Source of the DNA: Desulfobacteraceae bacterium
Lineage (GTDB): Bacteria > Desulfobacterota > Desulfobacteria > Desulfobacterales > RPRI01
Assembly (NCBI GenBank): GCA_011391695.1
Contig: JAABQB010000017.1
Span: 1-54,673, forward strand
DNA length: 54,673 bases
Direction: 5' to 3'
A model generated the notes under the pieces. It was not told the origin of the DNA, searched no databases, and worked only from the letters and a program-made list of their open reading frames with translations. The position numbers were made by a program, and so were the translations under genes. This document shows, in pieces, positions 1 through 54,673 of this stretch (positions within the stretch are counted from its first letter, which is position 1; each line of letters begins with the position of its first letter).

Positions 1-23
1 ATGACACTAGATGGAAAAAAGAT

Positions 24-176
24 TTCAGTTGTCAGTTGTCAGGGATCAGGGATCAGTAAAAGGCCGGACATCGGACATCGAATGTGGGAAAACAGGAGAC
101 AGTAGTCAGTTGCCAGTTATCAGTTAAAAGCCGGGCATCGAAGATCGAACATCGTACATCGAATGTGGGAAAACAG
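24..176. repeat. Heptamer tract T1 (X and Y families)
   Basis: The tract is built of consecutive 7-bp units. Positions 29-56 are two TTGTCAG units followed by two GGATCAG units (family X). Then come Y-type units such as CGGACAT, a spacer reading GGGAAAACAGGAGACAG, more X units (TAGTCAG, TTGCCAG, TTATCAG), the linker TTAAAAGCCGGGCAT, and Y units again (CGAAGAT, CGAACAT, CGTACAT, CGAATGT). No open frame or RNA fold is evident. Most of positions 60-165 recur in inverted orientation near 3310-3416. Nothing else is seen between base 1 and the first gene. Confidence 0.85.
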
Positions 177-212
177 GATATACAGAATGGTTTGACAAAC
201 AAAAACAAAAGC

Positions 213-590
213 TTATTTGACAGGAATTATTGGAATTTTTCTAATTCTGATTGATTTGCTGGTAACTGTTACCATTGCTCCGGATTCCAATTGTATCTGA
301 ATTCTTGGCCATATAGTCCAAATCAAGTTCGCTAATTCCTGGCCTTTTAGCCCTTCAAGCCGAATTCGTATCACCGAAGGTTCTTCTGCATTTTGCACCG
401 CCAAAAGAGCATGAAAATCTGCGTCCAGAGTAATGATCACTCTTTTTTCAAGCCGGGCATAAGCCAATATCTCCTGATCAGAAGCTCGACTCAATCCTAT
501 GTCACCCGTGTGCAATGCATCCCACCCTTTATCGCGCAGAATAATTGCTGCCGTTCGTGGAAGACCTTGATCAAGCAAAATCCGGTTCAA
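213..590 (-). CDS. DUF5615 PIN-like toxin
   Basis: A 125-aa protein resembling the DUF5615 PIN-like family, predicted ribonuclease toxins of VapC type. The N-terminal MNRILLDQGLP carries the first acidic residue, and the motif VIITLDADF near residues 50-58 carries the later aspartates expected in a PIN-like active site. It overlaps the upstream DUF433 gene by 4 nt (ATGA-type stop/start), the usual arrangement for a translationally coupled antitoxin-toxin pair. Length and fold pattern look complete. RNase activity is inferred from the family, not visible here. Confidence 0.8.
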   Translation of the reverse strand: MNRILLDQGLPRTAAIILRDKGWDALHTGDIGLSRASDQEILAYARLEKRVIITLDADFHALLAVQNAEEPSVIRIRLEGLKGQELANLIWTIWPRIQIQLESGAMVTVTSKSIRIRKIPIIPVK

Positions 591-820
591 GCAGCCTCCA
601 GCGGAATAATTTGGCTGTCAAGATTTCTTGCGGCAAAAGCAAGTGCCTGATAAACATCTTCTTTTTCCAATTCAGGGTACTCAGTATGGAGATCCTCCCA
701 TTCCGGATATAGCGCTATCGCCTCCACAACTCTTTTAACAGTCAGTCGCAAATTACGCAAACAGGGCTGTCCGTTCATAACTTGCGGATCAATGGTAATT
801 CTGTCAAATCTGATATCCAT
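587..820 (-). CDS. DUF433 antitoxin
   Basis: A 77-aa protein of the DUF433 type: the segments RITIDPQVMNGQPCLRNLRLTV and the later YPELEKEDVYQALAFA are typical of this small winged-helix-like antitoxin family. It lies directly upstream of, and overlaps by 4 nt, the DUF5615 PIN-like toxin, so it is the likely cognate antitoxin and autorepressor. A purine-rich AGGAGG-like ribosome site lies just upstream of the ATG. I see no clear operator palindrome upstream. Confidence 0.78.
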   Translation of the reverse strand: MDIRFDRITIDPQVMNGQPCLRNLRLTVKRVVEAIALYPEWEDLHTEYPELEKEDVYQALAFAARNLDSQIIPLEAA

Positions 821-917
821 ATATCCTCCTTTGATCTTTACAGAGAGACCTGCATAACAGCCTCGGGCTGCATAGATCTCATGGGATCAACATTGTGCGA
901 ATTTATTGATAACTATA

Positions 918-995
918 GAGCCAATTCCAAAAGTCTCACCCTCCCCTTAATCCCCTCCCATCAAGGGAGGGGAAACATAATTGTGCAATTGTCTC
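918..995. mobile_element. MITE-like element, copy 1 (short form)
   Basis: A 78-bp element starting GAGCCAATTCCAAAAGT and ending GTGCAATTGTCTC, imperfect inverted ends. The interior is the palindrome CTCCCCTT...AAGGGAGGGG that also occurs in the right half of the copies at 24273 and 40891; the left-hand palindrome of those copies is absent. It is flanked by TATA on both sides, a possible 4-bp target duplication. It lies between two TA pairs. The rest of 821-1092 holds nothing else recognisable. Confidence 0.7.
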
Positions 996-1092
996 TATAT
1001 TATACATAATTTTTGTATTTATTTTCATTTTAATTGATTTTTGTCAAAGGCTATTTGAAAAAACCGGAGGCATATTGGCTGGTTCAGACGCG

Positions 1093-1431
1093 TTATGCGC
1101 CGAGTATCTCATTTAAACCTTCAACTATCTGGATCAATTCTTCAGCCGATACCATCCCTATTTTCTGTCCCAGCCGTTCAATGGAAAGTGTTCTGATTTG
1201 GCTTATTTTGACCCATGATTTCTTTGGAAGTTGCGGATCCGACAATTCAAAAGTCAAAGGAAAACCAGCCTGTTGTGGCTGGCTAGTCAAGGCGACCGCT
1301 ATCACTGTACCGGACCGCTCATTGAACACATCTTGACTGATAACCAACACCGGGCGTTGACCGGCTTGTTCCTTGCCCCTGACAGGGTTAAGGTCGGCCC
1401 AAATAATTTCGCCTCTCAGTATTCGGGCCAT
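1093..1431 (-). CDS. MazF/PemK-type toxin
   Basis: A 112-aa protein with the MazF/PemK signature: [22 protein letters not shown] at residues 5-26, followed by [24 protein letters not shown]. Members of this family are sequence-specific endoribonucleases that cut mRNA when unbound by antitoxin. The gene overlaps the upstream ribbon-helix-helix antitoxin by 16 nt, consistent with coupling. Length matches the family and no motif is broken, so it is probably intact. Confidence 0.88.
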
Positions 1432-1658
1432 TCTCCCGCCTCAACCGACAAGCCTTCCTCAGCCATGGTTTGCTCGAAATTTCTGTCCAGTTTAGCGCAC
1501 TCCCTTGCCAGCCGGCTTCGTTCCAATCGTGCCAATTTTTCGCTCACCGCTTCCTGAATGGCTCGGCTTCGGTTTTCGAATATCCGGTTTTTCACCAGTC
1601 GATCCAATCGCTTGAGCAGATTTTCATCTAACGTTATAGCCACTTTTGTCGTGCTCAT
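1416..1658 (-). CDS. Ribbon-helix-helix antitoxin of the MazF pair
   Basis: An 80-aa protein starting with a ribbon-helix-helix pattern: the strand [19 protein letters not shown], then [12 protein letters not shown], as in CopG/MazE-like DNA-binding antitoxins. The acidic C-terminal tail ([15 protein letters not shown]) fits a toxin-binding region. It precedes and overlaps the MazF-like toxin by 16 nt. An inverted repeat 15-35 bp upstream of its start is a candidate autoregulatory operator. Confidence 0.85.
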
Positions 1659-1672
1659 TTTTTATCACCTCT

Positions 1673-1693
1673 GGTATTACTCATTATCATACC
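1673..1693. promoter_or_regulatory. Candidate operator of the MazF-type pair
   Basis: An imperfect 21-bp inverted repeat, GGTATTA then 7 bp then TCATACC (6 of 7 arm positions pair), located 15-35 bp upstream of the antitoxin ATG. RHH antitoxins commonly bind such palindromes to autorepress. No binding is shown by the sequence itself. Confidence 0.4.
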
Positions 1694-1786
1694 TTTTTCG
1701 TTTTTGTCAACCGCTTGATTGCACCTAAATTATGACCACCTTTCCCAACTGTCTAAAGACACTGTTAAAAAAGTTATCTGACAGGA

Positions 1787-1936
1787 TATTGTCAGTTGTC
1801 AGGGGTCAGGGATCAGGGGTCAGTTAAAAGCCGTACATCGAAGATCGTACATCGTACATCGTTACCAGGGATCAGTTAAAAGCCGGGCATCGAAGACTGT
1901 TACCAGGGGTCAGTTGTCAGGGGTCAGTCAAAAGCC
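1787..1936. repeat. Heptamer tract T2 (X/Y composite)
   Basis: Heptamers of family X (TTGTCAG, GGGTCAG, GGATCAG) run into the linker TTAAAAGCC and then into Y units (CGAAGAT, CGTACAT). The X-linker-Y order is repeated twice more in a degenerate way, with CGTTACC or TGTTACC as the return joint. The same linker is used in T1 and T4. No gene is present in 1694-2287. Confidence 0.85.
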
Positions 1937-1958
1937 ATAGAGAATCAAAAGGTTATTT

Positions 1959-2085
1959 GACAGGATTCACAGGATCAACAGGATAATTTATCAGTCCGCT
2001 CCGGAAGAGCGGCCCGAAACTTTCATCCGCTTCGCGGAGAGTTATACGGGCAGACAACAATCATGTCCATCCTGTTGATCCTGTC
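1959..2085. repeat. Inverted-repeat element with GACAGGAT ends
   Basis: A 127-bp segment bounded by GACAGGATTCACAGGATC on the left and GATCCTGTC on the right; the internal parts AGGATCAACAGGAT and ATCCTGTTGATCCTG pair perfectly over most of their length. Between them lie small palindromes (CCGCTCCGGAAGAGCGG; CCGCTTCGCGG-like). This could be a non-autonomous mobile element or a structured repeat. The flanks on both sides are heptamer tracts T2 and T3. Confidence 0.6.
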
Positions 2086-2127
2086 TAAAAATTCTCTTTT
2101 TTATTTAAAAGCTTATCCGACAGGAGG

Positions 2128-2280
2128 TTATCAGGGATCAGGGATCAGTTGTCAGTTGTCAGGGATCAGTTGTCAGGGATCAGTGATCAGTGATCAGTTG
2201 TCAGGGATCAGTTGCCACCTGTAAACTGTCGGCTGATTCCTGACTGCTGATCCTTGGACCCTTGAATCCTTGAACCCTTT
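2128..2280. repeat. Heptamer tract T3 passing into an octamer tract
   Basis: Positions 2128-2211 are twelve uninterrupted 7-bp units, every one ending in CAG (variants TTATCAG, GGATCAG, TTGTCAG, TGATCAG). After a short break, the other strand from 2280 to about 2232 reads 8-bp units (GTTCAAGG, ATTCAAGG, GTCCAAGG) before returning to 7-bp units. The tract ends 8 nt from the stop of the CoA-transferase B gene. Confidence 0.9.
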
Positions 2281-2287
2281 TTTTCCC

Positions 2288-3052
2288 CTACAATATCAGC
2301 CTCTGGGGGTCACATCTTTCTCTTAAAATTTTCAGCTCTCCCGGTGTCGGGGGAGCCACCTCTTTTGCGCGTGAAACATCAATTCCAAATCCCATGTTAT
2401 CAAGGATCTTCTGCGGATTTATGCCGGGGAAATATCCCGTGAGATACATCTCCTTTGTCAGGTCATCAAAACCCATTGTTGCCATGTTTGTAATAACGAA
2501 CATCGGCCCGCCCTCCGGGAGGCCTGCTCTCTTCCTTCCATCCGGCCCGTCCAGGTAACCCGGGCTTGTCAGGTAGTCGAGCTTCGTAACAAACTTCCGT
2601 TTTTCATGCTGCATGAAGGTTATGGTTCTGTTCACGAACGAAGCCACATCGCATGCGCCGCCACTGCCTGAAAATCTGACTTTCGGCCTGAAATAATCGC
2701 CGATACAGGTTGAATTCAGGTTGCCGTATTTATCGATCTGGGCTGCTCCCATAATGCCGATGACTCTTGGCCCCGTGAACCGGTTCTGCATTGCGGCAAA
2801 TGAATCAGCAAGGCTTCCGTTGACGGATGTACGGAACATCACACGGGAATCCGAAACTGCCATGGGAACCTCTTCGAGCAGGGAATCAACTGCGCCTGTT
2901 TCAAAAAAAATAAAGCTCCCGGGGGCGCAGATATGCTTTGCCGCCATGGCTGCCACCATGGATATGCCGGTACCGCAGAATACTATATCGCCGTCCTTGA
3001 TCTCCCTTGCCGCCGCTATGGTCATGAGTTCCTTTTGTGTGTAATCCGGCAT
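2288..3052 (-). CDS. CoA-transferase subunit B (glutaconate CoA-transferase-like)
   Basis: A 254-aa beta subunit of a class I CoA-transferase resembling GctB of glutaconate CoA-transferase. The motif FIFFETGAVDSL places a glutamate at residue 51, the position of the catalytic Glu that forms the acyl-glutamyl anhydride and glutamyl-CoA intermediates. Further family landmarks are MGAAQIDKYGNLN and the glycine-rich GSGGACD. The substrate cannot be told from sequence; glutaconate, other dicarboxylates or aromatic acids are all possible. The A subunit gene lies upstream on the same strand, but 342 bp of repeats now separate the start codons' reading frames, unusual for such a pair. An AGGGAAG ribosome site supports the ATG at 3052. 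Confidence 0.85.
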   Translation of the reverse strand: MPDYTQKELMTIAAAREIKDGDIVFCGTGISMVAAMAAKHICAPGSFIFFETGAVDSLLEEVPMAVSDSRVMFRTSVNGSLADSFAAMQNRFTGPRVIGIMGAAQIDKYGNLNSTCIGDYFRPKVRFSGSGGACDVASFVNRTITFMQHEKRKFVTKLDYLTSPGYLDGPDGRKRAGLPEGGPMFVITNMATMGFDDLTKEMYLTGYFPGINPQKILDNMGFGIDVSRAKEVAPPTPGELKILRERCDPQRLIL

Positions 3053-3104
3053 ATACTTTTCTTCCCTTTATCTTATGAGCTTTGAATATCTCCTGTTAAA
3101 GCTT

Positions 3105-3236
3105 GATGCTTTCGTAAAAAGTCAGGATCTCACACCAAGCCACAAAGATCACAAAGTTAACATGTTAATATTAAATGAATTTATTCTTCGTGTTCTTAGT
3201 GCCTTTGTGAGAAAATATAGTTCTTTCGAGGCCATC
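3105..3236. repeat. Inverted-repeat element P1 (TCGTAAAAAG-type ends)
   Basis: The segment starts GATGCTTTCGTAAAAAGTC and ends TTCTTTCGAGGCCATC, which pair imperfectly. Inside, CTCACACCAAGCCACAAAG on the left faces TAGTGCCTTTGTGAG on the right, another inverted pair. The left half, through AACATGT, recurs at 28910-28967. A related element with CACAAAG/CTTTGTG arms sits at 4430-4552. It lies between the two CoA-transferase genes. Confidence 0.65.
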
Positions 3237-3269
3237 TAACCTGGCAGGAGTAATGTAAACATCTTTACA

Positions 3270-3414
3270 TCAAACTTCGATGTACGATGTACGAATTTCG
3301 ATGTACGATATTCGATCTTCGATGTTCGGCTTTTAACTGATAACTGGCAACTGACTACTGTCTCCTGTTTCCCTACATTCGATGTACGATGTACGATCTT
3401 CGATGTACGGCTCT
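3270..3414. repeat. Heptamer tract T4 (inverted copy of the T1 cassette)
   Basis: On the plus strand the units are CGATGTA, CGATATT, CGATCTT (family Y), then CGGCTTTTAACTGAT, X units in reverse sense (AACTGGC, AACTGAC, TACTGTC), the spacer TCCTGTTTCCC and further Y units. Read on the minus strand this has the same order of blocks, and nearly the same sequence, as positions 60-165. The tract starts 5 nt after the stop codon of the CoA-transferase A gene. Confidence 0.88.
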
Positions 3415-3416
3415 TC

Positions 3417-4394
3417 TCATCTTCTGTCCAGCCCGACTGCATAACCTGTCCGCGGATCCGCCTTTACGGCATCAAGCGCGGCTTTGCCTCTTAAATTGAG
3501 CAGTTCGCTGTGATTTTTTACGCCGTACACAAACCGGTCGAGATATCCCCGGAAGAGGCTCTCGTCTTCGGCATATTTCCGGTACTCGTTCAGATAGGCC
3601 GGATCATAATCATAGTAACGGTAACAGGCTGTCGGATACGCGCCGAACGGAACATGAACCACGGCAGCTACACAAAATGGCGGAATCTGGTTGCTGTCCG
3701 GATTTTCCTTGAGGCTGTCGTCTTCGATCAGCTCCTCGCAGGTCACAATGACATGCCTGGAAGATTTGGCCTGTTCAACGTCGGAAAACGTCAACCCTTC
3801 GATGCGGGCGGTTCCCTGCAGGCTTGCCTTCTGCGCGTGGATAAATGTGACATCTGTGGTTATGGCCGGAACAAGAACAACTTTCGGAGTGTCTCCCCAG
3901 TTTCCAAACGGATTATCCATCACCAGAAGCTTTTGATCCGGAATTCTTTCATCCGATTTCCGGAGGCTTTCAGAAAAGCCCCATTTATTAATTATATCGG
4001 TTCCAAGGGAAGAGCGGGTCGGCAGAAAAGGAATTCCCATCGCACCGGCCATAAAACGGAGCGTCATCTGGTAATTCGAATAATCCTCCACAACAAGAGT
4101 GCCGTCCTGAACCGCTTTTTTAAACCGGATACAGGTAGGGGCAAACCTCCCATTACCGCCATAGGCAATTTCAAGTCTTGCCACACAGCCTGCACCTACA
4201 AGCTCATCCACACCCTGCCCGTTGGAGTGCGCATAAAGATGTATATTTCTTATCTTTTGACGGATAATCTCGTAAACGGCAGCCATCGGATTCCGGTTTA
4301 CCGTGAAACCGCCGACAGACATATGGCAGCCGTCGGAGACGTACATCCGGACTGCATCATTTAAGGTCATCACCTTGTTTGAATCCGAATGCAT
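3417..4394 (-). CDS. CoA-transferase subunit A (glutaconate CoA-transferase-like)
   Basis: About 325 aa, resembling GctA: the N-terminal block VSDGCHMSVGGFTVNRNPMAAVYEI is the family's nucleotide-binding-like start, followed by VGAGCVARLEIAYGG and GIPFLPTRSSLGTDI. It should form the heteromeric acyl-CoA:acid CoA-transferase with the downstream B subunit, which carries the catalytic Glu. An in-frame ATG exists 12 nt further upstream (4406), but its ATGGAG contains the Shine-Dalgarno GGAG for the ATG at 4394, so I place the start there. The stop codon is followed after 5 nt by heptamer tract T4. Confidence 0.83.
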   Translation of the reverse strand: MHSDSNKVMTLNDAVRMYVSDGCHMSVGGFTVNRNPMAAVYEIIRQKIRNIHLYAHSNGQGVDELVGAGCVARLEIAYGGNGRFAPTCIRFKKAVQDGTLVVEDYSNYQMTLRFMAGAMGIPFLPTRSSLGTDIINKWGFSESLRKSDERIPDQKLLVMDNPFGNWGDTPKVVLVPAITTDVTFIHAQKASLQGTARIEGLTFSDVEQAKSSRHVIVTCEELIEDDSLKENPDSNQIPPFCVAAVVHVPFGAYPTACYRYYDYDPAYLNEYRKYAEDESLFRGYLDRFVYGVKNHSELLNLRGKAALDAVKADPRTGYAVGLDRR

Positions 4395-4429
4395 AAAAAA
4401 CTCCATTATCCGTCACACCCGACAGACTC

Positions 4430-4552
4430 ATAAAAAGATAATTTTTCACACGAAGTCACAAAGTCACGAAGAAAGGCCTTTTGAAAACATTCAGGTTGTT
4501 CTTTGTGTTCTCCGTGATCTTTGTGTGAGTATAGCTTTTTACGAAGCCGTCA
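4430..4552. repeat. Inverted-repeat element P2
   Basis: The right end, read on the minus strand, is TGACGGCTTCGTAAAAAG, and the left end on the plus strand is GACTCATAAAAAG. Inside, CACACGAAGTCACAAAG faces CTTTGTG...ATCTTTGTGTG as an inverted pair. The first three bases of the minus-strand end are the stop codon TGA of the DegT aminotransferase gene, so the element starts exactly there. Confidence 0.65.
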
Positions 4553-5686
4553 AGGCTGACAAAAATTTTTTATCTGTTTTACCACGCAACTCTGCATATC
4601 CTCCGTAAGTTCCGGGTATATCGGAAGAGCTATCGTACTTGCGGCAGCATGCTCGGAAACCGGCATATCCCCGTTTCTGTAACCAAGATACGCAAAACAT
4701 TCCTGGAGATGAAGAGGAACAGGGTAGTAAATCTCTGTGCCAATCCCTGCATCGGTCAAATGATTTCTGAGTTCGTCCCTCTTTTCCGAAACCTGTATGA
4801 CGAACTGGTTATATATGTGGCGGCTCTCCCTTTCCTCGGGAAGCGTGATGTTTTCCGAAAGACCGGCTTCATTAAATAGCCTCCTGTATGTTTGAGCGTT
4901 CTTCTGCCTCGCCCTTGTCCACCCGTCAAGATACTTCAGCTTTACGGAAACAATCGCGGCCTGGAGCGCGTCAAGCCTGAAGTTGCCTCCGATATATTTG
5001 TGATAGTATTTGGGATGTGAACCGTGAGCCCTCAGAATATCGAGTTTCTCATAAAAGGTTTCCGCATTGGCAGTCACAATTCCGCCATCTCCGAATGCGC
5101 CAAGATTTTTTGAAGGGAAAAAGGAAAAACATCCGAAATGACCCATGGAACCTGCGCGCCTCCCTTTGTATTCGGAGCCGATTGCCTGGGCGGCATCCTC
5201 AATAATCAGGAGATTAAACTTTTTCGAAAGCTCAAGAAGAGGATCCATATCGGCGCACTGACCGTAGAGATGAACCGGCATTATTGCTTTCAGGGCAGAG
5301 CGCTCAGAGGCATTCATGGAACATACGGCTTCCGATATTTTTTCAGGAGAAATATTGTAAGTATCCGGATCGATATCAACAAACACCGGCTTTGCTCCGA
5401 CGCGGGCGATTGATCCCGCTGTCGCAAAAAAAGTGTATGGAGAAGTTATGACGCTGTCTCCGGGTCCTATTCCCGCGGCCATGAGTGAAATAATAAGCGC
5501 GTCCGTTCCCGACGAAACTCCAATGGCATGCTTTACGGAACAGTAAGCGGCTACCTCCTGCTCCAGTTTTTTTACATGCGGCCCGAGTATGAAATACTGG
5601 CTCTCAAAAATTTCGCCAGTTACGGCAAGAATTTCATCTTTTATCGTTTTATACTGACCTTTCAAATCAAGAAGGGGGACTTTCAT
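4550..5686 (-). CDS. DegT/DnrJ/EryC1/StrS-type sugar aminotransferase
   Basis: A 378-aa PLP enzyme of the DegT family, which transaminates nucleotide-linked keto-sugars for surface polysaccharides. Landmarks: MKVPLLDLKGQY start; GVSSGTDALIISLMAAGIGPGD; IIEDAAQAIGSEYKG; and FFPSKNLGAFGDGG, whose Lys (about residue 191) is the PLP Schiff-base residue. C-terminal YPVPLHLQECFAYLGYRNGDMPVSE is typical of WbpE/FdtB-like members. The NDP-sugar substrate is unknown. It is preceded by manC, so LPS/O-antigen or capsule synthesis is likely. The 5' leader is entirely heptamer tract T5; the only Shine-Dalgarno-like sequence, AGGA, comes from the tract itself. Confidence 0.87.
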   Translation of the reverse strand: MKVPLLDLKGQYKTIKDEILAVTGEIFESQYFILGPHVKKLEQEVAAYCSVKHAIGVSSGTDALIISLMAAGIGPGDSVITSPYTFFATAGSIARVGAKPVFVDIDPDTYNISPEKISEAVCSMNASERSALKAIMPVHLYGQCADMDPLLELSKKFNLLIIEDAAQAIGSEYKGRRAGSMGHFGCFSFFPSKNLGAFGDGGIVTANAETFYEKLDILRAHGSHPKYYHKYIGGNFRLDALQAAIVSVKLKYLDGWTRARQKNAQTYRRLFNEAGLSENITLPEERESRHIYNQFVIQVSEKRDELRNHLTDAGIGTEIYYPVPLHLQECFAYLGYRNGDMPVSEHAAASTIALPIYPELTEDMQSCVVKQIKNFCQP

Positions 5687-5687
5687 G

Positions 5688-5872
5688 GTTTCTGGTTCCT
5701 GGTCTTTGGTTTCTGGTTACTGGTTACTGATCACTGTTTCCGCTTCAGCCTTTTTTCACTGTTCACTATTCACTTTTCACTATTCACTGATCACTGGCTA
5801 CTGATCCCTGGCTACCGATCACTGGCTACTGATCCCTGACCCCTGATCACTGACCCCTGATCCCTGATCATT
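5688..5872. repeat. Heptamer tract T5 (family X)
   Basis: Read on the minus strand it starts with TGATCAGGGATCAGGGG, whose TGA is the stop codon of manC, and continues as 7-bp units (TGATCAG, GGGTCAG, TAGCCAG, TGAATAG, TGAACAG, TAACCAG, AAACCAG) to one base before the DegT start codon. It fills the whole gap between the two genes. The units drift gradually along the tract, but the 7-bp phase is largely kept. Confidence 0.9.
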
Positions 5873-7229
5873 TCCCCGTCTCCACACATATAACTTCGGC
5901 AGGATCATCTCCGGAATTCAAAATGGGAGTAACTCCCTTTCGAGAAATTAAAACCGCCTTCCCTCTCCCGAGCGCCCTTAATCCGCTGCCCGAGTCCGCC
6001 TTTACCGTCCCGCTCACTACAACAAGCTGCTTTATTAAGGCGGGCGAATTTTTCATCCTGTACAATGAACCGGGATATATGAGAAGGCTTGTGACCTTAA
6101 AATCATTTTTTTGCTCAAGCAGGGTAATGCTTCCCCACGGATAATGGATTGTCCTGTGCTGCTGGTATTCCTTCCTTTTATTCTGTTTGAGCCTCGCGAC
6201 AATGTTTTTGACATCTCTGCTGTTTTCAATATCCGAAATAAAAACGGAATCGGGAGTGTCAACTACAACCATGCTGTCAAGCCGGTTTACGGCTATAAGC
6301 CTCTGGCGTCCCATTATGAAGCAGTTTGTGGTTTTTTCTGCCACAACATCTCCGTCTATGACATTATTATTTTTGTCCCTGGGGAGAAAGTCATAAAGCG
6401 ATTTCCATGATCCGATATCACTCCATCCGAAATCGGAAGGCAGCACCACCCCTTTTTTCGTATTCTCCATTATTGCGACATCTATTGATATGTTATCCAG
6501 CTTTTCATACCTTTTTTTCGTAAGAAGGCTCTTTTTCGCACTAATCTCCACCATAATGTCAAGAAGAGCCGGCTGAAATTTTCTGAACTCTTCAAGCATC
6601 ACGGCAGCCCTGAAGGCAAACATGCCGCTGTTCCAGTAAAAATTGCCTGCTTCGAGATACCGTTTTGCGCTTTTTTTATCCGGCTTTTCAACGAATCTTT
6701 TTATCATGCAGGCTCCGGATGAGACTTCCCGGCCTCCCTCTATGTAGCCGTATCCGGTTTCCGGATAATGAGGCTTTATCCCGAATGTCACTATATGATT
6801 TTCTTCCGCCAGTTTTATGGCGGATTTGAGCTTGTCGTGAAAAAGTTTGATATTCCTGATTACATGATCTGCCGGAAAGATGCAGAGAACGGCGTCTTCT
6901 TCTTTTTTCAGGATATCAAGGATGGCAAGCAGAACGGCCGGGGCGGTGTTTCGCCCGCACGGCTCGCAGATGATCTTCCCGTCCGGATTAATACCGATTC
7001 CATTCATATGCCTTGCCGTTTCATGGAAATGTTCTTTCGCGCACACTATTCTGACCCTGTTTACATCAAGAACAGGCTCAAGCCTCTTTACGGTGCTCTG
7101 GACAAGGGAATGATCTCCGATAAACTTTACAAGCTGCTTGGGATAAAGCTCCCTTGAAACAGGCCAGAGACGGGTGCCGGTTCCTCCCGCAAGAAGGACA
7201 GGATAGACATTATGCTTTGCTTTTGACAT
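5868..7229 (-). CDS. manC: Mannose-1-phosphate guanylyltransferase
   Basis: Forms GDP-mannose from mannose-1-phosphate and GTP. The nucleotidyltransferase signature is VLLAGGTGTRLWPVSRELYPKQ near residues 12-33; FVEKPDKKSAKRYLEAGNFYWNSGMF is the sugar-binding region. The C-terminal part from roughly residue 330 (HRTIHYPWGSITLLEQ) is a cupin that resembles the beginning of the phosphomannose isomerase domain of bifunctional ManC/AlgA. The frame extends upstream to 7313, but family alignment starts at MSKAKHNVYPV (ATG at 7229), giving 453 aa and a 20-nt overlap with the dnaE 3' end. Its TGA stop is the first three bases of tract T5. Confidence 0.9.
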   Translation of the reverse strand: MSKAKHNVYPVLLAGGTGTRLWPVSRELYPKQLVKFIGDHSLVQSTVKRLEPVLDVNRVRIVCAKEHFHETARHMNGIGINPDGKIICEPCGRNTAPAVLLAILDILKKEEDAVLCIFPADHVIRNIKLFHDKLKSAIKLAEENHIVTFGIKPHYPETGYGYIEGGREVSSGACMIKRFVEKPDKKSAKRYLEAGNFYWNSGMFAFRAAVMLEEFRKFQPALLDIMVEISAKKSLLTKKRYEKLDNISIDVAIMENTKKGVVLPSDFGWSDIGSWKSLYDFLPRDKNNNVIDGDVVAEKTTNCFIMGRQRLIAVNRLDSMVVVDTPDSVFISDIENSRDVKNIVARLKQNKRKEYQQHRTIHYPWGSITLLEQKNDFKVTSLLIYPGSLYRMKNSPALIKQLVVVSGTVKADSGSGLRALGRGKAVLISRKGVTPILNSGDDPAEVICVETGK

Positions 7230-10200
7230 GTTCCGTGTATCCCTTCCCGTTTTTTCTTTTATGATTGTTGTTTGCCTGATAGGAGCGCCCGGCGGGCATG
7301 CAGACAGTTTCAACCGCGCCGTAACCCAGAAGCTCCTTGACTTCCCTTCTGAGCAGAGAGCCCGCCTTGATCCTGATTGTATCGGGAAGAGCTACTATCA
7401 CATCCGTTTTCCCCGGATCTCTTAAATGAATGAAACCGGGGCTTGCACCGGGGTATTTCATAAAAATATTGTTAAGCTTTATCAGGGAATCCCTGTCGGA
7501 TCTCTTTATATCGATATTGAAATGGACTTCGTCCGTCCATGTCTCTTCCGCTTTCTCAAAAAGAACAATCGTATCGGCAAGGACTTTGAGTGATTTTTCA
7601 TCCTTCTGCACCTTTCCCTGGATGATAACAGGATTCTCGCCGGCAAGAAGACTGCTCACCGAATCGTAAACGGAAGGGAAAACGGTTGTTTCAATGGCGC
7701 CGTTCATGTCTTCCGTAACGACATATGCCATGGAATCCCCTTTCCTTGTCTTGATGATTTTCGAGTTTATGATGATTCCGCCGAATCTTGCTATTTCACC
7801 GTCTTTCATCTCTTTAATAGAAAGGGAATCGGTGTTCGTATATCTCGCAAGCAGTTCTTCATATTTGTTCAGCGGGTGCCCCGTGATATAAAAACCGAGA
7901 TATTCCTTTTCGAAGGCAAGGAGTTCCTTTTCATCCCATTCATCGATTTCAGGCATCAGCGGAATATCTGGATGAACTTCATTCTCTTTCGGAGCCCCGA
8001 AGAGTCCGATCTGGGGGCTGTTTTTTTCCCTCTGAACCCTCTGTCCGTATTCAACGGCATCATCAAGGGAAGCCGTCATCCTTGAACGGTAGTCTCCCGT
8101 TGAATCGAAGGCGCCGCACTTTATGAGGCTCTCTATTACGCGCTTGTTTACTTTTTTCGAGTCAACCCGCTCGCAAAAGTCAAAAATGGAAGAGAATTTT
8201 TTCTCTTTTCTTGCTTCGATAACCGCCTCGATGGCGCCCTCCCCGACATTTTTTACCGCAACGAGACCGAATCTTATCTTCTGCCCGCTTACGGAAAATT
8301 CCCTCTCGCTTTCATTTATATCAGGAGGAAGAATCTGTATCCCCTGACTGCCGCATTCCGCAATGTACTTGACCACGCTGTCGGTTGAGTTCATTTCACT
8401 TGTAAGAAGCGAGGCCATTAACTCAACAGGATAGTGCGCCTTCAGATATGCCGTCCGGTAAGCAATAAGGGCATATGCAGCGCTGTGTGACTTGTTGAAT
8501 CCGTAACCGCCGAATTTGTCTATCAGGGAAAAAAGCCTGTCGGCCTCTTCTTTCAAAACACCGTTTGCCGTAGCCCCGTTTACGAACCTCTCTCTCTGGG
8601 AGGCCATAATCTCCGTGATCTTCTTGCCCATTGCCTTGCGAAGATCGTCCGCTTCAGCCATGGAATATCCGGCAAGCACGCTCGCAATCTTCATTACCTG
8701 TTCCTGATATACGATAACTCCGTAAGTCTCCTTCAGGATAGGCTCAAGCTGGGGGACGGAATATTCCACCGATTTCCTGCCGTGTTTTCTCTCCACATAA
8801 TCATCTATCATCCCGCTCTCAATGGGACCGGGCCTGTAAAGGGCAACAAGAGCCGTAATATCTTCAAAGTTTTCGGGCATAACCCTTTTGAGCAGATCCT
8901 TCATCCCCTTGCTTTCAAGCTGAAACACCCCCGTGGTATCTCCAGCCGATAGAAGCCGGTACGTCTGTTCATCATCAAGTCTGAGGTTCCCAATATCGGG
9001 AGGATTTTTACCCTGTCCTGAGATAAGGGAGAGGGCTTTTTCTATAACTGTGAGGTTGCGAAGCCCCAGGAAATCGAATTTGACAAGACCGATCTTTTCA
9101 ACCCTTTTCATATCGAACTGGGTTACAAACTCACCATTTTTGCCCCTGTACAGAGGGAGATACTCTTCAAGGGGTTTGTCAGCAATTACGACTCCTGCCG
9201 CGTGTGTTGATGCGTGGCGGGGAAGCCCTTCAAGCGTCCTGCAGATGCTTATCAGCTCAGCAATATCAGGCCTGTTTTCAGCCAGCTCCTCAATTCTAGG
9301 CTCCTGCTTCAAGGCATCATCCAGGCTTATCTTCAATACATCGGGAACCAGTTTGGCTATTTCATCAACTTCACGCAGGGGTATATCAAGCGCTCGTCCG
9401 ACATCCCTTATGACGGCTCTCGGTTTCATTGAACCGAAGGTGGTAATCTGCGCGACCCTCTCTTCACCATATTTATCAACAACATATTTTAAAACCTTCT
9501 CACGGCCGTTTATGCAGAAATCGACATCTATATCAGGCATGCTCTTTCTGGCGGGGTTCAGAAAGCGTTCAAAGATGAGTCCGTGTTCAATCGGGTCAAG
9601 GTCTGTAATTCCGAGGGAATATGCCACAAGGCTTCCCGCGGCAGAACCTCGTCCGGGACCGACAGGAATATTGTTTTCCTTCGCATAACTTATGAAGTCG
9701 GCGACAATGAGAAAATAGCCCGAAAAACCCATCGATGTCAGAACGTTCATTTCATGTTCAAGACGCTCCCGGTACATTTTTTCATCCACAGCCGGATTTT
9801 TCGCTTTTATTTTTATAAGAGTCTTTTCAAATCCCTCTTTTACCCTGATGCCGAGAAGCTCTTCTTCCGTCTGCCCCGGTGAAGTATTAAACCTGGGGAA
9901 ATGATAGGAGTGCAGATCCATCTCAAGGTTACATCTTTTTGCTATATGCACGGTATTTTCGACTGCGTCGGGTGTCGAAGCGAAAAAAGAGGCCATCTCT
10001 TCACCCGACTTGAAATAGAGCTGATCCGTTTCGAATTTAAAGTGAGAAGGATCTTTTATGGTTTTTCCCGTCTGGATGCAAAGGAGAAGCTCATGGGCGC
10101 GCGCATCCTCCTTTTCAAGATAATGGCAGTCGTTTGATGCGACAAGAGGAATTGAAAGCCTTCTGCTCATATCGATCAGGGCTTCGTTTATCTTTTTCTG

Positions 10201-10758
10201 GGCCGCCAATCCGTTGTTCTGCAGTTCGAGAAAGAAATTATCTCCACCGAAAAGATCAAGGTAGCGGCATGCCGCTTCATCCGCTTCCACCGATTTCCCT
10301 TCACCTATCAGTGTCGGTATTTCACCGTGAAGGCATGCCGAAAGGGCGATAATTCCACTGCTGTATTCGGAAAGGAGATCCCTGTCTATGCGGGGCTTAT
10401 AGTAAAAACCTTTTAAGTGAGCTATTGAAACAAGCTTGCACAGGTTTGCGTAACCTTCATTGTTTTCAGCCAGAAGAACAAGATGGGAAAGCCCCCTGTT
10501 GTCCTGGGGAGTTTTGTCGGTAAGCTTTCGCGGGGCAAGATAGCACTCACAGCCTATTATAGGTTTAATATCCGCCTCAAGAGCCTTAAGATAAAATTCG
10601 AGGGCTCCGTACATGGTTCCATGGTCGGTTATGGCCACAGAATCCATTCTGAAATCGCGCACACGGTCAAGAAGATGGTTAATTCTTATTGCACCGTCAA
10701 GAAGACTGTATTGGGTATGCACGTGAAGATGGACAAAAGAAGGAAATGTATCCGGCAT
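7210..10758 (-). CDS. dnaE: DNA polymerase III alpha subunit
   Basis: A 1182-aa replicative polymerase of the DnaE1 class. The PHP domain opens with FVHLHVHTQYSLLDGAIR; the palm carries GPGRGSAAGSLVAYSL and the catalytic PDIDVDFCINGREKV around residues 390-415; the fingers include KMRKAMGKK-like DDLRKAMGKKITEIM and FGGYGFNKSHSAAYALIAY; the C-terminal OB-fold begins near FGGIIINSKIIKTRKGD. Length is normal. It is downstream of guaB across a repeat-filled 153-bp gap and overlaps manC by 20 nt, so manC is probably cotranscribed and coupled. Confidence 0.97.
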   Translation of the reverse strand: MPDTFPSFVHLHVHTQYSLLDGAIRINHLLDRVRDFRMDSVAITDHGTMYGALEFYLKALEADIKPIIGCECYLAPRKLTDKTPQDNRGLSHLVLLAENNEGYANLCKLVSIAHLKGFYYKPRIDRDLLSEYSSGIIALSACLHGEIPTLIGEGKSVEADEAACRYLDLFGGDNFFLELQNNGLAAQKKINEALIDMSRRLSIPLVASNDCHYLEKEDARAHELLLCIQTGKTIKDPSHFKFETDQLYFKSGEEMASFFASTPDAVENTVHIAKRCNLEMDLHSYHFPRFNTSPGQTEEELLGIRVKEGFEKTLIKIKAKNPAVDEKMYRERLEHEMNVLTSMGFSGYFLIVADFISYAKENNIPVGPGRGSAAGSLVAYSLGITDLDPIEHGLIFERFLNPARKSMPDIDVDFCINGREKVLKYVVDKYGEERVAQITTFGSMKPRAVIRDVGRALDIPLREVDEIAKLVPDVLKISLDDALKQEPRIEELAENRPDIAELISICRTLEGLPRHASTHAAGVVIADKPLEEYLPLYRGKNGEFVTQFDMKRVEKIGLVKFDFLGLRNLTVIEKALSLISGQGKNPPDIGNLRLDDEQTYRLLSAGDTTGVFQLESKGMKDLLKRVMPENFEDITALVALYRPGPIESGMIDDYVERKHGRKSVEYSVPQLEPILKETYGVIVYQEQVMKIASVLAGYSMAEADDLRKAMGKKITEIMASQRERFVNGATANGVLKEEADRLFSLIDKFGGYGFNKSHSAAYALIAYRTAYLKAHYPVELMASLLTSEMNSTDSVVKYIAECGSQGIQILPPDINESEREFSVSGQKIRFGLVAVKNVGEGAIEAVIEARKEKKFSSIFDFCERVDSKKVNKRVIESLIKCGAFDSTGDYRSRMTASLDDAVEYGQRVQREKNSPQIGLFGAPKENEVHPDIPLMPEIDEWDEKELLAFEKEYLGFYITGHPLNKYEELLARYTNTDSLSIKEMKDGEIARFGGIIINSKIIKTRKGDSMAYVVTEDMNGAIETTVFPSVYDSVSSLLAGENPVIIQGKVQKDEKSLKVLADTIVLFEKAEETWTDEVHFNIDIKRSDRDSLIKLNNIFMKYPGASPGFIHLRDPGKTDVIVALPDTIRIKAGSLLRREVKELLGYGAVETVCMPAGRSYQANNNHKRKNGKGYTEHVKSKA

Positions 10759-10783
10759 CTTTTATATGACCTGATGGTTTACA

Positions 10784-10914
10784 TGATATCCGAATATCGG
10801 ACATCGAATGTTGAAGATCGAATTTCACTCATTGAATCTATAAATATAGGGATCAGGGGCCAGGGGTCGGGATAAAAACCTTATCCCTGATCCCTGACTA
10901 CCGGTCCCTGATCA
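10784..10914. repeat. Heptamer tract T6 (Y units and inverted X units)
   Basis: Y units (CGAATAT, CGGACAT, CGAATGT) are followed by X units in both orientations: GGATCAG/GGGCCAG on the left face CCCTGAT/CCCTGAC on the right, able to form a hairpin across about 10848-10914. Read on the minus strand, the tract opens with TGATCAGGGA, whose TGA is the guaB stop codon. The hairpin could act as an attenuator between guaB and dnaE, but I see no T-run. Confidence 0.82.
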
Positions 10915-12375
10915 GTCAAGCCTGTAGTTGGGAGCTTCCTTGGTGATTATTACATCATGAACGTGACTTTCACGCAACCCGGCAGCTGTTATTCGAACGA
11001 ACCTCGCCTTTTCCCTCAACTCTTTTATCGTCCGGCAACCGACGTATCCCATTCCGGCTTTCAGCCCTCCGACAAGCTGCAGGATATTCGATGAGAGTGT
11101 CCCCTTGTACGGAACGCGTCCCACAATTCCTTCGGGAACCAGCTTGTCTTCTTCAGTCTGATCTCCCAGGTAGTACCTGTCCCTGCTTCCTGCTTTCATT
11201 GCCTCAATGGAGCCCATGCCCCTGTAAACCTTGTAGCTGCGACCCTGAAAAAAGATTGACTCTCCGGGGCTCTCGTCTGTTCCGGCGAACAATCCGCCTA
11301 TCATGACTACATGGGCTCCCGAACCGATCGCCTTGGTGAGATCCCCTGAAAACTTTATTCCTCCGTCGGCAATCAGCGGCACGCCTGTTTTATCTGAAAC
11401 TTTCCTGCAGTTCATGATTGCCGTTATCTGAGGCACACCTGCGCCGGCTACTATGCGGGTTGTGCAGATGGAACCCGGCCCTATGCCGACCTTTACTCCA
11501 TCGACTCCGGCCTTGACAAGATCGCCGGTTCCCTTTTCGGTTGCGACATTCCCCGCAATAAGTTCCATGTCCTTGAATGCGCTCTTTAAAATCTTGACTG
11601 CCTCAATAACATTCTTAGAATGGCCGTGGGAAGTATCAATAACTATAACATCCGCGCCAGCGGCAAGAAGCTTTTCAGCCCGCTCTTCCATATCAGCCCC
11701 GACACCCACAGCGGCTCCTACCCTGAGCCTTCCCATCCTGTCTTTGCAGGCATTCGGATATTTTTTAATTTTTTCAATATCTTTTATGGTTATCATGCCT
11801 GTAAGACGGCCTTTTTTATCAACAACAAGCAGCTTTTCAATTCTGTGTTTGTGCAGGAGTTTTTTCGATTCCTCCAGCGGAATACCTTCCGATACGGTAA
11901 CAAGGTTATCCTTTGTCATCACATCTTCTATTTTCCTGTCAAGCCTGGTTTCAAAACGCAAATCCCTGTTTGTGACTATTCCGACAAGCTGATCCCCTTT
12001 TGTAACAGGAACACCTGAAATCCTGTACTCCTCCATCAGTTTGAGAACTTCCCACACCTTCTGATCCGGATGAATGGTAACGGGATCCACGATCATGCCG
12101 CTTTCAGATTTTTTAACCTTGTCCACTTCCATGGCCTGATTTTTTATACCCATATTACGGTGTATGAAGCCGATACCACCTTCCCGTGCCAGGCTGATGG
12201 CAGTCTGGGCTTCGGTAACCGTGTCCATGGCGGCGCTGACAATTGGTATGTTTAATTGAAGGTTCTTTGTCAGATATGTCGTTGTATTGACATCCTTAGG
12301 CAAGACATCGGAATAGTTTGGAATAAGCAAGACATCATCAAAAGAATAGGCATCCTCAAGTTCTGCTTTGACCAT
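10912..12375 (-). CDS. guaB: IMP dehydrogenase
   Basis: A 487-aa inosine-5'-monophosphate dehydrogenase, oxidising IMP to XMP with NAD+ in guanine nucleotide synthesis. The barrel starts [17 protein letters not shown]; two CBS motifs occupy about residues 95-205 ([30 protein letters not shown]); the catalytic loop [18 protein letters not shown] holds the nucleophilic Cys near residue 303; [14 protein letters not shown] is the flap. A GGGGAGGAA ribosome site lies 5 nt before the ATG. The TGA stop codon coincides with the start of repeat tract T6. Confidence 0.97.
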
Positions 12376-12410
12376 GAGTTCCTCCCCTGTTAATTCGTTT
12401 TTCCCCGTAG

Positions 12411-12473
12411 TTCGTAATTCGTACTTCGAACTTCAATGTACGATATTCGATGTTCGATGTACGATATTCGGCT
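12411..12473. repeat. Heptamer tract T7 (family Y)
   Basis: Nine consecutive 7-bp units in perfect phase with variants TTCGTAA, TTCGTAC, TTCGAAC, TTCAATG, TACGATA, TTCGATG and TTCGGCT. It sits upstream of guaB, between its ribosome site and the divergent yrdC gene, so it is within the guaB leader or promoter region. Confidence 0.88.
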
Positions 12474-12609
12474 TTTTACATTCTATCATATTGAATTTAT
12501 TGCACAGCAAAATGAATGCCGGATCCAAAAGTGACTAATGCAGACGCTCAAATTTTTATATCCGAATAGCAGAAGGGGCTTTCTTAAGCAATCATTATTT
12601 GCCTTTACC

Positions 12610-12638
12610 TTGACAAGTAAACAGAACACATACTAAAA
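12610..12638 (+). promoter_or_regulatory. Possible promoter of the yrdC-like gene
   Basis: A perfect TTGACA at 12610-12615 is followed, after about 17 bp, by CTAAAA at 12633-12638. The -35 box is ideal but the -10 is poor, so this is tentative. It is about 70 bp upstream of the ATG at 12709, and it is the best promoter-like match in the divergent region 12474-12708. Confidence 0.3.
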
Positions 12639-12708
12639 GAGTCCGTGTTTTTCAGCAATAGAGGGAGTTTTGGAATAATTTTATTCTTAACAGGTTATCG
12701 TTCAAATT

Positions 12709-13317
12709 ATGCTGATCGAAATAAACCCGGATAATCCGCAACTACGCCTGATCAGGAAGGTCTCTGAAGTCCTTATCAAGAAGGATGGTATTATCGCCTA
12801 TCCGACGGACACTTTCTATGGAATAGGCTGTGACATAATGAACAAAAAGGCGATTGAAAAAATATACCTTCTCAAACAGAGGGATAAGAACAGGCCTTTC
12901 AGCTTCATATGCTCAGGGCTTAAAAATATCAGTGATTACGCCAAAGTATCAAACTACGCCTACAAGACAATGAAGCGTCTTCTCCCCGGACCATATACCT
13001 TCATTCTTGAAGGTTCGAAACTTGTTCCGAAGATAATGCTGACAAACCGCAAAACGGCAGGGATAAGGGTGCCGAACAATAAAATATGTCTTGCGCTTGT
13101 TGAAGAGATCGGGAATCCAATAATAACAACAAGCGCCACAATGCCTGACGGCACTGTTTTTGATAATCCTTCCCTGATCCATGACTACTTCGGCTCAAGA
13201 ATCGATGTTGTAATAGACGGGGGTCCGGTTCCTGGTCAACCATCAAGCGTTGTTTCACTGATCGATGATATTCCTCAAATAATCAGGGAAGGTATCGGAG
13301 ATATAACTCTTCTTTGA
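12709..13317 (+). CDS. YrdC/Sua5/YciO-family protein
   Basis: A 202-aa YrdC-fold protein. The ATP/RNA-binding fold shows IIAYPTDTFYGIGCDIMNKKAIEKIYLLKQRDKNRPFS at about residues 28-66, then LLPGPYTFIL and the conserved GNPIITTSA. The family includes the threonylcarbamoyl-AMP synthases TsaC/Sua5 for tRNA t6A and the less understood YciO. The KQRDKNRPFSF form and the length are more like YciO. No C-terminal Sua5 domain is present. It is a lone plus-strand gene, convergent with sppA across tract T8, which begins 7 nt after the stop codon. Confidence 0.85.
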   Translation: MLIEINPDNPQLRLIRKVSEVLIKKDGIIAYPTDTFYGIGCDIMNKKAIEKIYLLKQRDKNRPFSFICSGLKNISDYAKVSNYAYKTMKRLLPGPYTFILEGSKLVPKIMLTNRKTAGIRVPNNKICLALVEEIGNPIITTSATMPDGTVFDNPSLIHDYFGSRIDVVIDGGPVPGQPSSVVSLIDDIPQIIREGIGDITLL

Positions 13318-13324
13318 AAACAGA

Positions 13325-13387
13325 ATATCGTACATCGAATTTCGAAGTACGATATACGATATTCGATGTACGAACTTCGATGTACGG
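13325..13387. repeat. Heptamer tract T8 (family Y)
   Basis: Nine 7-bp units in phase, all but the last ending in CGA or CGT (ATATCGT, ACATCGA, ATTTCGA, AGTACGA, TATACGA, TATTCGA, TGTACGA, ACTTCGA, TGTACGG). It fills the gap between the convergent yrdC-like and sppA genes. No classical terminator hairpin is evident for either gene. Confidence 0.88.
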
Positions 13388-13402
13388 TTTTTATGCGAGG
13401 TA

Positions 13403-14296
13403 TCAAATAGGGGATTTTAGAATATAACCGACATGAAATTCCGGGTTTGCGACGCGGTTGACTATTTTCATGATGGAAGATTCGATTAAATAATCCAGGA
13501 ATGAAATATCTGCTTTTCTTGAATAAACCGCGGATATCTTACCTTTAATTCCTCCCATCCTGCCGGCCCACTCGATTGCATCTTCAATATTTCCAAGACG
13601 GTCAACAAGACCCAGTGATTTGGCATCTTCACCTGTAATAATCCGTCCGTCCGCGACAGATCTTACTTTTGCCGGATCCATCTTGCGCCCCTCCGCAACG
13701 GCGGCAACAAACTGCCTGTGCGTACTGTCCACAAAATCCTGAAGCAGCTTTTTTTCTCTTTCAGTCATTTTGCGGACGGGAGATCCCATGTCTTTGAACT
13801 CCCCGCTTTTAACAATAACCGGGTACAAACCGATCTTCTGCAAAATCTCTTCAAAATTTGTATATCCTATTATAACACCTATGCTCCCGGTTATTGTGCC
13901 GGGATTTGCCATTATACCGTCCGTACCGGCCGCCACGTAATATCCCCCGGATGCCGCTACAGCGCCCATGGATGCAATAATTTTCTTTTCCACGACCGTT
14001 TTTCTGACTTCCCTGTATATTTCCTGAGCAGGTCCCACGACACCCCCCGGCGAATCTATTCTTAGAACTATCGCCTTGATGGAATCGTCCTCCCGGTATT
14101 TCCTGATATTGCGGATTGTATCCCCGGCATCAGTAATTATGCCCGATATCTCAACTACCCCGACTTTCTCCCCCATATTAAAATCGGATTCCCGTGTTCC
14201 AAGAAAAATAAGCGTGGAGATACCTATGATCGCGGCAGCAAATATAGAAGAAGATACAAGAATGAAAAACAGATATGGATGCCTTCGTGAAAACAT
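13403..14296 (-). CDS. sppA: Signal peptide peptidase SppA (short form)
   Basis: A 297-aa inner-membrane serine peptidase that degrades leftover signal peptides. An N-terminal anchor spans about residues 8-32 (YLFFILVSSSIFAAAIIG). The S49 core has RIDSPGGVVGPAQEIYREV, then MGAVAASGGYYVAAGTD, where the Ser of ASGGY is the nucleophile. The Lys of the Ser/Lys dyad is expected in the region following IGVIIGYTNFEEI, where a candidate lies in VKSGEFKDMGSP. It follows rpsA on the same strand, separated by a probable terminator. Confidence 0.93.
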   Translation of the reverse strand: MFSRRHPYLFFILVSSSIFAAAIIGISTLIFLGTRESDFNMGEKVGVVEISGIITDAGDTIRNIRKYREDDSIKAIVLRIDSPGGVVGPAQEIYREVRKTVVEKKIIASMGAVAASGGYYVAAGTDGIMANPGTITGSIGVIIGYTNFEEILQKIGLYPVIVKSGEFKDMGSPVRKMTEREKKLLQDFVDSTHRQFVAAVAEGRKMDPAKVRSVADGRIITGEDAKSLGLVDRLGNIEDAIEWAGRMGGIKGKISAVYSRKADISFLDYLIESSIMKIVNRVANPEFHVGYILKSPI

Positions 14297-14311
14297 TTTT
14301 CTCTCCGAATA

Positions 14312-14362
14312 AAAACAGTAGGCTGTAGGCTTTTAGCCTATAGACTATTAGCCTACAGCCTA
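14312..14362 (-). terminator. Probable rho-independent terminator of rpsA
   Basis: On the minus strand a perfect 13-bp stem, TAGGCTGTAGGCT with AGCCTACAGCCTA, surrounds an 18-nt loop and is followed by CTGTTTTTATT. It lies 42 nt after the rpsA stop and before sppA. The stem and its flank are built of repeated AGCCTA words, so it may itself be part of a repeat family. Confidence 0.6.
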
Positions 14363-14403
14363 AACACCTGCAGCCTATCCACCTGAGCAGCTACCAGGAA
14401 ATA

Positions 14404-16242
14404 TTATTCCCCGTTTAATTTTTCCTGGAGATTTTCCCGCAGCATTTCTCCGAAAGTAGAAGTGGCAGGCTTCATGTTGTTGATATATTCCGTCAGGATA
14501 CCCTGTTCATCATCCAACTGAAGGCGTTTTATGGAAAGACCGATTCTTCTTTCAACGCTGTTAATGTTCATAACCTTCGCGGTCAAGGCATCCCCGACAT
14601 TGAATTTTCCAACCGGTGTTTTGATCTTCTCCTTGCTGATTTCGGAAACATGCACCAGCCCCTCAATTCCTTCCTCAAGCTCGACAAAAATCCCGAAATC
14701 TGTGACATTCGTTATCGTCCCGGTTATCTCTTTTCCTACTTTGTAACGATCACTCACTGTTTCCCAGGGATCTTTCTGAAGCTGCTTGATTCCCAGGGAG
14801 AATCTTTCGTTTTCCTTCTCGATTGCAAGCACTATGGCCTGTATCACATCCCCTTTTTTATAAAGCTCCGAAGGATGCTTTATGCGCTTTGTCCAGGAGA
14901 TATCTGATATATGAACAAGGCCGTCAATGCCTTCATCAATTCCCACAAAAATTCCGAAATCGGTTATATTTTTAACTTTTCCTTCTATTGTTGTTCCAAC
15001 AGGATAATTTTCACTTATCACATCCCATGGATTCGGAACCACCTGCTTTACGCCAAGAGAAATTCGCCTGTTTTCGGGTTTAATATCAAGAACAATCGCT
15101 TCGATAGCCTCTCCGACAGACACGACTTTGGAAGGATGGCGGATCTTGCGTGTCCACGACATTTCGGAAACATGGATAAGGCCTTCGATACCCTCCTCCA
15201 GTTCGACAAAAGCGCCGTAATCGGTAAGGCTTACCACTTTGCCTGTTACCCGGGAACCGATTGCATATTTTTCAGAAGCAGTCAGCCATGGGTCGCCCGT
15301 CAGCTGTTTCATTCCGAGTGAGACTCTTTCCTTCTCGTGATCAATGCTGAGGATCTTGACTTTTATCCTGTCACCGACCGCAAACATTTCAGCGGGATGC
15401 TTGACCCTGCCCCACGAAATATCCGTTATATGAAGAAGTCCGTCCACACCGCCAAGGTCAACGAATACACCGTACTCGGTAATATTTTTAACAAATCCTT
15501 CGATAACTTTATTTTCATGAATTGCCGAAAGGGTGGCGGATCTTTTGGACTCGCGATCCTGCTCAAGAATGGCTCTTCTGGAAAGGACAACGTTGCTCCT
15601 TTTCCGGTTGTATTTTAATATCTTGAAAGTAAACGTCTTGCCTACAAGTTCATCGAGGTTTCTTATCGGCCGCAGATCCGCCTGCGAACCGGGCAGGAAT
15701 GCCTGAACTCCGATATCAACAGAAAAACCGCCCTTAACACGGCTCAATATTACGCCATCGACGACCCCGTCATCGTCATGAGCCTTCTTTATGTCATCCC
15801 AGACTTTGACCTTCTCGGCTTTTTCTTTGGAAAGGACGACACGCTCTTCCTCGTCATCCCACCATTCCACCATAACTTCAACCGTGTCATCAATTTTGGC
15901 GGTTATGTTGCCGTTTTCTTCCCTGAATTCGTTAATCCTAATCTGTCCTTCAGATTTATAGCCAATATCAACAAGAACATAATCCTTGTCTATCGATATT
16001 ATTCTGCCTGTAACAACTTCTCCCTCCTGAAAACGTTTAAAGCTCTCGTCGTACATGCCCATCAGCTCTTCCATGCTGTCATTACGGCCTTTTACATCTT
16101 CAGATAATTTAACTTCCGATGACTCAGGTTTTAATACAGCATCATGCAGCTTGTCATTCACGGACTCTTTCATCGCTTCAGAATCGGACAAACCTTTTTG
16201 TGTTGGATTCTCGTTTGTATCGCCTTTAACCAGATTTTCCAT
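14404..16242 (-). CDS. rpsA: 30S ribosomal protein S1
   Basis: A 612-aa ribosomal S1 with six S1 RNA-binding domains: about residues 75-145 (VVTGRIISIDKDYVLVDIG), 160-230 (VVDGVILSRVKGGFSVDIG), 245-320 (IEGFVKNITEYGVFVDLGG), 330-405, 417-490 and 504-575 (GTITNVTDFGIFVELEEG). Domains 3-6 are the best conserved, as usual. The N-terminal 60 residues before domain 1 are acidic and polar, somewhat longer than in E. coli S1. It lies downstream of cmk, the widespread cmk-rpsA order. Confidence 0.95.
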   Translation of the reverse strand: MENLVKGDTNENPTQKGLSDSEAMKESVNDKLHDAVLKPESSEVKLSEDVKGRNDSMEELMGMYDESFKRFQEGEVVTGRIISIDKDYVLVDIGYKSEGQIRINEFREENGNITAKIDDTVEVMVEWWDDEEERVVLSKEKAEKVKVWDDIKKAHDDDGVVDGVILSRVKGGFSVDIGVQAFLPGSQADLRPIRNLDELVGKTFTFKILKYNRKRSNVVLSRRAILEQDRESKRSATLSAIHENKVIEGFVKNITEYGVFVDLGGVDGLLHITDISWGRVKHPAEMFAVGDRIKVKILSIDHEKERVSLGMKQLTGDPWLTASEKYAIGSRVTGKVVSLTDYGAFVELEEGIEGLIHVSEMSWTRKIRHPSKVVSVGEAIEAIVLDIKPENRRISLGVKQVVPNPWDVISENYPVGTTIEGKVKNITDFGIFVGIDEGIDGLVHISDISWTKRIKHPSELYKKGDVIQAIVLAIEKENERFSLGIKQLQKDPWETVSDRYKVGKEITGTITNVTDFGIFVELEEGIEGLVHVSEISKEKIKTPVGKFNVGDALTAKVMNINSVERRIGLSIKRLQLDDEQGILTEYINNMKPATSTFGEMLRENLQEKLNGE

Positions 16243-16350
16243 GAAAAGAAAGTACCCCCTTGCCTATTTGATCGCTATCCCTTAGATATATAGCTTCTTG
16301 TAACTTGGGTTCAGTATCAGACTATTTTTTAAAAGACAATCTTATTTTTT

Positions 16351-16443
16351 GGCTCTTCTCCCAATTAGTTGAGTGAAAGGGGTCCAGGATTCGAGGATTC
16401 AAGGGTTCAAGTGTTCAAGTATTTGTTTTCTAATGATTTTATC
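16351..16443. repeat. Dispersed repeat R, copy 1, with an octamer run
   Basis: The segment from GGCTCTTCTCCCAATTAG through AAGGGGTCCAGGATT to GTTTTCTAATGATTTTATC recurs, diverged, at 35945-36044. In this copy the middle is a run of 8-bp units (GATTCGAG, GATTCAAG, GGTTCAAG, TGTTCAAG). Another octamer run on the other strand near 16510-16528 begins about 10 nt after the cmk stop. The remaining part of 16243-16535 shows nothing else. Confidence 0.7.
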
Positions 16444-16535
16444 TTCTGATTTTATCTTCGGCTTTCAGCATCCTCTCAACCTCCCCGATATCTCTTGCGA
16501 AGTTCTGACGAGCTTGAATCCTTGAACCCATTTCA

Positions 16536-17234
16536 TCATTGCATTATATGCTTCTGAACGTGGGATAACATAAGATTGACAACAGATTCTGCATCAAGGT
16601 CGGTTGAATCTATTCTAATGGCATCTTCGGCGGGCTTGAGAGGAGCAAGAGTCCTGGTGCTGTCATTTTCATCACGGCACCTGATATCTCTTTCAATTTC
16701 TTCTATAGCAGGAGAATCCCTTTTATCCGATAGTTCCTTATATCTCCTTATTGCCCTGGTTCTTACAGAGGCATTCAGATAAAATTTTATATCTGCTCCG
16801 GGAAACACAACAGTTCCCATGTCGCGTCCCTCGAAAACAGCCTTTTTTTCCTTTCCAAGCTCTCTTTGAAGTGAAAGAAGGTATTTTCTCACAACCGGCC
16901 GCGCAGAAACAGCGGAAGCAAGCATTGATATCTCCGGCGTCCTGATCTCACCATTAATATCAGTCCCGTTTGAAAAAAGGTGAAGGCCATCCGTGTCATG
17001 AACGAATTCAAACCTTAGAGAGCCGCAAAGCATCTCGAGGCCCGCATCATCATCATGGCTGATTCCGGCTTTTTCTGCTTCCCGGGCAACGCCCCTGTAA
17101 AGAGCTCCGGTATCAATATACTTGTATCCGAGGCGGTCTGACAACATTCTGCTCACAGTTGTTTTCCCGGCTCCCGCAGGACCGTCTATAGTGATAAGAA
17201 TGGGTTTTCCGCCGGAATCTGACTGGTCTTTCAT
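16536..17234 (-). CDS. cmk: Cytidylate kinase
   Basis: A 232-aa CMP/dCMP kinase. The P-loop is GPAGAGKTTVSRML at about residues 17-30, followed by YKYIDTGALYRGVA; VFEGRDMGTVVFPGADIKFYLNAS is the CMP-binding and NMP-lid region; RDENDSTRTLAPLKPAEDAI is the C-terminal signature. It overlaps the upstream hisC stop by one base, so it is in the same operon. Confidence 0.95.
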   Translation of the reverse strand: MKDQSDSGGKPILITIDGPAGAGKTTVSRMLSDRLGYKYIDTGALYRGVAREAEKAGISHDDDAGLEMLCGSLRFEFVHDTDGLHLFSNGTDINGEIRTPEISMLASAVSARPVVRKYLLSLQRELGKEKKAVFEGRDMGTVVFPGADIKFYLNASVRTRAIRRYKELSDKRDSPAIEEIERDIRCRDENDSTRTLAPLKPAEDAIRIDSTDLDAESVVNLMLSHVQKHIMQ

Positions 17235-18322
17235 TAAAAAACCTTTTCAAGAGCCTTTAAAAAACGAACATTCTCTTTCGGTAGTCCGACCGTGACCCTG
17301 ATATATTCGGGATAGCCATAAGATGTCATTGATCTTATTATGATTCCTTTTTTAAGTAAATTTTCAAAAACATCATCTGCTTTTTCCCCGACATCTATTA
17401 AAAAAAAGTTGGCCTGAGTAGTGAAGTGCCTGATGCCCATTCTGTTAAGAGAATCATACATATAATCAAGTCCGTTATGAATCAGGCTGACGGTTTTTCT
17501 GAAAAAGGCTTCATCACGGAGGGCAGCGATAGCCCCGGCCTGAGCCAGTGAACTTGCATTAAAAGGGGGCCTGATCCTGTTTAATATGCCCGTTATTTCT
17601 TCGGGCATTACGCCATAACCAATCCGGAGCCCGGCAAGTCCATATATTTTGGAGAAAGTCCGGAGAGTAACAACAGGTCGTCCCGAATCGAGATAATCAA
17701 TGCCCCTGAAGCAGTTATCGTCCCTCACAAACTCTATATATGCCTCATCCACAACAATAATGACGTCCTGAGGAACCTTTTGAAGAAATCTCTCAAAATC
17801 ACTTTTTGATAAAATCGTTCCTGTCGGATTATTGGGATTGCATATAAAAATCATGCGGGTTCTTTCTGAAATCTTTTCGGCTATACCGTCAAGATCAATT
17901 GAAAGCGATTTTAAAGGAACACGCAAAAGCCTTGCACCCGCACTTTTGGCCATTATCCCGTACATGAGAAACGAAGGGTCGGGTATTACAACCTCATCTC
18001 CCGGCATAAGAAATGCGCGTGTGAGCAATCCTATAATTTCATCAGAGCCGTTTCCAAGAATGATCTTTCCAGGAAGGACCCCCAGATATTCCGAAAGGCT
18101 CATGATAAGATCATGTCCGCGCCCGTCAGGGTAGCGGTTGATACCTGAAATAACTCCTCTAATAGCTTTGACAGCCAAGGGAGAGGGCCCGATGGGATTT
18201 TCATTGGAAGCCATTTTTATGGAACCTGAAATACCATATTCCCTTTCAAGCTCTTCAATAGGCTTGCCCGGAACATAAGGCTTTATCGACAGTATATATT
18301 CTGGAACTTTTAATCTTCTCAT
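17234..18322 (-). CDS. hisC: Histidinol-phosphate aminotransferase
   Basis: A 362-aa class II-like PLP aminotransferase of the HisC group, converting imidazole acetol phosphate and glutamate to histidinol phosphate. Landmarks: KMASNENPIGPSPLAVKAI; ILGNGSDEIIGLLTRAFL; FICNPNNPTGTILS; VVDEAYIEFV; and TFSKIYGLAGLRIGYG with the PLP-binding Lys near residue 222. HisC-like enzymes can also act on aromatic amino acids. It sits 23 nt from korC and overlaps cmk by one base, apart from other his genes. Confidence 0.92.
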   Translation of the reverse strand: MRRLKVPEYILSIKPYVPGKPIEELEREYGISGSIKMASNENPIGPSPLAVKAIRGVISGINRYPDGRGHDLIMSLSEYLGVLPGKIILGNGSDEIIGLLTRAFLMPGDEVVIPDPSFLMYGIMAKSAGARLLRVPLKSLSIDLDGIAEKISERTRMIFICNPNNPTGTILSKSDFERFLQKVPQDVIIVVDEAYIEFVRDDNCFRGIDYLDSGRPVVTLRTFSKIYGLAGLRIGYGVMPEEITGILNRIRPPFNASSLAQAGAIAALRDEAFFRKTVSLIHNGLDYMYDSLNRMGIRHFTTQANFFLIDVGEKADDVFENLLKKGIIIRSMTSYGYPEYIRVTVGLPKENVRFLKALEKVF

Positions 18323-18345
18323 GGCATAACATTCTAATTCTTATT

Positions 18346-18882
18346 TCAGCCCGAAGCGGCCTGCCTGCCCCTTTCAAGCGCCTTCATATTAAGCGGTATC
18401 AATTTTGCCTTGCCGGCAAATTCAGCCTTGACCGATTCCGTCAGAATCTCAAAATCGACCATCATGCTCCGTGCTGCAAAAGCCCCGAGGGCTACGATGT
18501 TGGCAGCCTTAACGCTTCCGATTTCATTTGCTATATCGGTTACAGGAACCCGAAGTTCATCGACATCCTTCCTGCCTGAACCGATCTGTACAAGAGAGCT
18601 GTTGATCATGATAACACCGCCCGGTTTGACAACCGGAGCAAATTTTTCAAGGGAAGGCCGGTTCATTGCAACAAGATGCTGGGGGTTCCTTACTATCGGG
18701 GAACCTATAGGCCTGTCACTTATCACTACCATGCAATATGCCGTTCCGCCGCGCATCTCCGGGCCGTAAGAAGGAATCCATACAACCTCATAACCCTGCT
18801 CCATGGCCGCATGAGCCAGGATTTTCGCGCTGAAAAGAATCCCCTGCCCGCCGAAACCTGCAAACATGACTTCACTTTGCAT
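18346..18882 (-). CDS. korC: 2-oxoacid:ferredoxin oxidoreductase gamma subunit
   Basis: A 178-aa gamma subunit of the four-subunit 2-oxoacid:acceptor oxidoreductase. The opening MFAGFGGQGILFSAKILAHAA and PSYGPEMRGGTAYCMVVIS are diagnostic. The complex converts 2-oxoglutarate or a similar 2-oxoacid plus CoA to acyl-CoA, CO2 and reduced ferredoxin, working in either direction. The gene overlaps korB by 11 nt. Substrate assignment to 2-oxoglutarate is by subunit arrangement and is only probable. Confidence 0.92.
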   Translation of the reverse strand: MQSEVMFAGFGGQGILFSAKILAHAAMEQGYEVVWIPSYGPEMRGGTAYCMVVISDRPIGSPIVRNPQHLVAMNRPSLEKFAPVVKPGGVIMINSSLVQIGSGRKDVDELRVPVTDIANEIGSVKAANIVALGAFAARSMMVDFEILTESVKAEFAGKAKLIPLNMKALERGRQAASG

Positions 18883-19636
18883 CGGATCCTCCTTCAGCCT
18901 TACCCGGATTTTTAAACTCGCCGAGGGAGTAATAAGGAATCAGGGTTTCTTCGGCCCATTTGACGGCTTCAACAGGTGTAAGCCCCCAATTGGTTGGACA
19001 TGTGCTCACCAGTTCAACAAAGCTGAAACACCTGCCTTCAATCTGATATTCAAAAGCCGTTTTAATAGCTTTTTTTGCCTTGACAATATATTTGGGTTTT
19101 ATAACCGATTGTCTCGTTATATATGCCGGAGTCTGAAGGCTCGCAAGGAGTTCGGAGACCTTGATGGGCATGCCGACATCTTTTACATCACGGCCAAACG
19201 GCGATGTTGTTGTGCGCTGTCCCGGCATTGTTGTCGGAGCCATCTGACCACCGGTCATCCCGTAAACGGCATTATTTATGAAGACGGTTGTGAATTTTTC
19301 TCCCCTGTTTGCGGCATGAATTATTTCTCCCATGCCTATACTCGCAAGGTCTCCGTCTCCCTGATAAGTGAAAACGACCAGGTCGGGCCGGACTCTCTTT
19401 ATTCCTGTTGCCATCGCAGGAGCCCGGCCATGAGCCGCCTCCTGAAAATCGAATGTAAAATAGTTGTAAGCCAGAACAGCGCACCCGACAGGCGCAATCC
19501 CAACAGTCCGGCCTCCGATTCCCAGTTCATCGATTACTTCCGCTACGAGCCTGTGGGCAACCCCATGCGTACATCCGGGACAGTAATGACTGTCCATTTC
19601 TGAAAGGGCTTCAGGCCTTTTAAATGTTTTTCCCAT
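18872..19636 (-). CDS. korB: 2-oxoacid:ferredoxin oxidoreductase beta subunit (TPP-binding)
   Basis: A 254-aa beta subunit. HYCPGCTHGVAHRL near residue 18 is the conserved Cys motif, and YQGDGDLASIGMGEIIHAANR with VFINNAVYGMTGGQMAPTT is the thiamine diphosphate/Mg2+ motif (GDGD...NN). It contains no CxxC ferredoxin domain; clusters are supplied by KorD. It overlaps korC by 11 nt and follows korA by about 50 nt. Confidence 0.94.
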   Translation of the reverse strand: MGKTFKRPEALSEMDSHYCPGCTHGVAHRLVAEVIDELGIGGRTVGIAPVGCAVLAYNYFTFDFQEAAHGRAPAMATGIKRVRPDLVVFTYQGDGDLASIGMGEIIHAANRGEKFTTVFINNAVYGMTGGQMAPTTMPGQRTTTSPFGRDVKDVGMPIKVSELLASLQTPAYITRQSVIKPKYIVKAKKAIKTAFEYQIEGRCFSFVELVSTCPTNWGLTPVEAVKWAEETLIPYYSLGEFKNPGKAEGGSDAK

Positions 19637-19686
19637 TACACTTACTCCTTATATATAAATCATCAGATCTCTCTCATATTATCAAG

Positions 19687-20757
19687 TTATGAAAGATTTG
19701 ACCTGACGACATCCATTATCTCTTCCGGTGTCGGAACTTCCCCGCCGCACTTTCCATACCACTTTACAGGACATTTGCCGTGCACACACCTTTCAACATC
19801 TTCAACCATCTGGCCCATGCTCATCTCGATGCTCAATGCCATGCCGCAGCTCTTTTTTGAAGCTGCCTGAAATACCGCGTCTTCAGGGAAAGGGAACAAT
19901 GTTTGAGGCCTGATCATACCCACATCAATCCCTTCAGCCTTAAGATTGTCGATAGCCGTCCTGCAGACCCTGCTCATAGTTCCATAGCTGACTATGAGGA
20001 TCCTGTAGTCGGAATCCGTATTATAAGGCTCAAACCTGACTTCCTCGCGTTTCATCCTCTCGTATTTTTCTTTCAGGATAAGGTTGTTCTCGTTAAGTTT
20101 AACAGGGTCAAGAAACAAAGATTTCACAAGATTCCGCTTTTTGCTCTTTCTCGTATCCATCCCGTTCGTGGCCCAGTCATCTTTCTTGCTCGGTTCCGAC
20201 TTCAGGTTTTCCGGAAACTCGACCGGCTCCATCATCTGCCCGATCAGGCCGTCACCTAAAATCATAACCGGATTACGGTATTTTTCCGCAAGAGGAAATG
20301 CCATCATTACCATTTCAACCGCTTCCTGAACGCTCGCCGGCGCCATTACAAGCAATCTGTAATCTCCGTGCCCTCCTCCTTTTGTAGCCTGGAAATAATC
20401 CGCCTGGGATGGAAGAATGCCGCCCAGTCCAGGCCCGCCCCTCATGATATTTACAAATACGGCCGGGCACTGCGCTCCGGCAATATAGCTTATTGCTTCA
20501 CTCATAAGGCTGATACCGGGGCTTGACGAGGTTGTAAAGACCCTTTCACCGCAGGCGGCGGCGCCAAAAATCATATATCCTACAGCAACTTCGCTCTCAC
20601 CCTGCAAAAAAACGCCGCCGACCTCCGGCATCCTGTGCGAAAGATATTCCGCTACTTCCGACTGCGGGGTAATAGGATAGGCAAAGTAGTTCAGGCAGCC
20701 CGCTCTGATACCGGCTTCACCTATTGCTTCGTTTCCCTTCATCAGAATCTTGCCCAT
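19687..20757 (-). CDS. korA: 2-oxoacid:ferredoxin oxidoreductase alpha subunit
   Basis: A 356-aa alpha subunit. LNYFAYPITPQSEVAEYLSHRM is the pyrimidine-binding domain start, and the TSSSPGISLMSEAISYIAGAQ block is the family's conserved helix-loop. The C-terminal transketolase-like domain contains VSYGTMSRVCRTAI and GMIRPQTLFPFPE. An AGGAGG site lies 6 nt before the ATG. It follows korD closely, giving the order korD-korA-korB-korC. Confidence 0.94.
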   Translation of the reverse strand: MGKILMKGNEAIGEAGIRAGCLNYFAYPITPQSEVAEYLSHRMPEVGGVFLQGESEVAVGYMIFGAAACGERVFTTSSSPGISLMSEAISYIAGAQCPAVFVNIMRGGPGLGGILPSQADYFQATKGGGHGDYRLLVMAPASVQEAVEMVMMAFPLAEKYRNPVMILGDGLIGQMMEPVEFPENLKSEPSKKDDWATNGMDTRKSKKRNLVKSLFLDPVKLNENNLILKEKYERMKREEVRFEPYNTDSDYRILIVSYGTMSRVCRTAIDNLKAEGIDVGMIRPQTLFPFPEDAVFQAASKKSCGMALSIEMSMGQMVEDVERCVHGKCPVKWYGKCGGEVPTPEEIMDVVRSNLS

Positions 20758-20767
20758 GGTTTTCCTC

Positions 20768-21007
20768 CTATTTCATTTCAGCGGTTTTACCGCTATCTTC
20801 TGTTTCGGTAATGCTGATAGCCACATCGGGACACATGATACAGCATGTTGAACAAAAAACACAATCTTCGGGACGTGCCTGATAAGCGGGAAAATAGCCT
20901 TTTGAATTTACTTCTCCGGATATTTCGAGAACTTTTCTGGGGCATACGGCAATACACAAACCGCATCCCTTGCATCTGTCTGAATCAATGTAATGTTTAT
21001 ATGCCAT
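20768..21007 (-). CDS. korD: 2-oxoacid:ferredoxin oxidoreductase delta subunit (2x[4Fe-4S] ferredoxin)
   Basis: A 79-aa ferredoxin-like subunit with two complete cluster motifs: CKGCGLCIAVCP at about residues 13-24 and CVFCSTCCIMCP at about residues 50-61. Each is a CxxCxxCxxxCP site for [4Fe-4S]. It passes electrons from the catalytic subunits to soluble ferredoxin. Nine nucleotides separate it from korA. Confidence 0.94.
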   Translation of the reverse strand: MAYKHYIDSDRCKGCGLCIAVCPRKVLEISGEVNSKGYFPAYQARPEDCVFCSTCCIMCPDVAISITETEDSGKTAEMK

Positions 21008-21056
21008 TTATACTCCTTGATTAAAGGCGGCCATAACAAGGCAACCGGTATTTTCT

Positions 21057-21749
21057 CTACAGCGCAGCAGCTTTTTTCCATGGCGGAACGAGCTGTCTGT
21101 GCAATTCCAGAACAGGGCATGAGAACCGCTTCATATCGATTTTATCCGAAAGCCGGGAAGAAACGGTAATAAATTCCAGAGGGAGCCCGGTTTCCCCGGA
21201 CACCTTTGAAACAAAAGCATACCCTTCATATATTACGTCAACAGTTGTTTCATCTATAAGATTCGCATTCCCTATAATGCCGCTTATTGACATCCGGGAA
21301 GCTTTTTCGATTTCATTCTTCATTTTCATGCACCCTTTAACTGTATCCGTAAAAGGCCTGAAAGGATTTATGACCTGCAGCATGCGATAACTTTTCCCAT
21401 CCAAAGCATCGGCAAGCGCGGAAAGAACGGTCGCCCCAACCTTATCTCCCCCGACATCCAGTATAGTGAGCCTGCTGGGCTTTCTGATGAGTCCGGCAAC
21501 GGCAGGAGTCAAAATGGGAAGGTCGGCCTGAAGGTATTTATCCGGAGGTAATATAATCCCGATCCCGAGTTCTGCAAGCTGCCTTCTTGCCTCTCTGGCA
21601 CGAAAATAAGGATTAACAAGATCAATATCCGCAACACTTACGTCTATCCCCGCAAGTTTTCTGTTTACCGCAAGATTGATTGAAATCTCTGTTTTGCCGC
21701 TCCCGTAATTTCCGACAATTATGACTATTCCTTCAAGCAGGATATCCAT
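21057..21749 (-). CDS. P-loop ATPase heading the kor operon
   Basis: A 230-aa protein with a MinD/CobQ-like nucleotide-binding fold: Walker A GNYGSGKTEIS at residues 13-23, DIDLVNPYFRAREAR at about 42-56, and LTILDVGGDKVG as the Walker B-like region. No membrane helix or cluster motif is seen. It is the first gene of the run leading into korDABC, 49 bp upstream of korD, which suggests a role in assembly, metal or cofactor handling for the oxidoreductase. That role is inference from position only. Confidence 0.7.
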   Translation of the reverse strand: MDILLEGIVIIVGNYGSGKTEISINLAVNRKLAGIDVSVADIDLVNPYFRAREARRQLAELGIGIILPPDKYLQADLPILTPAVAGLIRKPSRLTILDVGGDKVGATVLSALADALDGKSYRMLQVINPFRPFTDTVKGCMKMKNEIEKASRMSISGIIGNANLIDETTVDVIYEGYAFVSKVSGETGLPLEFITVSSRLSDKIDMKRFSCPVLELHRQLVPPWKKAAAL

Positions 21750-21981
21750 TTACACCGACCAAGACGGAAAAACCGGGGAACCCGAATATATGTCTTTAAA
21801 TTCAATTGATTGCATATTTAAATAACCCATGATATTTACAGATAACTTTGACTTGTATTTTTTAATTATGCTGATGTCAAGAAATTTGATGGACTGGAGA
21901 TGATCCTAAATATATTAAGGATACCTTGCCTTTCCAAATTTTGATATGATAAAGACAAAGCAAAAGGAGATTCTAAACAGG

Positions 21982-23157
21982 ATGTTTCCAATTTTTACAG
22001 GTCTTGAAAATTTTATTGATTCCCCACCGGCTTATATTCGCGATAAACGTCTGGGCCTTCTGTGCAATCCGGCCTCAGTTGACAGGAGTTTTAACCATGC
22101 GCGCGAATTGATAAACTTTCGATTACCAGGAAAACTTGCCGCTCTTTATTCCCCCCAGCATGGTTTCTTTTCAGAAAAGCAGGATAACATGATTGAATCT
22201 GAAAACATGACTGATCCACTGCTTAATGTTCCTGTTTTCAGTCTTTATGGCAAAACACGCATCCCGACAAAAGAGATGTTTGACCCTGTTGACATACTTA
22301 TCATAGATCTGCAGGATGTCGGCACACGAGTTTATACATTTATTTACACGATGTCCTACTGCCTTGAAGCCGCAAAAAAATTCGGCAAAAAAGTGGTCAT
22401 TCTCGACCGGCCTAACCCGATTGGAGGTGAAATCGTTGAAGGCAATTGTCTGTTGCCTGAATTCATTTCATTTGTAGGGCGTTATCCCATACCGATGCGC
22501 CACGGCCTCACGATAGGCGAACTGGCCCTCTTGTTCAACGATCATTTCGGAATAGGCTGCGACCTTGAAGTTATTTCCATGAAAGGCTGGAAAAGAAAAA
22601 TGATTTTCAGCGACACAGGACTTCCCTGGATTCCGCCTTCACCTAACCTTCCGACTCCTGTCTCTGCAATTGTTTATCCGGGCCAGGTTATCTGGGAAGG
22701 CACGAATGTGTCGGAAGGGCGAGGCACAACCCAGCCATTTGAAGTTTTTGGAGCCCCGTACATCGACACCGAAAAAATTATTTCGGCTCTGGGCTGCAGC
22801 AATTTGCCTGGCGCAATCCTAAGACCCCTGGTATTCGAACCGACATCAAACAAATGGGCCGGAAAACCATGCAGGGGATTCCAGATACACGTCACCAATC
22901 CGTATGAATATAAGCCCTTCCTTTCGACACTTAAATTGCTTCAATCAATATTTATCAATCATGCAAAGGACTTCGAATGGAAAGCCCCCCCGTACGAATA
23001 TGAATTTGAAAAATTACCCGTTGACCTTATCACCGGAAACTCAATTATCCGGATGGCTGTTGAAAACCCTGATCAAATCGAAGATATTGAAAAAACATGG
23101 CAATCCGAGCTTGAGGAATATCTTCATATAAGCCGTGAATATTATCTTTATGCCTGA
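21982..23157 (+). CDS. DUF1343 / NamZ-type exo-beta-N-acetylmuramidase
   Basis: About 391 aa of the DUF1343 family, whose characterised member NamZ removes MurNAc from the non-reducing end of peptidoglycan fragments. Landmarks: RLGLLCNPASVD; LYSPQHGFF; IDLQDVGTRVYTFIYTM; LDRPNPIGG; VGRYPIPMRHGLTIGELA; and EGTNVSEGRGTTQPFE. The open frame starts at 21946, but AAAGGAG lies between that ATG and the one at 21982, so I favour 21982. I see no signal peptide from either start, so it may act in the cytoplasm. It is divergent from the kor operon and 4 kb from a MurU-AmgK fusion that would use its product. Confidence 0.85.
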   Translation: MFPIFTGLENFIDSPPAYIRDKRLGLLCNPASVDRSFNHARELINFRLPGKLAALYSPQHGFFSEKQDNMIESENMTDPLLNVPVFSLYGKTRIPTKEMFDPVDILIIDLQDVGTRVYTFIYTMSYCLEAAKKFGKKVVILDRPNPIGGEIVEGNCLLPEFISFVGRYPIPMRHGLTIGELALLFNDHFGIGCDLEVISMKGWKRKMIFSDTGLPWIPPSPNLPTPVSAIVYPGQVIWEGTNVSEGRGTTQPFEVFGAPYIDTEKIISALGCSNLPGAILRPLVFEPTSNKWAGKPCRGFQIHVTNPYEYKPFLSTLKLLQSIFINHAKDFEWKAPPYEYEFEKLPVDLITGNSIIRMAVENPDQIEDIEKTWQSELEEYLHISREYYLYA

Positions 23158-23180
23158 TCATCATAACAGAACCGTCAATC

Positions 23181-23858
23181 ATGGAAAATAACAGAATATC
23201 GTGGAAAAGGATGATGTTCAAAGACAACAAGGTCTGGCAGGCTTTTTCTCCGGATAACAGCCCTGTTATTAAAAACGGAAAAGTTCTAATCAAATACAAT
23301 GTGAAACAGGAATACGAATACTGGGTTTATGAAAACAAGCTTGAGCCTGTAGGCAAGCCGGAAACACTTCAAATGAGCGACGATCAAAAACCGGCATTGC
23401 CAAAAAAGAAAAAGAAACAAAGCCCCGACAGTTTTCCATCTCCTGACGATAATATCCCCGAAGATGCCATTTCCATTTATACCGACGGCTCATCATCCGG
23501 GAATCCCGGCCCATCAGGGATAGGAGTTCTTCTTCGTTTCGGGAAACATGAGAAAGAACTGTCAAGAGACATCGGAATTGCAACCAACAATATCGCGGAG
23601 CTTGAGGCAATAAAGGCCGCCCTTCTTGAACTTAAAACTACTAATAAACCCGTAAGAATATTTACAGACAGCACTTACGCTTTAGGCGTCCTGACATTTA
23701 ACTGGAAGGTAAAAAAAAACGGGGATTTGATAGATTCAATTAAAAAATCGATGAAGAGGTTCAACGACTTGAAACTTATCAAGATCAGGGGCCATGCAGG
23801 CCAGGAAGGTAATGAGCGGGCAGATTTTCTTGCAAACAAGGCTGTTAAAAAAAGATAG
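23181..23858 (+). CDS. Ribonuclease H-like protein with an N-terminal extension
   Basis: A 225-aa protein. The C-terminal RNase HI domain starts near residue 97: IYTDGSSSGNPGPSGIGVLL (first catalytic Asp), NNIAELEAIKAALLEL (Glu), IFTDSTYALGVL (Asp) and GNERADFLANKA (final Asp). HAGQEGNERAD matches the usual H-x-G end of the active site. The N-terminal 90 residues have aromatic, charged repeats (VWQAFSPDNSP, YEYWVYENKLEPV) that I cannot assign; they are not the usual viroplasmin-like RHBD. It follows the NamZ gene by 23 nt. Confidence 0.87.
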   Translation: MENNRISWKRMMFKDNKVWQAFSPDNSPVIKNGKVLIKYNVKQEYEYWVYENKLEPVGKPETLQMSDDQKPALPKKKKKQSPDSFPSPDDNIPEDAISIYTDGSSSGNPGPSGIGVLLRFGKHEKELSRDIGIATNNIAELEAIKAALLELKTTNKPVRIFTDSTYALGVLTFNWKVKKNGDLIDSIKKSMKRFNDLKLIKIRGHAGQEGNERADFLANKAVKKR

Positions 23859-23903
23859 AAAAAACCTCTTGTTTAATAAAGCCATTCTCAAAAATAATTA
23901 TTT

Positions 23904-24176
23904 CTATCCTTTTTTGAGTGATTCGATCTCTTTTTTCAGCTCATCAATCTCATGCTTGTACTTTTCCACTTCGCTCCCCGAAGAACCGGAAAGGATGTTC
24001 TCCTTATTCCAGTTTTCTTTCAATTCATCAAATCCGAGATAAATGGCGAGACCCCCGCCCAGGACAAGGGATACAGGAAGAATTCCGGAAATAATCATAA
24101 GAAATTCTTCCCACCAGATAACAAGTAGCACTATCCCCAGTGCAGACACAACGGCTCCGCCGATTAAAGCTTTCAT
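23904..24176 (-). CDS. Small membrane protein with C-terminal coiled coil
   Basis: A 90-aa protein of unknown function. Two hydrophobic helices occupy about residues 4-22 (IGGAVVSALGIVLLVIW) and 27-48 (MIISGILPVSLVLGGGLAIYLG). They are followed by a charged, heptad-like helix (EVEKYKHEIDELKKEIESLKKG). This suggests a membrane-anchored coiled coil. It is convergent with the RNase H gene and has no partner on its strand. A GGAGGA-like ribosome site precedes the ATG. Confidence 0.7.
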   Translation of the reverse strand: MKALIGGAVVSALGIVLLVIWWEEFLMIISGILPVSLVLGGGLAIYLGFDELKENWNKENILSGSSGSEVEKYKHEIDELKKEIESLKKG

Positions 24177-24272
24177 ATAATGTCATCCTCCCGGTAAAAT
24201 AAATACCCTGCAACCTTCTGAAATAAGGATTATTATTACTTCAGATATATCATGTTATATTATTTAACTCAA

Positions 24273-24425
24273 GAGCCAATTTCAAAAGTCTCAAAAATCC
24301 CCTCTCCTCTTGCGGGAGAGGGTTAGGGTGAGGTGGAAAAACAATAATTACCAATGAGTTATATATCTCACTCCCCTTAATCCCATCCCATCAAGGGAGG
24401 GGAAACATACTTTTGCAATAGACTC
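24273..24425. mobile_element. MITE-like element, copy 2 (long form)
   Basis: A 153-bp element starting GAGCCAATTTCAAAAGT and ending ACTTTTGCAATAGACTC, near-perfect terminal inverted repeats. Inside are two palindromes: CCCTCTCC...GGAGAGGG followed by TTAGGGTGAGG, and CCTCCC-type ATCCCATCCCATCAAGGGAGGGG. TCAA flanks both ends, a possible 4-bp target duplication. It lies between the small membrane protein and plsB-like genes; the rest of 24177-24529 is AT-rich with no clear promoter. Confidence 0.78.
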
Positions 24426-24529
24426 TCAAGAAGATTTTCTTTTTCAAATTAAGATATTGCAAAAAAATGAGGTTTTGATAGTCTATAAAGATAAAATTAA
24501 CACAAAATGAACGGATACCAACTCACTGC

Positions 24530-27139
24530 ATGAATATATTAAAGAGCAAAATAAGGAAATGGATCAACAGGATTCTTCAGGATTCACATAACTATTTTAC
24601 CTGCCATCTCCCGGGAAATGTAAGTTTTTTTTCATCCAATACTCTGAAACTTTTCTTCTCCGGAATTAAAATCGATTCCGATCAGCTTAACGGGCTGAAA
24701 AACATTCCTGAAAACGCAATTGTTATCTATGCCGCTAAATTTAAAAGCCACTTCGAGTTTTTATTCTCCTATACCCGTTACAGTGAAAACAAACTCCCCT
24801 TTCCAGAAATCGGTTTCGATTACAAGGTGTTCATTTGGCAGCCTATTCCGCGTGTATTGAGAACATTGCTTTCATATCTTGATTATTTTTTTCAGAACAA
24901 GTCGTTTCCCAATCCCTATAAAAGCGGCTACATAAGAGATGAACTTTTAAACGGAAAATCAGCCTTCCTTTCGCTTGTTGAAGGCAAGGCATTTTACAGG
25001 CGGTTCGTAAAGTCGGAGACCGATCCTTTATCCTACCTTATTGAATTGCAGAAAATAACCGAAAGGCCGGTGTATATTGTTCCGCAAATCATGTCTTTCG
25101 GGAAAAATCCCATGCGGGCGACCCCTTATTTAACAGACATTATATTCGGAACTCCCGATAATCCGGGCAGACTGAGGAAAATAGCAACTCTTTTCAAATA
25201 TCCGGAAAAAGTAATTGTTGAGATTTCCGAACCGGTTAATCTGAAAAGTTTTCTTGAATCAAAAGAGGTTCAGGAAAGAGGAATCGAACATCAGTCCCTT
25301 ATTTTAAGGCGGGATCTTCTTCGCCAGTTAAACCGCCACCGCCAGAGCATAATCGGGCCTGTTCTCAAATCAAGAGAAGAGCTTAAAGAGAGCATCCTCA
25401 CAAATGCACGTTTCCAGGAATTCCTCGATAATTATTCGAAATCCAGGAATATGCCCGCCCAGAATATACGAAAAGAGGTTAATGAATATATTGAAGAAAT
25501 TGCAGCGAATTATAATATTGCCTTTATAAGAGTATTTGCAGAAATTGTCGGCTGGATCATTAATACCATGTTCGATGGCTACACAGTCAACACTGATGGC
25601 CTGAACAAAGTAAAAAACATGTCATTAAAAGGCCCCCTTATATTAATTCCGTGCCATAAAAGTCATATCGATTACCTTATACTTTCTTATCTGCTCTATA
25701 CCAACAACATGCCCTGCCCCCATATAGCTGCCGGCAAGAACCTCTCTTTCTGGCCTATTGGCCCGCTTTTCAGGAGGGGCGGTGCTTTTTTCATCAGGCG
25801 TACTTTCAGAGGGGCAGCCCTGTATTCAAGGGTATTTTCTGAATATATTTCCAAGCTGCTCGGAGAAGGGTTTAACATAGAGTTTTTTATCGAAGGAGGA
25901 AGAAGCAGAACCGGCAAGCTTATCCTTCCCAAGCTAGGACTCCTTTCAATCCTTCTTGATGCCTATAAGAAAGGCGCCTGCAAAGACATGATAATAGCCC
26001 CCATTTTTATAGGATATGACAGGGTAATTGAAGAAAGCTCGTATTTAGACGAGCTTGAAGGCGCTCAAAAAAAACCTGAAAATTTTTCCCAGGTCATAAA
26101 AGCCAGAAAATTTCTGAAGAAAAAATACGGCAAAGTATATATTCAGTTCAATGACCCGATATCTTTAAACGAGTTATTCAATGAAAAAGATATTCAGCTG
26201 AAAAGCATGACATCGAAAGATCAGAACGCTTTGTGCCGCAATCTTGGGTACAGGATAATAAACTCAATAAACGATGTTTCCGTTGTTACTCCATTTTCCA
26301 TTACTGCCTGCTCCGTTCTGAACTGTTCGAGAAAGAGATTTAATTATGATCGCATCATCTTTTCTGTTGATACTTACATGAAATACCTCACTTCACTGGG
26401 CGCGAAGCTGTCAGATACGCTCATTTCCGATTTCAAATACGCGATTGAACAGGTTCTCGATTCCTATGTGCAGAGAAAATTTATTGAACCGGTTCAAATG
26501 GAAAAGGAGAGCCGCTCAGTTACCAGGGAATTTTCAGTAAATGTTAACAAGCGTCCCGCAATGGAATATTATAAAAACAACTGCATTTCGTTCTTTGTTC
26601 CTGCTGCAATAACGGCCCTTGAAATTCTTAATCTGGAATCATTCCAGTTCCAGGCATCCAGCCTTCATTCAGGGTATGATTTTCAGCAAAATTTCTTCAA
26701 ATATGAGTTTGCGTACGATGTCGACAAAACTCCCGAATACTTTGTCCGCAAAAACATAAAGACATTTATAGATGACGCTATCCTTGTTCCTCACGAAACT
26801 CTTCCTGATACGTACAACGTAACATCGGCAGGTTTGAATAAATTGAAGTCATTTTCTATTTTTTTAAAACCCTATTACGAATCATACTATGTAGTTCTTA
26901 ATTATTTCATGAAAACTTCCCGGAATGAAGCTGACGCCAAGGAACGCATCAAAAAAATTCAAAATATAGGAAACAGGATGTATAAAAGAAATAGAATAGA
27001 ACGAAATGAAGCTTTATCGAAAGTTTACTATACAAATGCAATTGATTTCTTCAACAACAAGGGAATCAAAAACTCCGAAGAAACGGATAAGATAAAATTC
27101 TATGAAGATGCCATTCAGAAATATTTGAGCTTTCTTTAA
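24530..27139 (+). CDS. plsB: PlsB-like glycerol-3-phosphate acyltransferase
   Basis: An 869-aa member of the long PlsB/GPAT family, which acylates the sn-1 position of glycerol-3-phosphate at the inner membrane. The acyltransferase block I is CHKSHIDYLILSYLL, an HX4D motif with His 376 and Asp 381; block III is FFIEGGRSRTGKLILPKLG near residue 455; block IV includes IIAPIFIGYDRVIEE. The N-terminal 300 residues carry a second, diverged acyltransferase-like region (VIYAAKFKSHFEFLF). Length fits the family (about 800-850), slightly long. No ribosome site is obvious before the ATG. The MurU-AmgK gene follows after 10 nt. Confidence 0.87.
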   Translation: MNILKSKIRKWINRILQDSHNYFTCHLPGNVSFFSSNTLKLFFSGIKIDSDQLNGLKNIPENAIVIYAAKFKSHFEFLFSYTRYSENKLPFPEIGFDYKVFIWQPIPRVLRTLLSYLDYFFQNKSFPNPYKSGYIRDELLNGKSAFLSLVEGKAFYRRFVKSETDPLSYLIELQKITERPVYIVPQIMSFGKNPMRATPYLTDIIFGTPDNPGRLRKIATLFKYPEKVIVEISEPVNLKSFLESKEVQERGIEHQSLILRRDLLRQLNRHRQSIIGPVLKSREELKESILTNARFQEFLDNYSKSRNMPAQNIRKEVNEYIEEIAANYNIAFIRVFAEIVGWIINTMFDGYTVNTDGLNKVKNMSLKGPLILIPCHKSHIDYLILSYLLYTNNMPCPHIAAGKNLSFWPIGPLFRRGGAFFIRRTFRGAALYSRVFSEYISKLLGEGFNIEFFIEGGRSRTGKLILPKLGLLSILLDAYKKGACKDMIIAPIFIGYDRVIEESSYLDELEGAQKKPENFSQVIKARKFLKKKYGKVYIQFNDPISLNELFNEKDIQLKSMTSKDQNALCRNLGYRIINSINDVSVVTPFSITACSVLNCSRKRFNYDRIIFSVDTYMKYLTSLGAKLSDTLISDFKYAIEQVLDSYVQRKFIEPVQMEKESRSVTREFSVNVNKRPAMEYYKNNCISFFVPAAITALEILNLESFQFQASSLHSGYDFQQNFFKYEFAYDVDKTPEYFVRKNIKTFIDDAILVPHETLPDTYNVTSAGLNKLKSFSIFLKPYYESYYVVLNYFMKTSRNEADAKERIKKIQNIGNRMYKRNRIERNEALSKVYYTNAIDFFNNKGIKNSEETDKIKFYEDAIQKYLSFL

Positions 27140-27149
27140 TGGTGAACCC

Positions 27150-28874
27150 ATGAAAGCCCTTATTCTTGCCGCAGGCCTCGGAACCAGACTTCTCCCGTAC
27201 ACTGAACACACACCCAAACCGCTGTTTCCTTTGGGTGGCCGCCCTCTGATAGATATCATAATCAAGGGGCTTGAGGCTTCAGGCTGTGAATCAATAATAA
27301 TAAACACTCACCACCTGCATAACAGGATAATTGATTTTATAAACTCCTGCAAATACTCTATTCCAGTGATAACACGCCATGAGCCTGTAATTTTAGGAAC
27401 CGCGGGAGCCATAAAAAATGTGAGCGATTTCTGGAATAACAAACCTTTTATAGTAATAAACAGTGATATCTTTACCGATATTGACCTTCGCGAAGTTTAT
27501 TCTTTTCATATCAGGCACGGGCACCCGGCAACTCTTGTGTTGACGGATTGCGAAGAATTCAACAATGTGCCGGTTGATGATGACAATTTTATTCTGGGAT
27601 TTGATAAGAATACGGATCCTTTTCTCGGCCTGGAAACCATTAACGATATTTCCCTTGAATCCCGCCACAGAGATAAAAAGAGATTTGCCTTTACAGGAAT
27701 TCAGGTCTTGAGCCCTGAAGTTCTTGATTACATTCCGGCAAATAAATTCTCGCACAGCATCGATGTGTACAGGCAGATGCTGGCTTGCGGTAAAAAAATT
27801 TATTCTTACCTTCCCCCGAAACACTCATGGAATGATCTTGGAACTCCTGAGAGATATAAAGAAGCGGCAATAGGTGAATTGACTCCCGGGGCATTTAAAG
27901 CGGCCTTTCCGGATTGCAATTGCGAGGATGTCAGAATATCAGAACTTAAGGGCGACGGATCCGACAGGAAATGGTTCCGGCTGACCTCAAAAAACAATTC
28001 TCTTATAATGGCAGATCATGGCATAAGAAGGACTCTTTCGACAAACGAAACCGACTCATTTATTGCAATCGGCAAACACCTGTATGCAAAAGGACTGCCT
28101 GTCCCCGGGATTATCCTTCATGATTCCTTTTCAGGTATCGTTTTTCTTCAAGATCTGGGGGATATTAAACTGCAAAATATTATCATCGATTCCGTAAACC
28201 GGAGCGAAATTCTGTCGTGGTATAAAGAGGCTATAGGTATTCTTGCAGAGCTTTCTCTTGCCGGCAAAAAAGGGTTTGACACTTCATGGACATATCAGAG
28301 TCCTTATTACAATACTGATCTCATACTCGAAAAGGAATGCAAATATTTTACCGATTCATTTTTAAGGGGCTATCTTAATAAAAAGATTGACTTTGAAGAA
28401 TTCAAAAATGAATTTGTAAAAATAGCATCAAGGGCTATGGAACACCAGATTACAGGATTCATGCACAGAGACATGCAGTCCCGGAACATCATGGTAAAAG
28501 ATGGAAAAATGTATTTCATAGATTTTCAGGGTGGACGAATAGGACCGCTTCAATACGACCTTGCTTCACTCCTCATCGATCCATATGTCTCTCTTCCTTC
28601 CGGAATGCGTCTGGAACTCCTTGATTATTGCGCCGGAATGATTTCTGCTGCCATTGGAATTGATGCCGATAAGTTCAGCCTTTGTTTCAAATACTGTTCG
28701 ATAGCCCGAAATTTCCAGATTCTGGGAGCTTTTGGCCACTTAAGCAGGGTTAAGGGAAAAACCTTTTTTGAACAATATATCCCCGCGGCAATTACGACAC
28801 TCAAAGAAAGCTTCAGACAGCTTGAAAGAAATGAGTTTCCGAAACTGAAAGCGCTTATTGACAACCTGTTGTAA
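27150..28874 (+). CDS. Fused MurNAc-1-P uridylyltransferase and anomeric MurNAc kinase (MurU-AmgK)
   Basis: A 574-aa two-domain protein. Residues 1 to about 235 are a sugar-1-phosphate nucleotidyltransferase: LILAAGLGTRLLPYTEHTPKPLFPLGGRP, then VINSDIFTDIDLREV and HSWNDLGTPERY, as in MurU. Residues about 245-574 are an aminoglycoside-phosphotransferase-like kinase: GDGSDRKWFRLT, the catalytic HRDMQSRNIMV near residue 439 and the metal-binding IDFQGGRIGPLQYDLASLL near 456, a form characteristic of AmgK. Together these would phosphorylate MurNAc at C1 and make UDP-MurNAc, the recycling route known from Pseudomonas as two separate genes. GlcNAc or another sugar as substrate cannot be excluded. 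It is 10 nt from plsB and near NamZ. Confidence 0.82.
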   Translation: MKALILAAGLGTRLLPYTEHTPKPLFPLGGRPLIDIIIKGLEASGCESIIINTHHLHNRIIDFINSCKYSIPVITRHEPVILGTAGAIKNVSDFWNNKPFIVINSDIFTDIDLREVYSFHIRHGHPATLVLTDCEEFNNVPVDDDNFILGFDKNTDPFLGLETINDISLESRHRDKKRFAFTGIQVLSPEVLDYIPANKFSHSIDVYRQMLACGKKIYSYLPPKHSWNDLGTPERYKEAAIGELTPGAFKAAFPDCNCEDVRISELKGDGSDRKWFRLTSKNNSLIMADHGIRRTLSTNETDSFIAIGKHLYAKGLPVPGIILHDSFSGIVFLQDLGDIKLQNIIIDSVNRSEILSWYKEAIGILAELSLAGKKGFDTSWTYQSPYYNTDLILEKECKYFTDSFLRGYLNKKIDFEEFKNEFVKIASRAMEHQITGFMHRDMQSRNIMVKDGKMYFIDFQGGRIGPLQYDLASLLIDPYVSLPSGMRLELLDYCAGMISAAIGIDADKFSLCFKYCSIARNFQILGAFGHLSRVKGKTFFEQYIPAAITTLKESFRQLERNEFPKLKALIDNLL

Positions 28875-28909
28875 TCTGATTGCCCTTCTGATATATAACC
28901 CAAAATGAT

Positions 28910-28967
28910 GGACTTGTAAAAAGTCAGGGCCTCACACCAAGCCACAAAGATCACAAAGTTAACATGT
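28910..28967. repeat. Repeat P3, left half of the P1 element
   Basis: GATGGACTTGTAAAAAGTCAG followed by CTCACACCAAGCCACAAAG and ending AACATGT, matching 3105-3171 almost base for base over its inner 45 bp. It is interrupted at AACATGT by MITE-like copy 3. A second TAATGGACTCGTTAAAAGC in the same orientation lies at about 29136-29154, on the other side. Confidence 0.65.
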
Positions 28968-29121
28968 GAGCCAATTGCACAAGTTGTCATTCCCGTGCAG
29001 ACGGGAATCCAGGAATTTTTGCAATATATTGAAAAGACTGGATAGCGCTGTGCTTCACTATGTGCCCCACTTTCGTGGGAATGACAAATTCTTCTCTTTT
29101 TAGGACTTTTGCAATTGGCTC
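28968..29121. mobile_element. MITE-like element, copy 3 (different interior)
   Basis: A 154-bp element starting GAGCCAATTGCACAAGT and ending ACTTTTGCAATTGGCTC, the best-matched terminal repeats of the family. Its interior differs from copies 1, 2 and 4: it has GTCATTCCCGTGCAGACGGG with GGAATCC, and a distant TTTCGTGGGAATGAC partner. Flanks ATGT and ATAT do not form an exact duplication. It interrupts repeat P3, upstream of dapB. Confidence 0.75.
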
Positions 29122-29173
29122 ATATATTCAAAAATAATGGACTCGTTAAAAGCTGCAAACTATGGAGGTAATT

Positions 29174-30010
29174 ATGAACCGGATAAAAGTCATGGTAAAC
29201 GGGTTGCCCGGAAACATGGCTGCAAATGTGGCAAGACATGTTTTAGATGACGAACGATTTGAGCTTATCCCTTTTTCACTTACAGGTCCTGAAATAATTG
29301 AAAAAGAATATGCAACCTCCTCGCTTCAAATCCGTCTTGTTCATCCCGGGGAGAGACAGGATATCATAAATGAAATTAAGAAAAGAGAAGACAGTTTTAT
29401 AAGCATTGACTATACACATCCATCTGCCGTAAACAGCAACGCTGAATTTTTCTGCAGCAATTCTCTGCCATTTGTTATGGGCACAACCGGAGGAGACAGG
29501 AATAAACTTGCTGAAACCGTCTTTTCTTCCGGTATATGCGCCATAATTTCACCGAACATGGCAAAGCAAATAGTCGGTTTCCAGGCAATGATGGAATATG
29601 CTGCTAAAACATTTCCGGATCTGTTCAGGGGTTATTCATTGACCGTAAAAGAGAGCCATCAAAAAGGAAAGGCCGATACAAGCGGAACAGCCAAGACAAT
29701 TGTCGGCTATTTTAACAGGCTTGGAATTCCATTCACAGAACAGGAAATTTCGATGGAACGCGATCCTGAAAGACAAAAAAGCGTCTGGGGGATACCACCG
29801 GAATTTATAAAAGGACACGGATGGCATACCTATACGCTTGTTTCAGATGATAAAACGGTCAAATTTGAGTTTTCCCACAATGTCAACGGCCGTGATATTT
29901 ATGCCAAGGGAACTCTTGACGCCATATTCTTTCTGGACACTAAGATAAAAGAAGGAGTAAAAGGCAGAGTTTTTTCGATGATTGATGTCTTACAGGGATC
30001 AGGGATTTAA
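29174..30010 (+). CDS. dapB: 4-hydroxy-tetrahydrodipicolinate reductase, plant-type DapB
   Basis: A 278-aa DapB-like reductase of lysine/diaminopimelate synthesis. It starts [20 protein letters not shown] instead of the usual Gxx[18 protein letters not shown] and VMGTTGGDR are the NAD(P)H-binding parts. The catalytic region reads [15 protein letters not shown] in place of the common E-HH..K.D.PSGTA, so the second His is Gln and Pro is missing, as I recall for the plant-type subfamily. An in-frame ATG 12 nt upstream carries the GGAGG of the ribosome site, so I start at 29174. The C-terminal QGSG is encoded by a CAGGGATCAGGG word of repeat family X. Confidence 0.85.
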
Positions 30011-30054
30011 GCTTTTATATTACAGCGGTTTTTTTCACAAATATGGAGGATAAC

Positions 30055-30654
30055 ATGAAAAAGTATTTTATTTTATTGCTTGGATTAATATCTGTTCTTG
30101 CTTTAACCGGTTGCGGATACAATACGATGCAGGCGAATGAAGAGGCTGTTTTTGCGGCATGGGGAGATGTCGAGGCAAGCTACCAGCGCCGTCTTGACCT
30201 GATACCCAACCTTGTCGAAACGGTTAAAGGTTATGCAAAACATGAAGTGGAAACACTTACGGCTGTTGTCGAAGCAAGGGCCAAGGCCGGATCCATACAG
30301 ATTTCAAAAGATATGGTAAACAATCCTGAAACATTCGGCAAATTTCAGCAGGCTCAGGGAGAGCTTTCAGGCGCTCTTTCGAGACTTATGGTTATTGTTG
30401 AGAGGTACCCTGATTTGAAGGCAAATCAGAATTTTCTTGATTTGCAGAATCAGCTTGAAGGGACTGAAAACAGAATAAACGTTGCAAGAGTCAGATATAA
30501 CAAATCCGTTCAGGATTTTAACACGAGTATCAGAATTTTCCCCAACTCTCTGACCAACTCCCTTCTTCTCCATCTTGCGCGCAAAGAGCCTTTTAAGGCT
30601 GAAGAGGCTGCAAAAACCGCCCCGAAAGTAAGCTTTTCAGACAAAAAGGATTAA
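30055..30654 (+). CDS. LemA-family lipoprotein
   Basis: A 199-aa LemA-family protein. It starts with a lipoprotein signal, [20 protein letters not shown], with the lipobox LTGC. The LemA core follows: [37 protein letters not shown] and the conserved [19 protein letters not shown]. The frame opens at an ATG 12 nt upstream that contains GGAGGA, the ribosome site for the ATG at 30055. The LemA function is unclear; the family often sits beside TPM-domain proteins, as here (11 nt to the next gene). Confidence 0.9.
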
Positions 30655-30665
30655 AGACATATTTC

Positions 30666-31529
30666 ATGTTAAACTGGTTTATAGTACTTATTTTTGTAAT
30701 TTCCCCTTGTTACGCCGGAGCGCTTGACGTTCCTGCCCTAAAAGGCAGAGTAAATGACTATGCTTCCGTTCTCTCTCCGGAAACGGAGAACAAACTGGAA
30801 GAGAAGCTGTCTGCACTTGAAAGCAGCGATTCGACCCAGGTTGTTGTGCTGACCATACCCTCTCTGGAGGGAGAAGCTCTGGAGCAGTTTTCAATAAAGA
30901 TAGCCGAAGAATGGAAAATCGGGCAAAAGAATAAGGACAACGGAGCCATTCTTATCATTTCAAAAAATGACCGTAAAATCAGGATCGAAGTGGGTCGGGG
31001 CCTTGAAGGGAAGCTGACAGACCTGCTGTCCGGGCGAATAATACAATATGAGATTGTTCCAAAATTCAGGGAAGGCAATTTTGACGGAGGTATCGAGGCT
31101 GGAGTAAATGCCATCGTTTCTATAGTTCATGGTGAATATACCTCATCAGGATCAGATGCCAGACCTCAGAAAAAAGGGGGAAACCCTTTCATTTCGCTCA
31201 TAATTTTTCTATTTGTTTTTACAGCTGCCTTATCCGGATTTTCAAAAACACTCGGCGGTGTCTCGGGAGCGGCTCTTCTTCCGGCAATATCCCTGTTTTC
31301 CTTTCCTGGCATTTCTTTACCATTGCTTGGTCTTATTGCCATTGCCGGTTTTTTCTTCGGTCTTTTTGCCGGCGCCGTCATGGCAGGAGGAGGGAAGACT
31401 TATTCGAGAGGAACTGGAACCGGCGGTTTCGGCGGTGGGAGTTTCGGCGGTGGCGGCGGTTTCGGTGGGGGTGGTTTTTCAGGCGGTGGAGGAAGTTTCG
31501 GAGGCGGAGGATCTTCAGGAAGCTGGTAA
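30666..31529 (+). CDS. TPM-domain protein, YgcG-like, with Gly-rich tail
   Basis: A 287-aa secreted/membrane TPM-domain protein. The signal peptide is the first 18 or so residues (ending CYAGA). The TPM domain runs from about residue 22 to 155 (LKGRVNDYASVLSPETE; QVVVLTIPSLEGEALEQFS; GAILIISKNDRKIRIEVGRGLEG). Two hydrophobic segments follow (about 176-195 and 215-235), then a C-terminal tail of repeated GGGSFGGGGGFGGGG. This layout is that of YgcG/Psb32-like proteins. It is cotranscribed with lemA. Confidence 0.88.
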   Translation: MLNWFIVLIFVISPCYAGALDVPALKGRVNDYASVLSPETENKLEEKLSALESSDSTQVVVLTIPSLEGEALEQFSIKIAEEWKIGQKNKDNGAILIISKNDRKIRIEVGRGLEGKLTDLLSGRIIQYEIVPKFREGNFDGGIEAGVNAIVSIVHGEYTSSGSDARPQKKGGNPFISLIIFLFVFTAALSGFSKTLGGVSGAALLPAISLFSFPGISLPLLGLIAIAGFFFGLFAGAVMAGGGKTYSRGTGTGGFGGGSFGGGGGFGGGGFSGGGGSFGGGGSSGSW

Positions 31530-31544
31530 AAAGGAAATATATCA

Positions 31545-32255
31545 ATGAAAATTAAGGCATCAGAGTTTTTCAGCCCGGAAGAGAAAGAACACATTGCAAA
31601 TTCCATTAAAAAAGCTGAATCTGCGACTTCCGGCGAAATAGTATTAATGGTTCTTGATTCCAGCGATTCGTACAATGAAGCTGAAACATTCGGAGCTTTT
31701 ATCCTTGCCGGCTTTTTTTCGCTCTTATTTGAATTGATAAAATCATCCGTACTCGTATTTGAACCGGGCTGGGAATCCGGTAATCTGTTTTTTCTATATA
31801 ATTTTTTTATCGAAGCCGCAAAAAGTGCCAGTATCTGGACTTATATCCCGATGGTTTTTATCCTCTACTTCTTTTTTAAATTCATATTATCAAAACTGCC
31901 CGAAATAAAAATTCTTTTCGTATCGGGGAAACGCATTGAAGAGACTGTCAGAGAGCGTGCTGTCATGGCTTTTTATGAAAAGGAATTATATAAAACAAAG
32001 GACGAAACCGGGATTCTTATTTTTATTTCACTTCTTGAACACCGGGTATGGATACTCGGAGACAGGGGCATAAATGCAAAAATAGCCCCTGATTTCTGGA
32101 GGGAAATCGCCTCGGATCTTTCCGCAGGAATTAAGAAAAGAGAATATGGGAAATCCGCATGTCAGGCAATATCAAAATGCGGCGAAGAGTTAACCAGGTA
32201 TTTTCCTGTAAAAAAGGATGATGTCAATGAACTGACAGACGAGGTTATTCTATGA
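31545..32255 (+). CDS. Second TPM-domain membrane protein
   Basis: A 236-aa protein whose N-terminus, FFSPEEKEHIANSIKKAESATSGEIVLMVLD, and C-terminal half, AVMAFYEKELYKTKDETGILIFISLLEHRVWILGD, form the two parts of a TPM domain. Between them are two hydrophobic stretches, about residues 48-62 and 95-120. There is no signal peptide. It follows the YgcG-like gene by 15 nt, completing a LemA-TPM-TPM cluster, and its last 6 nt overlap the convergent alaS gene. Confidence 0.82.
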   Translation: MKIKASEFFSPEEKEHIANSIKKAESATSGEIVLMVLDSSDSYNEAETFGAFILAGFFSLLFELIKSSVLVFEPGWESGNLFFLYNFFIEAAKSASIWTYIPMVFILYFFFKFILSKLPEIKILFVSGKRIEETVRERAVMAFYEKELYKTKDETGILIFISLLEHRVWILGDRGINAKIAPDFWREIASDLSAGIKKREYGKSACQAISKCGEELTRYFPVKKDDVNELTDEVIL

Positions 32256-34877
32256 ACCGCCAACAACTTCATAGGCTTTTGCAAGGGCCTCATCAAGTTT
32301 TTCAGGTCTGTTTCCGCCTGCCTGTGCCATATCGGGTCTGCCGCCGCCGCCACCTCCAACTATGGACGAAACCTGTTTGACAATATCTCCGGCATGATAT
32401 CTTGATGTCAGGTCTTTCGTCACGACAACAATAAGTAGGACTTTTGATCCTGCGGCACTTCCCAGGACAATTATTCCGGACTTGATCTTATCCCTGAATT
32501 TATCGGCGAGATCCCTCATTCCGGAAGGTGTCTCCGCAGTAACTTTTTTTACAAGCACGCTGATACCGTTTAACGACTTAATATCCGTATCCATCCCGTC
32601 TGTAACGGCTGATGCAGCCTTTGATTTTATCTTTTCAAGTTCTTTTTCAAGTAGCTTTTGCTGGGACAGCAGTTTTTCAACTCTTTGAAGCAAAGCGCCG
32701 GGCTTTTCCTTCACAAGACGCGCTGTTTCATTGAGGATTGTTGCTGTCTGCTGCATCTGAACTACCGCAGCGGCTCCGGTTAAAGCTTCGATTCTTCTCA
32801 CGCCTGACGCAACGCTGTATTCTGCGGTAATCTTAAAAAGACCGATATTCCCGGTTCTGTCGGTATGGGTCCCGCCGCAAAGTTCCCTGCTGAAAGATGC
32901 AAGGGAAACAACCCTCACAATATCTCCGTATTTTTCTTCAAAAAGTGCTGTTGCGCCCGATTTGAAAGCCCTGTCAGCCTCCATCTCTTCTATAGATAAA
33001 GATGCGTTTTCCCTGATTCTCTCGTTTACAAGTATTTCTATTTTATCAAGCGATTCGGAATCAACCTGCGAAAAATGCGTGAAATCAAAACGAAGCCTGT
33101 CATGAGCTACAAGTGATCCGGCCTGTTTAACATGGTCACCAAGAACCTGCCTTAAAACAGAATGCAATATGTGTGTTGCGGTATGGTTCCTGGCTATCGC
33201 ACCGCGTCTTTCGCTGTCCACAGCCAGAGTTACCACCTGCCCTTTGCTTACAGTGCCGGTAATGACTTTACCCTTGTGAATTATTATGCCTGTCGGGTCT
33301 TTGACTGTATCAGATACAGATATCGCCAGGTTCTTTGAACTTATAAGCCCTGTATCTCCGGCCTGCCCTCCCGATTCCCCGTAAAACGGGGTCTCTTCGG
33401 TGACAATTTCTATGTTCCGGCCGGTTCCCGCTTCGGCGACTTCTTCCCCGTTTTCAACAATGAGAAGAACCTTTGAATCGCATGAAAGCTTATCATATCC
33501 GACAAATTCCGGTATCAGCCTTTTTGCGGAAAGATTTTTATATGCTTCGCTGATTCCTGTAAAAGATACAACGGATCTTGATTTTTCCCTCTGCACCTCC
33601 ATGGCCCCGTTAAATCCGTCCATATCTAGAAAGAGTTTTTCATCTCTTACAACATCCCTCACGATATCAACTGGAAAACCGAAGGTGTCATACAGCTTGA
33701 ATATAACATCACCGGGAACCGTGTTCTGGCCTTTTGCCTTGATTTCCGAAAGGGTGTCATTTAGAATTTTTAATCCGTTATCAAGAGTCTCGGAAAACCT
33801 TATTTCCTCGTTCTTTATGACATTTGTTATAAACGCTTCAGCCCCGTCAAATTCAGGGTAAGCCTCTTTCATGTTTTTAATGACAACACCGGATGTTTCA
33901 TGGAGAAAGGGCTTTAAAAGGCCTATATTGCGTCCGTAACGTATGGCTCTTCGCATTATCCTGCGAAGGACATACCCCCTCCCCTCATTTGACGGGAGAA
34001 TACCGTCACAGATTAGAAATGCGGCCGCCCTGCTGTGATCGGCAATAACTTTCATAGCGATATCAGATGCTCCGGATTCGCCGGGACGCTTTCCGGAAAG
34101 CTCCGCGGTCTTTTCAATCATTGGAAGAATCAGGTCGGTATCGTAGTTGGTATCTACATTCTGTATCACCGTGACAATACGCTCGAGCCCCATCCCCGTA
34201 TCGATGCTTGGCTTGGGAAGCGGGGTCATTTTTCCGGAAACATCACGGTTAAACTGCATGAAGACGAGATTCCATATTTCGAGATATCTGTCACATTCAC
34301 ATCCGACCTTGCAATCCGGCTTACCACAGCCATATTTTTCTCCTCTGTCAATAAGGACTTCGGAACACGGGCCGCATGGCCCTGTATCTCCCATCGACCA
34401 GAAATTGTCTTTCTCACCAAACCTTACTATCCTGTCTTCCGGGATTCCGATATTGTTGTGCCAGATGCCGTGAGCTTCATCATCATCAAGATAAACCGAA
34501 GCCCACAGTTTATCAGCGGGAAGACCATAACCGTTTATTAAAAGGTCCCATGCAAATTCAACAGCTTTTTCCTTAAAGTAATCTCCGAAAGAAAAGTTCC
34601 CCAGCATTTCAAAAAAAGTATGGTGCCGTGCCGTGTAACCCACATTCTCAAGGTCGTTGTGTTTTCCCCCCGCACGCACACATTTCTGGGAAGTAACCGC
34701 CCGGACATAGTTCCTTGATTCTTCGCCGAGGAAAGTGCGCTTAAATTGCACCATCCCGGCATTTGTAAATAACAGAGTCGGATCATCGGATGGAACAAGG
34801 GATGAACTTCTGACTATCTGATGATTATGCTTTTTAAAGTATTCAAGAAACCGCCCGCGAATTTCACTGCCTGTCAT
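32250..34877 (-). CDS. alaS: Alanyl-tRNA synthetase
   Basis: A 875-aa class II synthetase. Motif 1 region is IRGRFLEYFKKHNHQIVRSSSLVPSDDPTLLFTNAGM; motif 3 region GRGYVLRRIMRRAIRYGRN; the editing site is HTATHILHSVLRQVLG with the zinc-binding CGGTHTDRTGNIG; the C-Ala domain ends GGGGGGRPDMAQAGG. The frame opens at 34889, but its ATGGAG holds the GGAG for the ATG at 34877, so I start there. It is convergent with the second TPM gene (6-nt overlap) and lies 14 nt from recA, so alaS is probably cotranscribed with recA. Confidence 0.96.
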   Translation of the reverse strand: MTGSEIRGRFLEYFKKHNHQIVRSSSLVPSDDPTLLFTNAGMVQFKRTFLGEESRNYVRAVTSQKCVRAGGKHNDLENVGYTARHHTFFEMLGNFSFGDYFKEKAVEFAWDLLINGYGLPADKLWASVYLDDDEAHGIWHNNIGIPEDRIVRFGEKDNFWSMGDTGPCGPCSEVLIDRGEKYGCGKPDCKVGCECDRYLEIWNLVFMQFNRDVSGKMTPLPKPSIDTGMGLERIVTVIQNVDTNYDTDLILPMIEKTAELSGKRPGESGASDIAMKVIADHSRAAAFLICDGILPSNEGRGYVLRRIMRRAIRYGRNIGLLKPFLHETSGVVIKNMKEAYPEFDGAEAFITNVIKNEEIRFSETLDNGLKILNDTLSEIKAKGQNTVPGDVIFKLYDTFGFPVDIVRDVVRDEKLFLDMDGFNGAMEVQREKSRSVVSFTGISEAYKNLSAKRLIPEFVGYDKLSCDSKVLLIVENGEEVAEAGTGRNIEIVTEETPFYGESGGQAGDTGLISSKNLAISVSDTVKDPTGIIIHKGKVITGTVSKGQVVTLAVDSERRGAIARNHTATHILHSVLRQVLGDHVKQAGSLVAHDRLRFDFTHFSQVDSESLDKIEILVNERIRENASLSIEEMEADRAFKSGATALFEEKYGDIVRVVSLASFSRELCGGTHTDRTGNIGLFKITAEYSVASGVRRIEALTGAAAVVQMQQTATILNETARLVKEKPGALLQRVEKLLSQQKLLEKELEKIKSKAASAVTDGMDTDIKSLNGISVLVKKVTAETPSGMRDLADKFRDKIKSGIIVLGSAAGSKVLLIVVVTKDLTSRYHAGDIVKQVSSIVGGGGGGRPDMAQAGGNRPEKLDEALAKAYEVVGGS

Positions 34878-34891
34878 TAAGAGCTCCATAT

Positions 34892-35917
34892 TTATTTTTC
34901 CACCCTGCTTTCTTCCTTCGTCGGAATAAGTCCCATCGCCTCTTTGACTTTTGGGTACAGGCTGTTGAAAATGTCGGGGTTTTCTTTTAAAAACTTTTTC
35001 ACGTTTTCACGGCCCTGACCTATTCTCTCTCCGTTATAAGAATACCATGCGCCGCTTTTCTCAATTATGCCTGCTTCCGAACCCATATCGATTGCATCGC
35101 CTATTTTCGATATTCCCTCGCCGTACATTATATCAAATTCGGCCTCCTTGAATGGAGGCGCCATCTTGTTTTTCACAACCCGAACCTTGGTCCTGTTTCC
35201 GACCACATCCTGACCCTCTTTGATTGCTGCGTTTCTGCGTATATCAAGTCTCACGGACGAATAGAACTTAAGCGCGTTTCCTCCTGTTGTTGTTTCAGGA
35301 TTTCCGAAAACCACTCCTATCTTCATCCTTATCTGGTTTATAAAAATAACGGAAGTCATCGTCTTTCCGATTGTCCCCGTCAGCTTCCTCAGCGCCTGAG
35401 ACATGAGCCTTGCCTGAAGTCCCATATGGGAATCCCCCATTTCACCTTCAATTTCAGCCCTTGGAACAAGAGCGGCGACCGAATCAATCACCATGATATC
35501 TATGGCGCCACTTCTGACCAGCATATCTGCTATTTCAAGGGCCTGTTCCCCTGTATCGGGTTGAGCAACGAGAAGTTCATCGCAGTTTACACCTATTTTC
35601 TTCGCATATACTGTGTCAAGAGCGTGCTCTGCATCAATAAAAACTGCTATCCCGCCAAGTTTCTGCGCTTCGGCAATTGCATTTAAAGTCAGAGTCGTCT
35701 TTCCCGAAGATTCAGGCCCGAAGACTTCTGTAACCCTTCCCCTCGGAATACCGCCCACACCAAGAGCCCTGTCCAGAGCGAGTGATCCGGTGGGTATTAC
35801 CGGAACATCGATAACCGGCCTGCTCCCGAGCTTCATTATGGAACCCTTGCCAAACTGACGTTCTATCTGGCCTATTGCAGTCTCAACCGCTTTTTCCTTA
35901 TCGACTGAATTGCCCAT
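34892..35917 (-). CDS. recA: Recombinase RecA
   Basis: A 341-aa RecA: Walker [14 protein letters not shown] near residues 65-77, Walker [41 protein letters not shown]1/L2 region [27 protein letters not shown]. Length and motifs are normal. A GGAGGGAA ribosome site precedes the ATG. It is followed by alaS on the same strand. No E. coli-type LexA box was found upstream. Confidence 0.97.
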
Positions 35918-35944
35918 ATTTCCCTCCTTCTTATGTATATAAAC

Positions 35945-36044
35945 GGTTCTTCTCCCATTTAGTTGGGAGAAAGGGGTCCAGGATTCTAGGATTCAATCCG
36001 CCAAACTGTGTGGCGGAAAGTGTTTGTTTTCCAATGATTTTATT
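35945..36044. repeat. Dispersed repeat R, copy 2, with hairpin replacing the octamer run
   Basis: The ends match 16351-16443 (TTCTCCCATTTAGTTGGGAG; AAGGGGTCCAGGATT; GTTTTCCAATGATTTTAT). In place of the octamer run it carries TCCGCC-9 nt-GGCGGA at 35997-36017. It begins 28 bp upstream of recA. The rest of 36045-36293 is AT-rich; I see no gene there and no convincing promoter. Confidence 0.7.
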
Positions 36045-36293
36045 ATCGCCATACGAATCCTATAATCTTCTTTCATGCTCTAAAAAATATTCATAACAGC
36101 CTTTTTTTTATGTAATACCTGACAAAAGATTTATCCTTTGAGTATACTTCTGTAATTCTTTTGTTTACCCTATATACGAATAAAGTTGTTACCTGTTTTT
36201 TACAGCATTTAGAGGTTTGAATATCCCAAGTATTTAGAGCTGATGCTTCACTTCGTGTCACTTGGACCATAGAATCCTTGACCTCTTGAAAGC

Positions 36294-36908
36294 TTATTGA
36301 ATCACCAACTCTTTTGGAGATGGTCCGGTTATTTTATCACTATTGAAAGAAACACTCAAAAGCTCGGTGTACACCGGCCCTTCCGGCCTGAGGTCGCTTT
36401 TATATAAATAAAGCTTCCCGGCAACAAATATTTCCGATTCAAAACTCTGAAATTTTCTTAGAGCCTCAATCAGTTTCTCTCTGTCCGCCTTTTCCCTGAA
36501 TCGCCCTATTGTCAGATGCCCTTTAAACGGCCGGTCTTCCCTTTTAAAACCCGTTTCCTCAAATCTGTTTTCAAGATCATTCCGGAGGGCAGACAGCAAA
36601 GATGCTTCGCCTGAAATACCTGTCCATATTACCCTGGGACGCGTTATCCCTGGAAAAACACCAACTCCTCTGGCTGAAAGAGACAAAGGCGCATAATTCC
36701 CTGCGCAATTATCCATTGCAGCCCCAATGTTTTTAATATCAGACTCCGCAATTTCCCCGAAAAACTTTATGGTAAGATGTATCTTTTCAGGTCGGACCCA
36801 TCTTACAGGAAACCTGTAAGGTTTCAGATCTTCCTGCATTCTTCTAATGGAAGATACCGTGTTTTCCGGAAGTTTCAGAGCCACAAAAGCTCTTATTTTA
36901 TCTGACAT
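36294..36908 (-). CDS. thpR: RNA 2',3'-cyclic phosphodiesterase (LigT/ThpR family)
   Basis: A 204-aa 2H phosphoesterase: the two HxTx motifs are HLTIKFFG at about residues 46-53 and HLTIGRF at about 130-136. The family opens 2',3'-cyclic phosphate ends of RNA and was first described as an RNA ligase activity. Length fits. It follows the DUF39 gene on the same strand, 60 nt downstream. Confidence 0.9.
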   Translation of the reverse strand: MSDKIRAFVALKLPENTVSSIRRMQEDLKPYRFPVRWVRPEKIHLTIKFFGEIAESDIKNIGAAMDNCAGNYAPLSLSARGVGVFPGITRPRVIWTGISGEASLLSALRNDLENRFEETGFKREDRPFKGHLTIGRFREKADREKLIEALRKFQSFESEIFVAGKLYLYKSDLRPEGPVYTELLSVSFNSDKITGPSPKELVIQ

Positions 36909-36968
36909 GATAATATAAAATTTCCTTTTGGCCCTGATCGTTTTTTAGTATGGACGCTAACCAAGGCA

Positions 36969-38138
36969 TCAACTATCCGGAAGGGTAAACTGCGGTTCAC
37001 CCAGCAGAAATTTCCCCTTTGAAATCCATTCCTTTAAAATATTGGCAATCTCTTCGGCCTTGACATGACTCGAAAGAGGAACAGTCGGCACTTTTTTCCC
37101 CCTGATATTGATAGACCCGCTTTTTAACTCGGCATAACTGACCTGGCCGTAACTCTTTGAAATTCCGTTTGGATAATCATTCCCATAGTCAACAATCTGT
37201 GTAAATATTTCTTCATCCGATATCCCCGTATATGCCGCCATCTCTTCGTTCAATACCGGAATCGGAACACCAAGCCCCACATTCAGGGAGCAGCCATATC
37301 CCTGGATACCAATACCGACCAGCCAGTTTGGACTCATGTTTTTCAAATCTCCCATAACCCACATCGTCCCGGCGGGAGTTATCGGGATCCCCTTTTCGTT
37401 TCTTTTTGCAGAAGGTTTATGCTGAGTCCCGCTCCACGTTACATAACCTGTTCCACCTCCGAGAAATATTCTCGTTCCAATCCCTATTGTCTTATAATAT
37501 GGGTCATTAAAAAGAGGGCTTAGTTCGCCCGCCGAACAATAATTTGCATTTCCCGCTCTGGGCTTTAAAGCCCCCATGTAAGTATACGTTATTTTATCTG
37601 TAAGGTTGATGGCGCAGTTATAATTCTGATACCCGTTTCTTGGATTACAAAGGGTGGCATTTGGAATGGTGGCAAGGGTAATCTCTTTTTCTACCAAGCG
37701 GTTCGGATAACATGATGTGCCATATGCAGTGGCTTTCAGATAAATTTTTTTCCCGCCAACCAGATCCTGTATCACATGCCCCCCTCCATAACTGAATTCG
37801 CCTGGATATACTTTATTGAGAGGATCATCTTCGCAGGGTTCCGTAGCTCCTATATAACAGTCAACAGCCGCTATCCCGGCGTAGGCAGGCACATTGTTAA
37901 GCCACACCTTCGACGCTTTGATTGGGGGAACCGAATGTCCGAAATTTATAAAAGCCCCTGAAGAACACATGGGGGCAAAAGTTCCGGTTGTAACAACATC
38001 GATTTGCTTTGCAGCCTGAACAGGCCCCTTTTTTTTTACTATATCAATCATCTCTCCGGCCGTAACTACCACAACTTTTCCGGATTTGATCTTCTCGTTG
38101 ATCTCCTTGTAAGTCTTTTTTACCTTATACTCCTTCAT
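36969..38138 (-). CDS. DUF39 homocysteine biosynthesis protein
   Basis: A 389-aa DUF39 protein, the family implicated in making homocysteine by sulfuration of aspartate semialdehyde in methanogens and sulfate reducers. Typical blocks: VVTTGTFAPMCSSGAFINFGH with its Cys; CYIGATEPCEDDP; TAYGTSCYPNRLVEKEI; and GGGTGYVTWSGTQHKPS. There is no C-terminal NIL-ferredoxin or CBS domain, and no separate ferredoxin partner is next to it. The frame extends two codons upstream to a TTG, but AGGAG 7 nt before the ATG at 38138 sets the start. Confidence 0.85.
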   Translation of the reverse strand: MKEYKVKKTYKEINEKIKSGKVVVVTAGEMIDIVKKKGPVQAAKQIDVVTTGTFAPMCSSGAFINFGHSVPPIKASKVWLNNVPAYAGIAAVDCYIGATEPCEDDPLNKVYPGEFSYGGGHVIQDLVGGKKIYLKATAYGTSCYPNRLVEKEITLATIPNATLCNPRNGYQNYNCAINLTDKITYTYMGALKPRAGNANYCSAGELSPLFNDPYYKTIGIGTRIFLGGGTGYVTWSGTQHKPSAKRNEKGIPITPAGTMWVMGDLKNMSPNWLVGIGIQGYGCSLNVGLGVPIPVLNEEMAAYTGISDEEIFTQIVDYGNDYPNGISKSYGQVSYAELKSGSINIRGKKVPTVPLSSHVKAEEIANILKEWISKGKFLLGEPQFTLPDS

Positions 38139-38156
38139 GCTCAATCTCCTATTTCA

Positions 38157-38335
38157 TGTCCATCCGGAAACAAATTTTGGACAACAGTGAGTTTCCAATC
38201 CGGAAGTCGGCAATTTTGGGCAAGCTCAAGGAAATCAAGGGATTGCGCGGAGGCATACGCAATTTATGCCGCACAAGAAATCCCGCAGATTGACACCGAG
38301 ATCGATCAAAAGGGCCATTTCCGGATGGAAACTAT
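38157..38335. repeat. Inverted-repeat element with TCCATCCGGAAA ends
   Basis: TCCATCCGGAAAC near 38160 and, at the far end, TTTCCGGATGGAAAC are inverted copies. Between them are a GCGGAGGCATACGC / TTATGCCGC partial palindrome and no open frame. On the minus strand the right end begins TAGTTTCCATCCGG, the TAG being the stop codon of the M23 peptidase gene. The element fills the gap to the DUF39 gene. Confidence 0.6.
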
Positions 38336-39732
38336 TTCGATCCGGATTTAACGTCTTGTATCTTTACCGTAATATTGTTATTTATCCAGGAAGCATCCCA
38401 CCATTCCAGAGGATTTACAAATATATTATTTACAAGCATGCTGAAATGGAGATGGTCTCCGGCGGCAAGACCGGTACTTCCTGAGCGGCCGACAACACCA
38501 CCCTTTTCGATAATATCCCCTTCCTTGACATCAAAGCTGTTAAGGTGTGAATATGCGCTGAAAAGACCGAATCCATGATCAACAAAAACTGTTTTCCCGT
38601 ATATTCCGAGATCTCCGGTAAAAACAATCTTCCCCCTGTTTGCAGCAGGGACAGGCGCATTGGCAACGGAAGCAAGGTCAACACCCAGATGAACCTGGCT
38701 GTCTATCTGTTTTCCCTGATAATTATAATCCCGGTGGTCGGCAAAACCGGCCATTTTCTTGGCATTAGGAAAGCTTACAAACACTCCTTCCCAAAGGAGA
38801 GTCTTCTCCGTATTCTTCACAAGCCCTGTTATCTTCTTATAATTTTCAACGCGCAGATCTCTGTTTACCTTGAGGAACTTATCCGCAAGCGGTGTTTTTG
38901 AGTCCTGTGAGGCTTCCACATCAAATTCAGGCATCTTTGAGTTAAGAAATTCGTCTGAAATGTTGATAGAATCTTTTTTGAATATCTGCGCCTTTATAAA
39001 AACTTTAAATCCTCTCCTGGTGCTGTTGCCGGCATCATCAACCGCTTCGACAAAAACCTCTGTCCCGGGACCCTTGTCATGTTCGAGGGCAAAAAAGGAC
39101 ATATAAATATTTTTATCATTAAAAAAACCGTTATAGCCCGGGAAATAATTTCCTCCCGCATAAACCCCGTTATTCTCACAAGGCTCCGACAAACTGTATA
39201 TAACAATCCCCGAACCGCCCTGGTTAAGATTCTGTATCCCGCTTAAGACGCTCACATCAGGCCGTTTTGTATCAATCACAACTTCCTTTTCGACTGTGGT
39301 TATGTTGCCGTTCCACCACCTCTGCCAGGAATAATCCCATGCCACCATGCGCAATACTGCCTTCCCGTCCGCAAGCCCAAGTTTTTTTGGCTCAAGGGAA
39401 AGGCTGATATTGTCCTGATTTATCTTTCCGCCGCCAAGAAAACCCCCGGACGGATATTCCTTTTCAACAAGAACACTCTCTTTCCCATCTTTTACTATTG
39501 CTATCAAAATCTTGCGCAATCCTCTTTTTTTGTCTGAAACCGAAATCGACAGGTTTTTCGAAGGGCCAATCGCCATTGACAGGGCCGGCATTTCGGCCTT
39601 TATAGAAGGATTCTCCTTCTCAAGGCATATAAATAAAATCCATAAAGAAGACAGAACAACAACCAGGCCGGCCAGAGATATCAACAGAACTCTTGAACTG
39701 AATATTTTGCTTTTCAATGTGTTATAATCCAC
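38332..39732 (-). CDS. M23-family (LytM) peptidase, membrane-anchored
   Basis: A 466-aa protein. One N-terminal transmembrane helix spans about residues 14-34 (VLLISLAGLVVVLSSLWILFI), then a long periplasmic region with beta-rich segments, and a C-terminal M23 domain: HLGVDLASVANAPVPAANRG (HxxxD zinc ligands), YGKTVFVDHGFGLFSAYSHL and GDHLHFSMLVNN (HxH). The metal-binding residues are all present, so it may be an active endopeptidase on peptidoglycan. Its TAG stop coincides with the start of an inverted-repeat element. Confidence 0.9.
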   Translation of the reverse strand: MDYNTLKSKIFSSRVLLISLAGLVVVLSSLWILFICLEKENPSIKAEMPALSMAIGPSKNLSISVSDKKRGLRKILIAIVKDGKESVLVEKEYPSGGFLGGGKINQDNISLSLEPKKLGLADGKAVLRMVAWDYSWQRWWNGNITTVEKEVVIDTKRPDVSVLSGIQNLNQGGSGIVIYSLSEPCENNGVYAGGNYFPGYNGFFNDKNIYMSFFALEHDKGPGTEVFVEAVDDAGNSTRRGFKVFIKAQIFKKDSINISDEFLNSKMPEFDVEASQDSKTPLADKFLKVNRDLRVENYKKITGLVKNTEKTLLWEGVFVSFPNAKKMAGFADHRDYNYQGKQIDSQVHLGVDLASVANAPVPAANRGKIVFTGDLGIYGKTVFVDHGFGLFSAYSHLNSFDVKEGDIIEKGGVVGRSGSTGLAAGDHLHFSMLVNNIFVNPLEWWDASWINNNITVKIQDVKSGSK

Positions 39733-39861
39733 CTTTCTTGCAGGTTATATATTATGACAAATTATACTTGAGGCTTTGAAAAAAAACAGCCCCACCTCTT
39801 CCTACGAGGCCGTAAAGCATTAACAGTTAACCGGAATATAATCAAGGCCCTTTTTCGTTTC

Positions 39862-39890
39862 TTGACTTTTGAACCTCTAACCGATAGATA
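39862..39890 (+). promoter_or_regulatory. Sigma-70-like promoter of the kdsA-to-secG run
   Basis: TTGACT at 39862-39867, exactly 17 bp, then TAGATA at 39885-39890. It is about 70 bp upstream of the kdsA ATG at 39961 and is the first promoter-like site before a long plus-strand gene run. The open frame that begins at this TTG is therefore not the real start. Confidence 0.55.
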
Positions 39891-39960
39891 TCTGAATATA
39901 CAGGATTACAAAACATGCAAACGGCATTTGAAATATTCATTATTTAGATTCGGAATAATC

Positions 39961-40779
39961 ATGATAAAAACAATAAAGATCAACAATATATCTATTGGCG
40001 TCGGTTCTCCCCTGCTCATTATAGCAGGTCCCTGTGTCATTGAAGACAAAGAGACCACTATTTATATCGCCCGTTACCTGAAAGAGCTTGCGCAGAAACT
40101 TGATTTTCCTTTAATTTTCAAGGCGTCATATGATAAGGCAAACAGGACTTCCGTCAATTCCTTCAGGGGACCTGGAATTACCAGAGGACTCCAGATTCTT
40201 GAGCAGATAAAAAGCGAACTTGGCCTTGCAATCCTGTCTGATGTTCATTCAATAAATGAAATCAAAGATGCGGCCGATATTTTAGATATAATTCAGATAC
40301 CCGCATTTCTTTCCAGACAGACCGATTTTATACTGGAAATTGCAAGAACAGGAAAGCCTGTTAACATAAAAAAAGGACAGTTTCTCGCACCCTGGGACAT
40401 CCGAAATGTAGTTGAAAAGATAACATCAACCGGCAACAACAACATTCTGATAACTGAACGCGGCACAATGTACGGATACAATAATCTGATAGTTGATTTC
40501 CGGGGCATTCAGATAATGCAGGATACCGGGTATCCTGTCATCTTTGATGCTACACACAGTATTCAACTTCCGGGAGGAGGAGGAAACAGTTCCGGGGGAG
40601 ACCGTAAATTTGCTCCGGCACTTGCTCTGGCTGCTGTTGCAGCAGGAGCGGATGGCATATTCATGGAGGTTCACCCTGATCCTGACCGTGCGCTTTGTGA
40701 CGGGCCGAACTCTCTGCGACTTGACAGCTTGAATGACCTGATTATAAAGCTAAAGGCCGTCAGGAAGGCTGTATCTTAA
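39961..40779 (+). CDS. kdsA: 3-deoxy-D-manno-octulosonate 8-phosphate synthase
   Basis: A 272-aa KDO-8-P synthase, condensing arabinose-5-phosphate with PEP for LPS. Motifs: LLIIAGPCVIEDKE; FKASYDKANRTSVNSFRGPG; ITERGTMYGYNNLIVDFRG; and VIFDATHSIQLPGG. The start at 39961 matches the family; the frame extends 99 nt upstream but covers the promoter. N-terminal cysteine motif details would tell metal-dependent from metal-independent forms; the Cys in AGPCV is present. It leads into kdsC after a MITE-like element. Confidence 0.95.
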   Translation: MIKTIKINNISIGVGSPLLIIAGPCVIEDKETTIYIARYLKELAQKLDFPLIFKASYDKANRTSVNSFRGPGITRGLQILEQIKSELGLAILSDVHSINEIKDAADILDIIQIPAFLSRQTDFILEIARTGKPVNIKKGQFLAPWDIRNVVEKITSTGNNNILITERGTMYGYNNLIVDFRGIQIMQDTGYPVIFDATHSIQLPGGGGNSSGGDRKFAPALALAAVAAGADGIFMEVHPDPDRALCDGPNSLRLDSLNDLIIKLKAVRKAVS

Positions 40780-40890
40780 ATCGCGGGTAATATCTGAATT
40801 CCGGTTCTAATATTTAATAAGCATGAGAATACAGGAGTCAGAATATTCATGATGCTGTTTTTATTCTGTATTATGTATTCTTATATTAAG

Positions 40891-41039
40891 GAGCCAATTG
40901 CGAAAGTTTCAATAATCCCCTCTCCCCTTGCTGGAGAGGGTTAGGGTGAGGGAGAAAAATAACAATTATCAAGGAGATCTCACCCTCCCCTTAATCCCCT
41001 CCCATCAAGGGAGGGGAAACATACTTTTGCAATAGGCTC
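40891..41039. mobile_element. MITE-like element, copy 4 (long form)
   Basis: A 149-bp element starting GAGCCAATTGCGAAAGT and ending ACTTTTGCAATAGGCTC. It shares with copy 2 both interior palindromes (CCCTCTCC...GGAGAGGG with TTAGGGTGAGG; CTCCCCTTAATCCCC...AAGGGAGGGG). Flanks TAAG and AAAG do not form an exact duplication. Its right end lies 11 bp before the TTG start of kdsC and touches the AAGGTG ribosome site. 40780-40890 contains nothing else recognisable. Confidence 0.78.
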
Positions 41040-41050
41040 AAAGGTGTATA

Positions 41051-41581
41051 TTGATCTATAAAGTTTCTGATACGGAAAACAGGTTAAGGAATATAAAATT
41101 GTTACTCCTTGATGTTGATGGTGTAATGACTGATGGGAGCATTATATATAACGACCGCGGTGAAGAAATCAAAGTTTTTTGCGTAAGGGACGGACTTGGT
41201 ATCAGAATGCTCATGGAATCAGGGATTAGTGTCGGGGTTGTGACAGGAAGAAGTTCAGATGCCTTATATCACAGGTGCAAAAACCTACACATTCAGCACA
41301 TATTTGACGGCATTTCAGACAAAGCCGCAGCCCTTGATAAAATAACAGAAAAAACCGGTATAAAAAATCATGATATTGCCTATATCGGAGATGATCTTCC
41401 TGATATTTCCATTATGAGAAAAGTTGGTATTCCAATTGCGGTGGCAGATGCCCATGAAAACGTAATTGAAGTTGCCCATATGGTAACATCGGCAAAGGGT
41501 GGTGCAGGCGCGATTCGTGAAGTGTCCGAAGCCATAGTCAAGGCGCAGGGTAACTGGGAAGCCGTTACTAAACGATTATAA
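41051..41581 (+). CDS. kdsC: KDO-8-phosphate phosphatase
   Basis: A 176-aa HAD-family phosphatase: LLLLDVDGVMTDGSIIYNDRG (catalytic Asp nucleophile region near residue 20), VVTGRSSDAL, and YIGDDLPDISIMRKVG with the metal-binding Asp pair. It removes phosphate from KDO-8-P, the KdsA product. The start codon is TTG, preceded by AAGGTG. MITE-like copy 4 ends directly upstream. Confidence 0.93.
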   Translation: MIYKVSDTENRLRNIKLLLLDVDGVMTDGSIIYNDRGEEIKVFCVRDGLGIRMLMESGISVGVVTGRSSDALYHRCKNLHIQHIFDGISDKAAALDKITEKTGIKNHDIAYIGDDLPDISIMRKVGIPIAVADAHENVIEVAHMVTSAKGGAGAIREVSEAIVKAQGNWEAVTKRL

Positions 41582-41598
41582 CATTCATATCTGAAAAC

Positions 41599-42165
41599 AT
41601 GGCAAACAGAAAGACTAAAATTGCATTAATATCGGTTATTGTCCTCTCAATATCCTTAACTTTCGCTCTGTTCATCGGATACCGGTATTTTTTAAAAAAA
41701 CCCGGAAAGGTTATATCCGTTATTGCTGACGGATCTACCATAACAATTGAAAAAATTCATCAGACTTCTTCCAAAAATGGAGTTGTTGAATGGAATCTTG
41801 ATGCAGGTTCCGCAACTTACAGCGCCGACAAGAAAGAAGCTTTTTTAAAGGAGTTATCCCTGACTTTTTTCACAAAAGATAACCGGAAAATCTTTCTTAC
41901 CGCCGATAACGGAATTTTAAAAACCGAAACAAGCGACATAGAAATATCCGGGAGAATAATAGTAAAGAATGATGAGTATCTGCTGAAAACAGAAAAAATC
42001 AACTATGAGCATGATAAACGCATTATTTTCTCAAGTGTTCCGGTAGAAATTTCAGGCAGATCTCTGAACCTTGTTGCCGGTTCAATGACTATAGATCTTA
42101 ACTCAAACAAAGCCGAGTTGAGCGGTAAAGTGGAAGGAATAATCGGTGATAAAATTTCATTTTAA
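41599..42165 (+). CDS. lptC: LPS export protein LptC
   Basis: A 188-aa LptC-like protein. One N-terminal transmembrane helix spans about residues 8-30 (IALISVIVLSISLTFALFIGY), followed by a periplasmic beta-jellyroll domain (VEWNLDAGSATYSADKKEAFLKELSLTFF; EISGRIIVKNDEYLLKTEKINYEHD). LptC links the LptBFG transporter to LptA. It sits in the kdsC-lptC-lptA-lptB order. Confidence 0.85.
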   Translation: MANRKTKIALISVIVLSISLTFALFIGYRYFLKKPGKVISVIADGSTITIEKIHQTSSKNGVVEWNLDAGSATYSADKKEAFLKELSLTFFTKDNRKIFLTADNGILKTETSDIEISGRIIVKNDEYLLKTEKINYEHDKRIIFSSVPVEISGRSLNLVAGSMTIDLNSNKAELSGKVEGIIGDKISF

Positions 42166-42985
42166 AAATTGGCATTGCCTTTACCTGACCCCGATAAACG
42201 GGATAAGTAAGTTTACAAGATTGTTTCTTGCCGGAAAAATGCGGGAAATAATCTCTTGCTTACTAATCTGTTGCTTTGCAGGTTCCCTTTTGTTTCATAC
42301 TGACACTGCTCTTGCAGCCAAAAAAATACAAAAGCAAAAAAAAAGCGTAGCTGCAAAAAAAACTAAGGTAACAGCCAGTACCGCCAAAAAAACACAAAAG
42401 CAAAAGAAAGATGATAGTTTAAAAAATATCCCTGCAACAACCGATGCAGCTGAAAAAAAAGAAAAGCCGAAGAAAGACGAAAGTGTAAAAAAAATCCCTG
42501 TAACTGCCGATACAGCCCCGAAAATACAAAAGCCAGAGAAAGACGAAAGTGCAAAAAAAATCCATATAACAGCAGACAGGCTGATCGCGGAAGGTGATTC
42601 AAACAATGCCGAATTCATCGGAAACGTCAGAGCAGTCCAGGAGACAACGGTTATCACATCTAATAAATTGAAGATTTTCTATAAAAAGGACTCGTCTGGT
42701 ATAGAGGCTAATCCAAAAGGGGAGGAATCGATAAAAGAGATTATTGCAACCGGAAATGTAAAAATATTGTTTGATGACAAGACTGCCGAAACCGAGCAGG
42801 CTGTTTATACCGCTGAAACCAGAATACTGGTGTTAAACAGCCCGAATTCAAAAATTACGAGCGGGAAGAATACCATATCAGGGTCAAAAATAACCTTTTT
42901 CCGGGATGATGGACGTATTAATGTTGAAGGCGGCGGAAAAAACCGTGTTGAAGCCTTCTTTGAATCTGATGGAAAAAGTTTGTAA
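42146..42985 (+). CDS. lptA: LPS transport periplasmic protein LptA with Lys-rich repeat insert
   Basis: LptA-like, 279 aa from the GTG at 42146. A strong GGAAGGA lies 7 nt before that GTG, so the gene overlaps lptC by 20 nt. An alternative ATG at 42239 directly before the signal-like MREIISCLLICCFAGSLLFH has only a weak site; both are open. After ALAAKK come about 90 residues of Lys-rich repeats (KKTQKQKKDDSLKNIPAT; KPKKDESVKKIPVTADTA; KPEKDESAKKIHITADRL). The last of these merges into the OstA/LptA domain, IHITADRLIAEGDSNNAEFIGNVRAVQETT. The repeat unit looks derived from the start of the domain. Confidence 0.85.
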   Translation: MIKFHFKNWHCLYLTPINGISKFTRLFLAGKMREIISCLLICCFAGSLLFHTDTALAAKKIQKQKKSVAAKKTKVTASTAKKTQKQKKDDSLKNIPATTDAAEKKEKPKKDESVKKIPVTADTAPKIQKPEKDESAKKIHITADRLIAEGDSNNAEFIGNVRAVQETTVITSNKLKIFYKKDSSGIEANPKGEESIKEIIATGNVKILFDDKTAETEQAVYTAETRILVLNSPNSKITSGKNTISGSKITFFRDDGRINVEGGGKNRVEAFFESDGKSL

Positions 42986-43011
42986 AAAAGAAAGGAGGAG
43001 CATCCTCTTTA

Positions 43012-43734
43012 ATGGCTGAATTATTTCTTGATAGTCTGGTTAAGATATACAGGGGAAGAAAAGTAGTTGATTCCATCAGCATCAATGTCGAAAGCGGCGG
43101 GGTTTTTGGACTTCTGGGTCCAAACGGCGCTGGGAAAACGACGACCTTTTACATGACGGTAGGAATGATAAAACCTGACAAAGGCAAAGTATTCATCAAC
43201 GATGAAGAGATTACCACCGCACCAATGTACATAAGAGCCCGCAAGGGGTTGGGTTATCTGCCTCAGGAAGCTTCGATATTCAGAAAACTGACGGCGAAGC
43301 AGAATGTTATGGCAATTCTCGAATTGCAATCAAACTCTAAACAGGAACAGGAAGAGCGCGCAAACAGTCTTCTTGATGAGCTTGGCATCAGGCATCTTTC
43401 TGATCAGAAAGCGGCCCTCCTTTCAGGAGGGGAAAAAAGGCGCCTTGAAATTTCCCGCTCACTTGCCACCAATCCGAAATTTATTCTTCTGGATGAGCCT
43501 TTCGCCGGAATAGATCCTCTTGCAGTTATTGACATAAAGAACATCATAAGGCATTTAAGGAATCGCGGGATAGGGATTTTGATTTCCGATCATAATGTAA
43601 GGGAAACCCTTGGGGTCTGCGATATGGCTTTCATATTGAATGAAGGCAAGATTATTGAATCCGGACCTTCGGAAAAAATAGCATCCAGCGAAATTGCACG
43701 CCGCATATATCTTGGCGACGAATTTAAGTTATAA
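43012..43734 (+). CDS. lptB: LPS export ABC ATPase LptB
   Basis: A 240-aa ABC ATPase: Walker A GLLGPNGAGKTTTFYMTVG, Q-loop GYLPQEASIFRKLTAKQN, signature LSGGEKRRLEISRSLATNPKFILLDEPFAGIDPLAV with Walker B, and HNVRETLGVCDMAFIL. It powers LPS extraction from the inner membrane with LptFG, which are not in this window. An AGGAGG lies 14 nt before the ATG, inside a small GAGGAGCATCCTC palindrome. Confidence 0.96.
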   Translation: MAELFLDSLVKIYRGRKVVDSISINVESGGVFGLLGPNGAGKTTTFYMTVGMIKPDKGKVFINDEEITTAPMYIRARKGLGYLPQEASIFRKLTAKQNVMAILELQSNSKQEQEERANSLLDELGIRHLSDQKAALLSGGEKRRLEISRSLATNPKFILLDEPFAGIDPLAVIDIKNIIRHLRNRGIGILISDHNVRETLGVCDMAFILNEGKIIESGPSEKIASSEIARRIYLGDEFKL

Positions 43735-43735
43735 T

Positions 43736-45169
43736 ATGGCTCTTGAATTCAAACAACAACTCAAACTATCCCAACAACTGGTTATGACTCCCCAGCTGCA
43801 AATGGCTATCAAGCTTTTGCAGCTCTCGCGACTTGAGCTTCTTGATACGGTGCGCCAGGAACTTGATTCAAACCCTGTGCTGGAAGAAGTTCAGGATTCT
43901 GTTTCGAATGAATTGTTGTCCGAACAGTCTGAAACACTGCCCCAACCGGAGGAATCCCTAACCAAAGAAGTAAAAATTGAAGAAAAAATCCATGACGCCT
44001 TTGACTGGAACAATTACATCGATGAATATAATGCTCCGGGTAAAATCAGTTTTGAAACAGAAAAAAAAGAGACTCCTAGCTACGAAGCCTTTATATCCCG
44101 GACTGAATCTTTAAACGATCATCTCCTTTGGCAACTTCTGATGACAGGCCCCTCGAAAGAAGATGAAGAAATAGGAAGTCTTATAATCGGAAATCTCAAC
44201 GGAGACGGTTATCTTGATGTTTCTGTGGAAGATATATCAGAAACAAGCGGAACTTCCATAGAAAAGGTTGAAAAAGTTCTATCAGTAATACAAACATTCG
44301 ATCCGGCCGGAGTATGCGCAAGAAATTTGAGCGAATGTCTTCTAATACAGGCAAATCAGCTTGGTCTCCATGGAACAGTGGTAACTGATATCATTCAAAA
44401 TCATTTGAATTATCTTGAAAACAAAAATTTCAGGGCTATTGTAAAGGCGCTCAAGGCAGATATGAGAGAAGTTGAAGCTGCAGTAAATATTATTCTGGGG
44501 CTTGAACCAAAACCGGGGCGAAAGTTTTCAGATGAGGAGCCGCAATATATCACCCCTGATATTTATGTATATAAGGTTGAAAATAATTTTGTAATAATAC
44601 TAAATGATGACGGAATGCCAAAATTAAGAGTCAGTTCCTACTATAAAAAAAACATGGGGGGAGGGAAAATACCCAATGACGCAAGAGACTATATCCAGGA
44701 GAAGATGCGGTCCGCGACATGGCTCATAAAAAGCATCCACCAGCGTCAGAAAACAATATATAAGGTAATGGAAAGCATACTCAAGTTTCAGAGGGAATTC
44801 TTTGAAAAAGGAATATCTTTTTTAAAACCCATGGTATTAAGAGATATTGCCCAGGATATAGAAATGCACGAATCAACAATAAGCAGGGTAACTACAAACA
44901 AATATGCATTAACCCCCCAGGGCATTTTTGAATTGAAATATTTTTTCAATAGTTCTATTAACAGAATTACAGGCGAATCTTTGGCTTCTGCCAGCGTTCA
45001 GGACATGATTAAAAAGCTCATTAAAAATGAAGATCCGCAAAAGCCATACAGTGATGATAAAATAGCTGATATTCTTTTAAATTCAAATATAAATATCGCA
45101 AGAAGAACCGTCGCGAAATATAGAGATGTGTTGAAGATACTCTCTTCAAACAAACGCAAACAACATTAG
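43736..45169 (+). CDS. rpoN: RNA polymerase sigma-54 factor
   Basis: A 477-aa sigma-54. Region I is MALEFKQQLKLSQQLVMTPQLQMAIKLLQLSRLEL; the core-binding region includes DPAGVCARNLSECLLIQ; the HTH region has QDIEMHESTISRVTTNKY; the RpoN box is ARRTVAKYRDVLKI at the C-terminus. The frame begins 42 nt earlier, inside lptB, but the family start is the ATG at 43736, one base after the lptB stop. It is in the common lptB-rpoN-hpf-ptsN-rapZ order. Confidence 0.96.
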   Translation: MALEFKQQLKLSQQLVMTPQLQMAIKLLQLSRLELLDTVRQELDSNPVLEEVQDSVSNELLSEQSETLPQPEESLTKEVKIEEKIHDAFDWNNYIDEYNAPGKISFETEKKETPSYEAFISRTESLNDHLLWQLLMTGPSKEDEEIGSLIIGNLNGDGYLDVSVEDISETSGTSIEKVEKVLSVIQTFDPAGVCARNLSECLLIQANQLGLHGTVVTDIIQNHLNYLENKNFRAIVKALKADMREVEAAVNIILGLEPKPGRKFSDEEPQYITPDIYVYKVENNFVIILNDDGMPKLRVSSYYKKNMGGGKIPNDARDYIQEKMRSATWLIKSIHQRQKTIYKVMESILKFQREFFEKGISFLKPMVLRDIAQDIEMHESTISRVTTNKYALTPQGIFELKYFFNSSINRITGESLASASVQDMIKKLIKNEDPQKPYSDDKIADILLNSNINIARRTVAKYRDVLKILSSNKRKQH

Positions 45170-45185
45170 GGAGGATTTAATAAGC

Positions 45186-45713
45186 ATGCAAACATCAGTT
45201 ACCTTTAAAAACCTCGATCCTTCTGACAACTTAAAGTCGTACGTCAGTGATAAGCTGGATAAACTCGATAAATTTCTTGACAATCCAGCAGAAGCAACGG
45301 TTGTGCTTTCAATAGAAAAATTCCGCCACATAGCCGAAGTCAATATAACGGGGGACAGGCTTAATATCTTCGGCAAAGAAGAAACGAGTGATATGTATGC
45401 AGCCATCGACATGGTGCTTGATAAACTTGAAAAGCAGATAAAGAAGAGCAAGCAGAAAATCCGTGAACGGAGAACGACATCAAAAGGAAAAACAGCTGCG
45501 CTAAGTCATGAAAACCTGCGGGAAGAATCCGAGATCGGCCAGATAAAGGTTCAGAATATTGAATACAAACCAATGGATATCGAAGAAGCGGTTATGCAGA
45601 TGGATCTGGTAACCGATAATTTCCTTGTCTTTACAAATTCCAGAACGGATAAAATCAATGTTCTGTACCGCAGAAAAGACGGCAATTACGGATTGATTCA
45701 ACCTGTCAGCTGA
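45186..45713 (+). CDS. hpf: Ribosome hibernation promoting factor, long form
   Basis: A 175-aa long-type HPF. The N-terminal RaiA/YfiA domain spans about residues 1-100 (TSVTFKNLDPSDNLKSYVSDKLDKLDKFLDNP), and the C-terminal dimerisation domain spans about 120-175 (NIEYKPMDIEEAVMQMDLVTDNFLVFTNSRTDKINVLYRRKDGNYGLIQP). It drives 100S ribosome dimers in stationary phase. A GGGAGG site lies 11 nt before the ATG. Confidence 0.94.
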   Translation: MQTSVTFKNLDPSDNLKSYVSDKLDKLDKFLDNPAEATVVLSIEKFRHIAEVNITGDRLNIFGKEETSDMYAAIDMVLDKLEKQIKKSKQKIRERRTTSKGKTAALSHENLREESEIGQIKVQNIEYKPMDIEEAVMQMDLVTDNFLVFTNSRTDKINVLYRRKDGNYGLIQPVS

Positions 45714-45764
45714 AATTTTCGATTCGGTATTATTTTAGCTGATATCATAAGCGATGGTATAAAA

Positions 45765-46223
45765 ATGAAAATTCTGGAAGTACTGCCAAAAGAAGCAATT
45801 ATAACCGATATAAAATCGAAAGTTAAAAATGAAGTTATTGAAGAGCTGGTTGAATCCATTTCAAAAATAACAGGTATAAACAGTGCTGAACTTATCAGGG
45901 TTCTTCTTGAAAGAGAGCGCCTTGGAAGCACAGGAATCGGCGGAGGCATAGGGATTCCGCATGGAAAATTAAAAAGTCTTGAGTCACTTATAATGGGTTT
46001 CGGCTTGAGCAAAAAAGGCGTTGAGTTCGAATCTATTGACGGCAGGCCGACCCATCTGTTTTTCATTCTTTTAACCCCTGAAAATTCAACCGGCCTTCAT
46101 TTGAAATTGCTTGCACGAATATCGAGGCTTTTAAAAAATGAGTCTTTCAAAAAAAAGCTCATGAAAGCAACCGACAGCAATCAGGTTTATTCAATAATTG
46201 AAGAAGTCGATGAAGATTTTTAA
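45765..46223 (+). CDS. ptsN: PTS EIIA of the nitrogen/fructose type
   Basis: A 152-aa EIIA-Ntr-like protein. RLGSTGIGGGIGIPHGKLKSLESL at about residues 49-72 carries the phosphorylated His (GIPHG). The protein is regulatory rather than a sugar transporter in this context. No EI or HPr gene is in the window. It lies between hpf and rapZ. Confidence 0.92.
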   Translation: MKILEVLPKEAIITDIKSKVKNEVIEELVESISKITGINSAELIRVLLERERLGSTGIGGGIGIPHGKLKSLESLIMGFGLSKKGVEFESIDGRPTHLFFILLTPENSTGLHLKLLARISRLLKNESFKKKLMKATDSNQVYSIIEEVDEDF

Positions 46224-46240
46224 TTAAGCCCTCTTTTAAC

Positions 46241-47104
46241 GTGAAGAATTTAAAAATATTTATTATTACAGGCATTTCAGGCTCAGGTAAAAGTACTGCT
46301 ATAGCAGCATTTGAAGATGCTGGCTTCTATTGTGTTGATAATATGCCTGTTGCTCTCCTTCCCAAGTTTTTAAAGCTTCCTATCAAGAGTTCCAATGAAT
46401 TTAACGGTCTTGCTTTTGTCATGGACCTTCGGGAAAAAGAATTCTTATCCAAATACAGATCGGTTTTCGATTCAATAAAAGAAAGCGGCTGCTCTTTTGA
46501 AATCCTTTTTCTTGATGCTGACGAGGATGTTCTGCTGCAGCGCTTCAGTCAAACAAGAAGACACCATCCCCTTTCACACGGCAAAACTCTTGTTGACAGC
46601 ATCCGGATAGAAAAAGAGCGGTTGCATGATTTAAAAGCTGCTGCCGACAGAATCATTGACTCATCCCGTTATAACGTGCATGAACTGAAAGCCATGATCA
46701 TGGATATTGCGCTTAAAAGTAAAAAAAGCTCACCAATGAACGTGTATGTTCTCTCATTCGGATATAAATATGGTATCCCTTCTGATGCGGATCTGATTAT
46801 CGATGTCCGTTTTATTACAAACCCTTTTTTTAAACCCGAATTGAGGGATCTTGATGGGGAAAACGAAAAAGTCAGAAATTTTGTATTGAAAAACCGTGCA
46901 ACGAAGACTTTTATGAAAAAATATCTTGATTTGCTTGACTATTTAATTCCTTTATATGAAAAGGAAGGCAAGGCATATTTGACCATTGCCGTTGGATGTA
47001 CAGGAGGCAAGCACCGCTCCGTTCCTGTTGCGAGAACAATCTTTGACCATTTTAAGAAAACAGGAGTTCAGATCAATCTTTTACATCGGGATATAACCAG
47101 CTGA
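46241..47104 (+). CDS. rapZ: RapZ nucleotide-binding protein
   Basis: A 287-aa RapZ/YvcJ: Walker A IIITGISGSGKSTAIAAFEDAGFYCVDN, RRHHPLSHG in the middle, and the C-terminal signature IAVGCTGGKHRSVPVARTIFDHF. In enterobacteria it controls glucosamine-6-P synthase through sRNA decay; elsewhere its role is less defined. The start codon is GTG; no clear ribosome site is seen. It follows ptsN by 17 nt. Confidence 0.94.
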   Translation: MKNLKIFIITGISGSGKSTAIAAFEDAGFYCVDNMPVALLPKFLKLPIKSSNEFNGLAFVMDLREKEFLSKYRSVFDSIKESGCSFEILFLDADEDVLLQRFSQTRRHHPLSHGKTLVDSIRIEKERLHDLKAAADRIIDSSRYNVHELKAMIMDIALKSKKSSPMNVYVLSFGYKYGIPSDADLIIDVRFITNPFFKPELRDLDGENEKVRNFVLKNRATKTFMKKYLDLLDYLIPLYEKEGKAYLTIAVGCTGGKHRSVPVARTIFDHFKKTGVQINLLHRDITS

Positions 47105-47107
47105 TTA

Positions 47108-47150
47108 TAAGGGTTTAGGTTCCTGGTTAAGAAACAGCCAGAAACCAAGT
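47108..47150. repeat. Short family-X repeat after rapZ
   Basis: GGTTCCTGGTTAAG...CAGCCAGAAACCAAG contains X-type heptamers (CTGGTTA; CCAGAAA) in opposite orientations, able to form a small hairpin. It begins a few bases after the rapZ stop codon and could serve as a weak terminator, but there is no T-run. Confidence 0.45.
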
Positions 47151-47201
47151 CTTTAAATAAATCGGGCAAAAGGTGGCGTTAAAGGTCTCAACAGGAGTTT
47201 T

Positions 47202-47615
47202 ATGATAGGAATTGTTATAGTAACACACAGGCAGCTGGGCGATGCCTTGATTGATACCGCCGGGTTTATTCTGGCTTCCACCCCGGAGAGTGTCGTCTCT
47301 GTCTCTATAGACATGAATGAAAAGGCTGATAAACTGAGGGAAAAAATATCCGGGGGCATAAAAAAGGTTAATCAGCAGGAGGGAGTTCTTATTCTTACAG
47401 ATATGTTCGGAGGAACCCCTTCCAACTTAAGTTATTCCTTCCTCGAAGAAGGGCGTATTGAAGTCATATCAGGAGTGAACCTTCCCATACTCATAAAAGC
47501 CATTAATTCCAGAAAGGATATGGATTTGGTAAAGCTTGCCGAATGCATTGAAGCCTACGGCAAAAAAAGTATTTCCCTTGCGAGCGGCATTCTGAAAGGA
47601 AATAAACGGAGTTAA
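47202..47615 (+). CDS. PTS EIIA of the mannose type
   Basis: A 137-aa EIIA-Man-like protein: MIGIVIVTHRQLGDALIDTAG carries the phosphorylatable His 9, and ILTDMFGGTPSNLSYSF is the conserved loop. In Desulfobacterota such genes often stand beside rapZ/ptsN without a complete sugar transporter and are thought to be regulatory. An AGGAG ribosome site precedes the ATG. Confidence 0.9.
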   Translation: MIGIVIVTHRQLGDALIDTAGFILASTPESVVSVSIDMNEKADKLREKISGGIKKVNQQEGVLILTDMFGGTPSNLSYSFLEEGRIEVISGVNLPILIKAINSRKDMDLVKLAECIEAYGKKSISLASGILKGNKRS

Positions 47616-47619
47616 ATTA

Positions 47620-48078
47620 TTGCAGTGGTATCTTTCCGCTCTTACCGAATCTGATATCGAACAGATTCTTTTAATTGAAAAAATATCTTTCAAACAGCCC
47701 TGGTCATCCAAACTGTTTCATGAAGAGCTGTCAAGCAGAGATGCTTTTGATTATGTAGTTAAATTAGATTGTTCTGACAAGCCGGATGAAGTCATAGCAT
47801 ATCTCTGTTCCCGCATAACAGGCAGCGAAATGAGCATCCTTCGTATTGCTGTTGCCCCTGAATGCCGGAATTCAGGAATTGCATTCTGGCTCCTTAACCG
47901 GTGTTTTGAAATAGCCGTAACGAAAGGGGTTACATCGGTTTTTCTTGAAGTCAGAGAATCAAACAATGCCGCTGTAGCTCTATACAGCAAGCTGGCATTT
48001 ATGCCTGTCGGGAAAAGGCCCAACTATTACTCTGAAACAGGTGAAGATGCCATTGTCTTTATGAAAAAATTAAGTTAG
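47620..48078 (+). CDS. rimI: Ribosomal-protein-alanine N-acetyltransferase, RimI-like
   Basis: A 152-aa GNAT acetyltransferase similar to RimI. It opens LTESDIEQILLIEKISFKQPWSSKLFHEEL; the acetyl-CoA loop is RIAVAPECRNSGIAFWLL; the end block is VFLEVRESNNAAVALYSKLAFMPVGKRPNYYSETGEDAIVF. The start codon is TTG, and the upstream gene's CGGAGTTAA provides the GGAG site. RimI family members can differ in target protein. Confidence 0.9.
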   Translation: MQWYLSALTESDIEQILLIEKISFKQPWSSKLFHEELSSRDAFDYVVKLDCSDKPDEVIAYLCSRITGSEMSILRIAVAPECRNSGIAFWLLNRCFEIAVTKGVTSVFLEVRESNNAAVALYSKLAFMPVGKRPNYYSETGEDAIVFMKKLS

Positions 48079-48100
48079 CATTATTTAAAAGGAGATGATT

Positions 48101-48862
48101 ATGAGTAAGCGCAAACCTTTTATAGCCGGCAACTGGAAAATGTACAAAACCTGCCCTGAAGCAGTTGAAACTGCAAAGAAATTAGTCAGGATATTACATG
48201 GTATAGATCATGTTGACGTAATGATCGCTCCCTCATTTACAGCCCTTGCTTCAGTTTATGAAGTTATTAAGGATAGTTCTGTTATGATAGGTGCACAGAA
48301 TCTTTTCTGGGAAAAGGAAGGAGCCTATACCGGTGAAATATCTCCGGGAATGATTGTTTCATCAGGGTGCAGATATGTTATTATCGGACATTCTGAACGG
48401 AGGCAATATTTCGGCGAAACAGACCTGTCTGTCAACAAAAAGATTAGAGCCGCGATAAAAAACAGCCTTGCGCCTGTTTTTTGCATAGGTGAAACAGAAA
48501 AAGAGCGTGATGCAGAGGATACATTTAATATTCTTGACAAACAGATAAAAATGGGGTTAGAAGGCTTCTCTCCTGATGATCTGCAGCATATGATACTGGC
48601 GTATGAGCCGGTTTGGGCTATAGGAACAGGCAAAACAGCAACAAGCGTTCAGGCTCAGGAAGTTCACCGGTTTCTGCGCAACCTTATTGAGAACCTTTTT
48701 GGAAAAAGGATTGCCGGATCAATAAGAATACTGTATGGAGGAAGCGTAAAACCTGAAAATATCGGAGAACTGATGTCCATGCCCGATATTGATGGCGCTC
48801 TGGTCGGCGGAGCAAGCCTCGATGCTGAAAAATTTGCAGGCATAATAAACTTTAAAATTTAG
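48101..48862 (+). CDS. tpiA: Triose-phosphate isomerase
   Basis: A 253-aa TIM barrel enzyme interconverting DHAP and glyceraldehyde-3-phosphate. Motifs: FIAGNWKMYKT; the catalytic-His block IIGHSERRQYFGE; the catalytic Glu in LAYEPVWAIGTGKTAT; and ILYGGSVKPENIGELMS. The frame starts 6 nt earlier, but AAGGAG overlaps that ATG, so I use 48101. The secG gene follows by 12 nt. Confidence 0.97.
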   Translation: MSKRKPFIAGNWKMYKTCPEAVETAKKLVRILHGIDHVDVMIAPSFTALASVYEVIKDSSVMIGAQNLFWEKEGAYTGEISPGMIVSSGCRYVIIGHSERRQYFGETDLSVNKKIRAAIKNSLAPVFCIGETEKERDAEDTFNILDKQIKMGLEGFSPDDLQHMILAYEPVWAIGTGKTATSVQAQEVHRFLRNLIENLFGKRIAGSIRILYGGSVKPENIGELMSMPDIDGALVGGASLDAEKFAGIINFKI

Positions 48863-48874
48863 GTCATATTCTAT

Positions 48875-49231
48875 ATGTCAATCTTATTGATAATACTTCA
48901 TGTTATCGTTTGCGTGGCAATTATTATGATTGTTCTGCTCCAGACGGGTAAAGGGGCTGACATTGGTGCAGCTTTTGGCGGAGGTTCCAGTCAGACCCTC
49001 TTTGGAAGCACGGGAGCTTCTACTTTCTTAAGCAAGGCAACAACCGTGGTTGCTGTTATTTTCATGATTACATCCCTGTCGCTCGCTTACATTTCCGCGC
49101 ACAAAAAAGGGAGCTCGGTTATGACTGATGCAAAAGCCCCTGTTGAGCAAAGCACTGCACAAAGCGGCGATGTTATCCCTAAACAGGAAACAACTCCGGT
49201 TCAGCTTCCTGATGCAAACGAAAAAAAATAG
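48875..49231 (+). CDS. secG: Protein translocase subunit SecG
   Basis: A 118-aa SecG. The first transmembrane helix is ILLIILHVIVCVAIIMIVLLQ, then the conserved GKGADIGAAFGGGSSQTLFGS loop, then TFLSKATTVVAVIFMITSLSLAYIS. The tail is polar. It is in the tpiA-secG-tRNA-Leu order often seen in bacteria. Confidence 0.95.
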   Translation: MSILLIILHVIVCVAIIMIVLLQTGKGADIGAAFGGGSSQTLFGSTGASTFLSKATTVVAVIFMITSLSLAYISAHKKGSSVMTDAKAPVEQSTAQSGDVIPKQETTPVQLPDANEKK

Positions 49232-49249
49232 AATAGACTGCTTAAAATC

Positions 49250-49336
49250 GCCGAAGTGGTGGAATTTGGTAGACACGCTATCTTGAGGGGGTAGTGCTCT
49301 AAAGGCGTGCCGGTTCAAGTCCGGCCTTCGGCACCA
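49250..49336 (+). tRNA. tRNA-Leu(GAG)
   Basis: An 87-nt class II tRNA with encoded CCA. The acceptor stem GCCGAAG pairs with CTTCGGC. The anticodon stem CTATC/GGTAG encloses loop TTGAGGG, anticodon GAG. A long variable arm follows (TGCTCTAAAGGCGTG), and the T arm is CCGG TTCAAGT CCGG. It lies 18 nt after secG and marks the boundary to the accessory region, which is consistent with tRNA genes as integration sites, though no integrase or att repeat was found. 49337-49462 holds nothing recognisable. Confidence 0.96.
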
Positions 49337-49462
49337 CTCACAAATACAGATTGTTAACTGATCCATAGGTTACCTAAATACTCTCTGAGCATTAACTTTC
49401 AAGTAATGTTGTGGAGCCTCAATCCATCTATCTTGTTTAAATGCGGATAAATGGTGCGATTG

Positions 49463-49930
49463 TCATGGCAGGCTGCCCGCCCGCTTTTTGATCAGAGCCA
49501 GTATCTCTTCGACAATTACTTTGGGGCCCTGTTCTCTCTGGAAAGCCTCCGCCAACTTTTCCGCCTCAATGACAATCGTTCTCATCATTCTTTGGATCAT
49601 GTCCAGGACGAATCGCTTTTTCAGTGACAATTCATCGGCCAGACGTTCCCAATGACTGAGTTCCAGCCGGTCCGGCCTGTTCTCCCTCCGATTTTCATGG
49701 CATATTTCTCTGCCAGATCCGGATAAACCTGCGTACACAGTAGATCGTAGAACGGCGCAAGACGAGGTCCTTTCTCGGCGTACAACATGGCGAGATTCTT
49801 CACGTGAGCATCAGCGTTCCAGATAAACGCGTTAAAAATAACCCATGACAGAAGGCTGCGCTGATCGGCCGCCGGATGCGTGCTGTAGTCCCTTAACAAC
49901 AAGAAACACTGCGAGAGTTGCTGTCGCCCC
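49463..49930 (-). pseudogene. hipA-like kinase, 3' remnant with frameshift
   Basis: Two overlapping minus-strand frames together spell the C-terminal third of a HipA-like kinase. The upstream frame reads LLSWVIFNAFIWNADAHVKNLAMLY and APFYDLLCTQVYPDLAEKYAMKIGG. The downstream frame continues ENRPDRLELSHWERLADELSL through ILALIKKRAG. The join is at about 49690, requiring a one-base frameshift. The N-terminal 250 or so residues, including the ATP loop, are missing: the next gene upstream (PIN toxin) ends at 49937. No hipB is present. Confidence 0.78.
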
Positions 49931-49936
49931 TTTCTC

Positions 49937-50332
49937 CTACCATACCGTTTTGACATGCGGATAGTTTCTGATTTTTTCGTCTTTCGTGACCAGAATTGCT
50001 CCCATAGAAACGGCCGTGGCAATGATTATGCGATCCGCAGGATCATTGTGCAGAGCACCAGGCAACCCGACTGATTTCAGAGCGATACTGTTGCTGACGG
50101 GTACAAAGTTGAGGAAGGGAAGAGCTTCGGAGGCGGCAACCCAATCGCCGGCATTCATCGTCAGTTTCAGCCTGCCCCGTGAAACAAGAATGGCAACTTC
50201 CCAAGTGCTGATGACAGAAATAAAAATGTTTCGTTCCGTCACCGCCCTATCAATGATGCCTTTCGCTGCGGCAGAAAGGAACACCGGGCTGCTTACCCAC
50301 CAGATCCATGCATGCGTATCCAATACGATCAT
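49937..50332 (-). CDS. VapC-like PIN-domain toxin
   Basis: A 131-aa PIN-domain protein: MIVLDTHAWIWWV with the first Asp, VISTWEVAILVSRGRL with the Glu, and HNDPADRIIIATAVSMGAILVTKDEKI with the last Asp residues. Predicted RNase toxin. The frame opens at 50347, but starting at the ATG at 50332 gives a 4-nt ATGA overlap with the upstream antitoxin and the usual PIN N-terminus. Confidence 0.87.
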   Translation of the reverse strand: MIVLDTHAWIWWVSSPVFLSAAAKGIIDRAVTERNIFISVISTWEVAILVSRGRLKLTMNAGDWVAASEALPFLNFVPVSNSIALKSVGLPGALHNDPADRIIIATAVSMGAILVTKDEKIRNYPHVKTVW

Positions 50333-50562
50333 TGCAGCGCCTGCCAATCTTCCGGCGCAACCGGTTCTGTGGGATCGTCATACTTCAGCACTGAATTACG
50401 AAGAATCTTCATATGCTCTTCAGGATCAGCGGTAAATGGAATGACCTTAAGCACCGGCCGCCCGCGATCTGTAATAATCAGCGTCTCTCCGCTCTCTTCA
50501 ATCTGACGAAAATATTCCAATGATCGTGGTTTAAACTGAGATTTCGAGACCATACGTTCCAT
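50329..50562 (-). CDS. Phd/YefM-like antitoxin
   Basis: A 77-aa protein with the Phd/YefM-like pattern: KSQFKPRSLEYFRQIEESGETLIITDRGRPVLKVIPF. It overlaps the VapC-like toxin by 4 nt (ATGA). The C-terminal tail (DPTEPVAPEDWQAL) fits a toxin-binding region. A perfect 16-bp palindrome 30 bp upstream is a likely operator. Confidence 0.85.
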   Translation of the reverse strand: MERMVSKSQFKPRSLEYFRQIEESGETLIITDRGRPVLKVIPFTADPEEHMKILRNSVLKYDDPTEPVAPEDWQALQ

Positions 50563-50591
50563 ATTTTGATCCTCTTGATTTTAATCGAAAC

Positions 50592-50607
50592 ATGGTCATA
50601 TGACCAT
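50592..50607. promoter_or_regulatory. Candidate operator of the Phd/VapC pair
   Basis: ATGGTCATATGACCAT, a perfect 16-bp palindrome, 30 bp upstream of the antitoxin ATG. Right beside it is TAGTCA, a weaker half-site. Phd-type antitoxins autorepress by binding palindromes such as this. Confidence 0.6.
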
Positions 50608-50842
50608 AGTCACATCGAATTGTCAACCCAAAAAAATCTAAAGTAAATCATTGGGGGTCATTTGAGCGAAACAAATTCACGTTATATTTTATGATGCAGT
50701 ACAACGCGCGGAAAAACAGGCATTTTTTACAGACAAATATTGAAGATTCCACGCTGTAAGTTACGATACGCCTGGGAGGATTTGACCGCGGGAATAGTGT
50801 CTGTTCTTAATTCGCTCGCTGTTTTAAGTTCAATTCGTCTTT

Positions 50843-51056
50843 CCATGTTTTCTTTATACAGCCTGCATAGAATCTGTTATGTGCTCTTGGCACAGAATAC
50901 ATAGAGGCGAAAAGGATATCTCTTACCCGCCGGCTGGATTTATCGGCAAGCGCAGTTGGCAAAGCTGTAATACGCGGAGAAAAACTCGCAAAGGCTAATA
51001 ATTATTTGCTGTTAGATGAACAAGTTTAAAAGTTTAGGACGTCCCCTAAAATCCCC
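50843..51056 (+). pseudogene. Decayed transposase 3' end, copy A (RAYT/Y1-like)
   Basis: The first of three related 210-bp segments. An uninterrupted 52-codon plus-strand frame at 50871-51029 contains ISLTRRLDLSASAVGKAVI and RGEKLAKAN, which I recognise as the C-terminal helix-turn-helix-like end of REP-associated tyrosine (Y1) transposases. A TAG immediately precedes it at 50868-50870, as in copies B and C. The segment ends GTTTAAAAGTTTAGGACGT followed by CCCCTAAA. The catalytic HUH domain is absent. The rest of 50608-51174 has nothing else recognisable. Confidence 0.6.
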
Positions 51057-51174
51057 CCAGGTCGTCTCTCAAACTCCTTGCCTTTTTTGAGAGATGGCAT
51101 CATAATAATAGATGAAAAATATTATTTCTACCAAGGCTGGTAATCCATCATAAAATTATGGAAAAGGAGTCCCT

Positions 51175-51402
51175 ATGACAACTTACAATACAATAGAAGC
51201 AGTTGTTAAAGAAGGAATAATTTATCCCATGGACCCGAAGAAATTGCCCAGAGAAGGGAAGCTGCTTTTAATTGTCCTTGATGAAAAAGACATTCAACCG
51301 GATACTGAGATAATAAGCGGTTTACTTGGATGGCTGAAAAGCGATGTGGACTCGGTTCAGTGGCAACAACAGATCAGGGCAGAATGGGATAAACGTCTAT
51401 GA
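51175..51402 (+). CDS. Antitoxin partner of PIN toxin (AF2212/DUF104-like)
   Basis: A 75-aa protein. The first half, NTIEAVVKEGIIYPMDPKKLPREGKLLLIVLDE, resembles the DUF104/AF2212-like antitoxin strand pattern; the second half is a charged helix. It overlaps the downstream PIN toxin by 4 nt (ATGA), which is the main evidence for its role. A GGAG site precedes the ATG. Confidence 0.72.
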   Translation: MTTYNTIEAVVKEGIIYPMDPKKLPREGKLLLIVLDEKDIQPDTEIISGLLGWLKSDVDSVQWQQQIRAEWDKRL

Positions 51403-51779
51403 GACATTTAATAGACACTAATGTTTGGATAGATGCTTTATCAGGCAAACTTGCCGCTTCGGCTTTTTTAAAATTATCTGTTCAAGCAAGCTGGGCTGGA
51501 TACTCGGCTATTACAAGGCTTGAGCTGTTGGGTTATCCGGGCCTTAAGTATGAAGAAGAACTCAAGATTAACGAACTATTAAAAGAATTTACGGAAATTG
51601 CCATTGACTCCAATATTATTGATAAAGCGATATTTATTAGAAAAGAGGTACGGATCAAAGTTCCGGATGCAATTATTGCTGCGACTGCTTTGGAGAAAGA
51701 TTGTTCACTGATCACGCGTAATGTTGAAGATTTCAAAGGCATTATCGGTTTAGATGTTATTAATCCACATACAATATGA
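51399..51779 (+). CDS. VapC-like PIN-domain toxin (second)
   Basis: A 126-aa PIN protein: MRHLIDTNVWIDAL, SAITRLELLGYPGL and VPDAIIAATALEKDCSLITRNVEDF contain the acidic residues expected for a VapC-type RNase. It is on the plus strand and coupled to its antitoxin by an ATGA overlap, the opposite orientation to its TA neighbours. Confidence 0.87.
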   Translation: MRHLIDTNVWIDALSGKLAASAFLKLSVQASWAGYSAITRLELLGYPGLKYEEELKINELLKEFTEIAIDSNIIDKAIFIRKEVRIKVPDAIIAATALEKDCSLITRNVEDFKGIIGLDVINPHTI

Positions 51780-51845
51780 GATCCGACCAACGCAAAAGAC
51801 AACACAGCCTCTACGCCCCTCCTTTTCTTTCATCATTCCCACCAT

Positions 51846-51888
51846 AAAAAAAGCGCTGCCGATAGTTAAAGGGCAACGCGCTTTGCGC
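51846..51888 (-). terminator. Minus-strand terminator beyond a gene remnant
   Basis: On the minus strand, GCGCGTTGCCC, an AT-rich loop and GGCAGCGC are followed by seven T residues. It lies downstream of the remnant at 51947-52036. A second hairpin (ATGCCGGG / CCCGCTCGGCAT) lies between at 51901-51933. Confidence 0.55.
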
Positions 51889-51946
51889 TTCTGTGATTAA
51901 GATGCCGGGAAAGACAGTGTCCCGCTCGGCATTTCAAAGTTGTAAT

Positions 51947-52036
51947 TTAGGCTGGTTCTTCCGGATTGTTGATCAGAGGAGCAAAATCAACACAACCTTC
52001 AGCAAAACCGTCATAATCTGTTTCGCCGCTGTCAAC
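51947..52036 (-). pseudogene. C-terminal tail of a lost gene
   Basis: A 29-codon minus-strand frame reading VDSGETDYDGFAEG then CVDFAPLINNPEEPA and a stop. It is followed by a terminator-like hairpin, as expected at the end of a real gene, but its upstream part is cut off at TATATTGATGTACGTCCCC, a sequence resembling a mobile-element end. Acidic, Gly-containing tails like this occur on surface proteins; I cannot name the family. Confidence 0.35.
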
Positions 52037-52111
52037 TTATATATTGATGTACGTCCCCTATAATTTCCCCAGGTTCTCTTTATTGAAAAGCATTTCGGTG
52101 AATTCCTCCTC

Positions 52112-52325
52112 TTTATGTTTTCTTTTTACAGCCTGATTAGAATCTGTTATATGCTCCCGGCACAACATGCATAGAGGTGAAATATGATGTCTCTTGCCCT
52201 CCGAATGGATCTGTCGGTAACGGTTGTTGACAAAGCTGTAATAAGGGGCGAGAAACTCGCAAGGGCGAATAAATATTTGCTTTGTGATGAATAAGTTTAA
52301 AAGTTTAGGACGTACCCTAAATATA
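52112..52325 (+). pseudogene. Decayed transposase 3' end, copy B
   Basis: A homologue of copy A. The frame from 52141 is shifted by one inserted base near GTGAAATATGATG and then reads MDLSVTVVDKAVI and RGEKLARANKYLL to a stop at 52292-52294. The preceding TAG is at 52138-52140. The segment ends GTTTAAAAGTTTAGGACGT followed by ACCCTAAA. It lies 52 bp from the RelE-type toxin gene. Confidence 0.6.
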
Positions 52326-52376
52326 ACATAACAACGCATAATTTCATGGGCGTCCCCATAATTTTCTCGGAACAAT

Positions 52377-52682
52377 CTACTTTCGTGATTTTGCTTTCCG
52401 GTAGGCGACATCGTGGGCGCCGACGGCATAGATCCTCACGGTTGCACCATCAACTTGGTAGAGGATGCGGTAGGTGACATCCCGGAAACCGAAGTCCCAG
52501 GAACGGATACCCTTGAGATCTCCCTGTTTCAATCTTCCCTTCAGAGGATTTTGCATTAATTCCGGGATTTGCTCATGGACGAGAAGCTTACCGAGTTCTC
52601 TATTCTTTTTCGTCAGTTTATAGAGATCCTTCGCCGCCGCGGCCTTGAATGTCAGGTGGTATTCCATTGCGGGCGCCGTCAA
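52377..52682 (-). CDS. RelE/ParE-superfamily toxin
   Basis: About 96-101 aa: YHLTFKAAAAKDLYKLTKK, MQNPLKGRLKQGDLKG, IRSWDFGFRDVTYRILYQVDG and VRIYAVGAHDVAYRKA match the RelE/ParE fold. There are two possible starts: a TTG at 52682 overlapping the antitoxin stop (TTGA), or an ATG at 52667, neither with a strong ribosome site. mRNA-cleaving RelE or gyrase-targeting ParE cannot be told apart here. Confidence 0.84.
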   Translation of the reverse strand: MTAPAMEYHLTFKAAAAKDLYKLTKKNRELGKLLVHEQIPELMQNPLKGRLKQGDLKGIRSWDFGFRDVTYRILYQVDGATVRIYAVGAHDVAYRKAKSRK

Positions 52683-52933
52683 ATGTTGAATTCGGCCTTG
52701 AGGGAATTCAGGAAACTCTGACCGTCAACGTCCGGTGATTTGTCGGCCCTTCGCTGTTGCAGCAACTCATCCTCATCCTCGCCGTCCAGCAGGTCCACCA
52801 GTCCGATGCGGACGACTTTCCGGATCACTTCCGCTTCGGACAGATGATGCCGGATCGCGGCGCTTCTGATGCGTTCCAGTTCCATATCGTCAAACCGGAC
52901 CGTCTTGACTTTCTTGGCGTTTCCTTGATTCAT
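52679..52933 (-). CDS. Ribbon-helix-helix antitoxin of the RelE/ParE-type pair
   Basis: An 84-aa protein. KKVKTVRFDDMELERIRSAAIRHHLSEAEVIRKVVRIGL is a ribbon-helix-helix pattern. The tail (ADKSPDVDGQSFLNSLKAEF) would bind toxin. A GGAGGTGAAGGG site precedes the ATG, and a perfect 20-bp palindrome lies just upstream. Confidence 0.82.
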   Translation of the reverse strand: MNQGNAKKVKTVRFDDMELERIRSAAIRHHLSEAEVIRKVVRIGLVDLLDGEDEDELLQQRRADKSPDVDGQSFLNSLKAEFNI

Positions 52934-52951
52934 ATCCCTTCACCTCCAAAG

Positions 52952-52971
52952 TAGAATACGATCGTATTCTA
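52952..52971. promoter_or_regulatory. Candidate operator of the RHH/RelE-type pair
   Basis: TAGAATACGATCGTATTCTA, a perfect 20-bp palindrome, 19 bp upstream of the antitoxin ATG. Its position over the expected promoter fits autorepression by the RHH antitoxin. Confidence 0.7.
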
Positions 52972-53039
52972 TGCCACTCCCTGCTTTCAGTCAAGGGTAA
53001 TTATTTAACAGGGTAATTATTTAACAGGTGTTTCCCCCC

Positions 53040-53253
53040 TTTATGTTTTATTTTTACAGCCTGATTAGAATCTGCTATGTGTTCCCGGCACAGCATACAT
53101 AGAGGTGACAATGATATCTCTTGCCCTCAGAATGGATCTATCGGTAACAGTTGTTGACAAAGCTGCAATAAGGAGTGAGAAACTCGCAAAGGCGAATAAA
53201 TGTTTGCTTTAAGATGAATAAGTTTAAAAGTTTAGAACGTACCCTAAATTCCC
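53040..53253 (+). pseudogene. Decayed transposase 3' end, copy C
   Basis: A homologue of copies A and B. From 53069 the frame reads MISLALRMDLSVTVVDKA then IRSEKLAKANKCLL and a premature stop at 53210-53212; the aligned original stop would be at 53219. The preceding TAG is at 53066-53068. It is closer to copy B than to A. It ends GTTTAAAAGTTTAGAACGT then ACCCTAAA. Confidence 0.6.
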
Positions 53254-53260
53254 TCTAGTC

Positions 53261-53398
53261 GAGTCCAACAAAGACGAGATAACCAAAAACCGTGTTCCAT
53301 ATGCCGACAATGACAAAGCGAACCTTCGTCTGATGATTCAGCCACAACTGGTCGATTATATGTTTCAAAATGGACTCCAGGCTTTTAATCGAAATTGA
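53261..53398 (+). pseudogene. Possible C-terminal gene remnant
   Basis: A 45-codon plus-strand frame (ESNKDEITKNRVPYADND ... MIQPQLVDYMFQNGLQAF) ending in TGA, directly after copy C. The composition is protein-like, but it is open into the transposase repeat with no start. I do not recognise the family. A minus-strand frame ends nearby at 53385 (IHTQVLKRTLVIEKERINF) and is equally unassigned. Confidence 0.25.
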
Positions 53399-53556
53399 TC
53401 CGTTCCTTTTCGATGACCAGTGTGCGCTTCAGCACCTGAGTATGAATAGCGCCGATATATTCGCCGATGATCTCCGTATAGATTTTATCGCTGACTGGGA
53501 TTTCATCTGAGCTACTATTTATATGGGGATTTTGACTCTTTCGCGCGTGCCCGTGG

Positions 53557-53979
53557 CTAATTAAAGGGGTTAATGATACGCATACTGTTGTTAATGACAA
53601 ATCCGTCTTGTAAATCTTCCGTATATAAAGCATCGCAATGGGTCATCAGTGCCGATGCGATGATCAGGGAATCCCAATAACTGAACTTGAATTCCTTGGT
53701 GATGGAGAGCGCTTTTGTGATATCAGGTAGCCCCGTAAGTCGGATTTCAAAATTGTTTTTTAATTTTTTCAGGATTGCCGCAACATCATCGATAGAGAGA
53801 GGATTTTTTACTTTCCCGGAAATCACCACAATAAATTCATTCAAGACTTGAGTGCTAATTACAACATTTTCTGCCGATAAAAGATGGGCAATCAGCTCCA
53901 GAGCAATCTTATGCCTGACTTCATCCGAAGTATCATAAGCATAGACCAGAATGTTGGTGTCAAGAAAGGCTTTCATCAT
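53557..53979 (-). CDS. VapC-like PIN-domain toxin (third)
   Basis: A 140-aa PIN protein: MKAFLDTNILVYAYDTSDEVRH, VVISTQVLNEFIVVI and KFSYWDSLIIASALMTHCDALYTEDLQDGF carry the expected acidic residues (DTN; E; D; ED). It overlaps the upstream antitoxin stop by one base (TGATG). It may be an RNase toxin. A second ATG follows immediately and could be the start. Confidence 0.87.
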   Translation of the reverse strand: MMKAFLDTNILVYAYDTSDEVRHKIALELIAHLLSAENVVISTQVLNEFIVVISGKVKNPLSIDDVAAILKKLKNNFEIRLTGLPDITKALSITKEFKFSYWDSLIIASALMTHCDALYTEDLQDGFVINNSMRIINPFN

Positions 53980-54194
53980 CAGACTCGATAAATTTCATCT
54001 CGTCGGATTCGTTTATAACCCATGTTCCGACCAGCATTCATATCATCGATCAATTCCCGGATATTTGCTGATTTCTCAGTCTTTCTGATTATGACAGTAA
54101 CCTCCTGATCAATCATTGAATCCAACATATCCGCTTGGATTTCAATGATATTAGCGCCCTTCACTTTCCCATGCGTGACAATGGCGTTCCTCAT
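53979..54194 (-). CDS. Antitoxin partner of the third PIN toxin
   Basis: A 71-aa protein. The first half, HGKVKGANIIEIQADMLDSMIDQEVTVIIRK, has a beta-rich pattern as in small AbrB- or AF2212-like antitoxins; the C-terminal half is basic. Its role is inferred mainly from the one-base coupling to the PIN gene. A GGAGGGAAAA ribosome site lies upstream. 54195-54405 holds no recognisable feature. Confidence 0.68.
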   Translation of the reverse strand: MRNAIVTHGKVKGANIIEIQADMLDSMIDQEVTVIIRKTEKSANIRELIDDMNAGRNMGYKRIRRDEIYRV

Positions 54195-54405
54195 TTTTCC
54201 CTCCCGTGATTCACTCTATTTTTTAAGCTGATAGCAACTTTTCTTCCGAATCATTTTATTCAAGTATATATTGCCTGATTCAAAAATGCAACCACCACCC
54301 GTCTGCCCGATTCCATCCGCATGCAAAACAGAGGTTGGCCATGTTGAATCGTGCCCTACGCTCAGTCAAAATTTATCCGTTCCTTTCTAAAGCCACCCCC
54401 AGATA

Positions 54406-54673
54406 TTATCGTATTTGGCGAAACGAAAATTTATTATGGCTGATATAGCTTACGACCGTTAGAAGAAGTGTGATAATAGCCGCTGCAATCTTCGGATCCA
54501 ATTTAAGGAGCTCGACAAAGATCGGGAGAAGAATCAAGCTTATAACAAATGTGAATGCATAGGTTGCATAAAAACGGAGATACTCATGCAATGCTGCCTT
54601 TCCTTTGGTCTTTGATTTAAACGTGAAATGCTTATGGAGAAAATAGGCAAGGGTCACTGCAATTATATTCGAG
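54406..54673 (-). CDS. GtrA-like membrane protein, partial
   Basis: The C-terminal part of a GtrA-like protein, with its 5' end beyond the window. The frame is open to the last base and continues upstream of the GTG at 54657 (NIIAVTLAYFLHKHFTFKSK). Two hydrophobic segments are visible: FYATYAFTFVISLILLPIFV and KIAAAIITLLLTVVSYISH, followed by the family's typical end NKFSFRQ. GtrA-like proteins take part in cell-surface polysaccharide or glycolipid synthesis, probably flipping lipid-linked sugars. Confidence 0.8.
   Translation of the reverse strand, partial: SNIIAVTLAYFLHKHFTFKSKTKGKAALHEYLRFYATYAFTFVISLILLPIFVELLKLDPKIAAAIITLLLTVVSYISHNKFSFRQIR

Follow-up and report, generated by a model that had tools for sequence, protein, structure and literature searches.

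The closest known counterpart of the protein examined here is LptA (also named YhbN), a PF03968 protein with E. coli structures available under PDB 2r19 and 8gaj. In E. coli, the N-terminal strand of LptA and the C-terminal strand of LptC associate as an antiparallel sheet (PMC5575297), and the pairing of these two strands is also described in PMC3944529. With regard to individual residues of E. coli LptA, I36, I38, E39, S40 and D41 are named in the binding of a thanatin analogue (PMC10254193, legend of Figure 6), and I36 is a site of crosslinking to LPS (PMC9972910). The low-complexity linkers of bacterial proteins, surveyed in PMC6821194, represent a second group with which the locus can be compared.

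The lptA locus and its tandem array

In the window, i.e., the whole stretch of 54,673 nucleotides that was analysed, the gene order lptC-lptA-lptB is present, with LptC and ABC_tran neighbours of lptA. The three genes lie on the + strand, namely, lptC (41599–42165; Pfam LptC, E 2.7e-19), lptA (42146–42985) and lptB (43012–43734; Pfam ABC_tran, E 2.4e-33), the last being named from gene order. The most likely start of lptA is a GTG at 42146, which overlaps lptC by 20 bases and is preceded, 7 bases upstream, by the ribosome-binding-like motif GGAAGGA (42132–42138). The genus search comprised ten genomes, including that of the window, and the other nine (G001–G009) are referred to here as the congeners. 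GTG occupies the start position in eight of the eight readable congeners, the contig of G004 beginning inside the gene, and is directly followed by ATG in G001, G002 and G008; an ATG at 42239 is present in none of the nine.

Sequence reading and the aligned congeners point to a signal peptide with a long n-region (42146–42316, + strand) and a presumed cleavage at ALA/A. The n-region differs among genomes at 42180–42235, where an additional segment (LTPING or similar), perhaps a small inserted element, is present in the window, G001, G002, G004 and G008 but not in G003, G005, G006, G007 and G009. The LptA/OstA jellyroll (PF03968) extends from 42563 to 42913 on the + strand (E 5.5e-17; residues 109–225 counted from 42239), with a score of 62.5 bits against a cut-off of 20.4. 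Its native strand 1 motif, IHITAD (42560–42577, + strand), pairs in profile alignment with IHIESD of E. coli LptA (PDB 2r19, and also 8gaj), and the sequence of the LptC-docking strand 1 is conserved in the window LptA.

TRF reports a 66-bp period at 42384–42563 (2.7 copies, score 225). Read in frame, four units of 66 bp, or 22 residues, occupy 42314–42577 in the phase AA...ITAD, and the alternative phase starting from AKKIQ covers 42317–42580 in 66-base steps. On the + strand, unit 1 (42314–42379) reads AAKKIQKQKKSVAAKKTKVTAS, units 2 (42380–42445) and 3 (42446–42511) read TAKKTQKQKKDDSLKNIPATTD and AAEKKEKPKKDESVKKIPVTAD, and unit 4 (42512–42577) reads TAPKIQKPEKDESAKKIHITAD, its 3' part being the domain's real strand 1. 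Pairwise, the units agree at 10–14 of their 22 residues and 43–52 of their 66 bases, and differ at 14 to 23 bases; the reading frame is open across the array, with a period constant at 22 residues and neither frameshift nor stop. The strand motif is TKVTAS, IPATTD and IPVTAD in units 1, 2 and 3, respectively, and only unit 4 keeps IHITAD; proline replaces the histidine of the motif in two of the three upstream units, and hydrophobic positions are altered. With KKIHITADRL, the last copy passes into the beginning of the PF03968 match.

The LptA protein shows a lag-22 self-identity of 36, whereas 20,000 residue shuffles averaged 8.7 and never exceeded 20. When all lags between 8 and 44 are considered, the runner-up among 63 LptA-domain ORFs shorter than 400 aa has a best value of 13. 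These 63 were retained from 72 distinct ORFs after leaving out nine of at least 400 aa (eight paralogs and the fusion L064), and they include one truncated paralog, L094. The signal core and strand 1 are separated by 85 residues in the window protein versus 7 to 45 in the other 62 ORFs. A search of its own genome with the array DNA detected the array only once, the strongest further match having an E of 0.09, and inspection of the unit ends by eye gave no convincing microhomology that would explain the duplication. Heptamer tandem-repeat clusters are found elsewhere in the window, at 1798–2214, 3273–3409, 5681–5870, 12406–12470 and 13341–13386.

Relatives, copy divergence and an apparent recombination tract

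In each of the nine congeners, a single segment of exactly 22 residues follows the signal peptide up to the D of strand 1, compared with the four copies in the window. This constant segment, together with the phase of the units, indicates that the unit starts at the presumed signal-peptidase site, crosses the linker and closes with β-strand 1 (IHITAD). The linker half of the segment is less similar in the more distant G005, G006, G007 and G009. At the level of the order, 213 genomes were drawn, of which 192 gave a match at E ≤1e-12, with matches listed down to about E 6e-27; outside the genus, among the matches listed, the frames of at least 245 aa in G022, G030, G044, G082, G182 and G186 carry no array, frames of 588 and 620 aa (G057 and G105) being left out of this reading. 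In a literature search on LptA tandem repeats or a disordered N-terminal extension, no title or abstract opening concerned repeats in LptA.

These results agree with most of what the initial annotation had described at 42296–42585, a span that brackets the four units. The Lys-rich tandem repeats ahead of the LptA domain are real and far above chance according to both TRF and the shuffles, and the last copy does merge into KKIHITADRL, where the PF03968 match begins. The proposed origin of the repeats, the beginning of the domain itself, gains support from a unit that includes the first strand. The insert is indeed absent from the usual protein, each congener having one unit, and the repeat number, which was to be compared among relatives and whose invariance, together with the same folded insert in all of them, would have spoken against the proposal, differs between them.

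G004 is the closest relative, with 95.8% domain identity over 143 residues. The first 39 bases of its single segment, AAKKIQKQKKGEVVKKIHITAD, fit copy 1 best (34/39, versus 31, 28 and 28 for the other copies), while its last 27 bases are identical to copy 4 (27/27, in the 42515–42580 phase), which fits an array whose two ends correspond to the old single unit. For the six pairs of copies, dN (0.19–0.45) is below dS (0.40–0.97) in every case, which hints at some constraint on the copies, whereas the domain pair between the window and G004 has a dS of 0.152 and a dN of 0.018. The synonymous excess of the copies over the domain gave Fisher p values of 0.0008, 0.002 and 0.009 for three choices of two disjoint pairs, tests that share data and comprise about 26 sites each. 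With copy dS exceeding that of the domain, either the array would predate the divergence from G004, with a later loss in the latter, or its copies would evolve more rapidly; a single recent expansion of the array is not proven.

The array also lies inside an apparent recombination tract (42055–42877), G002-like in a G007-like background, which was delimited by informative sites and has a blurred left edge, with mixed sites from about 41925. Sites matching G002 amount to 125/138 within the tract versus 101/571 outside, and the log-likelihood gain is 134 versus at most 9.8 in 30 shuffles on a coarser grid, the two parents G002 and G007 having been picked after the bins were viewed. Outside the tract, 150-base bins of the window are 81–93% identical to G007; between 42104 and 42853, where four bins are readable, identity is 85–90% with G002, 76–89% with G008 and 48–74% with G007. 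G004 has the tract and its right breakpoint, the left end falling off its contig, and its identity to the window is 95–99% in two domain bins of the tract versus 85–96% outside. Sharing of the tract may thus postdate the split of the genomes, or the tract may simply be more constrained; either way, the dS of 0.152 is a yardstick for the tract only.

The tract extends from roughly the final 36 codons of lptC through the signal peptide and the array, and takes in most of the jellyroll. Since it holds the LptC C-terminus and most of LptA, both partners of the LptC–LptA interface seem to have been imported together, which suggests that the docking end of LptC and LptA are exchangeable as one piece. 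A single unit is found in each of the donor-like relatives (G001, G002, G003 and G008), so that import by itself does not account for the array.

Possible roles of the array

We consider it probable that the array is a lineage-specific, in-frame tandem duplication that now constitutes a disordered spacer ahead of an otherwise normal LptA and contributes little or nothing functionally. The 22-residue linker and first jellyroll strand would have been multiplied in frame from one to four units, the last of which would still provide the working strand 1, while the three upstream units, in which IP or TK has replaced the IH of the strand motif, would have become a disordered periplasmic spacer rich in Lys, Asp and Glu. 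Repeat-built low-complexity linkers are probably disordered and can change in copy number. AlphaFold2, run with seven sequences, shows no secondary structure in the array (pLDDT about 25–37), but the mean pLDDT of the model is only 36.5, and this poor overall quality makes it weak evidence for disorder. The array, the single copy in nine congeners, the identity of the unit and its altered motif are established here; disorder, the spacer role and near-neutrality are inferred. The window protein shows that LptA can carry a 79-residue tandem insertion at its LptC-docking strand, made in part of copies of that very strand.

The membrane beside which LptA works and the cargo that it handles are both anionic, and the initial annotation had suggested that a highly basic tether might bind LPS phosphate or the membrane. 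The Lys-rich array would then bind LPS phosphates or anionic membrane lipid, and help LptA either to remain near the inner membrane or to load LPS. A basic character stands, with 24 Lys and 11 Asp/Glu in the 79 residues before KKIHITADR and a net charge of +13, but the wording 'highly basic' is overstated: the charge is concentrated in unit 1 (+8, devoid of acidic residues), and units 2 to 4 reach only +3, +2 and +2, with 12 acidic residues when strand 1 is included. The linker of G004, the closest relative, is also basic and indeed the most basic of all (+4), whereas five of the nine congener linkers have a net charge of 0 and the remaining three carry +2, +1 and −2. Over the 63 ORFs, net charge in the 13 residues preceding strand 1 has a median of −1 (range −4 to +4), with 50 ORFs at 0 or below, which makes a conserved electrostatic role of the linker unlikely, save possibly in this small lineage. 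No amphipathic or hydrophobic anchor was seen by eye either. With most of the charge in unit 1, linkers of relatives mostly neutral or acidic, and the strand motif lost, binding to LPS phosphate or to the membrane is unsupported, and we regard the tether as an unlikely explanation. Lys-rich regions have also been tied to nucleic-acid binding in the linker survey (PMC6821194), a function that is unlikely for this array because LptA is periplasmic.

It could also be envisaged that the additional copies of strand 1 are still strands. Their partner would be either LptC or the jellyroll at its open N-terminal edge, and such pairing would cap or multiply the docking site. The unit includes exactly the LptC-docking strand, its 22-residue period has been kept without frameshift or stop, and dN is below dS between copies, all of which would fit; yet the change of IHITAD to TKVTAS, IPATTD and IPVTAD places a proline, a poor residue in a paired strand, in two of three copies, and the low-confidence model has no strand before residue 82, so that we hold such pairing to be very unlikely. 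A more elaborate and still less probable version is that the copies act as decoy or spare docking strands on a flexible leash, able to occupy the open edge of the jellyroll, and thus regulate bridge assembly or shield the site from strand-mimicking peptides such as thanatin. Finally, the assemblies are drafts, that of the window (2.8 Mb in 116 contigs) as well as those of the congeners, which raises the question of an assembly artefact, with the array being wrong in the window or arrays being collapsed in the relatives. The contig of G004 begins just upstream of the segment, and collapse is conceivable there for nearly identical copies. However, the copies in the window differ at too many bases to be the product of a read-overlap error, the frame is open throughout, and collapse would be needed in all nine congeners; an artefact is hardly credible.

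Comparison with known systems

The same genome encodes a second OstA-domain protein with a linker array, the paralog L086 (G000:C28, 538–2430; PF03968, E 5.5e-20), in which TRF detects 3.0 copies of a 102-bp period with 90% match. Counted by a motif defined after the sequences were read, its linker has 3 (own genome), 2, 1, 3, 1, 0, 0 and 0 units in the eight readable genomes, G003 (contig ending early) and G004 (no paralog obtained) being left out. TRF was run on three of these eight, the own paralog included, and reported no array in those of G001 and G008, whose units are therefore defined by the motif alone. L086 has a long C-terminal region, for which its G001 ortholog gives only a sub-threshold match to FlgT_C (E 0.014). 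An assignment of the second match in each congener (515–631 aa) to LptD was dropped, since two tested representatives gave no LptD barrel match at E ≤0.1 and the LptD match of the own genome lies elsewhere (G000:C10). In a separate case, L017/L064 (G044:C80), the LptA domain is part of a single 543-residue frame, the C-terminal region of which resembles by eye that of the paralog.

L086 and the window LptA both combine an OstA domain with an adjacent linker of tandem units, and in L086 this linker is rich in Lys, Glu and Pro and varies in unit number. The two differ in that the unit of L086 comprises 34 residues of different sequence, and its linker follows the domain and leads to the long C-terminal region. 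Linkers beside OstA domains thus change in unit number within one genus, and the recurrence of linker duplication on a different sequence favours a spacer over a specific ligand.

With regard to the low-complexity linkers of other bacterial proteins (PMC6821194), the array shares with them its Lys-rich composition and its construction from repeats, but its unit contains a piece of a folded domain, strand 1, and its host is a component of the LPS bridge. With E. coli LptA, the window protein has in common the domain, the gene order, the IHI-x-x-D motif and a signal-like N-terminus, and it differs from the other LptA proteins surveyed in placing 85 residues of tandem units ahead of strand 1, where the other 62 ORFs have 7 to 45 residues.
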